This document shows, piece by piece, positions 1-64,000 of a stretch of 64,000 nt of DNA. The notes below the pieces were generated by a model. The model was given only the letters and a program-made list of their open reading frames with translations. It was not told the origin of the DNA and searched no databases. The stretch covers positions 930,001 through 994,000 of the forward strand of contig NZ_CP087714.1 in assembly GCF_039641995.1 (NCBI RefSeq). The letters are read 5' to 3'. A program made the translations under genes and the position numbers. The DNA comes from Geoglobus acetivorans (GTDB lineage Archaea; Halobacteriota; Archaeoglobi; Archaeoglobales; Archaeoglobaceae). How positions within the stretch are numbered: the first letter of the stretch is position 1; each line of letters starts with the position of its first letter.

Positions 1-309
1 GCGGGAAAGGGTATTAATGTTTCCATATTCGAGAAGTGCACCGGTTGTTTTCAGGAGATGGTTTTGCCTCTGCACGACCCCGATACCGCGACTTGGCACA
101 CGAAAAACAATCCCTGCAGGACTGCAGGGATTTTCATCGTCAGATACTTGGCTGGCAAAAAGGAGCAAATCCTTACAAAGGAAGACATAACGGAATACCT
201 GGCTTTGGCTTTAATTTCAATAATCCTGATCGTAATAGCTGCTTGGATCGAAGCGAACGTAACCCTTAAAATTGCCAAAGCCATGCTCAATTCGACAAAA
301 GGTATTTGA
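1..309 (+). CDS. C-terminal part of an unrecognised membrane protein
   Basis: The reading frame is open from the first base, so the gene starts upstream of the window; only the last 102 residues are visible. They contain a short Cys pair (EKCTGC), a soluble stretch with a further Cys, and one strong transmembrane helix near the end followed by a basic tail. The last helix (IAAWIEANVT) faintly resembles the closing helix of SpoIIM-type membrane proteins, which have an AA-x-IEA-x-xT pattern, but this is weak. The function is unknown. The antitoxin gene follows 24 bases downstream on the same strand. Confidence 0.5.
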   Translation, partial: AGKGINVSIFEKCTGCFQEMVLPLHDPDTATWHTKNNPCRTAGIFIVRYLAGKKEQILTKEDITEYLALALISIILIVIAAWIEANVTLKIAKAMLNSTKGI

Positions 310-333
310 ATTTTCGAATCTAATTTAACACCA

Positions 334-555
334 ATGGCAAAGGTTATCGAAGTCGTATATGAAGATGGTGTGTTCAGACCGGCAAGGAAGGTAACCTTAC
401 CGGAAAAGACTAAGGGAAAGGTGATAGTAGAAGAGAATGTGATGGGCGACGTTGAAGAGTTCTCGGAGAAGATCGACGAAATTTTAAAAGAAACAAAAAT
501 CGATGAAGATCCCTTAGAAGTCTTGCTCAAAATGAGGAAGAGAGCATGGGATTGA
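334..555 (+). CDS. AF2212-like (DUF104) antitoxin
   Basis: This 73-residue protein begins with the signature of the AF2212-like antitoxin family (PF01954): a beta strand reading VIEVVYEDGVFRP, then a strand rich in Lys/Val (KGKVIVEE). The C-terminal 45 residues are charged and helical, as expected for the arm that wraps around a partner toxin. The next frame, encoding a PIN-domain toxin, starts at 546 inside the last codons of this gene, an arrangement typical of VapBC operons. The family is known to neutralise PIN ribonucleases. Because the toxin gene is broken, this antitoxin may now be an orphan. Confidence 0.85.
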   Translation: MAKVIEVVYEDGVFRPARKVTLPEKTKGKVIVEENVMGDVEEFSEKIDEILKETKIDEDPLEVLLKMRKRAWD

Positions 556-984
556 CAATTGACACATCTATTTTGGTCGATTTCTTCGCGAAAAGAAAAT
601 ACTGAAAGGTATGAGAAATCAAAAGAATTTCTGAAATTGGCTAAAGGCAAATCGGTATACTGTCCAAGGTTGATTTTAGCTGGGATATATGGTGTTCTCG
701 TAAGATATAATATCAAATTGGCAGATTTAGGTCATGATCTTGTTCTTAAAAACTTCAATTTGATTGAGGAGGGCGATATATTTGATGAGATTCTTAAAGT
801 TTGTAAAAATGCAGGGTCAAGAGCTGTTGATGGATATTTTATTGCAACTGCAAAACTATCAAACTCAATTCTAATCACTAATGATAAAATCATGGCAAGC
901 AATGCCAAAAAAGCTGGTATTGAAGCCTATTATTTGATTGAAGAGTTTGACAGAGCGGTAGAACGGTTAAACGAAGTGAAGTAA
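546..984 (+). pseudogene. VapC-like PIN-domain toxin, frameshifted
   Basis: From ATG 546 the frame reads MGLTIDTSILVDFFAKRK, a classic PIN N-terminus with the first catalytic Asp, then hits TGA at 603. The rest of the domain continues in the +1 frame from about 592 (ENTERYEKSKEF onward) to 984. The join lies in an A-rich run (590-600), so one base has been gained or two lost. The later part keeps the Asp of AVDGYFIATA and the Asp of LITNDK, but the conserved Glu of the usual A-E-L-Y-G motif is Gly (LAGIYG). A frameshift plus a missing metal ligand suggests a dead toxin; a sequencing slip could explain the frameshift but not the Glu loss. Confidence 0.8.
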
Positions 985-1149
985 CGAGATCCGGTTTATT
1001 GCTGGCAGTATGAATTCTTGTTCTGGAGTTTTCAAACGATCATATACGATCACAAAACTTTTGACAGATGTCTCTTCGAATTCCACAACAGTATTTCCAA
1101 TTGAAACGCAAGAAAAACAATAAATCCTCTCGCCCAGATATATATCTCA

Positions 1150-1758
1150 ATGAGATTGCTGACCCCCGAAGAGGGTGATAAAGCCGTCAGACTTGCAAGA
1201 AAAGCGATAGAAACCTACATCTCCAAAGAAGAGGTTATTAAAGACAAACTCGAAGGTGTCTTCTCTGAGAAGAGAGGGGTTTTCACAACCCTGACAAAGC
1301 ACGGAGAGCTCAGAGGGTGCATAGGTTTCCCGTATCCGATTAAAAGGCTTGATGAGGCCATAATAGACTCAGCCATCTCCGCCGCAACCCAAGACCCGCG
1401 CTTTCCTCCCGTCAAGCTCGAGGAGATGGACGAGATCGAGGTTGAGGTTACCGTGCTGACCCCTCCTGAGAAGCTCGGAGTTTCGCCAGAGGATAGAGCA
1501 AAGGCGATAGAGGTCGGAAGGCACGGGCTGATGGTCATCTACGGCCCATACAGCGGTCTGCTCTTGCCTCAGGTGGCTGTTGAGTATGGAATGGATGAGG
1601 AAGAATTTTTGACACACACGTGCCTGAAAGCTGGCCTGCCACCTGACTGCTGGCTGATGGAGGAAGTGGAGGTCTACACCTTTGAGGGGCAGATTTTCAG
1701 GGAGGTAGAGCCCCGGGGAAGGGTTGTCGGGGTTGACATGAAATCATGCAATGTCTGA
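1150..1758 (+). CDS. AMMECR1 domain protein
   Basis: The 202-residue protein matches the AMMECR1 family (PF01871) along its full length: an N-terminal helical segment (VRLARKAIE), the invariant LRGCIG motif at residues 54-59, the DPRFPP segment, and the C-terminal HTCLKAGLP region. Archaeal members are single-domain proteins of about 200 residues, often linked to MEMO and radical SAM genes, and their biochemical activity is not settled. The next gene (GDT1 transporter) follows after 18 bases and may be cotranscribed. The 165 bases upstream (985-1149) hold no gene I can support. No residue of the conserved motif is missing. Confidence 0.9.
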
Positions 1759-1776
1759 GCTGAGCAGGTTGATCCA

Positions 1777-2328
1777 ATGCTTGAAGACCTGGCAATTCCG
1801 TTTACTGTAGTAGGGCTTGCAGAGCTGGGAGATAAGACTCAGTTATCTGTGTTGCTATTATCTTCGAGAACTGAAAATAGGTTCCGGCTGATTTTGGGAG
1901 TATTGCTTGCGTTTATGGTTGTGGACGGTACAGCCATAGCTGTGGGGGACTTGGCAGGAAATGCAATTCCTGAATATCTGATGAGGTACATTTCTGCCGT
2001 GCTGTTCATGTTGTTTGGTATCTTGATTTTACTGAAAGGAAATGAAGATGAGGCTGAGGCAAAATCGCTTGCAAATCCATTTTACTCGGGATTTGCGCTC
2101 GTCTTTTTCGCTGAGTGGGGCGACAAAACACAGATTGCCTCGGGTATTCTTGCAACCAGGTACGATCCCCTGCTTGTTTTTGCAGGAGTTATGCTATCTC
2201 TTGGTCTTTTGACTGCTGTTGCAGTGTATGCCGGAAAGGTGATTTCGGAAAGAGTCGAAAGGAGAATAATCTCCACGATTTCTGGAGTTGTTTTTATCGC
2301 TATTGGCATTGGCTTTGCATTCTTATAA
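1777..2328 (+). CDS. GDT1/TMEM165 family (UPF0016) cation transporter
   Basis: This 183-residue membrane protein has two copies of the family signature E-x-G-D-K-T-Q, at residues 16-22 (ELGDKTQ) and near residue 112 (EWGDKTQ), each at the edge of a three-helix bundle, giving six transmembrane helices. The two halves are separated by a short acidic loop (GNEDEAEAK). The family exchanges Ca2+ or Mn2+ for protons across membranes, in plants, yeast and cyanobacteria. In archaea the substrate is inferred only. It lies 18 bases after the AMMECR1 gene and converges tail to tail with the Cas4-like gene two bases away. Confidence 0.85.
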   Translation: MLEDLAIPFTVVGLAELGDKTQLSVLLLSSRTENRFRLILGVLLAFMVVDGTAIAVGDLAGNAIPEYLMRYISAVLFMLFGILILLKGNEDEAEAKSLANPFYSGFALVFFAEWGDKTQIASGILATRYDPLLVFAGVMLSLGLLTAVAVYAGKVISERVERRIISTISGVVFIAIGIGFAFL

Positions 2329-2329
2329 T

Positions 2330-2962
2330 TCAGAAAAACCTCGATGCAAATGTTTCGGGTTTTGTGTTGCACTCGTCCGAGTACTCGCAGATTTCGCATC
2401 TTTTGCCTTCCCTTCTTTCTGGCAGAAAGCCCTTCTCGATTTTTCTCAGTTTTTCGAGTATCCTCAGGAGGTTGTACCTGTCTTTTCTTGTCTCCTTAAA
2501 CTCTGCGAGAACCCCGTCGTATGCGTAGTAAACATATCCTTCTTTTATTCCTGAAATCGCTGATATTGCAGTCATTCTCATTCTCTCTTTGAATGTGAAT
2601 TTGTCGGATATCTTTTTCAGCATAACCACGAGGAATCGTCCGTTCTCTGTTATTTCGTCCACCACACCCCTCAGTCTCAGTCTCTCTGATTCAAAGTAGA
2701 CCTCCCATGCTCTGGGTCTTATTCTTTCCAGCTCTTCAGAGTATCTGAGCTTTGAGGCTGCGAGAGTAAAGGTCTCTTTCGAATCGGGGTACAGTGTGGA
2801 GAACCTTTCGTATGCCCATTCATAATCGTAGCCTTTTCTCAGACTGAGAAATATCTCTCTTACAGCGTGATACTCGTTTGCAACCCCCTTTTCGTGATGC
2901 ATTCTGAAGTAGGCGAGTCTGGGGCATGATATAAAACTTGTTATGTCTCCAATTTTTATCAC
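2330..2962 (-). CDS. Cas4/Dna2-like protein with degenerate nuclease centre
   Basis: The 210-residue protein has the Cas4-type layout: one N-terminal Cys (C13, SCPRLAYF) and three C-terminal Cys in C-x2-C-x5-C (C189, C192, C198), which in Cas4 hold an Fe-S cluster, with a PD-(D/E)XK fold between. The first acidic ligand is present (D102, RGVVDEI), but the E of the expected E-x-K strand is Met (VVMLKK, M114-K116), and the Gln of the following helix appears to be Arg. No cas1, cas2 or CRISPR repeats are nearby. It may be a DNA-binding relative that has lost cleavage, or use another ligand. Assignment rests on motif pattern only. Confidence 0.7.
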   Translation of the reverse strand: MIKIGDITSFISCPRLAYFRMHHEKGVANEYHAVREIFLSLRKGYDYEWAYERFSTLYPDSKETFTLAASKLRYSEELERIRPRAWEVYFESERLRLRGVVDEITENGRFLVVMLKKISDKFTFKERMRMTAISAISGIKEGYVYYAYDGVLAEFKETRKDRYNLLRILEKLRKIEKGFLPERREGKRCEICEYSDECNTKPETFASRFF

Positions 2963-3155
2963 GAATTAGGTTTCTGGCTTTCAGATAAATAAATTTCGTG
3001 ATTTATATGTCTCAGGAGGTGGAGTGAGTTTCTGACCTCTTGCAAAATGTGCCACAAGTCGTGTACTGGACGGACCACTCAAACCTGATTTCCCGACTCA
3101 ATGGCATTTTGGGGGTGAATTTTTTGAATTGAAACTATAAAAAATTGGAGCGGGG

Positions 3156-3863
3156 ATGGACTTGAACGTAATAGTTCTCGGTCCGGCGGGCAGCGGAAAG
3201 AGCCTTCTAACAGAAAATTTTCTCGTATATCTGAGGGATCGTGGCTATAGCAGCGTTGCCGTGAACCTGGACACCGCATCCCCTCCGAGGTATGAGGCTT
3301 TTCGAGACATCAGGGATTACGTGAAAACGGAGGAGGTTATGGACAGATTTCAGCTCGGGATAAATGGCGCCCTGCTTAAATCGATGGAAATTGCAGGCAG
3401 TTATGTGGACAGACTTGCTGTTTCCGGATATGATTTCGTTCTTTACGACACTCCCGGACAGCTTGAGCTTTTTCTGTTTTCGGATTTCGGAATTGAGCTA
3501 ATTGAAAGGCTTGAGGGATTCACAGCAGGACTGTTCATCGTGGATTCCTCAAGAATTAAGGATGCTGCAAGGTTCTCGGCAATGGTCTCTCAGTCTGCAA
3601 CCATCTCTCTGATGCTGGAGATACCCTCTCTAACGGTTTTCAACAAAGTGGACCTTCACGTCCCACAGAGTATTGAGAAATATAGAAGCGACCTTGAAAA
3701 TGAAGGAGTTCTTGGAGAGTTTTTTGAATGCCTGCTTAGGTTTATTGAGGTGACCAGTATGGTCTACCGCCCAGTTCTCATTTCGGCCAGAAACGGATAC
3801 GGTTTTGATGACCTCTTTTCAGCTTTGAATGAACTTTTCTGTGCATGCGGGGATTTGAGCTGA
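3156..3863 (+). CDS. GPN-loop family GTPase, divergent
   Basis: This 235-residue P-loop protein begins with GPAGSGKS (residues 9-16) and has a DTPGQLELF switch (from D98) and an NKVD specificity motif, as in the XAB1/GPN GTPases (PF03029) that act as dimeric chaperones for RNA polymerase II assembly in eukaryotes and exist in one or more copies in archaea. The signature Gly-Pro-Asn insertion is altered: residues 67-71 read LGING, so Pro is Ile. The preceding DPA element is also changed to DTA. Length and order of motifs are otherwise normal. The start ATG has GGAG and GGGG stretches just upstream. No operon partner is obvious. Confidence 0.85.
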   Translation: MDLNVIVLGPAGSGKSLLTENFLVYLRDRGYSSVAVNLDTASPPRYEAFRDIRDYVKTEEVMDRFQLGINGALLKSMEIAGSYVDRLAVSGYDFVLYDTPGQLELFLFSDFGIELIERLEGFTAGLFIVDSSRIKDAARFSAMVSQSATISLMLEIPSLTVFNKVDLHVPQSIEKYRSDLENEGVLGEFFECLLRFIEVTSMVYRPVLISARNGYGFDDLFSALNELFCACGDLS

Positions 3864-3872
3864 AGGTAAATG

Positions 3873-3880
3873 TTTAAATA
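3873..3880 (+). promoter_or_regulatory. TATA box for the PRPP-synthetase-like gene
   Basis: The octamer TTTAAATA sits about 26 bases upstream of the ATG at 3902, the spacing at which archaeal RNA polymerase starts transcription. No Shine-Dalgarno sequence lies before that ATG. The transcript is therefore probably leaderless. Confidence 0.5.
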
Positions 3881-3901
3881 ATTCCACAAGAACATTTTTT
3901 G

Positions 3902-4741
3902 ATGAACATCATTCCGGGGACCAATGGAGAGCTGGCCTTGAAAATATCCAGGTTTTTTGGTGTGTCTCCCTCCTACATTCAGGTTGAAAAGCTTCCCTAC
4001 GGGGAGAAGTATGTCCGAATCCCTTTTGAACCAGAGGGGAAGGTATACGTTGTTAATACCTTTTTCCCGTACCCCGATGAGATTTTGTTTGAGAGCCGGC
4101 TGATCGGAGATATTTTGAGGGAAAGGGGAGCAGAAGAACTCGTTCTTATCGCCCCATATCTGTCCTATTCAAGAGGCATCGCTTCGATATTTGGTGAGGC
4201 GAGAACTTTTGAAACGCTCATGAACATTCTTGATGTTTACGACAGAATAATTGCTGTGGACTTTTACGGCAACACTGAAAAAGTCGAGAGCGTTTCAGCG
4301 ATGCCTCTCCTTGCAGAGTACATAAGCGAGGAGTGCGACCTCGTTGATCCTGTTGTTCTCGGTCCCGATGAGATTTCCAAGGAATGGATAAGGTATTTTG
4401 CAAACATTATTGAGTCGGATTATGGATTCATTTCCAAGATCAGGGTGGATGCTCAGAATGTTGTTGTCAGCAGGGTCAATGCGGATGTGAATGGCAGGGA
4501 CGTGATAATAGCGGACGATATTGTTGCGACCGGCTCAACCGTTGTACAGTCTGCAAAGAAGCTTAAGAGCCTTGGTGCGAGAAAAATCTATGTTGCAGCA
4601 ACTCATGCACTTTTCAGCAGGCAGGTTTATGCAGACATACTGAAAGCAGGTGTTGAAGACGTCATCTCAACCGATACTGTCCTCAACTTCACTTCAAGGG
4701 TATCTGTGTCCGAAATCATAGCAGACAGGGTAAATTTCTGA
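3902..4741 (+). CDS. Ribose-phosphate pyrophosphokinase-like protein
   Basis: The 279-residue protein has the two-lobed PRPP synthetase fold: an N-terminal half with PYLSYSRG and FGEARTFETL, and a C-terminal PRTase lobe with the ribose-5-phosphate/PRPP motif IIADDIVATGST near residues 201-212. Length matches archaeal Prs (about 280-290). Several catalytic landmarks differ. The usual YxRQDK is YSRGIA, the D-x-H of the ATP site is DFY, and only SKIR remains of the SKKR segment. It could be a diverged Prs or a regulatory paralogue. The ATG at 3902 is preferred to the in-frame TTG at 3899 because it is 26 bases from a TATA box. Confidence 0.75.
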   Translation: MNIIPGTNGELALKISRFFGVSPSYIQVEKLPYGEKYVRIPFEPEGKVYVVNTFFPYPDEILFESRLIGDILRERGAEELVLIAPYLSYSRGIASIFGEARTFETLMNILDVYDRIIAVDFYGNTEKVESVSAMPLLAEYISEECDLVDPVVLGPDEISKEWIRYFANIIESDYGFISKIRVDAQNVVVSRVNADVNGRDVIIADDIVATGSTVVQSAKKLKSLGARKIYVAATHALFSRQVYADILKAGVEDVISTDTVLNFTSRVSVSEIIADRVNF

Positions 4742-4806
4742 CCCCTTTATTTCCACTGGAATGTGTAAATAAAATTCTTTCAAGCTCTTTATCCTGATTG
4801 GGCCAA

Positions 4807-5229
4807 TTATTTAAGTTTTTCCAGCACTATTGCTGGACAGACTCGCTTTACACCCTCAATCTTACCTATGACGTCTGAAATTATTCTGGTAAGCTCGTCT
4901 CCATCTTTTGCCCATATCTCGACCATTATCATATGGTCTCCAGTGGTGATGAAAACGTTCTTTGCAAAATCGTACTCCTTCATTTTGCTTGCAACATCAA
5001 GGAGTTTTTCCGGCTCCGTGTCTATTCCTGTTAGAGAAACGGTATTATACCCGAGAGCGGAAGGGTTGACCAGAGCAGTATAACCGGTGATTATGTTCCT
5101 TTCCTCAAGATTTTTCAGTCTTTTTCTGACGGCTGCCTCAGTAATTCCAAGCTTTTTGGCTATCTTTGTGAGAGGTGTTCTGGCATCCTTTGTGAGCATG
5201 TCGATTATTACTCTGTCCTTGTCATCCAT
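4807..5229 (-). CDS. Lrp/AsnC family transcriptional regulator
   Basis: This 140-residue protein has the standard Lrp plan: an N-terminal helix-turn-helix (residues about 1-60, with [19 protein letters not shown] as the recognition region) and a C-terminal RAM/AsnC ligand-binding domain ([10 protein letters not shown] through [10 protein letters not shown]). Such proteins sense amino acids and form octamers or dimers in archaea. It is transcribed away from the broken rubrerythrin gene and shares a 108-base divergent intergenic region with it, so it could regulate either. The target and ligand cannot be read from the sequence. Confidence 0.9.
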
Positions 5230-5337
5230 ACGTTTATTTTATTGGCTTAGTATAAAATCTTTTCCCGTAGATACATTGTGAGAAAAACATTTTTAACATC
5301 TTCGAACCAGTTCTGTATGGTGGTTTATGTGGGGAGA

Positions 5338-5829
5338 ATGACGGAAAAATTCCTGAGCGATGCCTTTTCTGGTTAGAGTCAGGCTCACATGAAATACCTG
5401 ATTTTTGCAAACAGGGCAAGAAAAGAGGGTTTTGAAAATGTTGAAAGACTTTTCGAGGCAATAGCTTTTGCGGAGTTCGTGCATGCCAGAAACCATTTTG
5501 AAGCGCTTGGCAGTGTAAAAGATACGGCAGAAAATCTGCAGGTTGCAATAGATGGAGAGGACTGGGAAAGTGAGGAAATGTATCCAGCCTACCGGGCTGT
5601 TGCGGAGCTTCAGAATGAAAGCATGGCAATAAGAAGTATCGATTTCGCACTCCAGGCAGAAAAATTCCACTCGGAATTTTATGCAAGGGCTAAGCGGGCA
5701 GTGGAGAGTGGCAGGGACATTGAGATCGGAGAAATATACATTTGCGAGGTGTATAGCTATATGGCAGATTTGAAAGTGGAGAGGTGTCCAGTTTGTGGTG
5801 CAGGCTCTGAAAGGTTCAGAAAATTCTGA
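5338..5829 (+). pseudogene. Rubrerythrin with in-frame amber codon and lost rubredoxin Cys
   Basis: ATG 5338, preceded by GGGGAG, opens a frame reading MTEKFLSDAFSG, then TAG (5374-5376), then SQAHMKYLIFANRA. In rubrerythrins this segment is SGESQAHMKYL, so the amber codon replaces the Glu that ligates the diiron site (GAG to TAG is one base). The rest is a four-helix diiron domain with a C-terminal rubredoxin-like knuckle, but its first CxxC is CEVY (Tyr at 5752-5754) while the second, CPVC, is intact. Two independent ligand losses argue for a decayed gene. A truncated protein from ATG 5389 could still be made but would lack the first ligand. Rubrerythrins reduce hydrogen peroxide in anaerobes. 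Confidence 0.85.
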
Positions 5830-5894
5830 CTCCGGTGATCTCTCCTCTGTCATTCGCTGGAAGGTTTTTTATTACGCATAGTTGATTTAATCCT

Positions 5895-6635
5895 ATGCAG
5901 GATGCTCTCTATCTCTCTATTGCCAGCACAATCCTTGTAAGCCTGCTTTCACTTGTCGGAATTTTTACATTGATTCTCAAAAGAGATTCGTTCTGGAATC
6001 TTGTTTTTCTTCTTGTGAGCTTTGCAGCAGGAGTTTTGATCGGAGCATCCTTTCTTCATCTGTTGCCAGAGGCGATAGAACTTTCTGGGGTGGAAAGTGC
6101 GATAGATTATTTCCTTGTTGGATTCGTGTCTTTTTACCTTCTTGAGCGGGTGCTCAGGTGGAGGCACTGTCATGAAAATGAATGCGATGTCCACCCCATG
6201 TCTCACCTTGCTCTTGTTGGAGACAGCATTCACAATTTTATAGATGGTGTTGTGATCGCTGTGGCCTACGTTACTGACATAAATCTCGGGATACTGACCA
6301 CGATTGCAGTCATATCACATGAAATACCTCAGGAACTTGGAGATTTTGGAATACTCGTTTTTGGCGGTTTTTCGGTAAGGAAAGCGCTTGTTTATAATTT
6401 TCTTACGGCTCTTACGGCGGTGCTGGGGGCTGTATTTGGATATTTCGCAGTGGCGGAGAAATTTCTTCCGATTGTTGTGGCTTTCGCTGCTGGTAATTTC
6501 ACATACATTGCAACAAGTGATCTGATTCCCGAACTGCATAAGGAAACGGATTCTGGAAAATCTCTGCTCAGCTTCGTCATCTTTATCGCAGGACTTCTCC
6601 TCGTTTATGCCATGGGAAACCTCCATGCACACTGA
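5895..6635 (+). CDS. ZIP family divalent metal transporter
   Basis: The 246-residue protein has about eight transmembrane helices and the ZIP (PF02535) metal-site motifs: HNFIDG at residues 113-118 in helix IV and HEIPQE at 142-147 in helix V. Between helices III and IV is a short His/Cys-rich cytoplasmic loop (residues 91-100, HCHENECDVH) typical of ZIPs and likely to bind metal. ZIPs move Zn2+, Fe2+ or Mn2+ into the cytoplasm. The metal here is not determinable. The gene stands alone, 65 bases after the rubrerythrin pseudogene. Confidence 0.92.
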   Translation: MQDALYLSIASTILVSLLSLVGIFTLILKRDSFWNLVFLLVSFAAGVLIGASFLHLLPEAIELSGVESAIDYFLVGFVSFYLLERVLRWRHCHENECDVHPMSHLALVGDSIHNFIDGVVIAVAYVTDINLGILTTIAVISHEIPQELGDFGILVFGGFSVRKALVYNFLTALTAVLGAVFGYFAVAEKFLPIVVAFAAGNFTYIATSDLIPELHKETDSGKSLLSFVIFIAGLLLVYAMGNLHAH

Positions 6636-6761
6636 AAAGCCTTTCAGAGAACTTCGCACAGGAGTATTGTCTGAAAATTTTCTCTTTTCGGTTTTCCTGG
6701 CAGTTCTGGTAGGCGAGGAACGCTCTTATATATCTCAAAATTTTACCAAGCAGATACCGTC

Positions 6762-7673
6762 TTAAAGGACAATTTTTCCAGCAGAAGCAAGCATATTGGA
6801 ATCTACGAGTTTTCCACTGTTCTTCAGAGCTTCAGCAGTTTTGATTGCTCTTTCAAGTACTTCCAGAATTCTTTCTCTGTCTTCAGGTAGCCTTCCTGAA
6901 ACTCCCGTGTAAAAGGGCGGTCCGTTTTCACTCCAGAGGTAGTTTGATACGTGGTCTGAGAACAGCATTGTCTCACACTCAACGTTCTCGACTAAGAGCT
7001 TCACTTCTTTCAGCCTGAGTACGGGATCAAGGGGCTTATAAATTCCTTTCTTCATTCTGTTCCAGAGGATTGTGTTGGGTATAACTGTGATACTTCTCAA
7101 TCTGACAAAATCGGGTTCTATTTTACTGATCGCCTTGGCACTGTTCAGTGCATGCTGTTCCCATTTCTCAGTTATGCCGGACAGAATGTACAGTGACACC
7201 TCGAATCCGGCCTTTTTTGCCTTCTTCCCTCCTTCGATAGCCTCTTTAGAGCTTATGCCCTTCTTTATCATCTCGAGGGTCTCATCATCTCCGGACTCAA
7301 GGCCGAAATGAAGTCTTGTCAAACCCGATTCCCGTATTTCTTTGAGACCCTTCAGGCTCATCGAGCTTGCTGTTTTCAGCCTTGCGTAGCTTGTAATTCT
7401 TTCCGGATTTAGCTTTTCTACTGCAAACTTTGTGATTTCGATGAGGTCGGGATGAACAAGGTTGTCGGAATCTCCAAAAAATACTGTTCTCGACTTTGAA
7501 AACTCCGAAGCTACGGATATATCTTTTTTTATCTCCCCGGTATCTCTTATAGAGAACTTCTCGGTTTTGTACATCCCGCAAAATGCGCACCTGTTCCAGG
7601 GGCAGCCACGAGTAACCCTTATTAGTGTGCTGCGGGCTTCACTTGGTGGTCTGTATGGTGGGAATTCGATCAT
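6762..7673 (-). CDS. Radical SAM protein
   Basis: This 303-residue protein carries C-x4-C-x2-C (C24, C29, C32 in RGCPWNRCAFCGMY) instead of the canonical C-x3-C-x2-C; the four-residue first gap with the PWNRC signature is shared by a known Elp3/HemN-like archaeal and bacterial group. A GGE-type SAM segment and barrel strands follow (FFGDSDN, LHFGLESGDDETL, DFVRLRS). Residues after about 200 form a small C-terminal domain. The reaction is unknown. There is no operon partner; tRNA-Gly lies 145 bases upstream on the same strand. Confidence 0.85.
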   Translation of the reverse strand: MIEFPPYRPPSEARSTLIRVTRGCPWNRCAFCGMYKTEKFSIRDTGEIKKDISVASEFSKSRTVFFGDSDNLVHPDLIEITKFAVEKLNPERITSYARLKTASSMSLKGLKEIRESGLTRLHFGLESGDDETLEMIKKGISSKEAIEGGKKAKKAGFEVSLYILSGITEKWEQHALNSAKAISKIEPDFVRLRSITVIPNTILWNRMKKGIYKPLDPVLRLKEVKLLVENVECETMLFSDHVSNYLWSENGPPFYTGVSGRLPEDRERILEVLERAIKTAEALKNSGKLVDSNMLASAGKIVL

Positions 7674-7817
7674 TGGTTGTAATTTTCGCAGAAGGTATAT
7701 TTTAAGCTAAGGGATGTTTTACCTTGTACGGTTTCAGCTTATTGAAAATTGAGCGGTAATTCATGCACCACTCCCGAACAGAACTCGTTTGTGTGGCATT
7801 AAAACAAAATTGCACAG

Positions 7818-7888
7818 TGCGCGGGCCGGGATTTGAACCCGGGCTAACGCCTCGGAAGGGCGTTGTCCTACCACTAGACTACCCGCGC
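7818..7888 (-). tRNA. tRNA-Gly (anticodon TCC)
   Basis: Read on the minus strand, the 71 bases fold into a cloverleaf: acceptor GCGCGGG pairs with CCCGCGC, the D arm contains TAGTGGTAG, the anticodon stem ACGCC/GGCGT encloses loop CTTCCGA with anticodon TCC, and the T arm is CCGGG-TTCAAAT-CCCGG. The discriminator base is A at 7818 and no CCA is encoded. It has no intron. Confidence 0.95.
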
Positions 7889-8063
7889 AGCAGCAAAATC
7901 CCTTTCAGTGATTTGCTTAAAAAAAGTTTCGGTCTCAGAGTCCTGTCCTTTTTTGATCGCTGCAGTTAGCACATGGTCGAAAGCTGCTTTATATTTGACA
8001 CCAATTAATGATTAATAGTTGCAGAAACATAGTATACTTGAGAAAGTTTGTGGGGAAGGGAAA

Positions 8064-8798
8064 ATGAATCTGAAGAAGGTAATTTTAAGGCTCTGGCATC
8101 CAGATTGCTGGTCAATTGAATCGACAAGAGATCATCCGGGAATATGTCTGGTAACAAAAGGTGTTTTCAAGCTTGAGAGAGAGGTTAGGGCAAACTTTCA
8201 CCTAAGTGCGGAGAGTTACGACGCTCTGAAAAGCTACATGAAGGACATGGAGAAATACAGAAAGTATGCGAAGGAGATTTATATTATAGGTAAAAGCGAT
8301 CTGGAGGCCGACATACATGCTCGTTTTCCTGCGCACACCACATTCTACGATAAGGTATTTTCTCTCGAATTCATGCCAATGCGAGTTTCGATATCTGGCG
8401 GATTTGAGTACTGGACGATACTCATAGACGAAGAAAGATTGAGCGACACGCTCAACCGACTTCTAAAGATTGATGGAATTGAGGTGGATGTGCTGAGCAT
8501 TTCGAACCTCAAATCCTTTGAAGACGAGGAGGAAGGAGATATTGTGGGGCAGATCTCGAGAAAGCTTTCAATGAAACAGAAAAGGGTGCTTGTGGAGGCT
8601 TACAGAAAGGGCTATTTTGAGTGGCCGAGAAAAACGAGTGTTGATGAGCTTGCCAAAAGCTTCGGGATAGCGAAATCCACATGCCTTCACCACCTCAGAG
8701 TTGCGGAGTCTAAAATTGTAAAAAGATTTGTGGAGGAGCTTAGAGACAGGGAACCGCACCTTGTTGACAGCGCTTCTGCAGCAAAACATATTTTTTAA
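8064..8798 (+). CDS. Bacterio-opsin activator-type HTH regulator
   Basis: The 244-residue protein ends in a classic HTH_10 domain (PF04967): LSMKQKRVLVEAYRKGYFEWP, then DELAKSFGIAKSTCLHHLR with the recognition helix. The N-terminal 180 residues form the usual uncharacterised sensor part of these archaeal regulators. ATG 8064 is chosen over the upstream TTG 8019 because GGGGAAGGG lies directly before it. The 2-oxoacid:ferredoxin oxidoreductase and leucine dehydrogenase operon begins 94 bases downstream on the same strand, so control of that operon is a reasonable inference, not shown. Confidence 0.85.
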   Translation: MNLKKVILRLWHPDCWSIESTRDHPGICLVTKGVFKLEREVRANFHLSAESYDALKSYMKDMEKYRKYAKEIYIIGKSDLEADIHARFPAHTTFYDKVFSLEFMPMRVSISGGFEYWTILIDEERLSDTLNRLLKIDGIEVDVLSISNLKSFEDEEEGDIVGQISRKLSMKQKRVLVEAYRKGYFEWPRKTSVDELAKSFGIAKSTCLHHLRVAESKIVKRFVEELRDREPHLVDSASAAKHIF

Positions 8799-8852
8799 TA
8801 ATTTTTAAAAAATAAAACTGGATATTAAAAACTATCATGATTTATTGTTATG

Positions 8853-8860
8853 TTATATAG
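8853..8860 (+). promoter_or_regulatory. TATA box for the ferredoxin oxidoreductase operon
   Basis: TTATATAG lies about 35-40 bases before the ATG at 8893 in an A/T-rich 94-base gap that also follows the stop of the HTH_10 regulator. A start near 8880-8885 would leave a short leader. The region just upstream (8800-8850) is strongly A/T-rich and may also terminate the regulator transcript. Confidence 0.45.
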
Positions 8861-8892
8861 GTAAAGCCACAGAAATAATACTGTGATGAGAT

Positions 8893-9783
8893 ATGCAGGA
8901 AGATGATGAGGTGGTAGAAGGGGTACGATGGGAAATCCGCTTTCATGGAAGGGGTGGTCAGGGGGCAGTAACTGCATCTCTACTCCTCGCAGAAGCTGCA
9001 TTTCGGTGCGGATACTATTCTCAATCCATTCCGTTTTTTGGGGCTGAAAGAAGGGGTGCTCCGGTGCTTGCCTTCACAAGAATATCTGAAGAGGAAATAC
9101 TTGAAAGGAGTCAGATATACTCACCTGACTGTGTCATTGTACTTGATCCGGTACTTCCAGGCACTGTGAACATCTTCAGCGGGTTGAAGAATGGAGGGAT
9201 TGCAGTAATAAACACCACAGATGCTCCGGAGAAGTTCAGATTCCATCAAAACGTGCTGACGATATGCACAGTTGATGCCGTAGATATTGCAATTCGAAAT
9301 CATCTGGTAGTTTCAGGCACCCCTGTTGTTAACATACCCCTGCTTGGCGCCTTTTTGAGGATATTTTCCCGCATTCCACCTGAGATTACTGAGGATGTGA
9401 TAAGAGAAAGGTTCAGAAGAAACTGGAAGGCCAATGTCAGGGCTATGTGGGAGGGCTACGAAAATGCCGTGATCAGGAAAGTGAAAGGGTCTGGAAAAAC
9501 GATGAGCCAGGAGAGTAAATGCAGCATTGCAGTTCGGGTACCTGTTTCAAAACCAGTAAAAGGTGTGGCAGGCAGGACATCGATATGGCGGGATTTTGTG
9601 CCCGAGATCGACTACAGCAGATGTACTGGTTGCCTGAACTGCTGGCTGCACTGCCCGGAAAGTGCAGTTCTGAGAGATGGGAGGGAAGTTAGGATAGACT
9701 ATGATTTCTGCAAAGGGTGTCTTGTATGCAGCTCAGTCTGCCCTAAGACTGCAATAAGTGTTGCAAGGGAGGTGATGGGGTGA
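8893..9783 (+). CDS. 2-oxoacid:ferredoxin oxidoreductase, fused gamma-delta subunit
   Basis: This 296-residue protein joins two subunits. Residues about 12-190 are the gamma subunit (FHGRGGQGAVTAS, then FFGAERRGAPV, as in Por/VorG). Residues about 235-290 are a two-[4Fe-4S] ferredoxin-type delta subunit with CTGCLNCWLHCP and CKGCLVCSSVCP. The enzyme decarboxylates a 2-oxoacid to acyl-CoA and CO2 and reduces ferredoxin in the cytoplasm. Gamma-delta fusions occur in some archaeal and bacterial members. It is first in a four-gene operon and overlaps or abuts the alpha-subunit gene. The linked leucine dehydrogenase suggests branched-chain 2-oxoacids (VOR type) as substrate. Confidence 0.9.
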   Translation: MQEDDEVVEGVRWEIRFHGRGGQGAVTASLLLAEAAFRCGYYSQSIPFFGAERRGAPVLAFTRISEEEILERSQIYSPDCVIVLDPVLPGTVNIFSGLKNGGIAVINTTDAPEKFRFHQNVLTICTVDAVDIAIRNHLVVSGTPVVNIPLLGAFLRIFSRIPPEITEDVIRERFRRNWKANVRAMWEGYENAVIRKVKGSGKTMSQESKCSIAVRVPVSKPVKGVAGRTSIWRDFVPEIDYSRCTGCLNCWLHCPESAVLRDGREVRIDYDFCKGCLVCSSVCPKTAISVAREVMG

Positions 9784-10919
9784 TGGAAAGGAAACTGATT
9801 ACTGGGAACCAGGCTGCAGCACTTGCTGCAAGAGATTCTGGTGTTGAGGTTGTGGCCGCATACCCAATCACTCCGTCAACTCCGGTTGTGGAGGAGATTG
9901 CCAGGATGGTGGAGTCCGGTGAGATGGATGCAAGGCTTATCCTGGTTGAATCTGAGCATTCGGCAATGGCAGCCTGTATAGGTGCTTCAGCTTCAGGCTC
10001 ACGTGTATTCACGGCCACCTCAAGTCATGGTTTGGCATACATGCACGAACTTCTGCATTATGCGGCAAATGCCAGAACTCCCGTTGTCATGGCCGTTGCA
10101 AATAGAGCCATTGGGCCAGGATGGAATATCTGGGCAGATCTTGGCGATACAATGTCTCAGAGGGATACCGGGTGGATTCAGTTCTATTGCAGTAGCAATC
10201 AGGAGATATATGATACAGTAGTTATGGCATACCGGGTGGCTGAGGACAGACAGGTTCTTCTCCCGGCGATGGTATGCTATGATGGTTTCGTTCTGTCACA
10301 CACCGCAATGCCTGTGGTAACGGGAATAGGGGAATTCTTAGAAGAATACAGAGCGCCCTGGAAGGTGGATTTCGATGAACCTGAAACATTCGGAAACATA
10401 CTCTCTTCAGATTACTATATGGAACTCAGAAAGGATGTCTTCGAATCGCACAGAAAGGCGATTAGAATTATTAAAAAAACTGAAGAGGCGTTTGAGTCTC
10501 TGACGGGAAGATATTCGCCTCTTCTGCTGGAAAAGTACATGCTTGACGATGCTGAGACGGCCATAGTGGCTATCGGGGCAATAGCTTCAGAATCAAAAAT
10601 TGCGGTTAGAAAATTGAGAAGAGACGGTAAAAAAGTTGGACTGCTCAGAATCAAGTGTTTCAGGCCGTTTCCCTCGACTGATGTTGTTGAAGCCCTTGAG
10701 AGTGTTGATACGGCCGTGGTTATTGACAGGTCAATAAGCCCAGGACATGAGGGTCAGCTTTTCTCTGAAATAAAATCTGCTCTCTACAGTTCTAGGAACC
10801 GTCCAGAGATTATTGGAAAGGTTGCTGGCTTGGGAGGGAGGGATGTAACATTTCGGGCCATTGAAAAGGCTGTATGTGGAGAATTCCGTGATGGGTGGAT
10901 TAACGAGGTGGTGGTATGA
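9783..10919 (+). CDS. 2-oxoacid:ferredoxin oxidoreductase, alpha subunit
   Basis: The 378-residue protein matches the alpha subunit, with the pyrimidine-binding domain of the thiamine diphosphate enzyme (ITGNQAAALAARDSGVEVVAAYPITPSTP), the Glu-containing segment LILVESEHSAMAACIGAS, and domain II near the C-terminus (CFRPFPSTDVVEAL, ISPGHEGQLFSEIKSAL). GGAGGTGA lies seven bases before ATG 9783; GTG 9780 is an alternative. It heads the core of the complex with the beta subunit encoded next, whose start overlaps this stop by four bases, indicating translational coupling. Confidence 0.93.
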   Translation: MERKLITGNQAAALAARDSGVEVVAAYPITPSTPVVEEIARMVESGEMDARLILVESEHSAMAACIGASASGSRVFTATSSHGLAYMHELLHYAANARTPVVMAVANRAIGPGWNIWADLGDTMSQRDTGWIQFYCSSNQEIYDTVVMAYRVAEDRQVLLPAMVCYDGFVLSHTAMPVVTGIGEFLEEYRAPWKVDFDEPETFGNILSSDYYMELRKDVFESHRKAIRIIKKTEEAFESLTGRYSPLLLEKYMLDDAETAIVAIGAIASESKIAVRKLRRDGKKVGLLRIKCFRPFPSTDVVEALESVDTAVVIDRSISPGHEGQLFSEIKSALYSSRNRPEIIGKVAGLGGRDVTFRAIEKAVCGEFRDGWINEVVV

Positions 10920-11836
10920 AAATATCTGATATTCCTGAGAAAGAGTATCTTCTCCCTGGAAATGCCGCATGCCATGGGTGTGCTTCCTCGATGTGCCTTC
11001 GTACGGTACTGAAGGCTATCGGAAAAAGAACCGTGCTTGTTGTTCCAGCAAGCTGCACATCTGTATATCAGGGCATGTTCCCTGGATCTGCAATTGACGT
11101 TCCTGTATTTAACACAGTCTTTGCCGCCTCGGCATCAACCGCTTCTGGAATTAAAGCTTCTCTTGAGAAAAAAGGCGTTGATGCCACAGTGGTTGTTTGG
11201 GCTGGTGATGGCGGGACGTATGATATCGGTCTCCAGGCTCTCTCCGCAGCAGCAGAGAGAAATGAGGACATCCTGTATGTGTGTTACAACAATGAGATGT
11301 ACTCCAACACCGGGGTTCAGAGGAGTGGTGCCACACCTTATGGGGCCTGGACCACCACAACATGGAGTGGAAAAAAGGAGCATAGAAAAGATGTTGCCGA
11401 AATGATGATCGCACATGACATACCCTACGTTGCAACCGCATCTGCAGGATATCTTACAGACCTCTACAAGAAAATCAGAAAGGCAAAGAATGTGAAGGGT
11501 TTCAGATATGTTGAAATCTTGGCACCCTGCCCTCCGGGATGGAAGTATCCGATGGACAGGACTGTCGAGATGGGTAGAATGGCTGTTGAGACGGGTATGT
11601 GGATTCTTTACGAGTACGAAAATGGAGAATTCAGGTTAACGGGATTGAGCAAAGCAATTGCAGAGGGTAAAAGGGAACTAAAGGATGTGGAGGAATATCT
11701 GCTCGCTCAGGGCAGGTTTGCCCATCTGAGCCAGAAGGATATCGGGGCAATTAGAGAATATGTGGAAAGAAGGTGGAGCAACCTTGCAAAACTGGCAGGT
11801 GGTGTGCATGCAGCTTCAGCAGAATTCTATGTTTGA
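10916..11836 (+). CDS. 2-oxoacid:ferredoxin oxidoreductase, beta subunit
   Basis: This 306-residue subunit binds thiamine diphosphate: GDGGTYDIG near residue 97 and YNNEMYSNTG about 30 residues later form the Mg-diphosphate motif. Four Cys ligands of a [4Fe-4S] cluster are expected in this family, and GNAACHGCASSMCL supplies the N-terminal group. The C-terminus carries EILAPCPPGWKYP, also typical of PorB/VorB. It works with the alpha and fused gamma-delta subunits. The start codon overlaps the alpha stop, and leucine dehydrogenase begins inside its last codons. Confidence 0.93.
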   Translation: MKISDIPEKEYLLPGNAACHGCASSMCLRTVLKAIGKRTVLVVPASCTSVYQGMFPGSAIDVPVFNTVFAASASTASGIKASLEKKGVDATVVVWAGDGGTYDIGLQALSAAAERNEDILYVCYNNEMYSNTGVQRSGATPYGAWTTTTWSGKKEHRKDVAEMMIAHDIPYVATASAGYLTDLYKKIRKAKNVKGFRYVEILAPCPPGWKYPMDRTVEMGRMAVETGMWILYEYENGEFRLTGLSKAIAEGKRELKDVEEYLLAQGRFAHLSQKDIGAIREYVERRWSNLAKLAGGVHAASAEFYV

Positions 11837-12908
11837 AATGATGGAAAGGGAAGATTTTGAGCAGATAGTATTTTTCCAGGACTCACACTCAGGGTTGAAA
11901 GCGATTGTTGTCATTCATGATACCACTCTCGGTCCCGCTCTCGGAGGGACGAGAATGTGGAACTATGGAAATGAGATCGAAGCGCTGAGGGATGTTATGA
12001 GGCTTGCAAGAGCAATGACGTTCAAGGCTGCTGCAGCCGGACTGAACTTCGGTGGCGGAAAAGGGGTCATAATAGGTGATCCCAAGCGAGACAAAAATGA
12101 AGTTCTCCTGCGAAGCTACGGCAGGTTTGTGCAGTCTCTCGGAGGAAGGTACATCACAGCGGAAGATGCCGGAACAACACTGGAAGACATGCGGATTCTG
12201 ATGAGTGAGACAGAGTACGTTACCGGTGTTAATCTGGATCCGTCTCCATTTACGGCATATGGTGTTTACTGTGGAATTAAGGCCTGCCTGGAATATGTCT
12301 TTGGAGATGGGAATGTTGAGGGCATTCACGTCGCAGTTCAGGGAGTTGGCAAGGTTGGCAGCGAGCTGGTCAAACTCCTGATTGAGAACGGAGCCAAGGT
12401 AACGGTAACTGATGTGGATACTGAGAGGATAAAGGAGGCAATTAATCTGGGTGCAGAGTATGTTGATCCGGGGAAGATATATTCTGTAGAGTGTGATGTT
12501 TTCTCTCCATGCGCGCTTGGAGGGGTTATAAATGACAGCACAGTCCGAAGGTTAAGGTGCAGCATTGTTGCCGGAGCTGCAAACAATCAGCTTGAGAACG
12601 GGAGTATGGGAGATAAGCTTTCAAGCCTTGGAATTCTGTACGCTCCTGATTACATCATAAATGCGGGAGGGCTTATAACCGTTGCCCGTGAGTATGAGTG
12701 TGCGAGGAGGTGTGAAACACTTAATGAACATGAAATATACAGGGAGGTCAGAAAAATAGGTGAACGGTTGAAAGAAGTATTCAGACTTAGTGAAGAAATC
12801 GTTAATAGCTCGGGAAAGAGAATTTCTACTGTAAAAGCAGCAGATATTTTTGCTATGCGCAGGATAGACGGGATAAGGTGCCTGAGAAGAATATATCTGC
12901 CACATTGA
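11829..12908 (+). CDS. Leucine/branched-chain amino acid dehydrogenase
   Basis: The 359-residue protein aligns with Glu/Leu/Phe/Val dehydrogenases of the leucine type: the N-terminal pattern YEQ/FEQ-x-x-F-x-QD-x-x-SGLKAI (here REDFEQIVFFQDSHSGLKAI), HDTTLGPALGGTRMW, the catalytic Lys motif GGGKGVIIGDP, TAEDAGTTLEDM, and a Rossmann NAD site (VQGVGKVGSEL). It oxidatively deaminates branched-chain amino acids to 2-oxoacids. ATG 11829 fits the family N-terminus best; ATG 11838 is possible. It overlaps the beta subunit by eight bases. Its product would be the substrate of the oxidoreductase encoded upstream, making a two-step pathway in one operon. Confidence 0.9.
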   Translation: MFEMMEREDFEQIVFFQDSHSGLKAIVVIHDTTLGPALGGTRMWNYGNEIEALRDVMRLARAMTFKAAAAGLNFGGGKGVIIGDPKRDKNEVLLRSYGRFVQSLGGRYITAEDAGTTLEDMRILMSETEYVTGVNLDPSPFTAYGVYCGIKACLEYVFGDGNVEGIHVAVQGVGKVGSELVKLLIENGAKVTVTDVDTERIKEAINLGAEYVDPGKIYSVECDVFSPCALGGVINDSTVRRLRCSIVAGAANNQLENGSMGDKLSSLGILYAPDYIINAGGLITVAREYECARRCETLNEHEIYREVRKIGERLKEVFRLSEEIVNSSGKRISTVKAADIFAMRRIDGIRCLRRIYLPH

Positions 12909-13016
12909 TCGGTTCTTTTTATTTTTATCCTTGATCAATATTGTCAGAATCTCTCGAAAGCGTCGGGCATACTTTTTTAAACTTTGCCAGAATAAAAAAG
13001 AGTGGGAGGTGATGAG

Positions 13017-14192
13017 ATGGACAGGGAGCAGCTTGAAAATCTTATAAGGTTTGATTATGAGGTTGTGAATGCTGATGATACAATATCAAAAGTATTTCCA
13101 CTTCTTGATAAGCTCGACCCCGACAAGGCCAGTGCGCTTGTCGTAAAGGAGGGCGATAAGATAATCGGTGTCATAAGGGAGAGGGATCTTATCCGGGGAA
13201 GTGCGATGACCAATCCACACGAAACAAAGGTGAAGAGCTTTGTCATTAGAACAGGCATAGTCAATTTTTCTGATCTGAGTGTGGAGAGGGTTGTGAGGAG
13301 ATTTATCGAAGATTCCACTCCATTCGTGATCGTCCGAAAGGATGAAGATTATGGAGTGATCTATATCCACGACTTTCTGATTTCTCTGAAGGATGAACTT
13401 TCCGGTGTCAAAGTGAGGAGCGTCATGAATCCGGATGTTGTCACAATCAATGCCCACGATTCTGCCGGAAAGGCACTCTCTCTGATGAGGACCCACGGCG
13501 TTGACAGGCTTATTGTGGTTGATGACAGGCACAGGGTTGTGGGTGTTGTTACCGGCAAGGATATTGTGGACAGGATAATTGCTCCCAGAAAGAGAGCCAG
13601 AATGGGTGATGCGAAGGGAGAGAAAGATAAAACTCTGGCAATAATGGTCGAAAGCATCATGAGTTATCCACCCGTGACGTGTTTCGAAAATGATAGTGTT
13701 GCAGAAGTAATTGAACAGATGATTGAGCACAAGGTTTCGAGTGTCGTTGTTGTTGACGACGATCAGACGCCTGAAGGGATTGTAACAAAGAAGGATCTGC
13801 TTGAGAAACTGTATTCTGAGGTTAAACCGAAAGGAGAATTGAGGATAGAGCTGATTCTGAGAGGAATTGAACCCGATGAGTTTGATATGGCTACTCTTCA
13901 GAAGGATATCGAGAAATTCATGAGAAAGTTCGAGAACTTCATAAGCGATGCCGTGCTGTTCGTTTATATCAAACAGCATAAGGAGAGGTTCAGAGGATTG
14001 CCACTGATTCATGTTAGATTGAAGATGTCGAGTGACAGAGGCACGTTCTTTGCAACCGGTGAAGGATGGGGCATAGAATTCGCAATCCATGCAACACTGA
14101 AGAAACTCGAGAGAGAAATCCTCAAAGAAAAAGAACTCCTGATGGATTCAAAGATGGTAAGGAGGTTCTATGAGGAAGTATTTGAATTTTAA
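13017..14192 (+). CDS. Four-CBS-domain protein with C-terminal HPF/S30AE-like domain
   Basis: Residues 1-270 of the 391-residue protein contain four CBS motifs as two Bateman modules (for example DKIIGVIRERDLIRG, RVVGVVTGKDIVDR, QTPEGIVTKKDLLEKL), which bind adenine nucleotides in other proteins. The last 120 residues look like the hibernation-promoting factor/S30AE fold: ELRIELILRGIE, then HVRLKMSSDRGTFFATGEGW and a long helix. The combination suggests a nucleotide-sensing ribosome-inactivating factor, which is inference. ATG 13017 has GGAGGTGA upstream; the GTG at 13002 lies within that stretch. Fae-Hps follows after 20 bases. Confidence 0.8.
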   Translation: MDREQLENLIRFDYEVVNADDTISKVFPLLDKLDPDKASALVVKEGDKIIGVIRERDLIRGSAMTNPHETKVKSFVIRTGIVNFSDLSVERVVRRFIEDSTPFVIVRKDEDYGVIYIHDFLISLKDELSGVKVRSVMNPDVVTINAHDSAGKALSLMRTHGVDRLIVVDDRHRVVGVVTGKDIVDRIIAPRKRARMGDAKGEKDKTLAIMVESIMSYPPVTCFENDSVAEVIEQMIEHKVSSVVVVDDDQTPEGIVTKKDLLEKLYSEVKPKGELRIELILRGIEPDEFDMATLQKDIEKFMRKFENFISDAVLFVYIKQHKERFRGLPLIHVRLKMSSDRGTFFATGEGWGIEFAIHATLKKLEREILKEKELLMDSKMVRRFYEEVFEF

Positions 14193-14212
14193 TTCTTTTT
14201 GAGGTGAATTTT

Positions 14213-15397
14213 ATGGAATACAGGATAGGTGAAGCTCTGGTCGGGACGGGAAATGAGGTGGCTCACATTGATCTTATGATTGGCACAAAGGATAGTCCCG
14301 TTGGTGAGGCTTTTGCAAATGCTCTGTCTCAGCTCTCAGCCGGTCACACTCCGCTGCTTGCAGTTCTGAGACCGAACCTCATAACCAAGCCACCGGCCGT
14401 AATCATACCCAAGGTTACGGTAAAGGACATGTTTCAGGCAGAACTGATATTTGGGCCAGCGCAAATGGCTGTTGCAAAGGCCATATCTGATGCGGTTGAG
14501 GAGGGAATAATTCCGAAAGAGAGAGCAGAGGATTATCTTGTAATTGTGAGCGTGTTCATTCATCCGAAGGCTAAAAACAAGGAAAAGGTGTTTTACTACA
14601 ACTACAGCGCAACCAAACTCGCAATAAAGAGAGCCATGTCCAGCTTCCCCGATGTGGATACCGTGCTTTATGAAAAGGACAGAAGTTTCCACCCCTTCGC
14701 GGGAAGGAAACTTACAAAGCTCTGGGACCCACCATACCTGCAGATAGCCATCGACATTCCGGACCTGAACGAGGTGCAGAGGGTGCTCAGGTACATTCCG
14801 GACAGCGACCACATAATCTTCGAGGTTGGCACGCCATTGGCCAAGAGGCATGGTGCTGAGGTTATCCTCAAGCTGAGGGAAGAGAGACCGGACGCGTTCT
14901 TCGTCCTTGATCTCAAGACCCTTGACACCGGCAACCTCGAGGCAAGGATGGCTGTCGATGCTACAGCAAATGCCGTTGTGATCTCAGGTCTTGCCCCAAT
15001 AAACACGATAAAGAAGGCGATAAATGAGGCCCAGAAGCTCGGAATCTACTGCGTTGTGGATATGCTGAACGTGGAAGACCCTGTTGGCAGACTTGACAGA
15101 ATTGTTGAAGCAGGAGTGAAGCCGGATGTTGTTGAGCTTCACAGGGCAATCGATTCAGAACATGAAGAACCACCCTGGAAGTTCGCTAAGCCCATAAAAG
15201 AGAGGCACGACGTGCTTGTTGCTGTTGCGGGTGGAATAAGGCCTGAGAATGTTGAGGCTGCCATAAGCGGCGGTGCTGACATACTTGTCGTGGGCAGAGC
15301 CATAACGAGAGCGAGAGATATAGAGGGGGCGGCAAGGAGATTCCTTGCAAGCATGAAGCCCGATACAGACCAGTTCAGAGTCATGACCGACTTCTGA
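14213..15397 (+). CDS. fae-hps: Fae-Hps bifunctional enzyme
   Basis: The 394-residue protein fuses formaldehyde-activating enzyme (residues about 1-160, with GNEVAHIDLMIGTKDSPVG containing the active His-Ile-Asp and the downstream KDMFQAELIFGPAQ) to 3-hexulose-6-phosphate synthase (about 165-394, a decarboxylase-type barrel with VLDLKTLDTG and AVAGGIRPENV). Fae condenses formaldehyde with tetrahydromethanopterin; Hps interconverts ribulose-5-phosphate plus formaldehyde and hexulose-6-phosphate. In archaea without an oxidative pentose phosphate pathway the fusion supplies ribulose-5-phosphate and traps the released formaldehyde. GAGGTGA precedes the ATG. tpiA follows after 12 bases. Confidence 0.95.
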   Translation: MEYRIGEALVGTGNEVAHIDLMIGTKDSPVGEAFANALSQLSAGHTPLLAVLRPNLITKPPAVIIPKVTVKDMFQAELIFGPAQMAVAKAISDAVEEGIIPKERAEDYLVIVSVFIHPKAKNKEKVFYYNYSATKLAIKRAMSSFPDVDTVLYEKDRSFHPFAGRKLTKLWDPPYLQIAIDIPDLNEVQRVLRYIPDSDHIIFEVGTPLAKRHGAEVILKLREERPDAFFVLDLKTLDTGNLEARMAVDATANAVVISGLAPINTIKKAINEAQKLGIYCVVDMLNVEDPVGRLDRIVEAGVKPDVVELHRAIDSEHEEPPWKFAKPIKERHDVLVAVAGGIRPENVEAAISGGADILVVGRAITRARDIEGAARRFLASMKPDTDQFRVMTDF

Positions 15398-15409
15398 GGG
15401 TGTCGGGCT

Positions 15410-16072
15410 ATGGCGACGATAATCATCAACTTCAAGGCGTACAGGGAAGGGAGTGGTGAGAGGGCTGTAGCCCTCGCAAAAGCCGTCAGAGAGGTTGCAG
15501 AGAAGGCAGACTTTTACATGGCAGTTGCGCCCAGCTTTCTTGACATCTCTGATATTCTCAGAAATGTGGAAATCGATGTGTTTGCTCAGCACACAGATGC
15601 TGTTGGTTATGGAAGCAATACCGGAAGGATTCCTCCAGAAATGCTGAAGGAGAAAGGCATCAGGGGCAGTCTGATCAACCACAGTGAGAGACGACTTAGG
15701 CTTGCGGACATAGAATTTCTTGTTTCAAGATTCAGAGAGCTTGGGCTTACGTCGGTTGTATGCACGAACAATGTGGCAACGACACAGGCTGCAGCGGCTT
15801 TTTCCCCGGATTATGTAGCAATTGAACCTCCTGAGCTGATCGGGAGTGGAATACCTGTAAGCAAAGCTGAACCTGAGGTCGTTGAAAACTCTGTCAAAGC
15901 AGCAAAGAAAATGGACTCCGAAATACGTGTACTTTGTGGTGCAGGAATAGCAACCTATGAGGACGTTGTGGCTGCTATGGATCTTGGAGCGGATGGAGTT
16001 CTGCTTGCGAGTGGCGTTGTTAAGGCAAAGGATCAGAAAAAGGCTTTGGAGGAGCTTGTAGGTCTGAGATGA
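15410..16072 (+). CDS. tpiA: Triosephosphate isomerase
   Basis: The 220-residue archaeal-type TIM has all catalytic residues: Lys in INFKAY near residue 9, the His of AQHTD, the Glu of AIEPPELIG, and the phosphate-binding LCGAGI and VLLASGV loops. Archaeal enzymes are shorter (about 220-230) than bacterial ones and form tetramers. It interconverts dihydroxyacetone phosphate and glyceraldehyde-3-phosphate in central sugar metabolism. It is 12 bases downstream of fae-hps, linking it to sugar phosphate supply. Confidence 0.95.
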   Translation: MATIIINFKAYREGSGERAVALAKAVREVAEKADFYMAVAPSFLDISDILRNVEIDVFAQHTDAVGYGSNTGRIPPEMLKEKGIRGSLINHSERRLRLADIEFLVSRFRELGLTSVVCTNNVATTQAAAAFSPDYVAIEPPELIGSGIPVSKAEPEVVENSVKAAKKMDSEIRVLCGAGIATYEDVVAAMDLGADGVLLASGVVKAKDQKKALEELVGLR

Positions 16073-16113
16073 AAATTCAGTAAACTTTATATTTTATCAA
16101 ATTTACTTGATTT

Positions 16114-16275
16114 ATGGGATGTGTGGAATGCAAGTTTTACGAATACGATGGCAGATACTCATGCAGATGGTTTGAGGCGAGGATTTCGAGGATTTTTCCA
16201 AGATGGGTTGATGATTTCAGGAAAGGGGAGCTGAGGTTCAAGAAGTGTGGCTATTTCAGGAGCAAAAGAGGTTAA
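16114..16275 (+). CDS. Small Cys-containing protein, unknown
   Basis: A 53-residue frame begins MGCVECKFYEYDGRYSCRW and ends in KKCGYFRSKRG. It has four Cys as C-x2-C (C3, C6), C17 and C45, and an Arg/aromatic-rich middle, which suggests a small zinc- or Fe-S-binding domain. It sits 41 bases after tpiA on the same strand, with a TATA-like TTTATATTTTA at about 16086. The Cys pattern and lack of stops support a real gene; the function is unknown and I have no family name. Confidence 0.55.
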   Translation: MGCVECKFYEYDGRYSCRWFEARISRIFPRWVDDFRKGELRFKKCGYFRSKRG

Positions 16276-16320
16276 ATCTTTTATGTCTCAAACATCCGAA
16301 GCAAACAGCAGATAATGGAG

Positions 16321-17088
16321 CTATCTCAGTACAAATTTTTTCATGTATTCCGGCACAAAGCTTTCCGCATCAATACCGCACGCCATGCTGAATTGATAAA
16401 CCATAACGTAGCCTGCAAGGTGGAACGGAGCTTCTTTTATTTCAGCGTCTCTTTCCATGCTCGCCAGGCAGGGATATGCACACTGATGCTGATGAATCTC
16501 CTTCCAGAATTCTCTCAAGTCTGATATCTCGCACCCCTGCATTCTTCTGGCGACATAGTATGCGTTACCACATGGATCACTTTTCACGATTTCCACGCTC
16601 TCAATGGTGTTACCGTCCATCTTCACCCTGAATTCTGGCTTTCCGAAACCCAGATTTGCCAGAGGTGTGTCCGAGGAGCAGAACGGTTTTGGGGCGTGAA
16701 ACTCGATTCCAGCTTCATCACACCTCCTTCTCACCTGCTCCCTTAAGCCAACTGAAAGCCATGCTGGATGCTCCACCGGGACGATTATCGATTGCACATC
16801 TGCGATCCCGGGAAGCTCAGCAATTATGTCCGGATGGAGGTTTATTGCCACAAGGATATCGCATTCAACTTTGCCAACAATCTCATCGGGATTTTCTATA
16901 TAAATTCCGTATGCAGCGGGTTCGTCAAATTCCCTGACAAGAGCGATCATGTCTGAAAAGCTGTAGGTCTTGCAGTGGTCGCATTCATCTATTCCACAGG
17001 CTCCAAAGTGAGGGCAACTGTCAGGATAGGCAAGGTTCGAGACAAAGCGCTTTCCGAATTCTCCAGAGTAAAGGACTCCAATTTCCAT
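16321..17088 (-). CDS. DUF166 family protein
   Basis: The 255-residue protein matches the archaeal DUF166 family: a start MEIGVLYSGEFGKR, a Cys-rich segment (SCPHFGACGIDECDHCKTY), the AINLHPDI strand, VPVEHPAWL, and a C-terminal part with SDPCGNAYYVARRM and HHQ-like HQHQCAYPC. Members were once labelled thymidylate synthase-like, without proof. The spread of Cys suggests a metal or Fe-S site. ATG 17088 matches the family start; an upstream in-frame start at 17124 would overlap the metallo-beta-lactamase gene by four bases. The two genes are likely cotranscribed. Confidence 0.8.
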   Translation of the reverse strand: MEIGVLYSGEFGKRFVSNLAYPDSCPHFGACGIDECDHCKTYSFSDMIALVREFDEPAAYGIYIENPDEIVGKVECDILVAINLHPDIIAELPGIADVQSIIVPVEHPAWLSVGLREQVRRRCDEAGIEFHAPKPFCSSDTPLANLGFGKPEFRVKMDGNTIESVEIVKSDPCGNAYYVARRMQGCEISDLREFWKEIHQHQCAYPCLASMERDAEIKEAPFHLAGYVMVYQFSMACGIDAESFVPEYMKKFVLR

Positions 17089-17120
17089 GTTATCACAACC
17101 TTTGTTTTCAGGTTTATCTG

Positions 17121-17861
17121 TCATTCGTTTTCAGTCGTGGTCGCATTAGCACGATGAATGGCAAACATCCCTCCATGTCCTGATATTATGTAGTCTGCCG
17201 TGGACTCAATCTTTCTGACGCTCTCCATTGCCTCTTTTTCCGAGTAAAAATCCTGATTATATCTCCAAACCTTTCCAAGCAGATAGTAACTCTCTGAAAC
17301 CACTGCATCTCCAGCAATTGCGATTCTGACACTACCTATACCCACGATCTGACCCCCGAAGCCACCCTTCTCTGTATATCTCATCTTCTCAGTCTCGAGA
17401 ATCAATGATGCGTGGTCTACTGTGTGTCCAGGTGTGTACATAACCCAAACGCCATCAGCTATACGCTTCCCATCCCTTGCCCCGGTAAAATCCAAGCCAT
17501 GTCTTTCGACAGCCGGTTTTGATGTTACAATCTCACAGTTTTCAAACAGCCTGAGGTTTCCGTAGTGGTCTCGATGCCAGTGGGTTATGAACACAATGTC
17601 TACGTCTTCTGACTTCAAACCAAAATTTTTGAGTGCAAAGGACAGCACTTTTTCATTTTTCATGATGTTGTACTTACTTGGATTCCATTCACAGTCAAAT
17701 CCAGTATCTACGAGAATTTTTGCGTCGGATTCTATTAGTGTTACAGTCGAACCCCCTCCGACACCCGAGAGTTTTTTCAACGCCGGTGCTTTTTGTGGAT
17801 CTTCAAACGCTTCAACAGTCACCGTTCCCCGCTTTATGATTTTCACGGTTTTTGCAGCCAT
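17121..17861 (-). CDS. Metallo-beta-lactamase fold hydrolase
   Basis: This 246-residue protein has the MBL-fold metal motif HWHRDH (in FITHWHRDHYGNL), the downstream YTPGHTVDHAS His, an AIAGDAV Asp, and a final ISGHGG His, enough for two metal ions. Family members hydrolyse esters, thioesters or phosphoesters; the substrate here is unknown. A TATA-like TTTTTAAGTATT near 17884-17893 fits a leaderless start at ATG 17861; GTG 17876 is an alternative. It precedes the DUF166 gene in the same direction and is divergent from the symporter pair. Confidence 0.85.
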   Translation of the reverse strand: MAAKTVKIIKRGTVTVEAFEDPQKAPALKKLSGVGGGSTVTLIESDAKILVDTGFDCEWNPSKYNIMKNEKVLSFALKNFGLKSEDVDIVFITHWHRDHYGNLRLFENCEIVTSKPAVERHGLDFTGARDGKRIADGVWVMYTPGHTVDHASLILETEKMRYTEKGGFGGQIVGIGSVRIAIAGDAVVSESYYLLGKVWRYNQDFYSEKEAMESVRKIESTADYIISGHGGMFAIHRANATTTENE

Positions 17862-17916
17862 GTCTATTCTCTTCACCCGAAATACTTAAAAAACCACTTC
17901 ACCGAACACGTGTTCG

Positions 17917-18069
17917 ATGAGGGCTGTGGAATTTGCTGCTGTACTTCTGGCGATGTTGGTGCCGTTTATAGCCATAAAGAGCCACGACCTTGCAGCGTAC
18001 ATATACTGGACCGCCGTAGTTGCGACATACCTTGCGTACATATCCTACAGGAGGTGGGAGATTGAATAG
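17917..18069 (+). CDS. Small two-helix membrane protein paired with symporter
   Basis: A 50-residue frame (starts MRAVEFAAVLLAMLVPF, ends SYRRWEIE) contains two hydrophobic helices joined by a short SHDL turn. It overlaps the next gene, a sodium:solute symporter, by eight bases, and the symporter's ribosome binding site (GGAGGTG at 18050) is inside it. Tiny membrane proteins are known beside SSS symporters in bacteria (YhdT and DUF3311 types), so a symporter subunit or stabiliser is a fair inference. I cannot place it in a named family. Confidence 0.65.
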   Translation: MRAVEFAAVLLAMLVPFIAIKSHDLAAYIYWTAVVATYLAYISYRRWEIE

Positions 18070-19402
18070 CTTCATAGCACTTGTGCTTTTTTACGCAGTT
18101 GCTGGAACCGCCATCGCGATTTATGCAAGAAAGCACGGATTTAAAGACGATGCTGACTACTATATAGCCGGCAGGAATGTTGGCGGAATCGTTTCAGCAT
18201 TAACGTATGCGGCAACAACGTATTCGGCATTCATGATGGTTGGACTCGTCGGGCTGAGCTATGCGAGTGGTGTTGGAGCTTACGGCTTTGAGATGTTCTA
18301 CCTTGTTGGCACCTTAATGCTTCTTTCATATTACGCTCCGAAGATATGGAGGCTGTCGAGAGAGTATGATGCAGTGTCTCCTGCAGAACTCGTTGGAAAG
18401 AGGTTCGGTGAGAAAACTGCAATGGCAATCGCCATTGTATCTCTGATTGCTCTCATCCCGTACACCTCTTCTCAATTGATTGGCGTCTCTCTCATACTTG
18501 AAAAAATGGCCGGAATAAGCTTTTACACGGGTCTTGCCATCTCGGCGATATTGATTGCTCTCTGGGCGTTTATAGGTGGCCTTAGAGGAGTGGCATGGAC
18601 CGACGCACTTCAGGGAGTGATCATGCTCCTTGCAGCTTTCCTCGCGATAGGTTATTTTTTTTCGCTCAATCCGGGATTTACAGGAGAGGTGGCAAAGCTT
18701 GGCGATCTGATGCAGGTGCCGAACAAAATCTGGACACCCCAGCTATTCATAAAGCTCACCGTTCCGTGGTTCTTCTTTGCCCTGACAAATCCACAAGTAT
18801 TTCAGAGGTTGTTCATACCTAAGGACGATAGAGCTTTGAAAAGGATGGTGGTTTACTTCGGTGCCTTTGGATTGATTTACACAGTCATTGTTACGCTGAT
18901 AGGCCTCAATTTGAGGGTTATGGCTGAAAATGGTATGTTCCCTCTGATAAAAGACAGAGATATGGTGATGCCTGCCCTGCTTTCAATAATGCCTGAATGG
19001 ATGTCGCTCATACTAGCGCTGAGTATCCTTGCGGCAGCGATAACAACTGCAAACTCAATAATTCTGAGCCTCTCGTCAATGGTTTCGAGGGATATGTTCA
19101 GAAATCCATTTGCAGGCAGGGCATCAATTGTCGTGCTTACCATAGCTGTTGCTCTCTTTGCATCCACGAGGCCCAGCTATATTGTCGAGCTATCCGTGAT
19201 GTCCTCTTCTCTGCTGCTGTCCACGCTCCCCCTTGTGATTGCTCTTGTGCACACTGAGTACAGAAGGGGAATTGAGGCACTGGTTGCAGGATTCATTGTC
19301 GCAATAGCTGCCAGCAAGGCAGGACTTTGGTATGGAGGGATTCTAACCCTGATAACTGGGTTTGCCGTGTTGATTGCTGTGAACAGGATAAATAGTGGTT
19401 AA
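18062..19402 (+). CDS. Sodium:solute symporter (SSS family)
   Basis: The 446-residue protein has about 13 transmembrane helices and SSS (PF00474) features: DDADYYIAGRNVGGIVSALTY at the N-terminus, the GLRGVAWTDALQG segment in the middle, and PNEY/SNAQ-like later helices (AAAITTANSIILSLSSM). It would drive uptake of an organic acid, amino acid, proline or pantothenate with Na+. TTG 18062 is the likely start because GGAGGTG ends five bases upstream. It converges with the nitrilase gene, overlapping its end by four bases. Confidence 0.9.
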   Translation: MNSFIALVLFYAVAGTAIAIYARKHGFKDDADYYIAGRNVGGIVSALTYAATTYSAFMMVGLVGLSYASGVGAYGFEMFYLVGTLMLLSYYAPKIWRLSREYDAVSPAELVGKRFGEKTAMAIAIVSLIALIPYTSSQLIGVSLILEKMAGISFYTGLAISAILIALWAFIGGLRGVAWTDALQGVIMLLAAFLAIGYFFSLNPGFTGEVAKLGDLMQVPNKIWTPQLFIKLTVPWFFFALTNPQVFQRLFIPKDDRALKRMVVYFGAFGLIYTVIVTLIGLNLRVMAENGMFPLIKDRDMVMPALLSIMPEWMSLILALSILAAAITTANSIILSLSSMVSRDMFRNPFAGRASIVVLTIAVALFASTRPSYIVELSVMSSSLLLSTLPLVIALVHTEYRRGIEALVAGFIVAIAASKAGLWYGGILTLITGFAVLIAVNRINSG

Positions 19403-20166
19403 ACAATTTTTTCAACTTTTTTCAGATCGTTGAGGAATGGATACTGTCTTCTGCATTTTTCAACCTCTTCAAGGTTGATCTTTGCGAAAATAAGCTCCTG
19501 AAGCTCACCAGCTTCATTCAAAACTCTTCCGTACGGATCAATTATTGCTGAATACCCGTTGTAGTTCTTTTCAAAATCAACAGAGTTTGTTGCAAGCACA
19601 TATACCTGATTCTCTATCGCCCTCGCTCTTATAATCGTTCTCCAGTGTTCTATTCTGACTGAAGGAAACTCAGCAGGAATGGCAATAATCTCTGCACCCA
19701 TTTTTGTGAGTTTTCTTGCAAATTCTGGAAATCTTATCTCGTAGCACACAAGAACTCCTATTTTCCCGAAAGGCGTTTCAAAAACCTTAAGTTCCTTTCC
19801 GGGGGTGAAGTGGTCTTTTTCATGGGTGAGGGGGAACGGGAGAATTTTTCTGTATTTTCCTGTGATCTCTCCTCTGTGTATTAAGCAGACTGAATTGTAG
19901 AGCTTTCCGCCTTCCTTCTCAACCACTCCTGCTATTATCAGGATATCTTTTTTTTCTGAGAGCTTGAGAACTGTGTCCAGCTCTTCCTCTGCAGTTTTGA
20001 CGTTCTCATAATTTTCTGGAAACAGTCCGGTGTTCGAAGCCTCTGGCAACACAATGATGCTGGCGTTCACCTGCACGGCCCTCTTTATAAGGCTCAGTCC
20101 CTTTGATTTGTTCGTCCTGACGTCTCTGATAATCCTCTGCTGTCCGCATGCAGCAATCAGCTCCAT
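19399..20166 (-). CDS. Carbon-nitrogen hydrolase (nitrilase superfamily)
   Basis: The 255-residue enzyme carries the full Glu-Lys-Cys triad of the nitrilase superfamily: Glu in LPEASNTG, Lys in KYRKILPFP, and Cys in VLVCYEIRFPE. The length and the segment pattern fit the omega-amidase/Nit2 branch, which hydrolyses small amides such as 2-oxoglutaramate or 2-oxosuccinamate, but specificity is not certain. A GGTGATG ribosome binding site precedes ATG 20166. It converges with the symporter, and no operon partner is evident. Confidence 0.9.
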   Translation of the reverse strand: MELIAACGQQRIIRDVRTNKSKGLSLIKRAVQVNASIIVLPEASNTGLFPENYENVKTAEEELDTVLKLSEKKDILIIAGVVEKEGGKLYNSVCLIHRGEITGKYRKILPFPLTHEKDHFTPGKELKVFETPFGKIGVLVCYEIRFPEFARKLTKMGAEIIAIPAEFPSVRIEHWRTIIRARAIENQVYVLATNSVDFEKNYNGYSAIIDPYGRVLNEAGELQELIFAKINLEEVEKCRRQYPFLNDLKKVEKIV

Positions 20167-20277
20167 GGCATCACCTTTAAATGGGTCTTTGAATACCTGA
20201 TTATAAATCCTTTGAATTGCGGGATATTCCTGAAGTTCTGTTTCTGAAATTTAATAAATTCGGTACTAAAGGTGTCG

Positions 20278-20556
20278 CTACCGGTCAATGTATTCCACTA
20301 TGCTTCCCTCTTTTGTGATCTTTATTTCCTGATCGTCTCTTTCGATGCAGAACCCCCACTCCAGAAGCTGGAGATGGTATTCAAAGCCCTTTTCATCGAG
20401 ATTCAGCTCTGCTCTTATTTCTTCCGGGCTTTTTCCATTGTGCAACAGTTTGAGAATTTTTCTTCTAAGTGGATGGTTTACAGCTATTTGATATCTCTTA
20501 TGGAATTCCCTGCTTTTCTCGATTGAACTGCTGTATTCACTCCAGCTTTCTTTCAT
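20278..20556 (-). CDS. Small winged-helix protein closing the mutase operon
   Basis: This 92-residue protein has a central winged-helix pattern: VNHPLRRKILKLLHNGKSPEEIRAELN, then a recognition helix (EKGFEYHLQLLEWGFC) and an acidic wing (ERDDQEIKITKEG). It starts at ATG 20556, overlapping the adenosyltransferase stop as ATGA, so it is translated with the methylmalonyl-CoA mutase operon and may regulate it. Upstream in-frame starts are within the preceding gene and less likely. The family name is not certain. Confidence 0.7.
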   Translation of the reverse strand: MKESWSEYSSSIEKSREFHKRYQIAVNHPLRRKILKLLHNGKSPEEIRAELNLDEKGFEYHLQLLEWGFCIERDDQEIKITKEGSIVEYIDR

Positions 20557-21047
20557 AGCTCTATGGGTTCGTATTCTCCGTTCTGGACTGCCAGTATCAT
20601 CAGGTACAGCAGGTAGCTCAGCTTGTTGAGCCATTCCACGAGCAGATATTCCACTGCTCCATTCCTGTAAAGCGTCACAGCTCTTCTCTCAGCCCTTCTG
20701 ACAGTACTTCTTGCGATGCTCAGCAGGGCTGAAATTTCATCTTTTTCGAGAATTATGAAGCTGTCGGGCATTTTGACAGCGTTCTGGAGGTAATTTATGG
20801 TATTCAGCAGGTTCTTGAGATCTCCCTCAGATATTTTAACATCCCCTCCAACACACTGTGAACCGGCTTTGAACATCATTGTCTGAACATCTGTGAGAAT
20901 TTCTCTGAGCTTTTTATCTTCGATTTTGGTCTTTGCAAGCCCAATAAACGCATTTGCCTCGTCTATACTTCCAACTGCCTCTATTCTCAGGTCGTCTTTG
21001 TCCACCAGTTCGAGATTAAATAGATGGGTTTTGTTTGCCTTTTTCAT
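20553..21047 (-). CDS. Cob(I)alamin adenosyltransferase, PduO type
   Basis: The 164-residue protein has PduO-type features: [15 protein letters not shown] near the N-terminus, [14 protein letters not shown] with the conserved Arg-rich helix, and [11 protein letters not shown] near the C-terminus. It transfers adenosyl from ATP to cob(I)alamin to make coenzyme B12, which the methylmalonyl-CoA mutase encoded upstream requires. Most members are about 170-190 residues, so this is slightly short. ATG 21047 overlaps the MeaB stop; ATG 21053 is the alternative. The context (mutase, MeaB, adenosyltransferase) matches mammalian MMAB function. Confidence 0.88.
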
Positions 21048-22096
21048 CTGCATCCCAGCCTGAGGAGTTCCTCCACTATATCTTCTGCGGTGGAATGTGG
21101 GTCTATCTCGCCTTTCACGACTCTTTCTATGTGGTTCCTGAAGTCGATTCTGTCATTTCTTGCCAGGATCTGTCTGATCTCGTCCATGATCAGATCAAAA
21201 ACCTCTCTGCTGAGCCTTCTGACTCTTCTTTCCACGAGTTTACCCGTGTTTTTGAGGTATTCGAAATGCTCCTCTATTGAGCTGACAAGCTCCCCAATAC
21301 CTTCACCTTTGTCAGCCACCGTAACCACGACAGGTGGTATCCAGTCTTTTCCTTTTTTCATTCTCTCGAAGATTTCCCCGCTTTCCACCCTTGCCTCGTC
21401 AGCATGGCTTGTTTTGCTGAGGATGTCCACTGCCTCCTGGTCCATCATAATCATCGACTTCAGCCATTTCACGGTTTTCTCTGCACCGCCGAGGTCAGCT
21501 TTATTGACAACGTATATGTCTCCTATTTCCAGTATTCCGGCCTTGTTGATCTGGATCTCGTCTCCCATCTCTGGCATCATAACTACGATGGTCGTGTCCG
21601 CAACCTCGACGATGTCAACCTCGCTCTGTCCTGCACCGACCGTTTCGACGATTATAACGTCAAAGCCAAAAGCATCCAGGAGCCTGGTAACATCTCCTGT
21701 TTTCGCTGCAAGTCCGCCAGCCTTCCCCCTTGAACTCATGCTCCTGAAAAATACGCCCGGATCGACCCACAGATTCTTGCTGACGTCATAACCTTCCATC
21801 CTCAGCCTGTCCCCCAGCAGTGCGCCACCTGTGAATGGTGAACCGGGGTCTACAGCCACCACTCCGACTTTTTTTCCCTTTTCTCTGAATTTTTGGATTA
21901 GCTTGCTCACTGTGGTTGATTTTCCCACTCCGGGGAAGCCGGTGATACCTATGACGTGTGCGTTCCCGGTTCTGTGGTAAATTTTTTTCATTATTTCTTT
22001 GCCTTCGGGATACTCGTTTTCCACGTATGTTATGGCTCTTGCAAGCGCTCTTCTGTTGCCTTTTTCAATTCCCGTTACTATATCCTCCACGTTCAT
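21044..22096 (-). CDS. meaB: Methylmalonyl-CoA mutase chaperone GTPase (MeaB/ArgK)
   Basis: This 350-residue G3E GTPase has P-loop GFPGVGKST (residues 53-61), the [15 protein letters not shown] motif, [10 protein letters not shown], and an NKAD base-specificity motif (VVNKADLGG), matching MeaB/MMAA. The chaperone protects methylmalonyl-CoA mutase and gates cofactor loading and release. It begins three bases after the small mutase subunit, and its stop overlaps the adenosyltransferase start, so the three act as a unit. Older annotation called the family LAO/AO transport ATPase (ArgK), which the context here contradicts. Confidence 0.95.
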
Positions 22097-22098
22097 GA

Positions 22099-22524
22099 TT
22101 ATACCTTCTCTCCGGTTCTCTTCTTTTCGGGAACCCTTGCCTTGATATAATCTATTATCTTCTCTATGGGTGTTCCCGGAATGAATACCTCATCAACTCC
22201 CATCTCCTTGAGCTTGTCAATATCGTCTGCCGGAACGATTCCTCCGACGATCACGACAAGTTCGTTCAGGTCTCCGCCGAACTCTTCTATGTACTTCATG
22301 ACCTTGGGTACGAGGGTCAGGTGTGCGCCGCTGTGGAGGGAGATGCCTACAACATCGACGTCCTCCTGTACGGCAGCCATCGCAACCTCTTCAGGGGTTC
22401 TGTGCAGACCGGTGTATATGACTTCAAAGCCTGCATCCCTCAGAAATCTTGCGACGACCTTTGCGCCCCTGTCGTGACCGTCCAGCCCGACCTTCGCAAC
22501 AAGAACTCTAATTTTTCTGTCCAA
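22099..22524 (-). CDS. Methylmalonyl-CoA mutase, small (B12-binding) subunit
   Basis: The 141-residue protein is the stand-alone cobalamin-binding domain with the base-off motif D-x-H-x-x-G (GLDGHDRG, His17) that supplies the cobalt ligand, the TGLHRTPEE strand and the VGGIVPADD Gly segment. With the separate large subunit it makes the mutase that converts methylmalonyl-CoA to succinyl-CoA, as in other archaea. TTG 22524 is preferred because GGGGGTGAT ends four bases before it; GTG 22533 lies within that stretch. MeaB begins after two bases. Confidence 0.93.
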
Positions 22525-22546
22525 GGTTATCACCCCCGGAAAAAAT

Positions 22547-24244
22547 TTAGATGATTATTGGCTTCCTGTAGGTTCCGTAAACTTCTTTCAGGACCCCCAT
22601 TATCTCTCCGACGGATGCGTAAGCCTTCACAGCTTCGAGAATTGGAGGCATAACGTTTTCGTTGCTCTCCGCAGCACTTCTCAGCCATTCAAGAGCTTCC
22701 CTGACCGCATCGTTGTCTCTCTCGGCCTTTATCTTCTTTAGCCTTTCAACCTGTCTTCTCTGTGCTTCCTCGTCCACCTTGAGGATCGGAATGTTGAGGT
22801 CCTCTTCGATTGCGAATTTATTAACGCCGACTATCGTCCTCCTGCCTTCCTCAACGTCTCTCTGGTATTCTGCTGCTGCTCTGCTTATCTCCTTGACGAA
22901 GAATCCGTTTTCAATTCCCGTCAGTACGCCCCTCAGCATGCTGCCTTCTCCCATCTTTCTTATCTGCTCAATGTACTTCCAGGCGAGCTTTTCCATCTTG
23001 TCTGTGAGCCATTCCACGTAGTACGATCCTGCGAGCGGGTCAATCGTGTCCGGGATTCCGCTCTCGTATGCAATGATCTGCTGGGTTCTCAGGGCAACTC
23101 TAACCGCCTCTTCACTTGGCAGAGCCCATGCCTCATCAAAGCTGTTGGTGTGCAGACTCTGCGTGCCTCCAAGCACTGCCGCCATTGCCTGGATTGTTGT
23201 TCTCACTATGTTGTTGAGTGGCTGCTGGGCGGTGAGAGAGCATCCCGCTGTTTGAGTGTGGAACTTGAGCCACCAGGATCTCGGATTCTTGGCGTCGTAT
23301 TCCTCTCTCATTATTTTGGCCCACATTCTCCTTGCAGCCCTGAATTTGGCAATCTCCTCGAAGAAATTGTTGTGTGAATTGAAAAAGAAGCTGAGCTGTG
23401 GCGCGAGCCTGTCGATGTCGATCCCCCTTTCAATCGCAGCCTCAACATAGGCCATTCCATCTGCTATTGTAAATGCAAGCTCCTGAACAGCTGTTGAGCC
23501 CGCCTCTCTGATGTGGTATCCTGAAATGCTGATCAGGTTGAATTTCGGAACGTTTTCCACACCCCATTCGAATATATCTGTTATCACCTTGACTGACGGC
23601 TCTGGAGGAAGAACGAGGGTGTTCTGGGCGTGGAATTCTTTGAGCATGTCGTTTTGAATCGTTCCTCTGAGCTGCTCTCTCGGAACTCCCTGGAGGTCTC
23701 CAATTGCAACATACATTGCCAGAATTATTGCCGCTGGAGGATTTATCGTGAATGAAGTAGAAACCTTGTCAAGAGGAATACCGTCAAACAGAACTTCAAA
23801 ATCCTTGAGGGTGTCGATAGCAACACCTACCTTCCCAACCTCGCCATCAGCAAGTGGATCATCGCTGTCCACACCCATCAGCGTTGGGAAATCAAAGGCT
23901 GTGCTGAGACCTGTCTGTCCTTCCCTCAAAAGCATTTTCCACCTTGCGTTGGTATCCTCTGCAGTTCCAAATCCTGAAAACTGTCTCATTGTCCACAGTC
24001 TTCCGCGGTACATTGTCGGGTATACTCCTCTCGTATATGGGTATTCGCCGGGGTAGTTGAGGTCTTTCATGTAGTCTAAGTGGGCAACATCTGTTGGGTC
24101 ATAAACTCTCTTCACCTTTATACCGGAAAGAGTCTCGAACATTTCGTCTCTTTCGCCATACTTCTCGAGGTAAGGGTTCAGACAGGATTTCTCCCAGCCC
24201 TCTCGTCTTTTTTTCAACTCCTCAAGTTTTTTCTCGTCGAACAT
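22547..24244 (-). CDS. Methylmalonyl-CoA mutase, large subunit
   Basis: The 565-residue catalytic subunit has the methylmalonyl-CoA mutase barrel, including TRGVYPTMYRGRLWTMRQ with the active-site Tyr, SGFGTAEDTNARW, TAFDFPTLMGVDSDDP, HTQTAGCSLTAQQPLNN and GGTQSLHTNSFDEA. It lacks the B12-binding domain, encoded by the next gene, so this is the split archaeal form. It links odd-chain fatty acid, valine and isoleucine breakdown to succinyl-CoA. ATG 24244 has GGTGATC four bases upstream. It lies 44 bases after the acyl-CoA dehydrogenase gene, presumably in one transcript. Confidence 0.96.
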   Translation of the reverse strand: MFDEKKLEELKKRREGWEKSCLNPYLEKYGERDEMFETLSGIKVKRVYDPTDVAHLDYMKDLNYPGEYPYTRGVYPTMYRGRLWTMRQFSGFGTAEDTNARWKMLLREGQTGLSTAFDFPTLMGVDSDDPLADGEVGKVGVAIDTLKDFEVLFDGIPLDKVSTSFTINPPAAIILAMYVAIGDLQGVPREQLRGTIQNDMLKEFHAQNTLVLPPEPSVKVITDIFEWGVENVPKFNLISISGYHIREAGSTAVQELAFTIADGMAYVEAAIERGIDIDRLAPQLSFFFNSHNNFFEEIAKFRAARRMWAKIMREEYDAKNPRSWWLKFHTQTAGCSLTAQQPLNNIVRTTIQAMAAVLGGTQSLHTNSFDEAWALPSEEAVRVALRTQQIIAYESGIPDTIDPLAGSYYVEWLTDKMEKLAWKYIEQIRKMGEGSMLRGVLTGIENGFFVKEISRAAAEYQRDVEEGRRTIVGVNKFAIEEDLNIPILKVDEEAQRRQVERLKKIKAERDNDAVREALEWLRSAAESNENVMPPILEAVKAYASVGEIMGVLKEVYGTYRKPIII

Positions 24245-24288
24245 TCTGATCACCGTCCATTCAGACAGTAAAAATTTGATAAAACTGA

Positions 24289-25440
24289 TTAGAGCTTACC
24301 TAAGAGGCCTTTGGCAACGGTATTGAGCTGAACTTCCTTTGTCCCTTCGTAGATTTCTGTAATCTTGGCATCTCTGTAGAACCTCTCGACATCGTTTTCA
24401 GCCACATATCCATATCCGCCGTGCATCTGAATTGCCTCGTCGCAAACCTGAACCGCAAGTTTTCCTGCGAGGTACTTTGCCATGCTTGTCAGCGTGGGGT
24501 CTATGCCGTTTCTGTCGTAATTCCAGGCCGCCTTGTAGATGAGAAGCCTTGTTGCTTCAAGCATGGTGCCAAGATGCGCTATTCTGTGCTGCAAAGCCTG
24601 GAAGGCTCCTATTGCCTGTCCGAACTGTTTTCTCTGTCTGACATACTCGAGTGTTTTGTCAAAAGCACCCTGAGCGATACCAAGAGCCTGTGCGGCAATC
24701 TCAATTCTGCTCTCATCGAAGAACTCAAGGACTTGGTAGAATCCCCTGTTGACCTGACCGATAACATCATCATCGCTAACTCTGACATTCTTGAAAACAA
24801 CCTCTGCGGTTGGAGATGATCTGATGCCCATCTTACCATCTATCTTATTTGTCTGTAACCCCTCTGCATCTTTTCTTACAAGAAACGTACTGAAGCCCCT
24901 GTATCTGGGCTGGGCGTCCGGATCTGTGACTGCAAGCACCACGTAATAATCCGCAATGGTTCCGTTCGTTATGAACGTCTTGGATCCGTTTATCACCCAC
25001 TCGTCGCCATCTTTTTCAGCCCTGGTCTTTATTGCCGTGAGATCGCTTCCCGCCTCAGGTTCCGTGTAGCATCCTGCGGTGATCGCCTTTCCTCCGGCCA
25101 CCTTTGGGAGGACTTCTTCCTTCTGCGCCTCACTGCCGAACCTCATTATAACTTCAGATGAGAAGTCGGAAAGAATCAGAGCGCTCCCGATTGTGCTATC
25201 TGCTCTGCAGAATTCTTCAACTATGAGAATATTTTCGAGGATCCCAAGTCCGGCTCCACCGTACTCTTCGGGGAAATGCACACCTATAAACCCAAGCTCG
25301 CATGCTTTTTTCCATAAATCGAACGGGAATTCTTCCTTCTGGTCGTAGTATCTTCCCCTCTCAGCAGTGAACTCGTTCTGTGCGAACTCTCTCGCAGCCT
25401 TCTGAATGTCTTTCTGATCCTGAGTCAGTTCAAAATTCAT
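24289..25440 (-). CDS. Acyl-CoA dehydrogenase (short/medium/branched type)
   Basis: This 383-residue flavoprotein has the family signatures CYTEPEAGSDLTAIKT, the FITNGTIADYYVVLA strand, RKQFGQAIGAFQALQHR, the QMHGGYGYVAENDVERFYRDAK segment and the catalytic Glu in YEGTKEVQ. It introduces a double bond into an acyl-CoA and passes electrons to an electron-transfer flavoprotein, encoded elsewhere. GGAGGTG precedes ATG 25440. Position at the head of the mutase operon suits isobutyryl-CoA, 2-methylbutyryl-CoA or a straight-chain substrate from amino acid or fatty acid oxidation. Confidence 0.94.
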   Translation of the reverse strand: MNFELTQDQKDIQKAAREFAQNEFTAERGRYYDQKEEFPFDLWKKACELGFIGVHFPEEYGGAGLGILENILIVEEFCRADSTIGSALILSDFSSEVIMRFGSEAQKEEVLPKVAGGKAITAGCYTEPEAGSDLTAIKTRAEKDGDEWVINGSKTFITNGTIADYYVVLAVTDPDAQPRYRGFSTFLVRKDAEGLQTNKIDGKMGIRSSPTAEVVFKNVRVSDDDVIGQVNRGFYQVLEFFDESRIEIAAQALGIAQGAFDKTLEYVRQRKQFGQAIGAFQALQHRIAHLGTMLEATRLLIYKAAWNYDRNGIDPTLTSMAKYLAGKLAVQVCDEAIQMHGGYGYVAENDVERFYRDAKITEIYEGTKEVQLNTVAKGLLGKL

Positions 25441-25533
25441 TTACCAACACCTCCAGTTAATGTTAAGTTTTCGAGTCATTAAGTTTAAATTGTTTTCGTA
25501 ATTTATCAGAATTAATCGACTCTGCTTCAGAAA

Positions 25534-25546
25534 ATTTTTAATTTAA
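25534..25546 (+). promoter_or_regulatory. A/T-rich TATA element for manC
   Basis: ATTTTTAATTTAA lies about 22-34 bases before the manC ATG at 25568, and no ribosome binding site is visible between them. A leaderless transcript starting close to the ATG is likely. The same 127-base divergent gap carries AATTTAAACTTAA near 25478-25490 on the other strand, a plausible TATA element for the acyl-CoA dehydrogenase operon. Confidence 0.4.
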
Positions 25547-25567
25547 GCCTGCTAAAATAAAAATTCA

Positions 25568-26899
25568 ATGAAAGCAGTAATTCTTTCGGGTGGAAAAGGT
25601 ACCAGACTTTTTCCATTGAGCAGAGGAAAGTATCCAAAGCAATATCTCAAAATCTTTGATTCAAAGTCTCTGTTTCAGATGACTGTGGAAAGGGCAGAGT
25701 CTTTTGCTGAGGATATTGTAGTGATCACGAATGAAGATCAGAAGTTCATCGTAATGGATCAGCTTGATGAGCTTGGTTGTGAAGCTGATGTTATTGTAGA
25801 GCCGGTTTCAAAAAACACGTTTGCTGCCGTGCTTATGGCCTCGGTTGTTGCTGGTGGGGATTTTGTTGTGATGCCGTCAGACCACTTCATGAAGGGAGAT
25901 TTTTCAAGGTATGTTGGCATCGCGGAAAAATACGTTCGCGATTATGTAATTACGTTTGGTGTGAAGCCCTCAAAACCTCACACCGGCTATGGATACATAA
26001 AGCCCGGAGAAAAGCATGGAGAAATCTTCAGGGTTGAGAAATTCATGGAAAAGCCCGATTACAATACTGCAAGGGAGTATATTGCCCAGGGCTATTTATG
26101 GAACAGCGGCATATTCGCCATGAGCAGCGAAGTCCTGAAAAGCGAAATAGAAAGGCTGTATCCTGGCCTGTATGAGCTGTTTGAGAGCGATGCTGAAAAG
26201 GGATATGAAAAATGCCCCGAAACAAGCTTTGATTATGCGGTGATGGAGAAAACGGATAAAGCTGGGGTTATAGAGCTTGACATCTTCTGGAACGATCTGG
26301 GAAGTTTTGACTCCATTTACGAAATTCTTGATAAGGATGGAAGTGGAAATGCTGTTAAAGGAGAGGTCTTTCAGATCGATTCAGAGAACAATCTAATAAT
26401 CTCCGAAAGATTCGTATCGTCCATAGGGCTTAGAGACTATCTGGTCGTTGATACGAGGGATGCCTTATTAATATGCAAAAGAGGCGAGGCACAGAGAGTA
26501 AGGGACGTTGTGAAATATCTCAGAGAAAAGGGAGATGAGAGGGCAGATTTTCACACCACGGTTCACAGGCCCTGGGGCAGCTTCACTCTGCTTGAAAGGG
26601 GTGAGAATTACTGGATAAAGGTCATAACTGTTAAACCGGGAAGAAGGCTCAGCTTTCAGAGACACATGCACAGAAGTGAGCACTGGATTGTTGTGAGGGG
26701 TATGGCGAAGGTTATAAGAGACGGGGAAGAATACTTTTTAAGGCCTGGAGAGAGCACTTTCGTACCGGCTGGTGTGAAGCACAGACTTGAGAATCCAGGC
26801 AAAATAGAGCTTGAAATGATTGAAGTTGCGATAGGGGATTATCTGGCCGAGGATGATATTGAGAGGTTTGACGATGAATATGGAAGAAGTGGAGCTTAA
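25568..26899 (+). CDS. manC: Mannose-1-phosphate guanylyltransferase / mannose-6-phosphate isomerase
   Basis: The 443-residue protein is the bifunctional ManC/AlgA type. The N-terminal nucleotidyltransferase (residues about 1-270) has LSGGKGTRLFPLSR, PKQYLKIF, MPSDHF, GYGYIKPG and FMEKPD. The C-terminal cupin isomerase (about 330-443) has HRPWGSF, VKPGRRLSFQRHMHRSEHW with metal-binding His, and a PAGVKHRLEN strand. It makes GDP-mannose for glycoproteins and glycolipids of the cell envelope. Length is slightly short of the usual 460-480. The next small gene starts before its stop codon. Confidence 0.95.
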   Translation: MKAVILSGGKGTRLFPLSRGKYPKQYLKIFDSKSLFQMTVERAESFAEDIVVITNEDQKFIVMDQLDELGCEADVIVEPVSKNTFAAVLMASVVAGGDFVVMPSDHFMKGDFSRYVGIAEKYVRDYVITFGVKPSKPHTGYGYIKPGEKHGEIFRVEKFMEKPDYNTAREYIAQGYLWNSGIFAMSSEVLKSEIERLYPGLYELFESDAEKGYEKCPETSFDYAVMEKTDKAGVIELDIFWNDLGSFDSIYEILDKDGSGNAVKGEVFQIDSENNLIISERFVSSIGLRDYLVVDTRDALLICKRGEAQRVRDVVKYLREKGDERADFHTTVHRPWGSFTLLERGENYWIKVITVKPGRRLSFQRHMHRSEHWIVVRGMAKVIRDGEEYFLRPGESTFVPAGVKHRLENPGKIELEMIEVAIGDYLAEDDIERFDDEYGRSGA

Positions 26900-27077
26900 A
26901 TGTCCCGTTTGCAGAAAGATGCATGTGGTTGAGAAAAAGGTTGACATTATTGAGTGCAGGGGCAAAATGGTCGCTGTCGTCAGAGACAGGCATGGGTGGA
27001 GGCTGATGGAAGTCAGCACGATTTCGGAAAAGCAGGATTCTGAGCTTGACAGGCAGTGGGGATACTATGAGGGGTGA
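26874..27077 (+). CDS. Small zinc-ribbon-like protein
   Basis: The 67-residue protein has C-x2-C (C10, C13 in LKCPVCRK) and a further Cys (C28, IIECRGK), then a strand VAVVRDRHGW and an acidic tail. It suggests a small metal-binding protein, though a fourth ligand is not clear. ATG 26874 overlaps the manC end by 26 bases and has GAGAGGT six bases upstream. Its own end overlaps HerA by 11 bases, so the three genes are coupled. I do not recognise a named family. Confidence 0.6.
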   Translation: MNMEEVELKCPVCRKMHVVEKKVDIIECRGKMVAVVRDRHGWRLMEVSTISEKQDSELDRQWGYYEG

Positions 27078-28593
27078 AGTGGGTAAAATTTTTGGAGAAA
27101 CCTCAGCTTATGAATTCGAATTCGTGATATTCAATCCGAGAGACGTGAGAAGAGGGGATTACATCAAGGTCTGGAATGACGTCGAGGGGTGGGTTGTAGC
27201 ATATGTTACAGACATCAGGGCAAAATCCGATATGAGCGGCGAGGACGTCATCAAGGGCAGAAACGTCGATTCCGAAATTTATGTGGGAAAGGCTGTGGTC
27301 ATCGGAAAGAGAGAAAACGGGGTGTTGAAAGCACCGAGAACCCCGTTTGTGCCAGGGGAGAAGGTCTTTATCGCCGAGGAGGAAATAGTTTCCGAAGTTC
27401 TGGGGATGAGCAGCGATGGTGCCTATCTTGGTCTTCTTGGAGACACTTCAATAAAGGTAAAACTGGACGTGAACAGTCTCGTTCAGAAACATGTATGTAT
27501 TCTCGCTAAAACTGGCAGCGGGAAGAGTTACACTGCAGGCGTTATTATTGAGGAGCTGATAGAAAAAGGAGTCCCCCTGCTCATCATTGACCCCCATGGC
27601 GAGTATGCCTCACTTAAACATCCGAATGACGTGAAAGACGAGATTGAAAAGATGGACGAGTTCGGGATTAAACCGAAAGGTTACGGCAACATAAGGATTT
27701 ACGTCCCTCCAGGCTCACCTTTTGCCGACAGGGCTGATGGTATTTTCTATCTCGACGGCAGAAATCTTGAAGCGGAGGAAGTGATAGAGCTGGGCAACAT
27801 AACAAGTCCCGCAGCTCAGGCTCTTCTATATCAGGTTATACGGGAGCTTGATGGGGATTACACAATAGATGACATAATCTCTAAGGTGGAGGAGATTAAG
27901 AACAGCTCTAAACCCGTTTTGCTTGGTGCGCTCATAAAAATCCAGAAATCGGGTCTGTTTTCGGATAGCCCGACACCCATGCATATCCTCCTGCAGAAGG
28001 GCAGAGCGGTAATTCTCGATATGCGCGGTGTGGATCCGTCCTATCAGGACCTGATAGTGGCGAGGGTGTGCAGCGAGCTTTTCGAAATGAGGAAGAGGGA
28101 AGAAATCCCTCCGGGAATGATTGTTCTTGAAGAGGCGCACAACTTCATTCCCGAAAGGGGTTATGGCAAGGCAGTGTCAACCCAGGTTCTGAGGACAATA
28201 GCGAGTGAGGGCAGGAAGTTCGGCCTGGGGCTGATGGTAATCAGCCAGAGACCTGCAAGGGTGGACAAGAATGTGATTAGCCAGTGCAACACCCAGATTA
28301 TACTGAGGCTGACAAACCCTAACGACATCAACGCCATAAAGAAGGGTGTTGAGGGACTTACTGCCGAGATGGTAGAGGATGTTAAACGTCTCCCGCCAGG
28401 GAACGCCATTGTGGTCAGTCCGGAGCTGGAAAGACCTGTGGTCGTGAGAGTCAGAGTTAGAAAAAGCAGACATGGTCATGCTGTTGAGATATTCGAGACA
28501 AAGCCCGGCAAATCTGCGAAAAAGGGAAGAAAAACTGACTTCGGGACGAGAAAGAGTGATGGTGGTCTTTTGAAGAAAATATTTGGTGGTTGA
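27067..28593 (+). CDS. herA: HerA-type bipolar DNA helicase/translocase
   Basis: The 508-residue protein has an N-terminal HAS-barrel (residues about 1-130), Walker A AKTGSGKS (147-154), LIIDPHGEYASL, a Walker B strand MIVLEEAHNFIP, the RTIASEGRKFGLGLMVISQRP segment and a C-terminal RLPPGNAIV region, as in archaeal HerA hexamers that resect DNA ends with NurA, Mre11 and Rad50. No nurA, mre11 or rad50 gene lies beside it, which is unusual in archaea. The basic tail (KSAKKGRKTDFG) is extra. ATG 27067 follows GTGGGGAT; an upstream TTG at 27046 is less likely. Confidence 0.9.
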   Translation: MRGEVGKIFGETSAYEFEFVIFNPRDVRRGDYIKVWNDVEGWVVAYVTDIRAKSDMSGEDVIKGRNVDSEIYVGKAVVIGKRENGVLKAPRTPFVPGEKVFIAEEEIVSEVLGMSSDGAYLGLLGDTSIKVKLDVNSLVQKHVCILAKTGSGKSYTAGVIIEELIEKGVPLLIIDPHGEYASLKHPNDVKDEIEKMDEFGIKPKGYGNIRIYVPPGSPFADRADGIFYLDGRNLEAEEVIELGNITSPAAQALLYQVIRELDGDYTIDDIISKVEEIKNSSKPVLLGALIKIQKSGLFSDSPTPMHILLQKGRAVILDMRGVDPSYQDLIVARVCSELFEMRKREEIPPGMIVLEEAHNFIPERGYGKAVSTQVLRTIASEGRKFGLGLMVISQRPARVDKNVISQCNTQIILRLTNPNDINAIKKGVEGLTAEMVEDVKRLPPGNAIVVSPELERPVVVRVRVRKSRHGHAVEIFETKPGKSAKKGRKTDFGTRKSDGGLLKKIFGG

Positions 28594-28594
28594 C

Positions 28595-28933
28595 ATGCCG
28601 GATTATCTTGTTGTTCTTCAGGGTGCATGGGTTGTGAGGAAAGCAAAAAGCGTAACCGACGCCATGAACATTGCTGTTGCGGAGGCTGGAAAGAGGCTCA
28701 CGCCCGATCTGGACTTTGTGGAGATCGATGTTGGGGATACCGAGTGTCCGCAGTGCAACAGCCCGCTGAAAAGTGTTTTCATGGTGGCAGGAATGGCCCT
28801 CGTTGGACTAATTTTTGAAATGAAGGTTTTCAACGCTCAGAGCGAAGAGCATGCCGCAAAGATTGCAAAATCCGAGATCGGGAAGAGACTGCAGAGGGTT
28901 CCACTGGAGGTTATAGAGGTGAGGGGGATTTGA
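28595..28933 (+). CDS. DUF555/UPF0212 family protein
   Basis: The 112-residue protein starts MPDYLVVLQGAWVVRKAK and has a CPQC pair (TECPQCNSPLKS) and a hydrophobic stretch VFMVAGMALVGLIFEMKVF, features of the archaeal UPF0212/DUF555 family, whose function is unknown. It follows herA by one base, with GGTGGTTGAC overlapping the herA stop as its ribosome binding site, so it is cotranscribed. The single hydrophobic segment could be a membrane helix or a buried strand pair. Confidence 0.85.
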   Translation: MPDYLVVLQGAWVVRKAKSVTDAMNIAVAEAGKRLTPDLDFVEIDVGDTECPQCNSPLKSVFMVAGMALVGLIFEMKVFNAQSEEHAAKIAKSEIGKRLQRVPLEVIEVRGI

Positions 28934-29082
28934 TTTAGTTGCTGCTGAGCAAAGTAATTCAAACCATTTTTTTTCTGATTGAAAAATTACAAACTACTTT
29001 TTGCTGGTCATGATGCCGAGGATATCAATAATTGGCTGAAGGTAAAGATGAAAGTTTCTGATGGAGGATACTCTGATTTCAT
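28934..29082. other. Gene-poor stretch after DUF555
   Basis: No gene is supported here. A plus-strand frame without stops runs from about 28985 into the PIN remnant on the other strand (to 29142) but has no good start or ribosome binding site, and its sequence resembles nothing I recognise. Together with the remnant and tRNA-Ala this makes a region of about 450 bases without intact protein genes. Confidence 0.4.
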
Positions 29083-29172
29083 TCAGTCAGGAAAAATCGA
29101 GAGTCCAAGATTCTCTGCATCTCTCATCAGTCCTCTGTCGTAAGTAGCTATTGCACCGTATTTTTCAGCAAC
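29083..29172 (-). pseudogene. C-terminal remnant of a PIN-domain protein
   Basis: Read on the minus strand, 30 codons end in a stop at 29083 and spell VAEKYGAIATYDRGLMRDAENLGLSIFPD in part; the AIATYDRGLMRDAENLG segment is the last strand-helix of PIN nucleases, including the fourth acidic ligand (the D of TYDR). A TGA at 29173-29175 stops the frame upstream, and no remaining PIN sequence or antitoxin is visible. It is the tail of a dead gene, close to tRNA-Ala. Confidence 0.6.
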
Positions 29173-29239
29173 TCACTCTCCCAAAATTTTGATAATCTGT
29201 TTTCTGCTTGTCTTCTTTTTGAACATAAAATAATTAAAG

Positions 29240-29311
29240 TGGACTCGCCGGGATTTGAACCCGGGGCCTCCGCATTGCGAATGCGGCGCTCTGCCTCTGA
29301 GCTACGAGCCC
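29240..29311 (-). tRNA. tRNA-Ala (anticodon CGC)
   Basis: The minus-strand cloverleaf has acceptor GGGCTCG pairing with CGAGTCC, including the G3:U70 wobble pair that marks tRNA-Ala, a D arm (TAGCTCAGAGGCAGAG), anticodon stem CCGCA/TGCGG around loop TTCGCAA (anticodon CGC), and a T arm CCGGG-TTCAAAT-CCCGG. The discriminator is A at 29240. CCA is not encoded and there is no intron. Confidence 0.95.
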
Positions 29312-29395
29312 CTAAGGTTTGGTAGGGTTTCGGATTAATATATATTGCGGGTTTGATTTTGATTGTGCTGAACATCTACCGTTCCCGATAGGGGA

Positions 29396-30133
29396 TCATG
29401 CAAAAATCTTTACGATGATCAGGCTTATTTCGAAGAACAGAACCATTGGGACACCGACCATGAGCTGGGTAAACACGTCAGGAGGTGTTATTATTGCTGC
29501 CAGCGTGAAGAAGATTATGTAGAAATGTCTCCTGTAGTATTTGAAGGTGTCTAGTCTGGCAAGCCCGTTTTTGACGGTAACGTACATGAAGAGCGGCATC
29601 TGAAATATCAACCCGAATACGGCCAGCATCATGACGACAAAGCTGATGAACTCAGAAATCGAGTACATGGCAAGTACTCCCTGACCCTGTGCACTCTCAT
29701 ACAGAAACTGAAGAAAGAGCGGCAGCATCAGGACGTATCCGTAGGCGACACCTGATATGAAAAGAATTGCGGCGAGGGATGCATAGATGATAACTCTTGC
29801 CCGTGTAAGTTCAATGTTTGACAGAAGTTCCGTCCTTTCCTTGAGAGTCTGATATGTCAGGTAAACTATGTAGGGCAGTGCAACCACAACACCGAGGATT
29901 ATTGATATTTTCAGTCTGAGCATCATCACCTCAAGCGGAGCCTGATAAATCAGCTCGGCCCCTTCCGGGAGGAGATCCATTTTTATTTTCTCTATTATCA
30001 CGTTTGAAAGTGTGGCGAAAGATATTCCCCAGACGATAGCAATGATTATGAAAATCCTCATCAGTTTCACTCTTAAATTTGCAAGAACCTCTGCGACCTC
30101 TGTTACGGTAATCTCTGATATCTGGTCTGACAT
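29396..30133 (-). CDS. tatC: Twin-arginine translocase subunit TatC
   Basis: The 245-residue membrane protein has six helices and TatC landmarks: an N-terminal cytoplasmic segment rich in E and R (VAEVLANLRVKLMRI), the periplasmic YQAPLEVMMLRLKISIILG motif, and FMLPLFLQF-like helices, ending in ITPPDVFTQLMVGVP. TatC binds twin-arginine signal peptides and forms the folded-protein export channel with TatA. No tatA gene is adjacent. A minus-strand TATA-like element near 30155-30165 lies about 25 bases before ATG 30133, suggesting a leaderless transcript. Confidence 0.93.
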   Translation of the reverse strand: MSDQISEITVTEVAEVLANLRVKLMRIFIIIAIVWGISFATLSNVIIEKIKMDLLPEGAELIYQAPLEVMMLRLKISIILGVVVALPYIVYLTYQTLKERTELLSNIELTRARVIIYASLAAILFISGVAYGYVLMLPLFLQFLYESAQGQGVLAMYSISEFISFVVMMLAVFGLIFQMPLFMYVTVKNGLARLDTFKYYRRHFYIIFFTLAAIITPPDVFTQLMVGVPMVLFFEISLIIVKIFA

Positions 30134-30218
30134 CTGTCTGGCTGTTTCACTTTAGAGTATAAAAAGTGTTTGAACTGCAGTTAAAATTTAAGTATGATTA
30201 ATTTCTTATCGATTATTC

Positions 30219-31577
30219 ATGAAAGAAATTGAAGACCTTCTCTCGGAACTTGATGGTGTGGACATAGACCCGCACTCGGGAAAGCTTTTCGCCTATATAT
30301 ATGAGACGGGTGATGAAAGGCTGCGAGAACTGGCTCTTGAAGTTTTGAAGAGGTTTTACAACAAAAACATCCTCGACTTCACGGTGTTCAGGAGCGCAAT
30401 ATTCTTTGAAAGGGAAGTGATCAGCTTCTGCAAAACTCTTCTCAATGCAGATGAAAATGCGGTAGGAACGTTTACGTATGGCGGGACAGAAAGCATAATG
30501 CTTGCCGTTCTCTCGGCGAGGAATTATTTCAGAAAGAGGAATGGTGGTGGCACCCCAGAAATGGTTGTGCCGTTTACTATCCATCCCTCTTTTATCAAGT
30601 CCGCCCATTATTTTGGTCTGAAAGTCAGAATGGTTGACATCGATGAAAATTGCAAGGCAGATGTGGATGCTGTAAACTCTGCTGTAAATGAGAATACTGC
30701 CCTTATAGCTCTGTCGGCACCAAACTGGCCATACGGGACTGTTGATCCGGTCGAAGCTGTGGCTGAAATTGCTGAGGATAACAATGTGCTGCTTCATGTT
30801 GATGCCTGTCTGGGAGGGTTCATACTGCCCTTCTTTGAAAAACTTGGGGAAAAAGTGGAAAAATTCGATTTCAGAGTAGATGGAGTTACGTCGATCTCGA
30901 TAGACGCACACAAGTATGGATACACGCCCAAGGGTGCCTCATCCGTAATTTTCAGAAATACTGAGCTGAAAAAGCATGCCATTTTCGTTGATACTGCAAA
31001 TCCTGGCTACGTTTTTGTCAATCCGGCGGTGCTGTCTTCAAGGTCAGTGGGTCCGCTTGCATCTGCGTTTGCCGTAATGAGGTACCTTGGGAAAGATGGC
31101 TATCTGAACCTTGCCAGAAAAATCCTTTCAGCACGGGATAAAATTTACAGGGGAATGAGAGACCTCGGTTTTGAAAGCGTTGGCCCCATCGAATCTCAGG
31201 TGCTCTCCCTTTACAACGAGAGTGTCGACATTCTCGGTTTCATGGAGGGTATGAGAAAAAGAGGATGGCACTTCCATCTTCAGAAGGGTGTGGAGAAATA
31301 CGGTATAAAGCCAAACATTCACCTGACAGTCTCACCCGTGCACGATGAGACAGCAGAAGATTTCGTCAGAGATGCAGGTGATGCTGTGAACGAGAGAAGT
31401 TCTATTAATGCTGAGGAGCTTTTCAAAAAGATTGCAGAAGGTAAGCTTCAGGAACTTCTGAATGAGTTCCGGGAAGGGAAGATTGATTCAAGCATGGCAC
31501 CGCTTCTTCTTGAGCAGCTGGACGAAGAAATAGCGAATGAAATCGTCAAGGAGCTGGTAGTGGGATGGTATCGGTGA
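30219..31577 (+). CDS. PLP-dependent group II decarboxylase / sphingosine-1-phosphate lyase-like enzyme
   Basis: The 452-residue fold-type I PLP enzyme has TYGGTESIMLAVLSAR (cofactor phosphate loop), LHVDACLGGFILPF (ring-binding Asp), and the Schiff-base Lys in SIDAHKYGYTPKG (Lys232). The region TSISIDAHKYGY is closest to sphingosine-1-phosphate lyases and related archaeal glutamate, aspartate or tyrosine decarboxylases. The substrate is not predictable. The C-terminal 60 residues form an added helical tail. It overlaps the start of an MFS transporter by 13 bases, so a product exporter or substrate importer is plausible. Confidence 0.85.
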   Translation: MKEIEDLLSELDGVDIDPHSGKLFAYIYETGDERLRELALEVLKRFYNKNILDFTVFRSAIFFEREVISFCKTLLNADENAVGTFTYGGTESIMLAVLSARNYFRKRNGGGTPEMVVPFTIHPSFIKSAHYFGLKVRMVDIDENCKADVDAVNSAVNENTALIALSAPNWPYGTVDPVEAVAEIAEDNNVLLHVDACLGGFILPFFEKLGEKVEKFDFRVDGVTSISIDAHKYGYTPKGASSVIFRNTELKKHAIFVDTANPGYVFVNPAVLSSRSVGPLASAFAVMRYLGKDGYLNLARKILSARDKIYRGMRDLGFESVGPIESQVLSLYNESVDILGFMEGMRKRGWHFHLQKGVEKYGIKPNIHLTVSPVHDETAEDFVRDAGDAVNERSSINAEELFKKIAEGKLQELLNEFREGKIDSSMAPLLLEQLDEEIANEIVKELVVGWYR

Positions 31578-32728
31578 GAAAGACCTTACTCCTTACGGGC
31601 CTCGTGCTCATAACATTTGCCTCTCAGGCAATCTGGGTAACGTTCTCTCCGGTAACGACTTTGGTTGCCCAGAATCTCGGAGTTCCTGCAGAGTATGTTG
31701 GTTATCTGGCGGTAACCTACCCTCTCTTCTTTCTGATTCTCACGGTTCCTTCTGGAATTCTTCTTGACAGAAACTTCAGACTGTGGCTTTTGTTTGGCAC
31801 GGTTATGACGTTCATCGGTGGTGCTGGAAGGCTTCTGGATCACACAAATTATTTCTGGCTCCTTCTGTGTCAGCTTTTTTCTGCAACAGGCCAGCCATTC
31901 CTTCTGAATGCGTTCGTTCCCTTCGCTTCGAGGATGTATGCTGAAAGGAGGTCTGTGGTCATATCAGTGCTGAGCCTCTCCATGTATCTCGGCACAGTTT
32001 TCTCCCTCCTGGTGGGGTATGAGTTTTACGCAGATGGCGGCTTGTTCGCCCTTATAATGCCCCCTGCTCTGCTCTCGGCTATCGGCTTTGCATTTTTCGT
32101 TTCTGGCTACAGGGTGCTTGATTCAGTCCCAGTCGACCGGCGTGCTTTCAGGTTTTCTGACGTTGTTGGAAGAAAAGACCTGTGGATAATCGGAATAATC
32201 CTCGGACTTGGAGTTGCTGCATTTGACAACCTTGCAACATGGCTCCAGCCGGCTCTCGAATCCGTGAAGCTCGGTGAGATTGCAGGAGATGCAGTTGCAG
32301 TTTCGATCGTTCTTGGTCTCGTTGGCGTGGCAGCAATTCCCGGTTTCATCTCAGCTAAAAATGCAAGAACCCGGTACATGAGAGGGGTGGTTCCGCTTAT
32401 AGCCGGATTCTTTGTCATACTCGCCATTCTGCCATCGAAGCTACTGGTCTTTGTCTTTCTTGGACTTGCGGGATTGCTTATGCTTCCAGCGTATCCCCTG
32501 ATAATGGACTGGATAGGTTACTTCCATGAAAAAAGAATACAGGGTAGTGCAACAGGTTTTGTCGGGCTCGTTAGCAGGGCAATATCGGTTATGCTGATGT
32601 TCATAGCTCCATACTTCATCTACAGTGCAAGGGCCTACTTCACCTTCCTGGCTTCAGTCGTAACCATTGCTTTCTTCTTTACGATGATCCTCCCAGATGA
32701 CAGAAAAATGAAAAAAGATCATTCATAA
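31565..32728 (+). CDS. Major facilitator superfamily transporter
   Basis: The 387-residue protein has about 12 transmembrane helices and an MFS loop pattern (GILLDRNFRLWLL between helices 2 and 3, the place of the D-R-x-G-R motif). Its nearest-looking group is the feline leukaemia virus receptor-like/oxalate-formate kind of transporters, but this is uncertain. It starts inside the last codons of the decarboxylase (ATG 31565; GTG 31571 is also possible), so the two are translationally coupled. It converges with and slightly overlaps the acyl-CoA dehydrogenase gene. Confidence 0.85.
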   Translation: MVSVRKTLLLTGLVLITFASQAIWVTFSPVTTLVAQNLGVPAEYVGYLAVTYPLFFLILTVPSGILLDRNFRLWLLFGTVMTFIGGAGRLLDHTNYFWLLLCQLFSATGQPFLLNAFVPFASRMYAERRSVVISVLSLSMYLGTVFSLLVGYEFYADGGLFALIMPPALLSAIGFAFFVSGYRVLDSVPVDRRAFRFSDVVGRKDLWIIGIILGLGVAAFDNLATWLQPALESVKLGEIAGDAVAVSIVLGLVGVAAIPGFISAKNARTRYMRGVVPLIAGFFVILAILPSKLLVFVFLGLAGLLMLPAYPLIMDWIGYFHEKRIQGSATGFVGLVSRAISVMLMFIAPYFIYSARAYFTFLASVVTIAFFFTMILPDDRKMKKDHS

Positions 32729-33975
32729 ACTTTTTCAAATTCTTTATACCAGTCCATCGCGTCCTTTTCGTAGTCTCTGTCCTTTGATGGTATGTCGAGC
32801 ATCTTGTATGCTTCATGCTGTATCAGGAGCTTCATGATTTCGTTGCTTCCCGTCCAGATCGGGGCAAGACGCATGTCTCTGAGCATCCTTTCGACAGGGT
32901 AAACCTGGGTGTATCCAATCCCTCCGAGAATCTGCATGGCGTTGTTTATGATCTCCCATCCAAAGTCTGTTGCAATCATTTTGGCTTCGCTTACAAGTCT
33001 TCTCGGATCCATACTGCTTCTTCCAGCGTCGTATTCATCAACGGCCTTCGCCGCCGTGTAAACAAGCGCTCTGGCAGAATCAAGTTTTGCCACACTTTCA
33101 GCAACTTTGAAGCTCACACCCTGAAACTCTCTTATTTTTCTTCCAAATGCCTTTCTCTTGGCAGAATATCTCATGGCGATTTCGATACCTGCTCTTGCAA
33201 GTCCCAGAGCTCCTGCAGCGGATGTCAACCTTTCAGGAATCATCATCCTGTTGAATATCACCCTTGCGTTGTTAACCTCGCCAACCCTGTACTCATCCGG
33301 CACCTCAACATTGTTGAATGCTATTCTTGCCGTACCCATTCCCCTGAACCCCATGAGGTTGTGCAGGTCTTCGATCTCAACCCCCATGTCTCTTTCAACC
33401 AGAAAAGCAGTCATGGCCTTGTGTCCAGGGGCGTTTGGGTCTGTTCTTGCGTATATGAGGTAGAAATCAGCTACCTTTCCACCAGCTATGAATCTTTTTG
33501 CTCCGTTCAGGATCCATTTGTTGCCCTTCTTTTCGGCTCTTGTTGTCGTGCCGAAGAAATCACTGCCCCCTCTCGGCTCCGTAAGTCCTTCTGCGGCAAT
33601 CTTCTTTCCCTTTATGATTGACTTGAGAAATTCCTCCTTCTGCCATTCCTGACCAAAGCGATAGATCGCTTCTCCCACAATGCTGATCATTGAATATGCA
33701 CACCCAAGCCCCATTCCAAGAACGCCAACCTCCTCAACAGCGACACTTTCTGCAAGCCAGGTTAATCCTCTTCCTCCATACTCCTCCGGAAACCTCAGTC
33801 CGAGAAGGCCTTTTTTCCCCGCATCTCTTATGAAGTCGAGGGGGTAATCCACCTCATCCCTGTCCATTTTCCTGAGCAGTTCCGGATCCACAGAACTTGC
33901 AAACTCCTTTACCTCCTCTCTCAGCCTTACAATCTCCTCGTCAAGGAAAAAGTTGTTCTCCAGCAACGCTACCAC
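32719..33975 (-). CDS. Acyl-CoA dehydrogenase
   Basis: This 418-residue flavoprotein shows FADE-type segments: LRFPEEYGGRGLTWLAE, GLTEPRGGSDFFGTTTRAEK, FIAGGKVADFYLIYART, KRKAFGRKIREFQGVSFK and QILGGIGYTQVYPVERMLRDMR, with Glu in WTGSNEIMK where the catalytic base lies in this branch. It differs from the mutase-operon dehydrogenase at several positions, so a different acyl-CoA is likely. Its 5' end overlaps the acyl-CoA synthetase stop by seven bases. GTG 33975 is the first start; TTG 33966 after GGGGTGGTAG is an alternative. Confidence 0.92.
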   Translation of the reverse strand: MVALLENNFFLDEEIVRLREEVKEFASSVDPELLRKMDRDEVDYPLDFIRDAGKKGLLGLRFPEEYGGRGLTWLAESVAVEEVGVLGMGLGCAYSMISIVGEAIYRFGQEWQKEEFLKSIIKGKKIAAEGLTEPRGGSDFFGTTTRAEKKGNKWILNGAKRFIAGGKVADFYLIYARTDPNAPGHKAMTAFLVERDMGVEIEDLHNLMGFRGMGTARIAFNNVEVPDEYRVGEVNNARVIFNRMMIPERLTSAAGALGLARAGIEIAMRYSAKRKAFGRKIREFQGVSFKVAESVAKLDSARALVYTAAKAVDEYDAGRSSMDPRRLVSEAKMIATDFGWEIINNAMQILGGIGYTQVYPVERMLRDMRLAPIWTGSNEIMKLLIQHEAYKMLDIPSKDRDYEKDAMDWYKEFEKVYE

Positions 33976-35432
33976 CCCAGTCTGTTTTTAAGCTCAAGCT
34001 TGCTTATTTTACCTGTGCTTGTAAGGGGCATGTCCTCCACAAATACGATTTCGTCTGGAATCCACCATTTAGCTATTCTCCCCTCTTCAGCAGCCTTTTT
34101 GAGGTATTCTGTGACGGTACTTTTTTCAATTTCTTTGTAGGCTTTTATGATTGCCACTGGCCTTTCATCCCATTTTTCATCCCTTTTGCCAACAACGGCG
34201 ACGAGCTCCACACCTTCAATCTCTGAAATCACGCTTTCCAGAATGCTCGTGGGGATCCACTCTCCACCGCTTTTTATGGCATCCTTGAACCTGTCGAGTA
34301 TCTTTATGCCACCATCCGGCATCTCTATGCCTATATCTCCGGTGATGAACCACCCGTCTTCTGTGTAGCTTTCCTTTGTTTTCTGCTCGTCCTTGTAATA
34401 TCCCATCGGAAGCCAGGGCGCCCTGAAGAGGATTTCCCCCATGTCAGAGTTTTCGAATTTCCTTATCTTAAAATCTGCAAATGGTACTGGGTGAGTGATT
34501 TCCCTCAGCATATCTTCGCTTCTGGTGTAAGATGTGTAGATCGAAATTGAGGCTGCAAGCATGTCTGTAGCTCCATATATCATTGAGAACTCTATGTTTC
34601 GTTCTTTCATCTTTTCTGCAAGCTTTTTCGTAACTGCACTCCCTCCGACAAGAGCCTTGATGCCGCCAAAGTCCTGACTGCTCTCAATGAGCATGTGTAT
34701 CATCGTTGGAACGGCGTTTATCCATGTGGCCCCTTCACTCTTTATTGTCTCTACCACTGTACCCGGCTCAAATTTCCCTCCGAGAACCAGTTTCAGTCCC
34801 AGGTAAGGGGCTATGAAAACTGAACCCCATGAGACTATGTGGTACATTGGAATCTGAGGGAATATGACATCATTCCGGGTTAGCTTTGCCGGACTTTCTT
34901 GGGTTGTAAGCTGGGTGGCGATGCTCAAAGCACCATCTATGAATTTCTCGTGGCTGTATTTCACTGCCTTGGGCAGACCGGTGGTACCGCTGGTGAACAT
35001 TATAACCGCATCGTCCTGCTGTTCTGTCGTATCCTGTATTTTCTCTCCCCTTCCAACCTCGTCAATGCTTATGTGTCTGCCCTCAAATTTTTTGGTGAGC
35101 AATTCGAAGTCTCTGGAAAATATCAGGGTCTTCGCATCTGATTTTTCAAGAGTGTACAGTATCTGTTCAGGAGGAAGCCTGATGTTTACGGGATAAACAA
35201 TTCCACCTGCGATCGGAATGGCATACACGAGCTTCATGAATTCGAGAGTGTTCCAGTCCGCAACGGCAACAACCTCCCCTTTTTTCAAACCGAGTTCTCC
35301 CTTGAGCCAGCCAGCAAGTTTCAAAACATCTTCGAAAAGCTTCCTGTAGTTTGTTCTGCCCTCTGGGCCCACAACCTCGACATCCGAAAATAGTTTCGAG
35401 GCCCTCTCCAGCAGGTTGCCAAAAGTTCTCAT
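33969..35432 (-). CDS. Acyl-CoA synthetase (AMP-forming)
   Basis: The 487-residue adenylate-forming enzyme has the P-loop MFTSGTTGLPKAVKYSH, MIYGATDML, the hinge ITGDIGIEMPDGG and DRFKDAIKSGGEWI, and a C-terminal Lys in PLTSTGKISKLEL. It activates a carboxylic acid with ATP and CoA. Paired with the dehydrogenase next in the operon it would start beta-oxidation of one acid. Length is a little short of the usual 500-560. ATG 35432 is chosen because the residues further upstream are not conserved-looking. Confidence 0.92.
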   Translation of the reverse strand: MRTFGNLLERASKLFSDVEVVGPEGRTNYRKLFEDVLKLAGWLKGELGLKKGEVVAVADWNTLEFMKLVYAIPIAGGIVYPVNIRLPPEQILYTLEKSDAKTLIFSRDFELLTKKFEGRHISIDEVGRGEKIQDTTEQQDDAVIMFTSGTTGLPKAVKYSHEKFIDGALSIATQLTTQESPAKLTRNDVIFPQIPMYHIVSWGSVFIAPYLGLKLVLGGKFEPGTVVETIKSEGATWINAVPTMIHMLIESSQDFGGIKALVGGSAVTKKLAEKMKERNIEFSMIYGATDMLAASISIYTSYTRSEDMLREITHPVPFADFKIRKFENSDMGEILFRAPWLPMGYYKDEQKTKESYTEDGWFITGDIGIEMPDGGIKILDRFKDAIKSGGEWIPTSILESVISEIEGVELVAVVGKRDEKWDERPVAIIKAYKEIEKSTVTEYLKKAAEEGRIAKWWIPDEIVFVEDMPLTSTGKISKLELKNRLGW

Positions 35433-35531
35433 GGACGTAAAGGTATACTGCCAGTATTTAACATTTGTTATAATCAATAATTTACAACCTGGAGCATACC
35501 GGGGAGACTGAAAAATTCAGCAGAATGTGAA

Positions 35532-37616
35532 TCAGCTGGTATCCTCAAGTATCTTCTCAACGATTCTCCTGCCAATGAGTCTTTCAGCAATATTTCTCTT
35601 TTCATGGAGATCTTCAATGTTTTTTATTCCTGCATTGAGCAGTTTCCTTGCTCTTTTCCTTCCGACCCATTTCAGCTTTACAAGCTCGACGAGATCTTCT
35701 TTCACTCCATGCTTTACCCTTTCTTCGAGCCTTGCAGTTCTTGTGGTCATCGGGTTCTCCATGAACTCGAACATCCTTGTCAGTGCATGCAGGAGCCATT
35801 CGGCAGTCTCGACGATCCTTCTGACGTCTCCAGGAGCGATACCGTATTTTCCACAGATAATGTCTTCATCTCTCTCGTTTATCCAGTCGTAGAGCATGAG
35901 CGCAGTTTTGAATTCTTTAAGGAACCAGTCATATTCTGCAGAGTAGTAAGAGGGAAAATACGTAAGCTCCTCTCTGAAAAACCCGGCTTCGTCTTCTATC
36001 CAGTCGTCGCTTTTTCTGAGGTAGAGCAGCTCCATATCCGGTGTTCTGCATATCAGATGGAGGATTGCCATATCTGTGAGCTCGGAAAACCTTTTTCCGG
36101 CTTCTTTGAATATGAAGCCTGTTAATGGATCAATGTACAGCTTGGATACAAGCTTTCCAATCTCTGTTGCGACAAGACTTCCATCGGCATTTACGAAGTC
36201 CCATTTAACGAGCTGGAGAAGTATCCTCTTTATTTCCCACTTCATCGTGAACTCGTTCTGGTGTGCGAAGAACGTTGAGGAAAAGAAATTCTCGATTTCA
36301 TCCTCGCTGTTTGCAATCTCTTCGGCTATAATGCTGAGAGTGTGAAACCTCAGATGGTTTTCACTTCCGAGCTTGGAGATTACCTTTTCAGGTTCTCCCA
36401 TCACGAATCTCTTAATCAACTCAAGAGCCTCATTTTTCGTTTTTGATATTATCAGAGCCTCACCATGGCTGTCAAGCCCTGGTCTTCCGGCTCTTCCAGC
36501 CATCTGCTTGTATTCGCTAACATTGATAAACACGTTTCCGATTCCCGATTCGTATCTTCTTATTCCCTTGATTATGACCCTCCTTGCAGGTAGGTTCACT
36601 CCAGCAGCCAGTGTTGGCGTTGCGGTTACGACCTTTATTTTGCCTTTTTTGAAACCCTCTTCAACGATCTCTCTCTGATATCCGAGCAGACCTGCATGAT
36701 GAAAAGCGGTCCCGAATCTAACGCATCTGGCAAGTTTGTTGCTCATCTCTCCATCATTTTCAAGCAGAATATCCTCGGAGAGTTCAGGATTTTCGTCTGA
36801 ATATTCCCTGACAACAGGGATGAGTTTTTCCGCGAGACTTTCCGTGTATCTCCTCGTGGATTCGAATATGAGAACCTGACCGCCGTCTGAAAGGGTTTCC
36901 TTAACAAGGCTTTCAAGGCTTTTTCCGGCTTTTATCTCTGTAACTCTACCGTCGTTTATCCTCAGAACTTTTCCGGGATAAAATACTCCCTCGTAAAGAG
37001 GAACGGGCCGCCATTCGCTGGTCAGAAGTTCTGCACCAAGCCACTCTGCAATCTCATCCGCGTTGGGAATTGTTGCAGAAAGCGCGATAATTCTTGCAGA
37101 GGGGTTAATTTTTCTCAGCTTCGCGACCAGAATTTCTATAACTGCTCCCCTTCTGGCGGAATCTATGAGGTGTGCCTCGTCAATTACCAGCATGCTTATG
37201 TTTCTTATCCATCCTGCCTGGTTTCTGATGAGGGAATCCGCCTTTTCGCTCGTCGTTACAATTATGTCTGCCTCACCCAGCCAGTCGTCTTTGCTCTCGT
37301 AGTCTCCCGTGGAAACTGCAACTCTCAGTCCAATTTCCTCCCATTTTTTAAATTCCTTGAATTTCTCACTCGCGAGGGCTTTCAGCGGGACGGTGTAGAG
37401 ACATTTTCCTCCTTTAATGGTCTCGTGAACCATTGCAAGCTCGGCAATCAGGGTTTTGCCGCTTGCAGTTGGTATGGCTATGACAAAGTTCCTGTCTGAG
37501 AAAATGCCCTTCTCGACGGCCTCCTTCTGTGGAGGGTACAGTTCGTTTATTCCCCTTTTCCTCAACACATCGACTCCGAACTTCGAGATGAATGGTTCAA
37601 GCTCTCCGACGTCCAT
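35532..37616 (-). CDS. hel308: Hel308-type Ski2 DNA helicase
   Basis: The 694-residue superfamily 2 helicase has Q-motif YPPQKEAV, Walker A PTASGKT (49-55), DEAH box D146-H149 in LVIDEAHLID, SATIPNADE, the domain-2 motifs TLAAGVNLPARRVI and QMAGRAGRPG, and a C-terminal winged-helix, ratchet and helix-hairpin-helix module (ARKLLNAGIKNIEDL). Hel308 unwinds lagging strands at stalled replication forks in archaea. Length is typical. It faces its own promoter on the minus strand and shares a short divergent gap with the thioredoxin-like gene. Confidence 0.95.
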   Translation of the reverse strand: MDVGELEPFISKFGVDVLRKRGINELYPPQKEAVEKGIFSDRNFVIAIPTASGKTLIAELAMVHETIKGGKCLYTVPLKALASEKFKEFKKWEEIGLRVAVSTGDYESKDDWLGEADIIVTTSEKADSLIRNQAGWIRNISMLVIDEAHLIDSARRGAVIEILVAKLRKINPSARIIALSATIPNADEIAEWLGAELLTSEWRPVPLYEGVFYPGKVLRINDGRVTEIKAGKSLESLVKETLSDGGQVLIFESTRRYTESLAEKLIPVVREYSDENPELSEDILLENDGEMSNKLARCVRFGTAFHHAGLLGYQREIVEEGFKKGKIKVVTATPTLAAGVNLPARRVIIKGIRRYESGIGNVFINVSEYKQMAGRAGRPGLDSHGEALIISKTKNEALELIKRFVMGEPEKVISKLGSENHLRFHTLSIIAEEIANSEDEIENFFSSTFFAHQNEFTMKWEIKRILLQLVKWDFVNADGSLVATEIGKLVSKLYIDPLTGFIFKEAGKRFSELTDMAILHLICRTPDMELLYLRKSDDWIEDEAGFFREELTYFPSYYSAEYDWFLKEFKTALMLYDWINERDEDIICGKYGIAPGDVRRIVETAEWLLHALTRMFEFMENPMTTRTARLEERVKHGVKEDLVELVKLKWVGRKRARKLLNAGIKNIEDLHEKRNIAERLIGRRIVEKILEDTS

Positions 37617-37690
37617 TTTCCAGCTGTTCGTTTTTTCATTTTATAGCAGTTTCGCAAAACTTTTTTAAAAATGTTAGATTAGGACTGGAC

Positions 37691-38119
37691 ATGAACAAAA
37701 CCCTCTTATCCTCTGCCCTCATAGTTGCCGGTCTGGCTCTCATAGCGTACGGAATTCTGCCGAATTCAGGTTCATTTGATGAAAGTGAATGGTACAGTCT
37801 TGGAAAAGCTCTGGAACTTGCTAAAAAAGAGAACAAAATGGTGTTTGTTTTTGTAAGCTCCGATACCTGCGTTTACTGCGAAAAAATGAAAGTTGAGGTT
37901 TTCAGCGATAAGCAGTTGATGGATAAACTCAAATCCAAATACATTCCCGCACTTGTTAATGCTGAAAAGGACGTTGAGGATGTAAGGCGTATTGCAAAGC
38001 TTTTTGGAGGGGATTTCGGCTATCCAGCGTTTGTTATCTTCTCTCCTGATGGTGTTCCTGTCAATGGCTGGTCAGGATTTGTAACCAAAGAGGAGCTTGA
38101 GAAAATTCTTGACATCTGA
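37691..38119 (+). CDS. Membrane-anchored thioredoxin-fold protein
   Basis: The 142-residue protein has one N-terminal hydrophobic anchor (residues 4-22) followed by a thioredoxin-like domain with the active-site pair C60-x-x-C63 in SSDTCVYCEKMK and the cis-Pro strand YPAFVIF. It resembles thioredoxin_7/DsbD-gamma type domains. It likely reduces or oxidises thiols on the outer side of the membrane. It stands alone, with TTTTTAAAAATG just before the start. No dsbD-like gene is adjacent. Confidence 0.82.
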   Translation: MNKTLLSSALIVAGLALIAYGILPNSGSFDESEWYSLGKALELAKKENKMVFVFVSSDTCVYCEKMKVEVFSDKQLMDKLKSKYIPALVNAEKDVEDVRRIAKLFGGDFGYPAFVIFSPDGVPVNGWSGFVTKEELEKILDI

Positions 38120-38173
38120 AAAATTTTTATTTCATCGTTGCCTGATTTTATCTGGCATTTCCGGTGACTCCTC

Positions 38174-39229
38174 ATGAGGCTGACAAAAATTGCTGAAATA
38201 CCGAGTTTTGTGGAAATCAGTGAAAGTGCGAGAAAAAAAGTCGCTCAGGTAATGGAGCTCTCAGGACTGTCGAACACTGTATTGCTTAGCGGTAGGAAAA
38301 GCTACGAACTTGCAGGAAAGAAGATTCGGGAAAAAATAAGGGGCAGCGTGCTGGATGTGTTCTTTGTCGAGACTGCGAGTATGGAGGAGGTCAGAAAGCT
38401 TGAATTCAGCATGGCTTACAGCGACATCGACTCGGTTATGGGCATAGGTGGGGGCAAGGTTCTCGACGTTGGAAAGGTTCTTGCATCCGAATTAAATGTA
38501 CCCTTCATAAGCATTCCAACCGTTGCGAGCCACGATGGTGTGGCTTCACCAGTTGCAAGTTTCAAGGAAAAGAACCGGCCTGCATCGTTATCTGTAAATC
38601 CCCCGGCAATAATACTTGCGGATCTTACAATTCTTAGGAAAAGTCCTGTGAGGTATCTGAGGGCAGGCTTTGGAGACCTCATATCCAACATAACTGCTGT
38701 CAGAGACTGGGAATTGTCGAGGGATAAAACAGGAGAGGCATACAGCGAGGTTGCCGCATCGATGGCTGTTATGCCTGCAAATCTGATGATAAAGTCTGCC
38801 AGTCTTGACATCCAGAATCTGAAAACCCTCGAGATGCTTGTCAGGGGGCTTGTTCTGAGCGGTGTGTCGATAAGCATTGCGGGGTCAAGCAGACCAGCAA
38901 GCGGGGCGGAACATAAATTCAGTCATGCCCTCGACTACCTCGGATACGGGCAGGGACTGCATGGAGAACAGGTTGGTATTGGGGCAATAATCATGGAGTA
39001 TCTGCATCAGAAATACTATGGCACGGGAGACTGGGAGGCTGTAAAAGATGCCCTTGAAAGCGTTCAGGCACCAACAACCGCAAGGGAAATTGGGGTGACG
39101 AAGGAACAGGTGGTTGAGGCGCTGTTATTTGCAAGACAGATCCGTAAGAAGAGGTATACGATTCTGGAAGATATCAACGCTGGAAGGGATGAGCTGGAGC
39201 TTGCCGTTGAAAAGACGGGGGTTGCTTAG
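38174..39229 (+). CDS. egsA: sn-Glycerol-1-phosphate dehydrogenase
   Basis: The 351-residue enzyme is the archaeal-lipid G1P dehydrogenase: GIGGGKVLDVGKV binds NAD(P), IPTVASHDGVASPVAS, the metal ligands in AGFGDLISNITAV, GAEHKFSHALD and GLHGEQVG are all present. It reduces dihydroxyacetone phosphate to sn-glycerol-1-phosphate, the backbone of archaeal ether lipids, which is strong evidence that the organism is an archaeon. Its 3' end overlaps the convergent Cys-rich gene by 56 bases, an unusually long convergent overlap. Confidence 0.96.
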   Translation: MRLTKIAEIPSFVEISESARKKVAQVMELSGLSNTVLLSGRKSYELAGKKIREKIRGSVLDVFFVETASMEEVRKLEFSMAYSDIDSVMGIGGGKVLDVGKVLASELNVPFISIPTVASHDGVASPVASFKEKNRPASLSVNPPAIILADLTILRKSPVRYLRAGFGDLISNITAVRDWELSRDKTGEAYSEVAASMAVMPANLMIKSASLDIQNLKTLEMLVRGLVLSGVSISIAGSSRPASGAEHKFSHALDYLGYGQGLHGEQVGIGAIIMEYLHQKYYGTGDWEAVKDALESVQAPTTAREIGVTKEQVVEALLFARQIRKKRYTILEDINAGRDELELAVEKTGVA

Positions 39230-39701
39230 GGATTAGAATCCCTTCATACTGGCTGAGCTCTTCGAGTTTTCCTTTTTCTATCCTCTCTATTTCGAATCCT
39301 CTTAGCTTTATCAAATACCACTCTTCTGAATTTTCGTCGTAGAGTGTTAAAGCCTTTCCGGACTTTTTCCACCTCACTTCTTTGAAAAGGAGGTTTTGGA
39401 GTATTTCGTTGAAGAAAAACCAGTCCTCCTCAGCAAGAATCTGGAATGGATATGATGAAAACTCGAGCTTTATTTCATCAGCAATCTCTTTTTTATGGAT
39501 ATAGTGGCAGTCGACACAGCTCCACACCTTATCGTCCTTGAACTTCCCTCCAGTCTCGTATATCAGGCAGGGGTAGAACGGGCAGAAGCAGAAAGAGCAA
39601 TCCTGTCCATCAAAGTGGCACGGGTAGTACTCGCATTCTTCTTTTTCAACACCGGACAGGGTCTGGAAAAGCTCCTTAAGCGTCCTCTCCCTGAGGTTCA
39701 T
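39174..39701 (-). CDS. Cysteine-rich small domain protein
   Basis: The 175-residue protein has an N-terminal Cys cluster (CEYYPCHFDGQDCSFCFCPFYPC, then CVDCHYIH), characteristic of the cysteine-rich small domain (PF04071) found near or fused to cobalamin-biosynthesis proteins in archaea. The remaining 110 residues form a mixed alpha/beta part of unknown role. It is translated from the message of the DUF89 phosphatase, whose stop overlaps its start by four bases. The last 18 codons run opposite to the egsA coding sequence and may be a readthrough tail. Confidence 0.75.
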   Translation of the reverse strand: MNLRERTLKELFQTLSGVEKEECEYYPCHFDGQDCSFCFCPFYPCLIYETGGKFKDDKVWSCVDCHYIHKKEIADEIKLEFSSYPFQILAEEDWFFFNEILQNLLFKEVRWKKSGKALTLYDENSEEWYLIKLRGFEIERIEKGKLEELSQYEGILIPKQPPSFQRQAPAHPFQR

Positions 39702-40558
39702 CTCAGCATCGCCACCATGTCTCCGACCTTCACTCCGACATCTCCTGCAACCGGTTCACACTTTGCCTTGAGCAGAAACGCCACATTGCTGTAATCGCCT
39801 TCTGAAAGACATTCGTAGTTCGCCATACCCTTGGAAATTATTAGGTCTGCATTTTCGAGCCTTTCTTTCGTGTCTTCAGGCAGCTCTTCTTCGATTATGC
39901 CTATCGCGCCCTTTCCGTTTGTCAGTATTTCATCAGCCACCTCGCTGATTCCGGCAATCCTTGCATCCTCCATTGTGGCGTCGCTCAAAACCGGTTTTCC
40001 TCTTACAACAAAGCTGACAAAACCTCCGAGTCTCTTAATCTCCTCAACAAGCAACCTGTCGAGGATGATCTCTCCAGCATTGTCTGCAAGGTAAACGACA
40101 TTTCCTTTTGCCAGGTGCCGGATTTCATCCGTGTCGTCGATGGCAAGCCCCCGTTTAAACTCTCTTTCAAAGTACAGTTCGAATTCGCCGTCGTTGACCT
40201 CATGTCCGAGAACCCCGTAATCGAAGCTGTTTCCTATTATGCTCGCTATGACTGCGTTCCTGAACCTGTCTCCATTTTCAATGTATTTTCTTGCTACTGG
40301 CAGTGCGTTCATTGCCTGTTCATTTGCTATCTTTTTCACGTCAGCATACGGGTCATGGGTACCAAGCATTCTGTAAACTTCCCTGTGTACTCTTGTTGCA
40401 GATACAGCATTTACGCCCTTTTTTCTGTACTCCTCAAGAACGATTTCCATCGCTCTTTCCATTATCCTGCCGATCAGGTCTTCATCATCTGTTATGTAGC
40501 GACATTCCTGATAGACTCTATTGAGCAGACAGCTCGGACACCTTGCGTGTATTCTCAT
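39698..40558 (-). CDS. DUF89 (ARMT1-type) metal-dependent phosphatase
   Basis: The 286-residue protein matches the DUF89 family represented by A. fulgidus AF1104: N-terminal Cys pair CPSCLLNRVYQE, SFDYGVLGH, the metal site LADNAGEIILDRLLVEE (Asp-Asn), the KPVLSDAT loop and the ISKGMANYECLSEG segment. Family members act as damage-control phosphatases on phosphometabolites. Location between gyrB and the Cys-rich protein on one strand suggests one transcript, but no shared pathway is clear. The gyrB stop is two bases upstream of its start. Confidence 0.9.
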   Translation of the reverse strand: MRIHARCPSCLLNRVYQECRYITDDEDLIGRIMERAMEIVLEEYRKKGVNAVSATRVHREVYRMLGTHDPYADVKKIANEQAMNALPVARKYIENGDRFRNAVIASIIGNSFDYGVLGHEVNDGEFELYFEREFKRGLAIDDTDEIRHLAKGNVVYLADNAGEIILDRLLVEEIKRLGGFVSFVVRGKPVLSDATMEDARIAGISEVADEILTNGKGAIGIIEEELPEDTKERLENADLIISKGMANYECLSEGDYSNVAFLLKAKCEPVAGDVGVKVGDMVAMLR

Positions 40559-40560
40559 GG

Positions 40561-42423
40561 TTACACATCCAGGTTTCTCACTTCCTTTGAATGCTCCATG
40601 ATAAACCTTCTTCTGTCCTCGACGTCCTCTCCCATCAGGACTGTGATGAGCTCCTCAGCCATTGCAGCATCCTCAAGCGCAACCTTCACCAGCACTCTGT
40701 TCTGCGGGTTCATTGTTGTTTCCCACAGCTGTTCTGGATTCATCTCTCCAAGACCCTTGTATCTCTGCACATCTGCGTTGCCTATTCTCTTCATCAGATC
40801 CTCAAGCTCGGCATCGGAATACACGTAGTACGTCTTCTTGCCTTTCTTGACCCTGTAAAGCGGGGGCTGGGCAATATAGAGGTGCCCGTACTCAATCAGG
40901 GGTCGCATGTAACGGTAAAAGAACGTGAGAAGCAGGGTTCTTATGTGGGCGCCGTCGACATCTGCATCCGTCATGATAATGACCTTGCCGTATCTTATCC
41001 TGTTTATGTCAAATTCATTTCCCATTCCTGCCCCTATAGCCGAAATTATTGCTTTTACTTCCTGATTTTTGAGGACCTTCACCATTCCTGCTTTTTCCAC
41101 ATTTATGATTTTACCTCTTATTGGGAGTATGGCCTGAAATCTCCTGTCTCTCGCCTGCTTTGCAGAACCTCCAGCGGACTCCCCCTCAACTATGAAGAGT
41201 TCTCTTTCCTCCGGATTTCTCGATGAGCAGTCTGCGAGTTTTCCCGGCAGGGTTGCCACGTCGCTTTTCCTTTTAACAAGCTCTCTTGCCCTTTTCGCAG
41301 CCTCCCTCGCTCTCCTTGTTGTCTGACACTTTTCAATTATTTTGTTTGCATCGTCCGGATGTTCTTCCAGCCACTCGAGCACCCTTCTGTAAACAATACT
41401 TTCAACAATGCTCTTGACTTCGCTGTTGCTGAGTTTTGTCTTGGTCTGACCTTCAAACTGTGGTTCAGGGAGCTTAACGGAGATTATTGTTGTAAGACCT
41501 TCTCTTATATCCAGCCCGGAAAGGGGAGTGTATTTTTTCAATTTCTTTTTGCCGTACTCGTTCAAAGCTCTGGTAAGTCCTGCTCGGAATCCGATAACGT
41601 GTGTTCCGCCCTCGTCGTTGTGGATGTTGTTGGCATAGGCGAGAACAACCTCATGGTCGGTATCTGTAAACTGGATTGCAATTTCAACATCGGTACTGTT
41701 GGAACCTTCCTGAATGTAAATCGGCTCATGAAGTTTTGGTTTTGTCTTGTTCAGGACTTTGATGTAATCGAGTATTCCATTTTCCGAATAGAATACCTCT
41801 CTTTTGTTCTTTCTCTCATCTATAAATTCTATCCTGACACCCTTTGTCAGAAAAGCAAGCTCTCTGAGTCTGTGGGCTACAATATCATATCTGAATTCTG
41901 TCGTTTCAAAAATCTCCTCATCCGGTTTAAATCTTACAAGAGTCCCGGTTTCGTCTGTCTCTCCGAGAATCTTAAGTTCCGTTACCGGTCTCCCTCTCTC
42001 GTAACGCTGAAAGTAAATCTTCCCGTTTCTCCTCACGTAAACCTCAAGCCATTCTGAAAGAGCATTGACGACGGATATGCCAACTCCGTGCAGTCCTCCA
42101 GATACCTTGTAAGCCTTCTTGCTGAATTTTCCTCCAGCATGCAGCTTGGTAAGCACGATTTCCAGAGCCGACTTTCCGAGAGGGTGCATTTCCGTCGGAA
42201 TTCCTCTACCATTATCTTCAACACTTGCACTCCCGTCCTCGTGCAGAATGACTTTTATGCGGTTGCAGTGACCTGCAAGCGCTTCATCTATCGAGTTATC
42301 CACCACTTCCCACAGCAGGTGGTGGAGCCCTCTAATCCCAATGCCTCCTATATACATTCCAGGTCTTTTTCTAACGGCCTCGAGGTCGCTTAGAACCTCT
42401 ATGTGCTCGGCAGAATACTCCAT
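40561..42423 (-). CDS. gyrB: DNA gyrase subunit B
   Basis: The 620-residue protein has the GHKL ATPase domain (VDNSIDEALAGHC, EDNGRGIP, GGLHGVGISVVNAL), the transducer domain, and a C-terminal TOPRIM domain (FIVEGESAGGSAKQARDR, MTDADVDGAHI). It lacks the 170-residue insert of E. coli GyrB, as usual for archaeal and many bacterial forms. Gyrase introduces negative supercoils and occurs in Euryarchaeota such as Archaeoglobales, acquired from bacteria. gyrA is not adjacent in the window. Confidence 0.96.
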   Translation of the reverse strand: MEYSAEHIEVLSDLEAVRKRPGMYIGGIGIRGLHHLLWEVVDNSIDEALAGHCNRIKVILHEDGSASVEDNGRGIPTEMHPLGKSALEIVLTKLHAGGKFSKKAYKVSGGLHGVGISVVNALSEWLEVYVRRNGKIYFQRYERGRPVTELKILGETDETGTLVRFKPDEEIFETTEFRYDIVAHRLRELAFLTKGVRIEFIDERKNKREVFYSENGILDYIKVLNKTKPKLHEPIYIQEGSNSTDVEIAIQFTDTDHEVVLAYANNIHNDEGGTHVIGFRAGLTRALNEYGKKKLKKYTPLSGLDIREGLTTIISVKLPEPQFEGQTKTKLSNSEVKSIVESIVYRRVLEWLEEHPDDANKIIEKCQTTRRAREAAKRARELVKRKSDVATLPGKLADCSSRNPEERELFIVEGESAGGSAKQARDRRFQAILPIRGKIINVEKAGMVKVLKNQEVKAIISAIGAGMGNEFDINRIRYGKVIIMTDADVDGAHIRTLLLTFFYRYMRPLIEYGHLYIAQPPLYRVKKGKKTYYVYSDAELEDLMKRIGNADVQRYKGLGEMNPEQLWETTMNPQNRVLVKVALEDAAMAEELITVLMGEDVEDRRRFIMEHSKEVRNLDV

Positions 42424-42565
42424 ATGTTCACCTCGTGAATGAGAATTATCACTGAGAAAACTGAATGGGAGTGTTTAAAAATTTATTTTGTTCAAATCTC
42501 AACCTCAGTTCTCAATGCTATGACCTTGATTTGTCTGCGGTTTCCTTATAATGGCTGGCTGCTCA

Positions 42566-43228
42566 CTACATGTTGGAAATAAAAAGTACAAGATTCTGGA
42601 TGAGCTTCCTGTTGTCCGAGATGTCAATATGCTGGTCAGTGAATGCAGCATCATCTCCTGCGACTATGATGAATCCCTTTCCGTATTTTGCGAACCCTAC
42701 GATTCCCATCTCCTTTTCTGACGAGAAGCTCATGGTCTCTTTTTTCTCACCTATGATCGGGTTGCTGACTCTGAAGCACCCGTACATGGTGATTTCTTCT
42801 ATTCCGGACGTGAGAGGGTGCTCGACAAGCGGGATGCCCGTAACAATCTCTCTCTTTATCGGCTCTTTCTCGACCTCAAATCCAAACTCTTTCAGTAAAC
42901 TTTCCAGATTGGATGGTGGTATGTGTATGGCGATGAAAAGGATGCCACCGTTTTTGACAAATTCAGCGATTTCCTGTTCGTCCACTTTGTGTGCCGGACC
43001 CATGAGAATGTATGCAGAGGCACCGTTGAGGTCCTCGACACCCCCATCGACGACCCTGAAGCCACTTTCTTGGAATATCTTCTTTAGTTCTGAGTACTGG
43101 CTGAAGATGGGTCTGTGAGCAACATCGAAAATAACCACTTTATCCCTTGACCCGTAATCTGCACAGCCGGTGAGAACGAGCGATGAAGTAACCAGAATGA
43201 TGATCGCAACAGCTCTGATGTGGTTCAT
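42566..43228 (-). CDS. DUF4350-like lipoprotein
   Basis: The 220-residue protein has a signal peptide ending in a lipobox (LVLTGC, residues about 17-22), so Cys22 would carry a lipid on the outer face. The mature part has a Rossmann-like GATase-type fold (VVIFDVAHRPIFS, ASAYILMGPAHKV, NGGILFIAIHIPP) resembling DUF4350 domains. A role is not known. The gene sits alone, upstream of gyrB in the same direction, separated by 142 bases. Confidence 0.72.
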   Translation of the reverse strand: MNHIRAVAIIILVTSSLVLTGCADYGSRDKVVIFDVAHRPIFSQYSELKKIFQESGFRVVDGGVEDLNGASAYILMGPAHKVDEQEIAEFVKNGGILFIAIHIPPSNLESLLKEFGFEVEKEPIKREIVTGIPLVEHPLTSGIEEITMYGCFRVSNPIIGEKKETMSFSSEKEMGIVGFAKYGKGFIIVAGDDAAFTDQHIDISDNRKLIQNLVLFISNM

Positions 43229-43405
43229 GGGTGGTTTTTTTGGTTTGTGAAATAAAGATTTTTTTAGCTCTCGACCTTTCCAGTATCCTGTTATGTGTTA
43301 TGCTCTCTGTGGGTTTTTATGGAAATGTGCTCCTGCTGGATGGTGCCACACGAAATCCGACATCGAAATTGGAAACTGATATATTTGATAATTGAAATAC
43401 ATTCA

Positions 43406-43588
43406 GTGGTGGTATTCAGATACGTCGAGGATGGAAGGGAAATAAAGCTGGATGGTGCAGATGCTGTTGAATATGCAAGAAAACTTTATGAAAAAGGAAT
43501 GGTCTTGCTTTATGATAACTCTGCAGTGAAGCCTGATGAGGTTGAAGATAAGGATGTCGTGGAAGTTATGGGTTTTGTATGTGACTGA
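43406..43588 (+). CDS. Small acidic protein, unknown
   Basis: A 60-residue frame from GTG 43406 or 43409 reads VVFRYVEDGREIKLDGADAVEYA onward and ends VVEVMGFVCD. Alternating charged and hydrophobic residues suggest a small beta-alpha-beta domain. It ends nine bases before the proC start, with its stop inside the proC ribosome binding region (GAGGTGA), so it is probably cotranscribed. The longer frame back to 43295 has a Cys/Trp-rich lead that looks non-coding. Family unknown. Confidence 0.5.
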   Translation: MVVFRYVEDGREIKLDGADAVEYARKLYEKGMVLLYDNSAVKPDEVEDKDVVEVMGFVCD

Positions 43589-43597
43589 GGTGAAAAA

Positions 43598-44317
43598 ATG
43601 AAGATCGCGGTGTTGGGGGCTGGAAATCTGGGAAGTGCGATTATTAAAAACGCATCCAGAAATGCCGAAGTTATTGCTGTTAGAAGAAGGAAGGAACTCC
43701 TGCCTGATATAGAAAACGTTACGGCCGTTTCTGAATTCGAGGAAACCAGGGAAGCGAACATCTTTCTGGTTACTCTGAAACCTGATGTTTTCAGGAAAAA
43801 CCTCGAAAGAATTGGTGAAATTGTCAAGGGAAAACCTCTGATAAGCTTTGTTCCGGGCATAAAGCTTGAGGACATGCTAAAGTACATTGATAATCCATTC
43901 AGGGCGATGACGAACATTGGAATCGAGGACGGAGGGGTAATCGCATGCTATCCTCCGGAAACTGCGGAACATCTCCGGTTTCTTGAGGCAGATTTCATTT
44001 TATGCCGGAGTGAAGAAGAGCTTGAAGCTATGACTTCCTTCATTGGCAGCGCTCCTGCCATAATAGCGAAACTAATCAATGCTTTTGTGGTTTCTGCCGT
44101 TAGAGAGGGAGTGAATTATGAACACGCTCTGAAAGCATCAGTGAACGTTTTCGGCACTGCAGGAAGGCTCTACGAGAAATACGGATTTGACGGGATGTTG
44201 AGGAGGATTGCCACTCCCGGCGGCACGACTGCCGAGGGCCTGAGAAATGTTGTTATGGCTGAGAAATACCTCATGGATGCACTCATCTCAGCAAGTAGGA
44301 GGGTGGAGGAGCTTTGA
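43598..44317 (+). CDS. proC: Pyrroline-5-carboxylate reductase
   Basis: The 239-residue protein starts MKIAVLGAGNLGSAI, an NADPH-binding Rossmann motif, and ends with the P5CR signature near ATPGGTTAEGLRNV, both in ProC. It reduces pyrroline-5-carboxylate to proline. It is slightly short of the usual 260-280 residues, mainly in the middle helices. A GAGGTGA ribosome binding site precedes the ATG. The HD-domain gene starts inside its last codons, so the two are coupled. Confidence 0.92.
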   Translation: MKIAVLGAGNLGSAIIKNASRNAEVIAVRRRKELLPDIENVTAVSEFEETREANIFLVTLKPDVFRKNLERIGEIVKGKPLISFVPGIKLEDMLKYIDNPFRAMTNIGIEDGGVIACYPPETAEHLRFLEADFILCRSEEELEAMTSFIGSAPAIIAKLINAFVVSAVREGVNYEHALKASVNVFGTAGRLYEKYGFDGMLRRIATPGGTTAEGLRNVVMAEKYLMDALISASRRVEEL

Positions 44318-44850
44318 AGGAGCTTGAAGTTCTAAGAAAATATGTGAGTGATGAGAAACTTGTGAAGCACTGTCTTGCGGTCTCAGCAGTGATGAGGGGA
44401 ATTGCGAGAGAACTTGGAGAAGATGAAAACATGTGGGCCAGAATTGGGCTTCTGCATGACATCGATTACGAGATTGTTGGAGAGGACATGGACAGACATG
44501 GTGAGGTCGGTGCAGAAATCCTTGAAAGAGAGGGCTATGGAGACATTGCCGAAATTGTCAAGAGGCACAATCACATGAGGTATGGGGATTATCGAGAGCC
44601 TGTGGAACTCGCATTGCAGGCTGCAGACAGTGTTTCAGGACTCATAATTGCATGTGCGCTTGTTAAGGGTGGCAAAATCAGCGAAGTTACGCCAAAGACT
44701 GTCAAAAAGAAATTCAAGGAGAAGAGCTTTGCAGCCGGCTGCGACAGGAACAGAATACGGCTTATAGAAGGTTTAATGCCCCTCGAAAAGCTCTATGAGG
44801 TAGGGATAGAGAGCCTGAAAGAAATAAAAGATGAGCTGGGCCTGAGCTAA
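44314..44850 (+). CDS. HD-domain phosphohydrolase
   Basis: The 178-residue protein is an HD-type metal-dependent hydrolase: His in VKHCLAVSAVM, the HD pair in GLLHDIDYEI, and the later His and Asp in KRHNHMRYGD and AADSVSGL. Members act on nucleotides or other phosphoesters; the archaeal group with HDIDYE is known as putative HDIG-domain proteins. TTG 44314 has GGAGGAG upstream and overlaps the proC stop by four bases. It converges with the DUF5305 gene, sharing four bases at the ends. Confidence 0.85.
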   Translation: MKELEVLRKYVSDEKLVKHCLAVSAVMRGIARELGEDENMWARIGLLHDIDYEIVGEDMDRHGEVGAEILEREGYGDIAEIVKRHNHMRYGDYREPVELALQAADSVSGLIIACALVKGGKISEVTPKTVKKKFKEKSFAAGCDRNRIRLIEGLMPLEKLYEVGIESLKEIKDELGLS

Positions 44851-45770
44851 TTTCTGAACTCGTAGGTCAGGCCGTTCGCTTCAATGCTGTAAACTGTTTC
44901 ATTTTTTTCCTCAGCTTTAAGTATGGGGCTATCTGTGAGCTGAAACACCTTTTTAAGGTCTTCAAGACTTTCCACAACAACCTTATTGCCCGTTTTTCTG
45001 CCGCTCACCATGTATGAGTTGCTTTCCATCCTTTTCGCTCTGATGTTCTGGAAATAGTCTCTGTTCAGGATTGCTGCGGGTATGAGTGCTGAGAAAGTCA
45101 GTGTGGCATATATCACTCTCGCATCCTGAATTTCCATTCCGGTCAGATAGTTTTGTTTTACGTTTCTGATATTTTCAGTAATCTGCTCGGTTTTTTCAGT
45201 ATCTGAGAATCTGTATAGCTCTGATTTTTTGATAAGAGATACTGAGTGCTGGAAGACGCCACTTTCGTCACTTGCCCTGAAATTAATCCTGATGTCCTGC
45301 TGCATTCTTGAGACTCCTGTTCCTTCCTTCACCCTCTCAAGGTCGCTTCTGAGCTCTGAAGGGTTTATGGTGAAGTTTATTGATGCAGAATTCTCGTACT
45401 TTCCGCTTTGATAAAATTTGGTTTCGTTCCACATTTCAATTCTGTTTTTGCCATCCTGGATGTAGTATGATGTATCTATTGTGAACACGTAACTTCCTGT
45501 CTTTTCGGTGGTTGTGGTGAAGAGGTATCTGCCTAGGAAACTCTCCGTCATTTCTGCGGGGTAATACTCCCTCGACACTTCACTTCCGTAAATGGATTGA
45601 TTCGAAAGGATTGCACTGTGTATAAGCTTGCCCTTCAAGGTTGAAATCTGAACTGTTTTTTCCTCAACATTTTCTGGCTGAATTGTGTATGCATAGGCTG
45701 CGATTCCTGCAGAAAGGACTGAAATAATAATCAGCGAAGCAGTAAGGATTCGTTTAATGTTTTCGTTCAT
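44847..45770 (-). CDS. DUF5305-like membrane protein of signal peptidase locus
   Basis: The 307-residue protein has an N-terminal membrane helix (residues about 8-25), a long exported beta-rich part (TTTTEKTGSYVFTIDTSYYI, KYENSASINFTI), and a second helix near residue 225 (VIYATLTFSALIPAAIL), leaving an inside tail. This layout matches the archaeal DUF5305 family, seen beside SipW-type signal peptidases. ATG 45770 is five bases after AGTGAT; GTG 45779 is an alternative. It is the last gene of the six-gene minus-strand locus. Role is unknown; assistance with assembly or anchoring is inferred from position. Confidence 0.75.
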   Translation of the reverse strand: MNENIKRILTASLIIISVLSAGIAAYAYTIQPENVEEKTVQISTLKGKLIHSAILSNQSIYGSEVSREYYPAEMTESFLGRYLFTTTTEKTGSYVFTIDTSYYIQDGKNRIEMWNETKFYQSGKYENSASINFTINPSELRSDLERVKEGTGVSRMQQDIRINFRASDESGVFQHSVSLIKKSELYRFSDTEKTEQITENIRNVKQNYLTGMEIQDARVIYATLTFSALIPAAILNRDYFQNIRAKRMESNSYMVSGRKTGNKVVVESLEDLKKVFQLTDSPILKAEEKNETVYSIEANGLTYEFRN

Positions 45771-45775
45771 TTCAA

Positions 45776-46600
45776 TCACTTCTCCTCGGCAATGACTGTC
45801 AGTGCATTGCTTTTAATGCCATGTTCAACAATCTCTGCACCGTTATTCATGCAATATTCTCCTGGACTCGTGAATTCCTGCTTTCCTGCAGGATTCATTT
45901 TTGTCGAAATTTCAACATCCAGGTATTCCACATCTCCTGCATTAACGATCCACAGAATTTTCGATGCACCCATCATTCCGTGACCGGTCTGGGTTACCGT
46001 AACGTTACCAGATGACTGGTTGAATCCGATAACTTCAAACTCGGCTGGAACAACATCCTTCACTGTCAGCAATTCATCACTGCCGTAATTTTTCAGGACG
46101 ATTCTGTATGTCCAGTATTCTTTTTCTCCCATCCTGACACTTTTATTTCCGCTCAGAAGAACTTTTTCAATTTCAAGTGTTGGATCAGTGATGTTTATCG
46201 TGCAGGTCTCAACTCTTGCTGAGCCGTTTGCCCAGACAGCATCTACTGCCAGCAGCACGGTGTATTCGCCCTCTCCACCAACGTATGTCGCCTGAATGTC
46301 TGCAGAATCTCCTGCATCAATGGCCACAGGGTTGTTGAATTCAAGGACGTTCACATCAGGTGTGATGTAGAATTCTGCATTTTCATTGAGGTTGTTCGTG
46401 AGTGTCAGGACTGTTACAACGTCTCCATTGGTAACTCTGAGGGACCCTACGGGACATGAAAAGGCGATGAATGAGCTGCTGTTATCTGTTATCTGATAGA
46501 CGGCGGTTCTTTCTCCACCGTACTCTCTAAAATTCCCGCTTGAACCCAGCAAAACTGTCAGGCTGAAGACAAGCAGGATAACTCCGTATACTATTCTCAT
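45776..46600 (-). CDS. Secreted protein with DUF1102-like N-terminus and CARDB/DUF11-like domain
   Basis: The 274-residue protein has a signal peptide, then SSGNFREYGGERTAVYQITDN, which repeats the pattern of the two DUF1102 proteins encoded upstream (GANF-x-x-Y-x-A-D-R-S and a V-x-D-D/D-N strand). Residues about 45-130 and 130-260 form beta-sandwich-like repeats of the DUF11/CARDB sort found in surface proteins (VLTLTNNLNENAEFYITP, YRIVLKNYGSDELLTVKDVVP). It may be a cap, anchor or minor subunit of the same fibre. GGAGGTTAAG precedes ATG 46600, which overlaps the signal peptidase stop by four bases. Confidence 0.72.
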   Translation of the reverse strand: MRIVYGVILLVFSLTVLLGSSGNFREYGGERTAVYQITDNSSSFIAFSCPVGSLRVTNGDVVTVLTLTNNLNENAEFYITPDVNVLEFNNPVAIDAGDSADIQATYVGGEGEYTVLLAVDAVWANGSARVETCTINITDPTLEIEKVLLSGNKSVRMGEKEYWTYRIVLKNYGSDELLTVKDVVPAEFEVIGFNQSSGNVTVTQTGHGMMGASKILWIVNAGDVEYLDVEISTKMNPAGKQEFTSPGEYCMNNGAEIVEHGIKSNALTVIAEEK

Positions 46601-47613
46601 ATTCTTAACCTCCTTTTTTTCAAAACTATGAAATCCTCCCCAAATCCTGTGAGCCTGTAAACTGCTATCAGGATCGCAGACAGTGCCGAGACCTGTACTA
46701 TCAGCGGCAGAAGTGGACTGGTTCTGTACAGCCCTTCCGTTACAGAAACCGGTAACAGGGGAAGGTAAGCGTAAACCTCAACACCTTCCGAATATATTCT
46801 CGTATCTTCAGGCACGGATACAGTCAGTGTGATGTCTCTGGAATCTCGTGGATTCAGATATGCCGGGCTACTACCAATAAGCTTTCCATCTTTTTCGAAG
46901 AAAAAGATCATTGGGTAATACGCTCTGTTCTCGAAATTCAGTGTTTTTTCAAATTCGGAACCGGGTAGATACCACCCCTCGTTTTGCCCTCCCGCAGAAG
47001 TCGAGGCATAGCTGAAGGACAGCGTCCCCCATGAAAGCATCGTGGATGCTATGAGTGATAGTATGAGGGCAGACGAGGCAATTCCGTAGAACAGACCTGC
47101 TGATATCTTGATTCTCTTCCTGTCTTTTTTTGTTTTCTTATTTTTACCGAGGGATAGGAATCCGAGACTTATGAGCAGAGCAGCCAGGAACAGGCTGTTT
47201 GAATGCAGAACCTCAACGAGTTTGCCTGCTCCGGGTACGAGAATGGGCTTTCCGGCAAAGCTTACGACCTCTCCCACAACTTTATCAGTGCTGATGGGGG
47301 GGTTCTTCCCGTTTTGCTGATCTGTGGCTATGTTGTTATCTCCTTTTGTAATGTATGCATCGCCTTCCGTGGCATACACTCTGTGGACGACATACATATC
47401 GCCCATTTGGAATACTATTATGCTTCCCGTATCTCCTTTTGATAGTGGATTGATCAGAAAGAGATCACCGACGCCTATTGTGGGTTCCATGCTCTCTGAA
47501 ATGGCGTAAGAGAACAAAACTGGCTGGTTCAAAACCAGGCCCAGGACTGATGATATGAGGAATATGAATGAAATCACAATAAAGACATTGCTAAGAACCT
47601 GAAAAATTCGCAT
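46597..47613 (-). CDS. SipW/SEC11-type signal peptidase with extra exported domain
   Basis: The 338-residue protein has an N-terminal anchor, catalytic Ser41 in AISESMEPT, a conserved His77 in YVVHRVY in place of the bacterial Lys, and Asp92 in TKGDNN: the Ser-His type of archaeal, eukaryotic and SipW signal peptidases. A second helix ends the peptidase at about residue 145. After it come a basic loop, another helix, an exported beta domain (GWYLPGSEFEKTLNFENRA) and a last helix. This C-terminal half is not part of ordinary signal peptidases and may hold substrates. It follows the DUF1102 pair by 26 bases. Confidence 0.85.
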   Translation of the reverse strand: MRIFQVLSNVFIVISFIFLISSVLGLVLNQPVLFSYAISESMEPTIGVGDLFLINPLSKGDTGSIIVFQMGDMYVVHRVYATEGDAYITKGDNNIATDQQNGKNPPISTDKVVGEVVSFAGKPILVPGAGKLVEVLHSNSLFLAALLISLGFLSLGKNKKTKKDRKRIKISAGLFYGIASSALILSLIASTMLSWGTLSFSYASTSAGGQNEGWYLPGSEFEKTLNFENRAYYPMIFFFEKDGKLIGSSPAYLNPRDSRDITLTVSVPEDTRIYSEGVEVYAYLPLLPVSVTEGLYRTSPLLPLIVQVSALSAILIAVYRLTGFGEDFIVLKKRRLRI

Positions 47614-47639
47614 TTATTCTCAACTCAAAAATTAAAAAA

Positions 47640-48179
47640 TTATGTCTGGCATTCGCCAGCATCTGCGCTTAGGCTCATCTGTGCAGTGTGTGCTCCAAGA
47701 CCCAGGCCATAGTTGTCGAATATCATTCCGATTGTAACCGGACTTCCGTGTTCAACTGTGAACTCAAGCTGCGTGCCGTACGTGGCCGATTCGTTATAGT
47801 CTCCGGTAAAGAGCATCAGGTTACCGTCGTTGCTCGATATTTTCACACATATTGGATATGCGGTTTCGTTGTTTTCCCAGAGCTCGTTGCTCACTTCAAA
47901 CACTTCTTCGAACACATATGTTGTATTCGGACTCAAACCCGTACCGAAGCCAAGACTTTCATTGTAGTTCTGGTTGTTTGCGCTGATTTCAACCGTTAGC
48001 TTACCGTTGTTCAGGTATGCGTAGGGCTGAAGAGGTGTGAGATCGATGAATTCATTATCGTCTGCAACTATCGCGACTGACATACTTCTGTCTGCTTCAT
48101 AATACCTGAAGTTTGCTCCGGCACTGATTGCCAGGATCAAACCTGCAAGAAGAAGCGCTATTCCAAATAGTTTTTTCAT
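47640..48179 (-). CDS. DUF1102 family secreted protein, second copy
   Basis: The 179-residue protein has a signal peptide ending in AISAGA, then NFRYYEADRSMSVAIVADD, followed by a beta sandwich with the TasA/camelysin-like EVFEVSNELWENN strand. It is a close paralogue of the next gene upstream. The mature protein has a few Cys (CVKIS, ECQT at the end). DUF1102 (PF06510) is an archaeal family of unknown function. ATG 48179 is preferred because GAGGTGA ends five bases before it; ATG 48185 is within that stretch. The signal peptidase follows directly. Confidence 0.8.
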   Translation of the reverse strand: MKKLFGIALLLAGLILAISAGANFRYYEADRSMSVAIVADDNEFIDLTPLQPYAYLNNGKLTVEISANNQNYNESLGFGTGLSPNTTYVFEEVFEVSNELWENNETAYPICVKISSNDGNLMLFTGDYNESATYGTQLEFTVEHGSPVTIGMIFDNYGLGLGAHTAQMSLSADAGECQT

Positions 48180-48193
48180 TTCCATTCACCTCA

Positions 48194-48781
48194 TTAGTCC
48201 TGCCCGCAATTACTTAGCTCTGCAGGCTCAGTTCCACTTCTGTACGCTTTCACTGTCATGGTCTCGTCCCATACATCTCCCGGACTATCGCCGTTTGCAC
48301 TCAGGTCGATTCCAATCTTGACTGAATCTCCTGGCTGAACCACAAAGCACACGTCTTCTCTTGCGCTATCTGATGCTGTTGCAGCCTGTCCACCATCAAC
48401 TGCGTACACTCCACCCTCATGTCCGTAAAACTCAATATTTGCGTTTGACGAAGTAACTCTAACAACTATAGGGAACTGCTCCCACAAATCGTTACTAACT
48501 GCAAAAACCTCATCAAAATTGTATTCGCTTGACGGACTGATTCCATCACCATACCCTGGATAATTCGGGTTATTTGCCGAAAAATCGATTGCAAGCATAC
48601 CATCCTCACCTATGTATGCGTAAGGCTGAATAGGCTCCAAATCTATAAGCTCTGTATCGTCTGTTACTATTGTCCAGTGGGCACTTCTATCAGCGTTGTA
48701 GTCGCTGAAATTTGCACCCACACCGAGAATAATCGCCAGGGTAGCGAAAATTCCCAGCAAGCCAATTCCTGTTTTTCTCAT
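48194..48781 (-). CDS. DUF1102 family secreted protein, first copy
   Basis: The 195-residue protein has a signal peptide ending in GVGA, then NFSDYNADRSAHWTIVTDD, LIDLEPIQPYAYI, and the EVFAVSNDLWEQF strand shared with the next gene. About 45 percent of visible positions in the first 60 residues match the second copy by eye. Two Cys near the C-terminus (EDVCFVV and SNCGQD) could form a disulfide. A strong ribosome binding site AAAGGAGTTG precedes the ATG. It is likely a major surface or fibre subunit, by position beside a dedicated SipW-type peptidase; this role is inferred. Confidence 0.8.
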   Translation of the reverse strand: MRKTGIGLLGIFATLAIILGVGANFSDYNADRSAHWTIVTDDTELIDLEPIQPYAYIGEDGMLAIDFSANNPNYPGYGDGISPSSEYNFDEVFAVSNDLWEQFPIVVRVTSSNANIEFYGHEGGVYAVDGGQAATASDSAREDVCFVVQPGDSVKIGIDLSANGDSPGDVWDETMTVKAYRSGTEPAELSNCGQD

Positions 48782-48845
48782 TTTTTCAACTCCTTTTTTA
48801 TTTCTAAACTGTAGTATGGAGAAAGGTTATTCTGTTAATGGCGAA

Positions 48846-49151
48846 TTACTTTTCGAAAAAAAGAGGCTTAAAAGCCTGAAGAAGAGAAACAAAGTCGGAA
48901 AATAGCTTGGAATTCTCGACAATCACTCTGTCTCTCTCCATCCTCAAAAAACCCTCTCTTTCGAGCATCGGGATATGGGTCTGCTTCAGACTGACGTAAA
49001 CGCTTTTCCGGAATTTGTGCCCGTCCTTTTTGTTTTTCTCTACAATGTAGTTTGTTATCTCTCTCACTGTTGCGTTTCCATCGTTTTCGAGAAGAAAAAT
49101 TATCATGAGCATTCTCCGCTCATTTCCAATTATCTCCGATAAATTTGCCAT
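48846..49151 (-). CDS. Winged-helix regulator of the DUF1102 locus
   Basis: The 101-residue protein begins MANLSEIIGNERRMLMIIF and has a winged-helix pattern: GNATVREITNYIVE, a recognition helix with KSVYVSLKQTHIPMLE, and the GFLRMERDRVIV wing. The NERRMLMI start resembles small haloarchaeal HTH proteins that sit beside surface-protein loci. A TATA box at 49172-49180 is 26 bases before ATG 49151, supporting a leaderless start there and not at ATG 49172. It is the first gene of the minus-strand locus and probably regulates it. Confidence 0.75.
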   Translation of the reverse strand: MANLSEIIGNERRMLMIIFLLENDGNATVREITNYIVEKNKKDGHKFRKSVYVSLKQTHIPMLEREGFLRMERDRVIVENSKLFSDFVSLLQAFKPLFFEK

Positions 49152-49171
49152 TACCTTTATTCTTCTGGTCA

Positions 49172-49180
49172 TTATATATA
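49172..49180 (-). promoter_or_regulatory. TATA box for the HTH-DUF1102 locus
   Basis: On the minus strand TATATATAA ends about 21 bases before ATG 49151, so transcription would start close to that codon. A possible alternative ATG at 49172 overlaps this TATA element, which argues against it being used. Confidence 0.55.
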
Positions 49181-49265
49181 GTTAATTGTATTGAACTAAT
49201 TGTATAGTAATTGTTATGAGATTCGAACAGCAATTTTTTATTCCCTCCATGGAAAACTACGCGGA

Positions 49266-50120
49266 GTGATTACTGGCATCGTTCTTGCTCTGATTTCGGC
49301 TGTATGCTGGGGAATCGGGGGGATAGTGTTCAAAATCGGTCTAAAAGGTGAGAGTGAACTTTCGGGGAATTTGATAAGAAGTATCTTTTCAGTACTTTTC
49401 CTTTTACCCTTCGTATTTGCGTTTGGCATGCAACCCCTGAATGCCGAACTTGCAGCCCTTATTGTGCTGTCAACGATATTTTCTTTCTTTATTGGAGACA
49501 TTCTGTATTTCAACGCTCTGAAAAACTCTCCGGTGAGCTACGCACTGCCACTCGCCTCGACATATCCTGTTTTCGTTGCAATTCTTGATCTGGTGGTTTA
49601 TGGTTATCCTATAACGCTCAATGTCCTGCTGGCGTCTCTGCTCACGATATCTGCCATAATCGCCATTCCCAAAGAAACCGGAAAATTTACTGTTAAAAGC
49701 TTCACAGCCGTCTTGGCAGCGCTTTCCTGGTCGGTTTCCATTGTAACTCTCGACTACCTCACCGACTATCTGTCTCCGGTAACTCTGGCATTCCTGCGTC
49801 TCAGCTTGAATTCAGTCTTGCTCTTTGGATTCGTCAGGAGAATACCCTTAAGCAGAAATCTTTTGATTTTCATGGGATTTGCAGGCGGTCTTATATCCGT
49901 GGCAGGAATCCTGTCATTTGTAACTTCTGTGAGTCTGATTGGCAGCAATCTTGTCACCCCCCTATCTGCAACATCTCCTGTCATCGGGAGCATAGCCGGC
50001 AAAATATTTTTGAAGGAGAAAATTGGAATCAGGCATGCAATCGCACTCATACTTGTGTTTCTCTCAGTCATAACGATTTCTCAGCCCCCCGTGATGATTA
50101 CTCCCGCCACTGATGGGTGA
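49266..50120 (+). CDS. EamA/DMT family transporter
   Basis: The 284-residue protein has about ten transmembrane helices in two EamA repeats (PF00892), each ending in the pattern seen in GDILYFNALKNSPVSYALPL and ALSWSVSIVTLDYL. Such transporters export amino acids, nucleotides or other metabolites. The GTG at 49266 opens the first helix directly (VITGIVLALISAVCW) and is preferred over upstream starts that lead with a non-hydrophobic segment. It is divergent from the HTH regulator, sharing a 114-base gap. Confidence 0.88.
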   Translation: MITGIVLALISAVCWGIGGIVFKIGLKGESELSGNLIRSIFSVLFLLPFVFAFGMQPLNAELAALIVLSTIFSFFIGDILYFNALKNSPVSYALPLASTYPVFVAILDLVVYGYPITLNVLLASLLTISAIIAIPKETGKFTVKSFTAVLAALSWSVSIVTLDYLTDYLSPVTLAFLRLSLNSVLLFGFVRRIPLSRNLLIFMGFAGGLISVAGILSFVTSVSLIGSNLVTPLSATSPVIGSIAGKIFLKEKIGIRHAIALILVFLSVITISQPPVMITPATDG

Positions 50121-50178
50121 TGAAAGGTCGCCAAACTGAGGGGGCTAAATTTATAAATCTGACTGATTTTTGGGGTTT

Positions 50179-50997
50179 ATGGAGTGGTTTGAGGAATATT
50201 ATGGTGATGTGGCCTTAAAAATTAAAATTAAAAAGATCATTGCAGATTTTCACAGCAAATATCAGCATATTCAGCTTTTCGACACGTTTGAATTCGGTAA
50301 AATGCTTGTTCTTGACGGGAAAATACAGCTTACAGAAAGGGACGAAGCATTCTATCACGAGATGCTCGTTCATGTTCCCATGTTCACTCACAGAAACCCG
50401 GAAAAGGTTCTTATCATCGGTGGGGGTGATGGAGGTAGTCTCAGAGAGGTTCTGAAGCACGATGTGAGTGAGGCTGTGCTGGTTGAGCTTGACGGGGAGG
50501 TTGTGGAGCTTTCAAAGAAACACCTCGGTATAGACAATGGAGCCTTTGAAGACCCGAGGGCAACGGTTCTGATAGAGGATGGCATAGAATTTGTGAAAAA
50601 CCTGGGTGAAAGGTTTGATGTGATTATTGTAGATGGCACCGATCCGAATCCTTACAGCGAACACATAATGAGTCGGGAGTTCTATGAGGCGTGTTCAAAA
50701 ATAGCCGACGTTTTCGCAACACAGAGCCAGTCTCCCTTTGTTCAGCCGGATTATTTCAAAAAGATGTTCGATAACATTTCCAGTGTAATGGATGTAAGAG
50801 TATATATCAACTTTGTTCCAACATATCCTCTCGGGCTTTGGAGCTATCTTATCCACTCCGATGAATCTCCCTCTCTGGATGACATTGAAAAGAGATTTGC
50901 GGACAGAGGAATCCGAACTGAACATTATAATCCTGAAGTGCATGCTGCAAGTTTTGCACTGCCCGAATGGGTCAAAAGGATTGTGAAGGATAGGTAG
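50179..50997 (+). CDS. speE: Polyamine aminopropyltransferase (spermidine synthase)
   Basis: The 272-residue enzyme starts MEWFEEYYGDVALKIKIKKI and has YQHIQLFDTFEFGKML, VLDGKIQLTERDEAFYHEML, IIGGGDGGSLREVL (decarboxylated SAM site), and VDGTDPNPYSEHIMS with the catalytic Asp. It transfers aminopropyl groups to a polyamine; archaeal forms can act on agmatine or spermidine. TATA-like ATTTATAAAT at 50148-50157 is about 26 bases from ATG 50179, so the transcript is probably leaderless. It converges with the tRNA methyltransferase gene, three bases apart. Confidence 0.95.
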   Translation: MEWFEEYYGDVALKIKIKKIIADFHSKYQHIQLFDTFEFGKMLVLDGKIQLTERDEAFYHEMLVHVPMFTHRNPEKVLIIGGGDGGSLREVLKHDVSEAVLVELDGEVVELSKKHLGIDNGAFEDPRATVLIEDGIEFVKNLGERFDVIIVDGTDPNPYSEHIMSREFYEACSKIADVFATQSQSPFVQPDYFKKMFDNISSVMDVRVYINFVPTYPLGLWSYLIHSDESPSLDDIEKRFADRGIRTEHYNPEVHAASFALPEWVKRIVKDR

Positions 50998-51000
50998 GTC

Positions 51001-51741
51001 TCACACTTTTCTGCCCATTACTATATATCCTGTGTGGAATATGTTTACAAAGGGACGGGTTCCAACTCTCTTGAACTCAAGATTTACCTTGATTGCTTCA
51101 AATGCCTCAACATCTTTAAAACCTGCATCAAGCATTTTTTCGTATACTGCTCTTGTCTGCTCGATGTAGGGATTGTAGATGGCGAGGAATCCCGCCTGTC
51201 TGAGCATGCTGTGAGCCTTTGGCACCATTTCCACGTCGTTTTTCATATCCAGGAAGACCAGGTCAAATTCCTTTTTGAAACAGTCTGCAATGCTGACTGC
51301 ATCGCCAACAATCTGATGTATGTTTTTCAGTCCTGCCATTCTGAAATTCTCCCTTGCAACTTTCGCGAATTCTGGTCTTTTCTCTACAGTCACTACCTCT
51401 CCGTACTTGTTGAAATATGCGAAATATGCTGCCGTGACTCCACTTCCGGTTCCAGCATCAAAAATCAGCGAATCTGGCTGAAGTCCTGCATGAGCAATGA
51501 CCATGCCTATGTCTTTTGGCATTACTGGAGTGGGTGCTTTCTTGAAGAGTCTGAAAAAATCTGAGGCTCTGAACGGGAGTATCTTAAACTCCACTCCGAG
51601 ATGTGTTCGGATAGTGTCCCCAAAATCTTTTTCTTTGAGTTCCTCGAGCCTGATTATCCCTTTGTGAGTGTGAAGCTCCCCGCTGAACTCGCTAACCAGA
51701 TAGAAATTCTTTCCTGATTTTAACACTACTGGAGCCTTCAT
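51001..51741 (-). CDS. trmI: tRNA (adenine-N1)-methyltransferase, TrmI type
   Basis: The 246-residue protein has the small N-terminal beta domain and Rossmann methyltransferase of TrmI: MPKDIGMVIAHAGLQPDSLIFDAGTGSG (SAM site), VVTVEKRPEFAKVARENF, DLVFLDMKND, and a C-terminal HTGYIVMGRK. In archaea it methylates A57/A58 of tRNA, a change tied to thermal stability. It starts where the NAC gene stops (four-base overlap), so the two are cotranscribed; this NAC-TrmI order is conserved in several archaea as I recall. Confidence 0.9.
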   Translation of the reverse strand: MKAPVVLKSGKNFYLVSEFSGELHTHKGIIRLEELKEKDFGDTIRTHLGVEFKILPFRASDFFRLFKKAPTPVMPKDIGMVIAHAGLQPDSLIFDAGTGSGVTAAYFAYFNKYGEVVTVEKRPEFAKVARENFRMAGLKNIHQIVGDAVSIADCFKKEFDLVFLDMKNDVEMVPKAHSMLRQAGFLAIYNPYIEQTRAVYEKMLDAGFKDVEAFEAIKVNLEFKRVGTRPFVNIFHTGYIVMGRKV

Positions 51742-52067
51742 TCTTCTGTCAGCTTCAGTAAAGCTTCGGCTATGTCTCCTTTTGCCTCTTCAAGAGCTTC
51801 CCTCGCCTCTTCCTCGCTCACACCGGCCTGTTCCATGATGAGCTTTATGTCGTCTTCGCTTATGACTATTCTCTCTTTAACTTCATAACTCCCTGAAATC
51901 TGGAACGTTTCGACGCCTTTTGCAGTAATTCTAACCACGGATGGGTTTTTGAATATCCATTCTTCTCCCTTGGTCACTATGATCACTTCTTCAGCTTCAA
52001 TCTCATCCATTTCTATTCCCATCTGCTTCATCATCTTCTTCATTTGCTTGGGGTTCATTGGCATCAT
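51738..52067 (-). CDS. nac: Nascent polypeptide-associated complex protein
   Basis: The 109-residue protein has a Met/Lys-rich start, the NAC beta-barrel (IVTKGEEWIFKNPSVVRITAKGV, FQISGSYEVKE) and a C-terminal UBA-like three-helix domain (IKLIMEQAGVSEEEAREAL, GDIAEALLKLTE). Archaeal NAC forms a homodimer that contacts nascent chains at the ribosome exit. A TATA-like element at 52089-52098 is about 26 bases from ATG 52067, favouring a leaderless start there; GTG 52076 is the other candidate. TrmI follows with a four-base overlap. Confidence 0.93.
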   Translation of the reverse strand: MMPMNPKQMKKMMKQMGIEMDEIEAEEVIIVTKGEEWIFKNPSVVRITAKGVETFQISGSYEVKERIVISEDDIKLIMEQAGVSEEEAREALEEAKGDIAEALLKLTEE

Positions 52068-52130
52068 TGGAGACACTTTTCATGTTGTTGTATAAAAATT
52101 GTTCAGTATGCCTTCCAGGTTTTGGGAAGT

Positions 52131-52140
52131 TTTAAATATA
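52131..52140 (+). promoter_or_regulatory. TATA box for the peptide transporter operon
   Basis: TTTAAATATA lies about 70 bases before the ATG at 52206. Transcription would begin near 52162 and leave a leader of about 45 bases carrying the strong site GGAGAGGTGG. The opposite TATA-like element for nac lies 33-42 bases to the left, so this is a compact divergent promoter. Confidence 0.5.
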
Positions 52141-52205
52141 TGTTATTTAATAATTCAGAAACTAACCCTATCGAGTGAACCAACTTGAATGGAGAGGTGG
52201 AACGC

Positions 52206-54548
52206 ATGAAAAAAGCTGGGTTTTTGGTGTTGTTGGCGGCGTTGTTGTTAGCGACAATTCTTCCGGCTGTCGCAGAAGTACTGCCGAATGACGGATACGC
52301 AAATGATATACAGGTATATGCAATGTCCAACGAGGAAACGGCCATAGTATCTGTAGCTAACGGGGAATACGACATCTTTCTGTTTTCAAGGCCTTCAGGT
52401 GCTTACAAAGACCTCGATCCATCAATACTTGACAATCTTGAGCTGATAAGGTCTGCATCGGTTTATGCTGAGCTCACACTCAATCCTGTGCACGACGAAG
52501 GAGACCTCCCGATAGTTACGGTCGGAGACAAGGTATATCTGAACCCGTTCGCCATCAGGGAGGTAAGATATGCAGTCAACTGGCTCATAAGCAGGGAACA
52601 CATAGTTCAGAACATCTATCAGGGCTCTGGAGCAGTTCAGTATGGTGCATTCAACACATTCTACCCGTTCAACGAGAAGATGAAGGACCTCTACAATGCA
52701 CTTGGCCTCACGCCTGAAGGCAATGAGGAGCTCGCAATTCAGATGATTGATGATGCAATGAACAAGGCTGCTCAGAAGCTTGCTGAGGCAGGATACACGC
52801 TTGAAAAGAAGGACGGGAAATGGTACTTTAATGGAGAGCCTGTGGTTATAAAGGGCATCTCGAGAGTTGAGGATGAGAGAAAGGATGTTGGAACTTACTT
52901 TGCAACGGTTCTTGAGAAGGCAGGATTCACGGTCCAGAACAACATCTGGGACAGAAAGAAAGCCATTCAGGCCGTATATCTGACTGATCCGAAGAACTAT
53001 GAGTGGAACTACTATACAGGCGGTTGGGTTGCTGAGGCTGCAGAAGCGTGGCCAGAAACCGAACTGCCGCAGTTCTATTCATCCTGGTACTGGGGCCTTC
53101 CGGGTATCGTCGGATGGCAGCACACACCAACAGTTACAGTCAAAGACCTGATTGATACAATTGGTGGTGCTGATAAGATTCAGCTTAACTACTACAAGGG
53201 CGATAAGCTCAACGAAATTCTGGACTTCACGGTGGATGACATAACAATGCTGCTCGTGAATGGAAAACTGGAGAAAGACAACAAGACCTATACTCTCGAG
53301 AATGTTGACCAGTACTGGGACCTGCAGAAACTCGGGCTGGGACTCGGTATAATGGACTCCGTTAGAGTTTTCACGATCTCTCAGACTGAGTACTTCCCTG
53401 TGAACAAGGACAGAGTTAATGTCAACGCAATGATGGTCGATCCCGTTAGCGGTCTCTATACGAGAAACGCTCTGCTCACCGCACAGACATCCGACAGAAT
53501 TCTCAAGGTCATCGAATACTCTTCGACTGGTGCACTCTTCATGAGCGCATTCAACCCGATTGGAAGCGATGACATCTATGCGATGCTCATCTGGAGGCTC
53601 ATAACATCTCCTGCACTCTGGCTCGACCAGAACGGTGTGTATCAGCCTGTCAAGCTGGAGTACAAGGTTGAGAAAGGCGAGTTCCAGGTGCCAGCGGATG
53701 CGGTGGTTTACAACTCGACAACCGATCAGTGGGAACCTGCCAAGGGTGGCACCGCGAAGGTTAGGGTTACCTACAAGGTCCTCGACTGGGGCAAGTGGCA
53801 CAATGGTGAGCCTGTAACGCCAGCAGATCTGAAGTATTACATAGCATTCATGAAGGAGTGGAGCACGCAGGACGGCGAGAACGATACATACTATGACGAG
53901 AGCCTTGAGGCAAATGCTGAAGTCTTCAACAACATAGAGGGTATTGTCTTCACGGATGATGGCTACGTGGTCTATGGCAACTACGCGCATGTTGTTGCCG
54001 ACGACCTTACTGCAAGCTACTACGCATTCTTCCCTGACCTGCCATGGGAACTCTGGTACGTCATGGGTGAGATGGTAGCAAACGGATATGCTGACCAGAA
54101 ATGGTCCTTCAGTGAAGCATCCGAGGGGATTAACCAGATAGATATGCTGCTCAAAGACCATGTTGATCAGATAAAGAGCGCGCTTGAAGAGATGAAGGGC
54201 AAAGTGCCATCAGCACTTCAGGGAATGGTCTCAGCAGACGAAGCGGCGAAGAGATATGATGCTGACATCAAGTTCATTGACACCTACGGACACGCGGTTA
54301 TAAGCAACGGTCCGTACTTCATTGCAAAGTATGATCCAGAGTCTCTGTACATTGAACTGAAGAGCATGAATCCAAAGCCTGTGGAGACACCGACTCCTGT
54401 TTCAACCCCAACAGAACAGCCAGCAAAGACTGAAACTCCTGCAACAACACCAACCAAAGAAGAAAAGTCAACGCCAGGCTTTGAGGCAGTCTTCGCACTG
54501 GCAGGGCTTCTGGCTGTAGCATACGTCGCCAGAAGAAGGGCCAGGTGA
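52206..54548 (+). CDS. ABC transporter substrate-binding protein with PGF-CTERM anchor
   Basis: The 780-residue protein has a signal peptide (residues 1-24, ending ILPAVA), a large SBP_bac_5 domain typical of peptide/oligopeptide binding proteins, a Thr/Pro-rich stalk (ETPTPVSTPTEQPAKTET), and a C-terminal PGF motif followed by a hydrophobic helix and RRR (TPGFEAVFALAGLLAV then RRR). That end is the PGF-CTERM sorting signal of archaeosortase A substrates, so the protein is lipid-anchored through a stalk. It heads the operon with permeases and ATPases. ATG 52206 follows GGAGAGGTGG by six bases. The natural ligand is unknown. Confidence 0.92.
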   Translation: MKKAGFLVLLAALLLATILPAVAEVLPNDGYANDIQVYAMSNEETAIVSVANGEYDIFLFSRPSGAYKDLDPSILDNLELIRSASVYAELTLNPVHDEGDLPIVTVGDKVYLNPFAIREVRYAVNWLISREHIVQNIYQGSGAVQYGAFNTFYPFNEKMKDLYNALGLTPEGNEELAIQMIDDAMNKAAQKLAEAGYTLEKKDGKWYFNGEPVVIKGISRVEDERKDVGTYFATVLEKAGFTVQNNIWDRKKAIQAVYLTDPKNYEWNYYTGGWVAEAAEAWPETELPQFYSSWYWGLPGIVGWQHTPTVTVKDLIDTIGGADKIQLNYYKGDKLNEILDFTVDDITMLLVNGKLEKDNKTYTLENVDQYWDLQKLGLGLGIMDSVRVFTISQTEYFPVNKDRVNVNAMMVDPVSGLYTRNALLTAQTSDRILKVIEYSSTGALFMSAFNPIGSDDIYAMLIWRLITSPALWLDQNGVYQPVKLEYKVEKGEFQVPADAVVYNSTTDQWEPAKGGTAKVRVTYKVLDWGKWHNGEPVTPADLKYYIAFMKEWSTQDGENDTYYDESLEANAEVFNNIEGIVFTDDGYVVYGNYAHVVADDLTASYYAFFPDLPWELWYVMGEMVANGYADQKWSFSEASEGINQIDMLLKDHVDQIKSALEEMKGKVPSALQGMVSADEAAKRYDADIKFIDTYGHAVISNGPYFIAKYDPESLYIELKSMNPKPVETPTPVSTPTEQPAKTETPATTPTKEEKSTPGFEAVFALAGLLAVAYVARRRAR

Positions 54549-54564
54549 TTAAAGAATTTTCAAA

Positions 54565-54580
54565 ATTTTTTATTTTTATT
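54565..54580 (+). terminator. T-rich element after the binding-protein gene
   Basis: ATTTTTTATTTTTATT follows the stop of the binding protein within 20-35 bases, an archaeal-type oligo-T termination signal. Because the permease genes follow after 98 bases, partial termination here could raise the amount of binding protein over the transporter core. No hairpin is needed in archaea and none is seen. Confidence 0.4.
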
Positions 54581-54646
54581 AACAAATTCTGCGAGCGTCT
54601 GTCCCGTCAAAAATTTTAAAAACAATCTTCAAAAAAAGGTGGGGCA

Positions 54647-55690
54647 ATGAGCTTTGCCAGATATCTTGGAATCAGAATTTTTAATGCTTTATTAGTGCTA
54701 ATATTTGTCACATTTGTTGTATCGATTCTGTTTGTCAAAGTAGCAGAGGATGATGCGAAAACGAGGATTGCTGAGGTAATAAACAATGAGGCAAGGAACC
54801 CGGCAATTTTGAGGCTTAAAGCAAGTGATCCAGAAGCATTTGAAAAATGGAAAAGCAATAGAGAAGAACAGCTGAGGAGAGAATTTGAGCTGGATAAGCC
54901 TTTCTGGGAGAGAGTAATATCCAAAACAAAAAATACTCTGCTGCTTAACTTTGGAAACGCAAGAAGCCCGGTATTTGGTGAGATAAAGGTATCAAAAATT
55001 ATTGAAAAAGCGATTCCAAGAACAGTCCTGCTTTTCACGACTGCTCAGATAATTATAACGTTTATTGGCCTCCTTCTCGGTATAAAAGCAGCTCAAAAGG
55101 CCGGTAAGTTTGTGGACAAGCTTTTATCTGTTCTCGCCATGCTCACCGCAAGTCTCCCAATGTGGTGGGTGGGTATGGTCTTTATCCTTGCATTTTCGTT
55201 CCAGCTTGGAATATTTCCTGCTTCCAGCCTTCCAAATCCAAATCTGGAGGGTTTTGCCTACTATAAGGATCTGCTCTGGAGGATGGTCCTTCCCCTGATA
55301 ACTGTGGTATTCGTCAGCTTTGGAGGCTGGGCATACACCACGAGGAACATAATGATCAGCACCATGCATGAGGATTTCATAACCGTTGCAAGGGCCAAAG
55401 GCGTTCCGGAAAACAGAGTTATATACGGGCATGCTCTCAAAGCAGCATCACCACCCATAGTTACCAACGTTATTATCGGTCTTCTCGGATCCTTAGGTGG
55501 AGCCATAATCACCGAGGCGGTGTTCAACTGGCCCGGTATGGGAAGGCTGTACTGGGTGGCTTTGCAGCAGAGTGAGGTTAATCTGCTCATGGGTGTGACT
55601 TACGTTACGGTTGCGCTCTTCTTGGCTTCGATGATAATTGCCGATGTGATTTACGGCTATCTGGACCCGAGAGTAAGGGTTGGTAGGTGA
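54647..55690 (+). CDS. Peptide ABC transporter permease, DppB type
   Basis: The 347-residue permease has six helices and the DppB features: the first helix (RIFNALLVLIFVTFVVSILF), a large exported loop of about 90 residues rich in charged helices, and the EAA motif region RAKGVPENRVIYGHALKAA, which contacts the ATPases. It pairs with the DppC-type permease encoded next. GGTGGGG precedes ATG 54647. The exported loop is longer than in E. coli DppB, as in other archaeal examples. Confidence 0.93.
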   Translation: MSFARYLGIRIFNALLVLIFVTFVVSILFVKVAEDDAKTRIAEVINNEARNPAILRLKASDPEAFEKWKSNREEQLRREFELDKPFWERVISKTKNTLLLNFGNARSPVFGEIKVSKIIEKAIPRTVLLFTTAQIIITFIGLLLGIKAAQKAGKFVDKLLSVLAMLTASLPMWWVGMVFILAFSFQLGIFPASSLPNPNLEGFAYYKDLLWRMVLPLITVVFVSFGGWAYTTRNIMISTMHEDFITVARAKGVPENRVIYGHALKAASPPIVTNVIIGLLGSLGGAIITEAVFNWPGMGRLYWVALQQSEVNLLMGVTYVTVALFLASMIIADVIYGYLDPRVRVGR

Positions 55691-55697
55691 TCTGGCA

Positions 55698-57125
55698 ATG
55701 AGGCTCGAAGACGTCGTTGACAGCGCAAAAGATTTCCTGTATGAATTCAGGTATCAGAAGGGCGGAATTTTGGGGTTTATTTTGCTCATTCTCCTCATTC
55801 TGGCTGCGGTTTTTGCTCCAAACATCACTTCGCCTGACGTACCTGAGAGATGGTCAAAAGAGTTCTGGGTTGAAAACCCCCCGAACGTCCCGCCTACATG
55901 GATAAACTACTTTTCGTCGGAAAAACTGGCTCCTCATGAGATTCTCTCTCTGGATGACATGCAGGTGGAGGAGCTCGATGGTGGGGGAGTGCTGCTCAGG
56001 ATTGTGTACAAAAACACGTATGATGTCCCTCCGAAGGATATAATTCTGCAGGGTTTTAATGTGTCTTCTTCCGATGCAAGAAATAAACCGCTGATGACGA
56101 TCACTCTGAAGAGGCCGGATGGTAGCGAGGTTGTCCTCATTGAAGATAGAAAAGTTTCCTCCAATACGGTGATTCAGATAGCAACGAATACTGAGGTGAG
56201 AAAAAACGTTTTTGAGTGGGCAAAAAAAGTTTCTGGAGCAAAATTGTCTCCCTCGGAAGAAATAAAGCTTCAGGCGTTGATGGACACAATGAAAATTCTG
56301 TTTGGTAAAGCAGACGAAAACATATTTGAAGGAACCTCCCCCCTGCACGGAGATTATGTGTTTGAAGTGAAAATAACATATCAGGATGGAGATAACACCC
56401 TTGACCTTTCAAACTTAACAGCAATCTTTTCGGGAAGGACCTATGGGTTGATGGGCACCGATAGCAAGGGCAGGGATATCTGGGCAGGACTCGTGTGGGG
56501 AACGAGGGTTTCTCTGTCGGTTGGTATTGCGGTCGCTGTGCTGAGCGTCCTTATTGGGATTGTTTACGGTGTTGCAAGTGCGTATTTTGGAGGGTGGAAA
56601 GACGAGGCCTTGCAGAGGTTTAACGAATTCATGTTCTCCATGCCGGTATTACCAATACTGATTTTGCTGGGTGCATATCTGGGTCATATGGCTCTCTCCC
56701 AGATCGTTCTACTTCTGGTACTTTTCGGATGGGTCGGTGTTGCAAAGGTTGCAAGGAGCATGGCTCTTCAGATAAAGGAGCAGACCTTCGTTGAGGCTGC
56801 AAGAGCTTTGGGTGCTGGCTCAGGAAGGGTTGTCTTCAAGCACATAATGCCACAGATAATGCCCTACGCGTTCTCTCAGATGGCTCTTTCTGTTCCGTAT
56901 GCAGTTATGACTGAAGCTGCCCTGAGCTTTCTTGGCATTGGTGATCCGACGGCAGTAACCTGGGGACAGATGCTTTATGATGCTCAGAATGCTGGAGCCA
57001 CAATAAACGGATACTGGTGGTGGGTGATCCCTCCGGGCTTAGCGATTGCACTGGTTGGACTGGCTTTCGTGCTGATTGGCGTTGCGCTGGACAGGATACT
57101 GAATCCGAGGATGAGGACACTGTGA
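55698..57125 (+). CDS. Peptide ABC transporter permease, DppC type, with large exported insert
   Basis: The 475-residue permease is much longer than the usual 280-300. After the first helix (ILGFILLILLILAAVFAP) comes an exported segment of about 200 residues with beta-rich parts (LLRIVYKNTYDVPPKDIILQ, MTITLKRPDGSEVVLIED), before the MGTDSKGRDIWAGL motif and the usual helices and EAA loop (EAARALGAGSGRVVFKHIMP). The insert could contact the binding protein outside the cell. ATG 55698 is six bases after GGTGAT. Together with DppB it forms the membrane channel. Confidence 0.92.
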   Translation: MRLEDVVDSAKDFLYEFRYQKGGILGFILLILLILAAVFAPNITSPDVPERWSKEFWVENPPNVPPTWINYFSSEKLAPHEILSLDDMQVEELDGGGVLLRIVYKNTYDVPPKDIILQGFNVSSSDARNKPLMTITLKRPDGSEVVLIEDRKVSSNTVIQIATNTEVRKNVFEWAKKVSGAKLSPSEEIKLQALMDTMKILFGKADENIFEGTSPLHGDYVFEVKITYQDGDNTLDLSNLTAIFSGRTYGLMGTDSKGRDIWAGLVWGTRVSLSVGIAVAVLSVLIGIVYGVASAYFGGWKDEALQRFNEFMFSMPVLPILILLGAYLGHMALSQIVLLLVLFGWVGVAKVARSMALQIKEQTFVEAARALGAGSGRVVFKHIMPQIMPYAFSQMALSVPYAVMTEAALSFLGIGDPTAVTWGQMLYDAQNAGATINGYWWWVIPPGLAIALVGLAFVLIGVALDRILNPRMRTL

Positions 57126-57135
57126 GGTGTTGAAG

Positions 57136-58092
57136 ATGCTGCTTGAGGTTAACAATCTACGAACTCACTTTTTCACAACGCGAGGTGTTGTCAGAGGAGT
57201 GGACGGTGTGAGCTTTACTCTTGAAAAGGGAAATGTTCTGGGTCTTGCCGGAGAAAGTGGATGTGGAAAATCGACTCTTGGGTATTCGCTCATAAGGCTT
57301 GTCCCACCTCCTGGAAAAATTGTAGAAGGGCGAATTGAACTTGATGGCATGGAACTGGTGTCGATGAGCGAAAATGAGTTCAGGAAAGAAATCAGGTGGA
57401 AGAGGATATCCATGGTGTTTCAGGGAGCCATGAACGCTCTGAATCCCGTTTACACTATCGGTTACCAGATGATGGAGCCCTTCAAGTACCACACTGATAT
57501 TCCTGAAAGTGAGGCCAAAGAGAGTATTGCGAAATATCTTGAGTATGTTGGTCTGGATCCTGAAATAGTGAACAGATATCCGCATGAGCTTAGTGGTGGG
57601 ATGAAGCAGAGAGTAATGATTGCAATGGCTCTTCTCCTTGAGCCTGATCTGGTCATTGCAGATGAACCCACAACGGCTCTTGATGTCATCGTTCAGGCTC
57701 AGATAATCAATCTTCTGAAGAAACTGAAAAAGGACCTGGGGATCTCGCTTATTTTCATCACACATGATCTGAGCATTCTGGCAGAAGTTTCTGACAGGAT
57801 TGCCATAATGTATGCAGGAAAGATAGTAGAGATTGGAGACAGTGACCGAATTTACAGGGATCCAAAGCATCCATACACTCAGAAGCTGCTTGCGGCTATT
57901 CCGAGAGTCCACGAAAAAGTTGATAAGCTGGAGTTCATTCCGGGTGCCCCGCCAAATCTGGCAAACCCTCCCTCTGGGTGCCGGTTCCATCCAAGATGCC
58001 CCTATGCAAGCAGGATATGCAGGGAAAAGGAGCCGGAGAGGACGATTCTCAGTGATGGGCGGGAGGTTTACTGTCATAATGTTTCAGGGTGA
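57136..58092 (+). CDS. Peptide ABC transporter ATPase, DppD type
   Basis: The 318-residue ATPase has Walker A GESGCGKST, Q-loop MVFQGAMNALNPV, signature HELSGGMKQR, Walker B DLVIADEPTTALD and His in FITHDLS, then the oligopeptide-specific C-terminal domain with the Cys cluster CRFHPRCPYA-x-x-x-C, which in these families binds an Fe-S cluster. It powers peptide uptake with the DppF-type partner. GAGGTG precedes ATG 57136, which lies 10 bases after the DppC stop. Confidence 0.95.
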   Translation: MLLEVNNLRTHFFTTRGVVRGVDGVSFTLEKGNVLGLAGESGCGKSTLGYSLIRLVPPPGKIVEGRIELDGMELVSMSENEFRKEIRWKRISMVFQGAMNALNPVYTIGYQMMEPFKYHTDIPESEAKESIAKYLEYVGLDPEIVNRYPHELSGGMKQRVMIAMALLLEPDLVIADEPTTALDVIVQAQIINLLKKLKKDLGISLIFITHDLSILAEVSDRIAIMYAGKIVEIGDSDRIYRDPKHPYTQKLLAAIPRVHEKVDKLEFIPGAPPNLANPPSGCRFHPRCPYASRICREKEPERTILSDGREVYCHNVSG

Positions 58093-58097
58093 TCATT

Positions 58098-59108
58098 ATG
58101 GGACAGAATGTGGAGCTGAAGGTCGAGGGACTGAAAAAGTACTTCCCTGTTAAAAGGGGGATAAAAAGCGTATTGAAAAGAGAGCCTCCCAGATTTGTCA
58201 GAGCCGTAGATGGGATTTCGTTTGAAATTAGAAAGCAGCAAATTTTTGCTCTTGTTGGCGAGTCTGGTTGCGGGAAAACAACAACGGGAAAGCTGATAAT
58301 GAAACTTATTGAACCGACAGAGGGAAGGATTTTTCTGAGAGGAAAGGATGTGTCTCATCTTAAGTCGAAAGATGAGGTGCTGAAATACAGAAAAACGGTT
58401 CAGATGATATATCAGGATCCCTTTTCTTCCATCAATCCGAGATTCAGGGTATATGATGTTCTGGAGGAGCCCCTTATAATCCATGGGGTGGGCGATAGCA
58501 GGTCAGAAAGGGAGGAGCTCATACACAGAGCGCTTGAGCTGGTGAGGCTAACACCTCCAGATGAATTTGTGAGCAGGTTCCCTCACATGCTCAGCGGAGG
58601 ACAGAGACAGAGAGTTGCGATTGCGAGGGCGATTATTCTGAACCCGGAGTTTGTGGTCGCGGATGAGCCTGTTTCCATGCTTGACGTTTCAATCAGGGCA
58701 GAAATTCTTGAGCTTATGAGAAAACTGAGAAACGATCTCGGTCTGACCTACCTCTACATCACTCACGACCTCTCAACTGCAAGATACTTTTCAGACTGGA
58801 TTGGAGTGATGTATCTCGGCAGGATAATCGAGATGGGTGAGGTTGACAGGGTGATTGACAATCCACTACACCCGTATACAAAAGCGCTGCTTGAAGCAGT
58901 TCCGGAACCTGATCCCGAAAGAAAGGATATTATCAAAATGCTTCCCATAAAGGGTGAAGTTCCAAGTGCCATCAATATTCCTCCGGGATGCAGATTCCAT
59001 CCCAGGTGCATCCACGCAAAAGAGGGTCTGTGTAATGTTAAGCACCCGGAAACAGTGGAATTTGAGAGGAATCATTACGTCGAGTGCCATCTTGCCGGAA
59101 GCGTATGA
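58098..59108 (+). CDS. Peptide ABC transporter ATPase, DppF type
   Basis: The 336-residue ATPase has Walker A GESGCGKTT, Q-loop MIYQDPFSSINP, signature MLSGGQRQR, Walker B EFVVADEPVSMLD and YITHDLS, with the C-terminal CRFHPRCIHAKEGLC Cys cluster. The N-terminal linker (YFPVKRGIKSVLKREPP) is typical of DppF/OppF. ATG 58098 follows GGGTGATC, five bases away, and GTG 58089 is less likely. The last gene of the operon starts inside its stop codon. Confidence 0.95.
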   Translation: MGQNVELKVEGLKKYFPVKRGIKSVLKREPPRFVRAVDGISFEIRKQQIFALVGESGCGKTTTGKLIMKLIEPTEGRIFLRGKDVSHLKSKDEVLKYRKTVQMIYQDPFSSINPRFRVYDVLEEPLIIHGVGDSRSEREELIHRALELVRLTPPDEFVSRFPHMLSGGQRQRVAIARAIILNPEFVVADEPVSMLDVSIRAEILELMRKLRNDLGLTYLYITHDLSTARYFSDWIGVMYLGRIIEMGEVDRVIDNPLHPYTKALLEAVPEPDPERKDIIKMLPIKGEVPSAINIPPGCRFHPRCIHAKEGLCNVKHPETVEFERNHYVECHLAGSV

Positions 59109-59581
59109 GTCTCAAAACCGACATTAAGAAATTTTTGAAACTTTTAAGGTTTAAAGAGGTGAAAATCGGATTACTGATGCTGGTTTTTGCTGCATTACTG
59201 GCACTAATTTCGATGTATCCGTCTTATGTGAGTTTTTCTCTGTCCGGGAGCCTGGAAAAGCATGATGTGATGAGTGTAAATGAGATGCTACCTTCCGGGG
59301 ATCTCAGAGGGGGTAAAATTGTACTGAGGTCAAATTATTCAAAGATCGTCATCTTCTCCACCAATTCCACTCTCGAAGAAACTTTTACCGGGGAGAAGAT
59401 AATAGATCTCACCCAGCCCCGGCTCAAAATCTCTGTCGTTGAGGGTGCTGTGGATTATTCCCTCACGGGAAGTGTTGTTAGATATCCATATTCTCTCTTA
59501 GGCTATCTGGCTTTAATTCTGATGGTTTCTGGCACGGTAATCGTCAACATTGGGTTGATGAAAATCTTTTCAGAGCTTTAA
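59105..59581 (+). CDS. Two-helix membrane protein at end of peptide transporter operon
   Basis: The 158-residue protein has a basic cytoplasmic start, a helix at about residues 22-42 (IGLLMLVFAALLALISM), an exported domain of about 80 residues that looks beta-rich (GGKIVLRSNYSKIVIFSTNST), and a second helix near the end (LLGYLALILMVSGTVIV). Its ATG 59105 overlaps the DppF stop, so it is coupled to the transporter. I do not recognise a family. It may be an accessory subunit of the importer. Confidence 0.7.
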   Translation: MSLKTDIKKFLKLLRFKEVKIGLLMLVFAALLALISMYPSYVSFSLSGSLEKHDVMSVNEMLPSGDLRGGKIVLRSNYSKIVIFSTNSTLEETFTGEKIIDLTQPRLKISVVEGAVDYSLTGSVVRYPYSLLGYLALILMVSGTVIVNIGLMKIFSEL

Positions 59582-59599
59582 TCTGGCATTTGGGCGAAA

Positions 59600-61000
59600 T
59601 TACTGGCCTTTCGTGTCATTTCCAACGACAGGTCTCGTCCAGTTGCCAAAAAGTATCCACCAGAGAGCCACAGATCCAGTTATGTAATTGCTAATGGCCA
59701 TCCCAATCCACAAACCCTTCACACCCAGTCCTATTGTAATCGCAAACAGATATGCCAGACTGTTTCTCAGAACCCAGAGCCTCAACAGTCCGAACAGCAT
59801 AACTGGCTTGGTATGTCCTGAGCCCCTTGCGATGGCTCTTGATGTGAGATAAACTGTGAAGAAGATAACTGACGGACCCATTATCAAAATGAAATCCGCA
59901 ACCTGGTTTATAAGCTCCTCATCTCCTGGCGAGAACAGGGCCGCAACCTGATATCTGAACGGAATCAGTACGAGTATGCCGGCAGCCATTATGGCTGATC
60001 CGTAAACAGAGGTCCTCTTTGCGATGCTTTTGGCTCTCATGTACATTCCGGCTCCGAGACTCTGCCCTATCATTGTGGACGTTGCTCCCAGCATTCCCGC
60101 TATAAATACATGGAACAGGCTCAGCAACCTGTCCGCAATCCCCCATGCTGCAAGAGGGGCGGGGCCAAGGATGCTTATGATGTGGACAAGAATGACAAAA
60201 CCGCTCGCCTCTCCCGCGGTCAGGGCAGAGATGGGGTAGCCTATTCTGGCAATCTGAACGATGAAGTTTCTGTCTGGCATGAGCGTACTGAGGGTCAGGT
60301 AATGGCCTTCAATGCCTTTCAGTGCAATATATGTTATTGAGACGGCCGCCACAATCATCTCGCTGATCACTGTTGCGATTGCGGCACCCTCTACCCCGAG
60401 AGCCTCGATCCCGAAATATCCGAATATGAATACCGGATCCAGTACGACGTTGATAATGACTCCGAGACTTCGGATCTTCAGTGGAGTCATTGTGTTTCCT
60501 GCAGCTGCATAAATCGCAGAAAAGCTCTCATAAATTGCGATGAAGGGTATGCCAAGCGAGATTATTCTGGCATATCCTGTAGCGTATTCGAGTGTGGTTT
60601 CTGGTACACCCACAACCGACAGAAATGACCTGACAGCGAGGAAACTCACGGCAGCTATGGGTATGCCAAACATTATGGAGAGTGTAAGCACCTGACCTCC
60701 TGCCTTGGTTGCCCGGCCATAATCGCCCATGCCCCAGTACTGTGATACAAGTGCAAGCCCCGCAGAGAACACACCAGCTGCAACAGAGACTATCAGCCAG
60801 ATAACTGGCCAGGATGCACTTACAGATGCTAAAGCGTCTCTGCCCACCCTTCCAAGCCAGTATATGTCTGCCATAGAGTACATTATGTTCAGCGCTTCAC
60901 TCGCTGCTATTGGCATTCCGAGCTTTATCATTACTTTCAGAATGCTGTCCTCGAGAACCCAGTTGTTTTTGCGTTCGCCATCCGATACGAATTCTCCCAC
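59600..61000 (-). CDS. MATE family efflux transporter
   Basis: The 466-residue protein has 12 helices in two halves and MATE-type segments (IAASEALNIMYSMADIYWLGRVG in the first helices, IYAAAGNTMTPL, RAIARGSGHTKPVMLFG). MATE proteins export drugs or metabolites against H+ or Na+. GTG 61000 is about 26 bases downstream of the TATA-like TTATATTTATTA near 61025-61036 on the minus strand, so it is the likely leaderless start. The frame stays open to 61075 but its extra residues look non-hydrophobic and unlike the family. It converges with the dpp operon, 18 bases apart. Confidence 0.9.
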   Translation of the reverse strand: MGEFVSDGERKNNWVLEDSILKVMIKLGMPIAASEALNIMYSMADIYWLGRVGRDALASVSASWPVIWLIVSVAAGVFSAGLALVSQYWGMGDYGRATKAGGQVLTLSIMFGIPIAAVSFLAVRSFLSVVGVPETTLEYATGYARIISLGIPFIAIYESFSAIYAAAGNTMTPLKIRSLGVIINVVLDPVFIFGYFGIEALGVEGAAIATVISEMIVAAVSITYIALKGIEGHYLTLSTLMPDRNFIVQIARIGYPISALTAGEASGFVILVHIISILGPAPLAAWGIADRLLSLFHVFIAGMLGATSTMIGQSLGAGMYMRAKSIAKRTSVYGSAIMAAGILVLIPFRYQVAALFSPGDEELINQVADFILIMGPSVIFFTVYLTSRAIARGSGHTKPVMLFGLLRLWVLRNSLAYLFAITIGLGVKGLWIGMAISNYITGSVALWWILFGNWTRPVVGNDTKGQ

Positions 61001-61188
61001 GAAAATTGAAAGTTGTCTGGTTAATAAATATAATTGTTCTTCTATAATCAATAGAATTTTTGCAAACTGGTGCATAATCAGAACTTGTGTATCTTCTGTG
61101 CTGCATGTGTGGGTGTAGTTTCACACCAGATGGTTGGGATAAACGGTCTGACGAAACACTTTTCAAACTCTCGCATGATTTCACTTCA

Positions 61189-61260
61189 GCCCCCGTAGGG
61201 TAGTGGATATCCTGAGGGTCTCCGGAACCCTCGACCCGGGTTCAATTCCCGGCGGGGGCG
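61189..61260 (+). tRNA. tRNA-Arg (anticodon CCG)
   Basis: The 72-base cloverleaf has acceptor GCCCCCG paired with CGGGGGC, a D arm (TAGGGTAGTGGATATCCTG), anticodon stem AGGGT/ACCCT enclosing loop CTCCGGA with anticodon CCG, and T arm CCGGG-TTCAATT-CCCGG. The discriminator base is G at 61260. No intron or encoded CCA is seen. Confidence 0.94.
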
Positions 61261-61358
61261 CTCCATTTTCTGGTACTAATCCCTACCCCATAACTTTCAG
61301 TCCGCTCTATACAGATCTACTTTTCGAATCAGCTCTCCAGAAAACCCCTTTAAAGACT

Positions 61359-61454
61359 TCATCCAGATGGCAAACCGGGTTTATGAGGTCCTGTTAAAGC
61401 GATCGAGTGCTGCATGTATTCAAGGGGGTACCCGGCTTCTCTGTGACTGTTCAT
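61359..61454 (-). CDS. Possible 31-residue peptide gene in gap
   Basis: A 31-codon frame on the minus strand starts MNSHREAGYPLEYMQHSIAL and ends LPSG. It has an exact ribosome binding site, AGGAGGT, seven bases before the ATG. It lies in a 388-base gap (61261-61648) between tRNA-Arg and the caspase-like gene, which otherwise holds no recognised gene. The rest of the gap is A/T-rich. The peptide resembles nothing I know. A chance match to the ribosome binding site cannot be excluded. Confidence 0.3.
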   Translation of the reverse strand: MNSHREAGYPLEYMQHSIALTGPHKPGLPSG

Positions 61455-61603
61455 TTTAAACCTCCTGGGTAATTTGTTTGAATTTTCTGGTTTTTTGTTG
61501 TGCCAATAATATTATAATTTTACGCCTATTTATTTTTAATAAGTATTTTTTCTATTCAGTTTTTCTGACCATACTGTTTAGTATATCGAACTAATTAGAA
61601 ACG

Positions 61604-61611
61604 TTTAAATA
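61604..61611 (+). promoter_or_regulatory. TATA box for the caspase-like secreted protein gene
   Basis: TTTAAATA lies about 45 bases before ATG 61649. Transcription near 61632-61636 would leave a short leader with GGGTGG five bases before the start codon. Confidence 0.5.
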
Positions 61612-61648
61612 TGATGAATTTCACACTTTAAAAAATTGGGTGGAAAAG

Positions 61649-63922
61649 ATGCGAAAATCGATACTCTCTTGCGTTCTGGTATTTTTTGCCCTTAGCCTTG
61701 CGGGAGTTGTTGATGCTGAATACGATCCCCCCGGTCCTCCAGCAGTCGAAGTCAGAGTTTGGCTGCTCAGTTTCACTCCGCTCGACAACTTCGACGACGG
61801 GTGGAACGGCAAGTCCGACATTCGTTTCGAAGCATTCGGCAGCGCTAAGGATGGGGAGAGCTATTATACTTACTTCGAGTACGATCATGATTCTCTAAGC
61901 GGAAAAGTCACTCCAAAGAACAAGGAAGGTAAGGATGTGATGAATATCCTGTACAAAGTCCGGGAGTGCTGGCCTGTGGATCTGGAGGTTGAGATCAGGG
62001 CTACAGATGTTGACAACCCGCCAGTTGACCCTGACGACGATCTTGGAAGCGTGAAGTTCAAGGTGGACAAAACGCTGAATAAAAAGTTTTACAGCGTTAT
62101 CATTCCAGGGAAGTTCCTTGTGAAGGTTTATGTTGAGGCAGTTCCTGTTAGAGAGGACTCTGACAGGTGTTCCTACTTTTTCGACCAGTCTGACACAAAA
62201 TCGAGCAGCATAGTTACAAAAAGCGGGGCCAATATTTACGATTTCGAGCTTGCCAACATGCTCAAGATGTGGATAGCTGACAGAGGCTTCGCAAATATGC
62301 TCATTTTCTTTCAGCAGTGCTTCGGAGGGGGAATGACGGACGACATTCTGGAGAAGATTGATGGTGACATTGCAATAACCTCTGCAGCAAAACACGATGA
62401 GGTGGCTTACGGCTACAATGAGACAAATGTCGGAGTGAAGGTCGATCCGTTTTCGAGAGAAGTAATGTCGGGATTGAAGAGCGGAAAGTCAGCCAAGGAA
62501 ATTGCCAGGGATGTCGAGAGGAATGACGATTATGGTGTGTATGGCGTGAAGAGGTACAGCGGAGATGTGCAGAAAAGCAGAGAACACACACAGTACAAAT
62601 CCGAAGGGGATGGGGACAAGGTGCGGCTTGGGAAGAATGCTGATGGGAGTGGGGTGAAGAGCAAGCACGCGATAGTCTTCGCCGGAGATCCCGACGACAC
62701 CTACGACTGGACTGAAGTCAAGGGCTTCGTGGACATGCTGAAGGGACAGGGCTTCTCTGACGAAGACATAGTGGTGCTGGCAGGCTCTGGAATGAGTGCT
62801 GCTAAACCATATGTGGATGGAGCTGGAACGAAGCAGGCTTTATGGAATGCGTTAAAGGATCTCTCCGGGAAAATGAACAAGGATGAGCAGCTTGTAGTAT
62901 TCGTGACCGATCACGGCAACCTTGAAAAGACAGAAAAGGCACTTGATCTGCTCATAAGGGACCCGGTCAGGCAGCCAATTCCAGTGAAAAATGAGGCCTT
63001 GGGGAATGAGGATGTGTGGGTACTCGACGAGGACTTCCTGGAAATTCTCAACGTTACAGATAACAACGTGCCCTACATCAGCCTGATGATCTTACCACCT
63101 GCAGATATTATTGAAGAGAACCAGACTTCCGAGTTTCTGGGGAACGTCACACTTCATCTGAACGAACTCGACCTCGACCCAGAGATAATCGAGCCTGTTT
63201 ATGCCCTTGACGAGTCACCAGACCTTGATGCATTTGAGGTGGTCTTTCCAGTCTATGATGAAGGGATTCTGGGCAGGGAGAACGTCATAGAGCTGTCCTT
63301 CGACCAGCCGGAGATGTTCAAGCCATTCTTAATCGAGATGCTGATAATCTCAACCGGCAGCATCCCGAGAATAATAGACGCTGGAGAGCCCGTTGTGGAG
63401 GAACCACCTCTTCCAGAGCTGGTATTAGAACTCACTCCAGTCTTTGATGTGGTGAACGGAACCCTGATTCTCTCTGACAGCCCCGTTCTGACTGAGGATG
63501 AGATTTCAGAGCTTATTGCCTCAGGAGACCTGTTTGTCCTGATGGAGAAGAAGAAGGACTGGTACAACAACAACACGAATCTGGTTCCGGGATTCATAAA
63601 GGACTGGCTTGGCAACACGAGGGTGAATGTGGAGATTTTGATGGATGACGGCAGCGTTATGGATATCTACATGGTTGTGGAAAACGCCTACATAAACGAA
63701 TTCGAGAAAGGAAAATTGAGCGATGCCAGTGCGAAAGCAAGTTTGAGTGAGGAGACTGTCAGGAGGATCATAAACTCTGATGATCCTGTGGCTGAGGTTC
63801 AGAAAGCCTACAGTGATGGGGATATCCAGTACTCCGGCGTGGGATTTGTTGAGAGCATCAAGGTTGAGGTTGTGAAAGTAATTGTGAAGATATACTTCAT
63901 CATAAGCGACCTTCTGGGATGA
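61649..63922 (+). CDS. Secreted clan CD (caspase/legumain-like) protein, apparently permuted, with SCP2-like C-terminus
   Basis: The 757-residue protein has a signal peptide (residues 1-23, ending VVDA). Residues about 200-275 look like the Cys half of a clan CD peptidase: a hydrophobic strand into FFQQCFGGGMTDD (Cys224), then ITSAAKHDEVAYG. Residues about 340-425 look like the His half: KHAIVFAGDPDD, DIVVLAGSG, VDGAGTKQALWNAL, LVVFVTDHGN (His422). In the known families the His half comes first. No second QC motif or DHG follows in the normal order, so the domain looks circularly permuted. Residues about 652-740 resemble an SCP2-like fold. Between them is an acidic beta-rich region. Confidence 0.7.
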   Translation: MRKSILSCVLVFFALSLAGVVDAEYDPPGPPAVEVRVWLLSFTPLDNFDDGWNGKSDIRFEAFGSAKDGESYYTYFEYDHDSLSGKVTPKNKEGKDVMNILYKVRECWPVDLEVEIRATDVDNPPVDPDDDLGSVKFKVDKTLNKKFYSVIIPGKFLVKVYVEAVPVREDSDRCSYFFDQSDTKSSSIVTKSGANIYDFELANMLKMWIADRGFANMLIFFQQCFGGGMTDDILEKIDGDIAITSAAKHDEVAYGYNETNVGVKVDPFSREVMSGLKSGKSAKEIARDVERNDDYGVYGVKRYSGDVQKSREHTQYKSEGDGDKVRLGKNADGSGVKSKHAIVFAGDPDDTYDWTEVKGFVDMLKGQGFSDEDIVVLAGSGMSAAKPYVDGAGTKQALWNALKDLSGKMNKDEQLVVFVTDHGNLEKTEKALDLLIRDPVRQPIPVKNEALGNEDVWVLDEDFLEILNVTDNNVPYISLMILPPADIIEENQTSEFLGNVTLHLNELDLDPEIIEPVYALDESPDLDAFEVVFPVYDEGILGRENVIELSFDQPEMFKPFLIEMLIISTGSIPRIIDAGEPVVEEPPLPELVLELTPVFDVVNGTLILSDSPVLTEDEISELIASGDLFVLMEKKKDWYNNNTNLVPGFIKDWLGNTRVNVEILMDDGSVMDIYMVVENAYINEFEKGKLSDASAKASLSEETVRRIINSDDPVAEVQKAYSDGDIQYSGVGFVESIKVEVVKVIVKIYFIISDLLG

Positions 63923-63927
63923 TTTTA

Positions 63928-64000
63928 ATGAACGGAACTTCCATTTACCTCCTTTTTGCTCTCTTGCTACTCAGCTCTTTCACCTTCGGGTGCAGTGATG
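63928..64000 (+). CDS. Start of a lipoprotein gene, cut by window end
   Basis: ATG 63928 opens a frame that reaches the last base. The 24 visible residues form a lipoprotein signal peptide: MNGTSIYLLFALLLLSSF then TFGC, a lipobox with Cys at residue 22. It begins five bases after the caspase-like gene on the same strand, so it may be its partner. Nothing more can be said without the continuation. Confidence 0.6.
   Translation, partial: MNGTSIYLLFALLLLSSFTFGCSD

Follow-up and report, generated by a model that had tools for sequence, protein, structure and literature searches.

The closest described systems to the locus reported here are the Tafi pilus (PDB 9p0a; Natrinema sp. J7-2), with the NCBIfam families TafA, TafE, TafC and TafF, and the archaeal bundling pili that Pyrobaculum calidifontis builds from the pilin AbpA (PDB 7ueg). 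Further points of comparison are the thread of Sulfolobus acidocaldarius (Saci_0406, PDB 7pnb) and the TasA-TapA-SipW system of Bacillus subtilis. In the latter, according to PMC10151520, TapA is an Ig-fold accessory protein sharing the N-terminal strand of TasA, and tapA overlaps the peptidase gene. A search of a limited literature collection listed no paper on the Tafi pilus and none naming DUF1102, and among the matches listed for the Geoglobus literature none contained DUF5305, DUF7344 or PF06510. The locus of Geoglobus acetivorans analyzed in the current study quite probably encodes a thin AbpA/Tafi-type surface fibre, without sortase or usher genes, and represents a remote branch of fibre systems whose structures, from halophilic and hot-spring archaea, have lately been determined. 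Computation supports this reading well, and the filament is a prediction from genes and a structural model.

The window, a stretch of 64,000 nucleotides, carries on its minus strand six ORFs at 44847-49172, all present and in the order given by an earlier note on this DNA: a wHTH regulator, two DUF1102 proteins, a Ser-His signal peptidase, a two-domain secreted protein (TafC-like) and a DUF5305-like protein (table 1). The intergenic gaps are, in this order, 64, 8, 26, -4 and -4 bases. A second, larger copy of the locus is also present in the genome.

Table 1. Position of the locus features in the window.
Feature	Position	Strand	Basis or remark
wHTH regulator (DUF7344)	48846..49151	-	ORF extends to 49172; conserved start 49151
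TATA-like box	49173..49180	-	22-29 bases upstream of conserved regulator start
DUF1102 protein 1, probable fibre subunit	48194..48781	-	PF06510, AF2 model
DUF1102 protein 2, probable fibre subunit (paralogue of protein 1)	47640..48185	-	PF06510
Archaeal/ER-type signal peptidase (Ser-His)	46597..47613	-	TIGR02228
Extra domain within signal peptidase	46723..47034	-	Aligned in 16/16 homologues
TafC-like secreted protein	45776..46600	-	NF052521 partial match, model
DUF5305-like membrane protein	44847..45779	-	PF17231 match under cut-off

The regulator matched DUF7344 in the Pfam/NCBIfam search (50.8 bits; cut-off 27.8). Since only the second ATG (49151) is kept in four Geoglobus loci, the ATG at 49172 not being kept, and since a TATA-like box lies directly upstream of the longer ORF, translation probably starts at 49151. 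The box is mostly kept in the alignment of these four loci, and its position suggests a leaderless operon transcript, if the box is functional. A sigma-70 promoter scan is unsuited to archaea.

Both predicted subunits scored well above the PF06510 cut-off of 22.2 (190.5 bits for protein 1 and 176.4 bits for protein 2), which bears out the proposal of two paralogous DUF1102 proteins, and in a tree the proteins encoded at positions 1 and 2 fell into mostly distinct paralogue groups. Judging from the putative cleavage site, protein 1 is probably mature from residue 24 (Asn-Phe...). The N-terminal motif x-F-x-x-Y-x-A-x-R was found in 58 of 69 DUF1102 proteins, 18 of 27 TafC-like proteins and none of the remaining 67 ORFs that look like signal or membrane proteins, counts that depend on a crude signal-peptide rule and, in the last group, include unverified ORFs.

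The structure alignment comprised 31 of the 42 DUF1102 ORFs from the window and regions L009-L024; nine ORFs without the N-terminal motif and two from L018 (undetermined bases) were omitted. The AF2 model of mature protein 1 had a pLDDT of 83.5, with residues 1-7 below 50, i.e. disordered, as would be expected of a free donor strand. AbpA (7ueg_A) was the top PDB match in Foldseek (E 2.9e-5, probability 1.00), with low whole-chain TM-scores (0.38/0.36), and ranked first among 998 chains in VIA (Z 8.2, 118 residues, 3.1 A). MSP/PapD-type domains followed closely (Z 7.0-7.6). The Tafi pilin 9p0a_C reached Z 7.2 and 7pnb_A, the Sulfolobus thread, Z 6.2; FimA was also among the listed matches, and TasA was absent from those listed by either program. 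The model thus shows an AbpA-like beta sandwich, by a small margin over the MSP domains; AbpA being an archaeal TasA-like pilin, the fold passes the check for a TasA-like sandwich that the earlier note had put forward.

PDB sequence searches with DUF1102 protein 1 and with the DUF1102 profile gave no usable match, the profile reaching no Tafi or AbpA chain. Neither window protein matched the NCBIfam Taf models at E up to 10, and direct profile comparison was weak (TafE, 26%; TafA, 6%). The link to the Tafi pilin is therefore transitive. It runs through a haloarchaeal-type DUF1102 set (A9) of 20 ORFs selected out of 12 chosen regions (L080-L091), which were taken as haloarchaeal on the basis of twin-arginine-type signals and Tafi matches. 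This set matched the Tafi pilin chain 9p0a_C with an E of 4e-31, as did a single member lying over the PF06510 cut-off (E 1.1e-7). The window-type DUF1102 profile in turn matched the set with a probability of 99.2 across 148 columns, compared with 0.2-4.7 for four other profile pairs.

The gene neighborhoods point the same way. In the haloarchaeal regions L122-L125, wHTH, TafC and signal peptidase genes occur together with TafA and TafE, both over their cut-offs; a DUF5305 gene adjoins them in L123 and L124, is separated by about 1.3 kb from the closest pilin gene of L122, and was not found in L125. In the window, as in most of these haloarchaeal loci, a wHTH protein, a signal peptidase, a DUF5305 protein and a TafC-type partner share one locus, the TafC likeness being at the domain level only. 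The earlier note had considered the system possibly undescribed, a claim that was not upheld because a Tafi pilus of the same kind has already been solved. Membership of the TasA/camelysin family was not supported either: the DUF1102 proteins gave no match to PF12389 or TIGR04088, their profile comparison with TasA-type proteins reached a probability of 0.4 (nothing usable), and there is no detectable sequence kinship to TasA. The genome itself contains no TIGR04088 protein.

The signal peptidase matched TIGR02228 above cut-off (65.1 bits; cut-off 51.85), and reached only 31 bits with the Bacillus SipW model NF046067 (cut-off 190). Ser41 and His77, the catalytic residues of this enzyme type, are invariant in all 16 homologues. 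The genome encodes four archaeal signal peptidases, two of which sit in the two DUF1102 loci, in agreement with the idea of a dedicated SipW-like enzyme. The C-terminal domain of the peptidase lies between two membrane helices (assigned by eye). This outer domain gave weak Ig-type matches only; a PDB search, and a profile comparison with the TafC-like protein, yielded nothing usable. It is perhaps an Ig-like beta sandwich, and may possibly serve as a chaperone or docking domain.

The TafC-like protein matched the NCBIfam TafC model NF052521 in its N-terminal part only (residues 21-142; 26.8 bits, cut-off 410, E 2.6e-6), and DUF11 weakly; PDB sequence searches with the protein and its profile gave no result. 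Its alignment contained 12 of 16 TafC-like ORFs, leaving aside two without the motif, that of L018 and the truncated one of L022. The model and the matches together indicate a DUF1102-like N-terminal strand, a PapD-like domain and an Ig/pilin-like domain, and the first 25 mature residues are shared with DUF1102 proteins. Its probable role is to initiate the fibre in the manner of TapA or to cap it as a terminal subunit. The DUF5305-like protein, which matched PF17231 over most of the model at 23.7 bits, under the gathering cut-off of 29, is homologous to its counterparts in the other loci, and is a probable anchor or assembly partner.

Conservation of the genes as a unit, a check named in the earlier note, held in 27 of 28 Archaeoglobi regions, the regulator aside, and in all 20 sampled Thermococci regions, a sample of the 88 positive genomes among the 115 of the Thermococcus class. 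The wHTH gene was found in 17 of the 27 complete Archaeoglobi regions, and the DUF5305 gene is divergent in five (L069, L075-L078). Of 59 Archaeoglobi-class genomes, exactly the 25 with DUF1102 have a TafC-like gene; DUF5305 occurs in all 25 of these, versus 4 of the 34 DUF1102-negative genomes. The co-occurrence of TafC-like and DUF1102 genes, and the recurrence of the set in both Archaeoglobi and Thermococci, argue for a grouping beyond chance. In five other Archaeoglobi regions the DUF5305-signal peptidase pair adjoins TIGR04088/PF12389 (TasA/camelysin-type) proteins.

Other explanations were weighed against these data. The DUF1102 proteins might stay unpolymerised at the cell surface, as receptors or as partners of the S-layer, and be merely processed by the linked peptidase; beta sandwiches are frequent among surface proteins, and MSP/PapD-like domains match the model nearly as well as AbpA. 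This is unlikely, given that a pilin is nevertheless the best fold match, that the proteins are probably kin to a solved pilin via their haloarchaeal relatives, that two paralogues with a conserved N-terminal motif are maintained, and that adhesin-type fusions exist. It is also rather improbable that the TafC-like protein forms the main fibre, with the DUF1102 proteins as adapters or tips. Each of the 27 complete Archaeoglobi regions has two or more DUF1102 genes but one TafC-like gene, whose product is cut down to 119-142 residues in five regions; moreover, the AbpA-like fold belongs to DUF1102. These points outweigh the better match of the haloarchaeal DUF1102 relatives to TafE, which NCBIfam calls an adapter, than to TafA, and the likeness that the TafC-like model bears, in its C-terminal domain, to BcpA and other sortase pilins (Z 11.6 for BcpA).

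Two filament types of other origin fit the locus far less well. Geoglobus ahangari, of the same genus as the window, has curled appendages by which it binds Fe(III) oxides, and the authors of PMC4600277 did not know the underlying genes. That the present locus makes such appendages is very improbable, and this identity was dropped, as the one-contig genome assigned to G. ahangari 234T contains no DUF1102, TafC-like or DUF5305 match. A type IV pilus or a system resembling the archaellum, although of the commonest kind among archaeal filaments, has next to no probability here: Pfam and NCBIfam searches placed none of the six genes in a family of type IV pilins, assembly ATPases or prepilin peptidases, and the peptidase of the locus belongs to the class I archaeal type.

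For the preferred AbpA/Tafi-type fibre, we infer formation by donor-strand exchange, and it may have the biofilm or matrix role put forward in the earlier note. The operon would be controlled by the wHTH protein, and the DUF1102 subunits and the TafC-like protein would be exported by Sec via their short signal peptides. The dedicated Ser-His peptidase would then cut before the conserved x-Phe, as SipW does on TasA, and the freed N-terminal strand of one DUF1102 subunit would fill the groove of the next, giving a beads-on-a-string filament. With this strand attached to an otherwise different body, the TafC-like protein could donate to a DUF1102 subunit and so start or terminate the fibre, much like TapA in the case of TasA. 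At the membrane, subunits may be retained or passed on by the DUF5305 protein together with the peptidase's outer domain. Such a fibre would most likely serve adhesion or cell-cell contact.

These results give the DUF1102 family a probable function and extend Taf/AbpA-type fibres to hyperthermophiles, including most genomes of the Thermococcus class. In Thermococcus laboratory strains gene deletion is possible. The DUF5305-signal peptidase pair ties TasA-type to Taf-type fibres, pointing to a common assembly machine. As a tentative extension, the peptidase with its outer Ig-like domain and DUF5305 might form a general minimal platform on which archaea assemble donor-strand fibres, taking the place of chaperone and usher and serving at least three subunit families (TasA-type, TYAYW-type and DUF1102). 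The TafC-like protein would then initiate the fibre as TapA does, and those third DUF1102 proteins that are short and lack the donor strand would be acceptor-only end subunits.

Compared with the TasA-TapA-SipW system, the locus has in common a dedicated ER-type signal peptidase, a Phe near the cut site, and an Ig-fold accessory protein that shares the subunit N-terminal strand and whose gene overlaps the peptidase gene; unlike it, the locus contains a DUF5305 gene, which PMC10151520 does not list in the tapA-sipW-tasA set. The Sulfolobus thread, with its isopeptide bonds and glycans, is described as a donor-strand beta-sandwich fibre and is a weaker fold match. AbpA is the best structural match of the DUF1102 model, at 11-12% identity and with no sequence match by profile. 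The Tafi pilus differs in gene order, in its twin-arginine signals (Sec-type in the window, by eye), in pilins whose Taf equivalog models do not match those of the window, and in the C-terminal domain of TafC, which is LamG rather than Ig-like. Its pilins are probably related to those of the window through the haloarchaeal-type DUF1102 proteins, and its partners are the same: a wHTH protein, an archaeal signal peptidase, in most loci a DUF5305-type protein, and a TafC with a related N-terminal domain.

The six minus-strand ORFs that the earlier note had described were all present in the window, and family scans assigned them to a DUF7344 winged helix-turn-helix (wHTH) regulator, two DUF1102 proteins, an archaeal signal peptidase, a weakly matching DUF11/TafC-like protein and a DUF5305 protein below threshold. 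The genes are tightly packed (gaps of 64, 8, 26, -4 and -4 bases), the TafC-like gene overlapping the peptidase gene by four bases. The regulator probably starts downstream of a TATA-like box. A plus-strand gene, HD-domain-like by eye, is convergent with the DUF5305 gene and overlaps its end by four bases.

DUF1102 (PF06510) was detected in 25 of 59 genomes of Archaeoglobi, in 54 of 344 sampled genomes of the phylum (the 29 matches outside Archaeoglobi being weak), in 88 of 115 genomes of the Thermococcus class and in none of 14 control genomes. The TafC-like profile matched exactly the same 25 Archaeoglobi genomes, and DUF5305 was found in all 25 as well as in four of the other 34. Conservation as a unit, on which the earlier note had staked its proposal, held: at least two DUF1102 genes with peptidase, TafC-like and DUF5305 genes occurred together in 27 of 28 Archaeoglobi regions, the remaining one stopping at a contig edge, and in 20/20 Thermococci regions, all in the order wHTH, two or three DUF1102, peptidase, TafC-like, DUF5305. 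Among the 27 complete Archaeoglobi regions, the wHTH gene was found in 17 and the DUF5305 gene was divergent in five. Of 12 distant regions of haloarchaeal type, 10 likewise had DUF1102, peptidase and DUF5305 together. A tree built from 117 DUF1102 rows largely separated first from second genes, and the resulting groups each contained both Archaeoglobi and Thermococci. This pattern suggests an old duplication retained as a pair and possibly cassette transfer; 21 of 114 branches were open in this tree, several label changes were needed per position, and long branches were flagged.

The four further DUF1102 domains of the same genome all lie at one site (L007), where the window set is repeated as wHTH, three DUF1102, a DUF1102-VWA/integrin-beta-like fusion (a possible tip adhesin), TafC-like, signal peptidase and DUF5305 genes. 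Identity between the two loci was 35% for the peptidases, 45% for the TafC-like proteins and 24% for the DUF5305 proteins. Since two of the four TIGR02228 signal peptidases in this genome lie outside DUF1102 loci, the locus enzymes are additional ones. The second TafC-like protein has a Cys-rich, Asp/Ser-rich C-terminal tail that is absent from the window copy. In G025, another genome of the genus that carries both loci, two overlapping ORFs take the place of a single peptidase gene in the orthologous locus, which may reflect a frameshift or an assembly error.

The model of the mature DUF1102 protein (31 sequences) had a pLDDT of 83.5 and a disordered N-terminus. A TasA-like sandwich had been expected, and the best PDB match by both methods was the archaeal bundling pilin AbpA (Foldseek E 2.9e-5, followed mostly by FimA; VIA Z 8.2 over 118 residues at 3.1 A). 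The Natrinema Tafi pilin (Z 7.2) and the Sulfolobus thread (Z 6.2) also matched, but because MSP domains reached Z 7.0-7.6 the sandwich type is a common one, and the AbpA fold match by itself is moderate evidence. Profile comparison linked window-type DUF1102 proteins to 20 haloarchaeal-type ones (probability 99.2 over 148 columns, against 0.2 to 4.7 for four other profile pairs). All 20 of the latter matched TafE, and their profile matched the solved Tafi pilin (9p0a_C) at E 4e-31, as did one member alone (34.9 bits, above the PF06510 cut-off) at E 1.1e-7, so a filament made by this locus would not be undescribed in kind, as the earlier note had thought possible. Four of 344 genomes had a haloarchaeal locus with TafC over cut-off (L122-L125), and these loci also carried TafA and TafE over cut-off, a wHTH and a signal peptidase; the DUF5305 gene is adjacent in L123 and L124, lies close by in L122 and was not found in L125. 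Classification as a Taf equivalog was nevertheless rejected, since the Tafi pilin had no PF06510 match, the window DUF1102 proteins matched no Taf model, and direct profile comparison with TafE and TafA was weak. The window locus was therefore filed as working like the Taf/AbpA pilus, as a distant relative whose fibre is predicted from genes and models. The curled appendages of Geoglobus ahangari cannot stem from this locus, because its genome had no DUF1102, TafC-like or DUF5305 matches.

A link to TasA came from five other Archaeoglobi regions, in which a DUF5305-signal peptidase pair adjoins small secreted proteins. All seven of these proteins that were scanned exceeded the TIGR04088 cut-off and six the PF12389 cut-off, indicating that TasA-type and DUF1102-type subunits are both served by related pairs for processing and anchoring. 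One such locus (L110) is from a second Geoglobus genome; no TIGR04088 protein was found in the genome of the window. According to PMC10269814, E. coli LepB cuts poorly with an aromatic residue at P2', and TasA, with Phe at P2', is cleaved by SipW. The pattern small residue-x-Phe-x-x-Tyr/Phe-x-x-x-Arg was present in 58 of 69 DUF1102 and 18 of 27 TafC-like proteins, and in none of 67 other ORFs that resemble signal-bearing or membrane proteins; cleavage is predicted to fall ahead of the x-Phe.

Features of the window and of compared regions
Feature	Position	Remark
Regulator start	49151	probable
TATA-like box	49173-49180	
DUF5305 gene	44847-45779	minus strand
Convergent gene	44314-44850	plus strand
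DUF1102-VWA/integrin-beta-like fusion	L007:3959-5527	522 residues; second locus, same genome
Second TafC-like gene	L007:2880-3923	
Split signal peptidase	L063:5706-6723	
Distant DUF1102-type fusion, right-handed beta-helix	L080:10932-12542	DUF1102 part just under Pfam cut-off
Distant DUF1102-type fusion, LamG	L084:7641-8870	DUF1102 part just under Pfam cut-off
TasA/camelysin-type (SipW-cognate) proteins by DUF5305-signal peptidase pair	L108:4228-5603, L110:3975-5412, L106:5079-5609, L107:4461-4946, L109:9929-10402	Archaeoglobi
Short third DUF1102 proteins	L054-L057, L059, L060, L079, L139-L147	no N-terminal donor-like segment

The N-terminal motif was often missing from third DUF1102 genes (10/12 in Archaeoglobi, 9/9 in Thermococci), and most of these motif-less proteins were also shortened ahead of the conserved PYA region. 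Fifteen of the 16 short ones formed one well-supported tree group, that of L079 lying elsewhere on a long branch; they may be acceptor-only end subunits. Fusions of DUF1102 to VWA, LamG and beta-helix domains suggest exchangeable adhesive tips.

In the model of the TafC-like protein, the N-terminal part matched pilus chaperones (YadV, Z 9.9; Caf1M, Z 9.7), the C-terminal part matched sortase pilins (BcpA, Z 11.6, 2.2 A), and integrin matches spanned most of the length. Its first 25 mature residues are common to the DUF1102 proteins (profile comparison, probability 64.5), and this shared segment, the different Ig-type body and the four-base gene overlap point to a fibre initiator or end subunit, by analogy with TapA. 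TapA, as described in PMC10151520, initiates TasA filaments, has a complete Ig fold with an N-terminus near-identical to TasA's, and is encoded by a gene overlapping that of SipW.

What the first reader, a model, noticed from the sequence alone, without database searches (positions are those of the whole stretch)
61649..63922. Apparent circularly permuted caspase/legumain-like peptidase
The Cys half (QCFGGG with Cys224, followed by ITSA-K-x-x-E) lies before the His half (IVFAGDPDD ... VDG ... LVVFVTDHGN with His422). In known clan CD peptidases His comes first. No second Cys or His motif in the normal order was found. The protein is secreted, so it may be a surface protease or toxin-like effector with a lipoprotein gene next to it.
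Basis: partly seen in the sequence, partly recalled or inferred. Interest (0 to 1): 0.8.

Follow-up and report, generated by a model that had tools for sequence, protein, structure and literature searches.

The report
Naturally permuted archaeal legumain-like protease
A secreted protein of heat-loving archaea (Archaeoglobales and Thermococcales) carries a legumain/caspase-like protease domain whose two halves are swapped in the chain, so the catalytic cysteine comes before the histidine; I found no earlier description of a natural enzyme of this fold with that order.

Summary
Window 61649-63922 encodes a secreted 757-aa protein with Cys224 (QQCFGGG) before His422 (VTDHGN). Eighteen intact homologues (5 Archaeoglobaceae, 13 Thermococci) keep both residues and this order. 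Pfam C13 matches only the Cys half (E=3e-7). Profile comparison with canonical-order C13-like proteins gives two hits in swapped order in native form. After rotation at the linker they merge into one hit over most of the canonical domain (E 7e-11 to 8e-18; with ten canonical proteins 2e-11 to 2e-20). Solved legumain, an asparaginyl ligase and metacaspase-4 match both halves, also swapped. The native N- and C-termini are joined by a short linker, and the new ends lie in the loop between the His and Cys strands. I found no natural precedent. Type III metacaspases and engineered caspases move the small subunit but, by my reading, keep His before Cys. AlphaFold models have the expected element order but low confidence; the Cys-His distance was not measured. 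Activity, specificity and role are inferred. Toxin-like function has no support; surface protein processing is likelier.

The parts
61649..63922 (+). Whole gene: secreted 757-aa protein with a circularly permuted C13/legumain-like domain
   Evidence: homologues
61649..61717 (+). Signal peptide, residues 1-23 (MRKSILSCVLVFFALSLAGVVDA)
   Evidence: read from the sequence; the position is conserved in homologues although the sequence varies
61742..62149 (+). N-terminal beta-sandwich, possibly C2-like (residues about 32-167)
   Evidence: Foldseek matches of a low-confidence model to C2 domains; no Pfam hit
62201..62641 (+). Cys half (residues 185-331), equivalent to the C-terminal part of a canonical C13 domain (alpha3, beta4-Cys, beta5 and following helices)
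62318..62320 (+). Codon of Cys224, predicted nucleophile
   Evidence: invariant in 18 homologues; aligns with the Cys of legumain IEAC
62624..62662 (+). Linker joining the canonical C-terminus to the canonical N-terminus (residues 326-338)
   Evidence: rotating the domain here gives or equals the best score; merges two hits into one
62642..62959 (+). His half (residues 332-437), equivalent to the N-terminal part of a canonical C13 domain (beta1-alpha1-beta2-alpha2-beta3-His)
62912..62914 (+). Codon of His422, predicted general base, in DHGN
   Evidence: invariant in 18 homologues; aligns with the catalytic-His region of metacaspase-4
62960..63373 (+). Conserved connector and predicted beta-rich domain (residues 438-575)
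   Evidence: alignment; predicted strands in a low-confidence model; not a relic Cys half
63497..63919 (+). C-terminal module, possibly SCP2-like lipid-binding fold (residues 617-757), shared with other archaeal proteins
   Evidence: Foldseek matches to SCP2 proteins including A. fulgidus AF1534 (low-confidence model); homologous module elsewhere
63919..64000 (+). Start of the downstream lipoprotein gene (433 aa, runs past the window), overlapping by ATGA

Best explanation
The gene encodes a secreted or cell-surface cysteine endopeptidase whose catalytic domain is a true circular permutant of the C13 (legumain-like) caspase/haemoglobinase fold. Shown by sequence: the canonical C-terminal half (alpha3, beta4 with Cys224, beta5 and following helices) comes first; a linker of about 13 residues joins it to the canonical N-terminal half (beta1-alpha1-beta2-alpha2-beta3 with His422). 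The new ends lie in the loop that normally connects the His strand to helix alpha3, next to the active site. Inferred: the two halves fold together so that Cys224 and His422 form the usual dyad and cleave peptide bonds. Fifteen of 18 homologues keep the Arg-His pair that aligns with the legumain Asn/Asp-binding pocket; the window's clade has lost it, so its P1 preference may differ. Also inferred: a possible C2-like domain enters, and a beta-rich domain plus a possible SCP2-like lipid-binding module leave, right at the active-site loop. They may hold the enzyme at the membrane or surface layer, where it would process surface or secreted proteins.
For: hhalign: native order gives two hits in swapped order; rotated gives one hit over template 18-249 of 258 (E 8e-18 vs 7e-11), or 1.6e-20 vs 2.1e-11 with ten canonical proteins. 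HMMER rotation scan with the six-protein HMM: P0001 34 to 57 bits, homologues 38-45 to 58-63, shuffle maximum about 5. Inverted hits in each complete member shown. Solved legumain 6xt5, ligase VdiPAL1 and metacaspase-4 match both halves in inverted order. Eighteen homologues with invariant Cys, His and order. Pfam C13; rotation extends the Pfam stretch from profile 128-215 to 106-215. The predicted element order alpha3-beta4-beta5...beta1-alpha1-beta2-alpha2-beta3 agrees in both models.
Against: No experimental data. AlphaFold confidence is low (pLDDT 56 and 63, pTM 0.36 and 0.69) and Foldseek of the domain model found no PDB match at E<=0.001, though a sequential aligner is poor for permutants. 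The Cys-His distance was not measured. The far C-terminal part of the Cys half matches canonical tails only weakly on its own. C2-like and SCP2-like assignments rest on a low-confidence model.
Confidence: 0.84

Rival explanations
1. The domain is permuted and folds as a caspase-like domain but is a non-catalytic scaffold or binding module (pseudo-enzyme).
For: The legumain S1 Arg-His pair is replaced by Tyr-Asp in the window's clade. One Thermococci genome has the gene split into two frames and another only a remnant, so the gene is dispensable. No activity data.
Against: Cys, His, the DHG glycine and the CFxGGM context are invariant in 18 homologues at down to about 43% identity; catalytic residues of pseudo-enzymes usually drift.
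Confidence: 0.1
2. The halves complete each other only between two chains (domain-swapped dimer), so the unit is an obligate dimer rather than a permuted monomer.
For: Not excluded by sequence; a short inter-half linker could favour swapping.
Against: The linker between halves is about 13 residues and conserved; the single-chain domain model has pTM 0.69.
Confidence: 0.05
3. Two degraded tandem canonical domains: the first lost its His half, the second lost its Cys half, and they do not cooperate.
For: Duplication followed by loss is a standard route by which permutants arise; by eye the segment after His422 (WVLDEDFLEIL) resembles alpha3.
Against: hhalign and HMM tests find no similarity of the post-His segment to alpha3-beta4; the region before the Cys half is a separate beta-rich domain in the model; strict conservation of both halves argues for one unit.
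Confidence: 0.03
4. Chance resemblance or an assembly or annotation artefact.
For: None found.
Against: Eighteen genomes with one open frame; E-values down to 1.6e-20.
Confidence: 0.01

Closest known systems
Peptidase family C13 (legumain, asparaginyl ligases, GPI8) and canonical C13-like secreted proteins of bacteria and archaea (e.g. L051, L029, L044)
   Same: Same fold elements, same Cys and His motifs, significant sequence similarity in both halves, secreted context
   Different: Halves in swapped order; Cys before His; different flanking domains
Type III metacaspases (algae)
   Same: Natural rearrangement of a caspase-like enzyme (p10-like domain N-terminal; PMC5756287)
   Different: By my reading both catalytic residues stay in p20, so His remains before Cys; the cut lies after Cys, not between His and Cys
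Engineered circularly permuted caspases (e.g. cpCasp2, PMC7760212)
   Same: Show that the fold tolerates joining native ends and opening elsewhere
   Different: Made in the laboratory; the small subunit is placed before the large one, which I take to hold both dyad residues, so the dyad order is unchanged
[quoted passage not shown] PMC3142127)
   Same: Natural permutation that swaps catalytic Cys and His in sequence while keeping the active site
   Different: Unrelated fold (papain-like)

Membership tests
Peptidase family C13 | Significant match to the family profile | tested here: met
   PF01650 30.7 bits against cut-off 22.8, but only the Cys half is aligned; all 7 scanned members hit
Peptidase family C13 | Full-length collinear match to the domain | tested here: not met
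   Native order gives two swapped partial matches; only the rotated sequence aligns as one
Peptidase family C13 | Legumain S1 Arg-His pair (NYRHQAD) | tested here: not met
   Window clade has TYDW; 15 of 18 homologues keep RH
Peptidase family C13 | Cleavage (or ligation) after Asn/Asp | not testable with these tools
   needs an assay
Clan CD | His/Cys dyad in the order His then Cys (order is one criterion for the clan, PMC4357240) | tested here: not met
   Cys224 before His422 in 18 of 18 (criterion)
Clan CD | Conserved Gly next to the catalytic His | tested here: met
   DHG invariant
Clan CD | Caspase/haemoglobinase fold with dyad at the ends of beta3 and beta4 | tested here: inconclusive
   Predicted element order fits after rotation and both residues follow the expected strands, but confidence is low and no fold match was significant
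Type III metacaspase | p10-like domain before an intact p20 holding His then Cys | tested here: not met
   His and Cys lie in different halves, Cys first; no Pfam C14 hit

The most novel reading that the evidence does not exclude
The enzyme is a surface transpeptidase/transamidase rather than a simple protease: a permuted C13 domain held next to a lipid-binding SCP2-like module that joins the cleaved C-termini of surface proteins to a lipid or another protein, an archaeal parallel to GPI8 or asparaginyl ligases.
Probability: 0.06. Interest if true: 0.88.

Novelty: new variant of a known kind. Interest (0 to 1): 0.72.

Why it matters
The order of the His/Cys dyad is one criterion for assigning enzymes to clan CD (PMC4357240). 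A natural, conserved family in which the order is reversed by circular permutation breaks that rule and shows the caspase/haemoglobinase core can be opened between its two catalytic strands. It gives a thermostable scaffold for single-chain permuted legumain-type enzymes, and warns that order-based or collinear searches align only half of such proteins, as Pfam does here.

Tried and rejected
Relic of a duplicated Cys half after His422: suggested by eye, rejected by hhalign and HMM tests. Relatives in viral contigs: none for the permuted or canonical profile. NCBIfam: no hit. Foldseek with the domain model: no significant match (the top hits are lumazine synthase variants, taken as uninformative). 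BURRH matches in the PDB profile search were rejected as repeat artefacts with no significant stretch. C-terminal module against the PDB by sequence: no meaningful hit. Significance of the ETPQY tail taken alone: weak; it counts only as part of the whole-profile alignment. Conserved partner genes in Thermococci: neighbourhoods vary, none consistent. Papers on natural permuted caspase-like enzymes with Cys before His: none found; the library lacks most subscription journals.

Full report
What is there. The ORF at 61649-63922 (+) encodes 757 residues with a clear signal peptide. Cys224 sits in FFQQCFGGGM after a hydrophobic strand and helix, followed by ITSAAKHDE. His422 sits in VVFVTDHGN at the end of a beta-alpha-beta-alpha-beta segment that starts at KHAIVFAGD (residues 339-347). 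Pfam finds only Peptidase_C13, over residues 134-277 (E=3e-7, above its cut-off); this is the Cys half. NCBIfam finds nothing.

Homologues. The genome holds one copy. Same-genus genomes carry it at 85% and 81% identity, and two other Archaeoglobaceae genomes carry it at about 43%. A scan of species-representative genomes added Thermococcus relatives. Within the Thermococci class, 16 of 115 genomes match, of which one is split into two frames and one is a remnant. In the window's phylum five of 295 genomes match with full coverage, all Archaeoglobaceae, and one further match is weak. Aligning 18 intact members shows invariant Cys and His in the order Cys then His, with invariant DHGN, QCF-x-GGM, HAI-x-FAG and GTK. 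In an unrooted tree the Thermococci form one side of a branch; the midpoint root separates the window's clade from the rest.

Circular permutation. Canonical-order C13-like proteins exist in the same phylum (L029, L044, L031, L035, L030) and in a Muribaculaceae bacterium (L051); they run His then Cys. HMMs built only from these hit each complete permuted protein shown in inverted order: Cys half to HMM about 117-194, His half to about 3-118. Rotating the domain in silico at the linker raises P0001 from 34 to 57 bits and homologues from 38-45 to 58-63 with the six-protein HMM; shuffles stay below 6. Profile-profile comparison is the clearest test. In native order, query 11-151 matches template 129-249 and query 181-257 matches template 18-111. 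After rotation a single alignment covers template 18-249 of 258, E 8e-18 against 7e-11 for the better half (1.6e-20 against 2.1e-11 with ten canonical proteins). An independent route gives the same result: the family profile against PDB sequences matches legumain 6xt5, ligase VdiPAL1 and metacaspase-4, each with the His-half stretch before the Cys-half stretch, the reverse of the query. In the legumain alignment Cys224 falls on the cysteine of IEAC, and in metacaspase-4 the DHG region falls on SGHG. Rotated Pfam queries gain 3-4 bits and the C13 stretch extends across the junction.

Where the cut lies. In caspases the sheet order is 2-1-3-4-5-6 with His after beta3 and Cys after beta4 (PMC4357240). 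Here the chain runs alpha3-beta4-Cys-beta5-helices-linker-beta1-alpha1-beta2-alpha2-beta3-His. The new ends therefore lie in the loop between beta3 and alpha3. Both AlphaFold models show these elements in that order, with Cys224 and His422 just after the predicted strands. The structural claim is therefore inferred from homology, not shown. The second model used the window domain, five complete homologues, one partial homologue and the two halves of L051 given as separate rows.

Flanking modules. The full-length low-confidence model matches C2 domains for the N-terminal region and SCP2-like proteins, including A. fulgidus AF1534, for the C-terminus. The C-terminal module also occurs in other archaeal proteins, for example fused to a dockerin in L007. 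In the window's clade the next gene overlaps by 4 bases and encodes a lipoprotein with a transglutaminase-like domain (PF01841, E=2e-7; DUF553) and weak EF-hand similarity; no such gene was seen beside the other members examined.

Mechanism. Most likely the domain is an active cysteine endopeptidase with the usual dyad, because both catalytic residues and their glycine-rich contexts are invariant over large distances. Fifteen of 18 members keep Arg-His at the position of the legumain S1 pair; the three window-clade proteins do not, so P1 preference is uncertain there. The signal peptide and the possible lipid-binding modules suggest action at the cell surface. Toxin-like action has no support.

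Comparison with what is known. Type III metacaspases place a p10-like domain first (PMC5756287) and engineered caspases swap the large and small subunits (PMC7760212); I take both to keep His before Cys. Permuted NlpC/P60 enzymes are a precedent in another fold (PMC3142127). The protein fails the dyad-order criterion of clan CD and the collinear C13 match, so it is best called a circularly permuted, C13-related family rather than an ordinary member. Literature coverage was limited to open-licence PubMed Central papers.

Noticed in passing
window 63919-64000 (continues in L001 3771-5072): Downstream gene overlaps the stop codon by 4 bases and encodes a 433-aa lipoprotein with a transglutaminase-like domain and weak EF-hand similarity; it is adjacent in all three window-clade genomes.
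   Followed up: partly
window 63497-63919; L005, L007, L016: The C-terminal module (GNERxN... motif, possible SCP2-like fold) recurs in other archaeal proteins, including one fused to a dockerin beside a cohesin-like gene.
   Followed up: partly
window 54647-59108: An oligopeptide ABC transporter operon lies upstream (Pfam BPD_transp_1, ABC_tran, oligo_HPY); in genome G006, where the locus is elsewhere, an Opp-type ATPase gene also lies just upstream. A link to peptide uptake is untested.
   Followed up: partly
window 61189-61261: A tRNA-Arg (CCG) gene lies between the MatE transporter gene and the peptidase gene.
   Followed up: no
L067/L069 (G392) and L068 (G401): In two Thermococci genomes the gene is split into two frames or reduced to a remnant, so it can be lost.
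   Followed up: no
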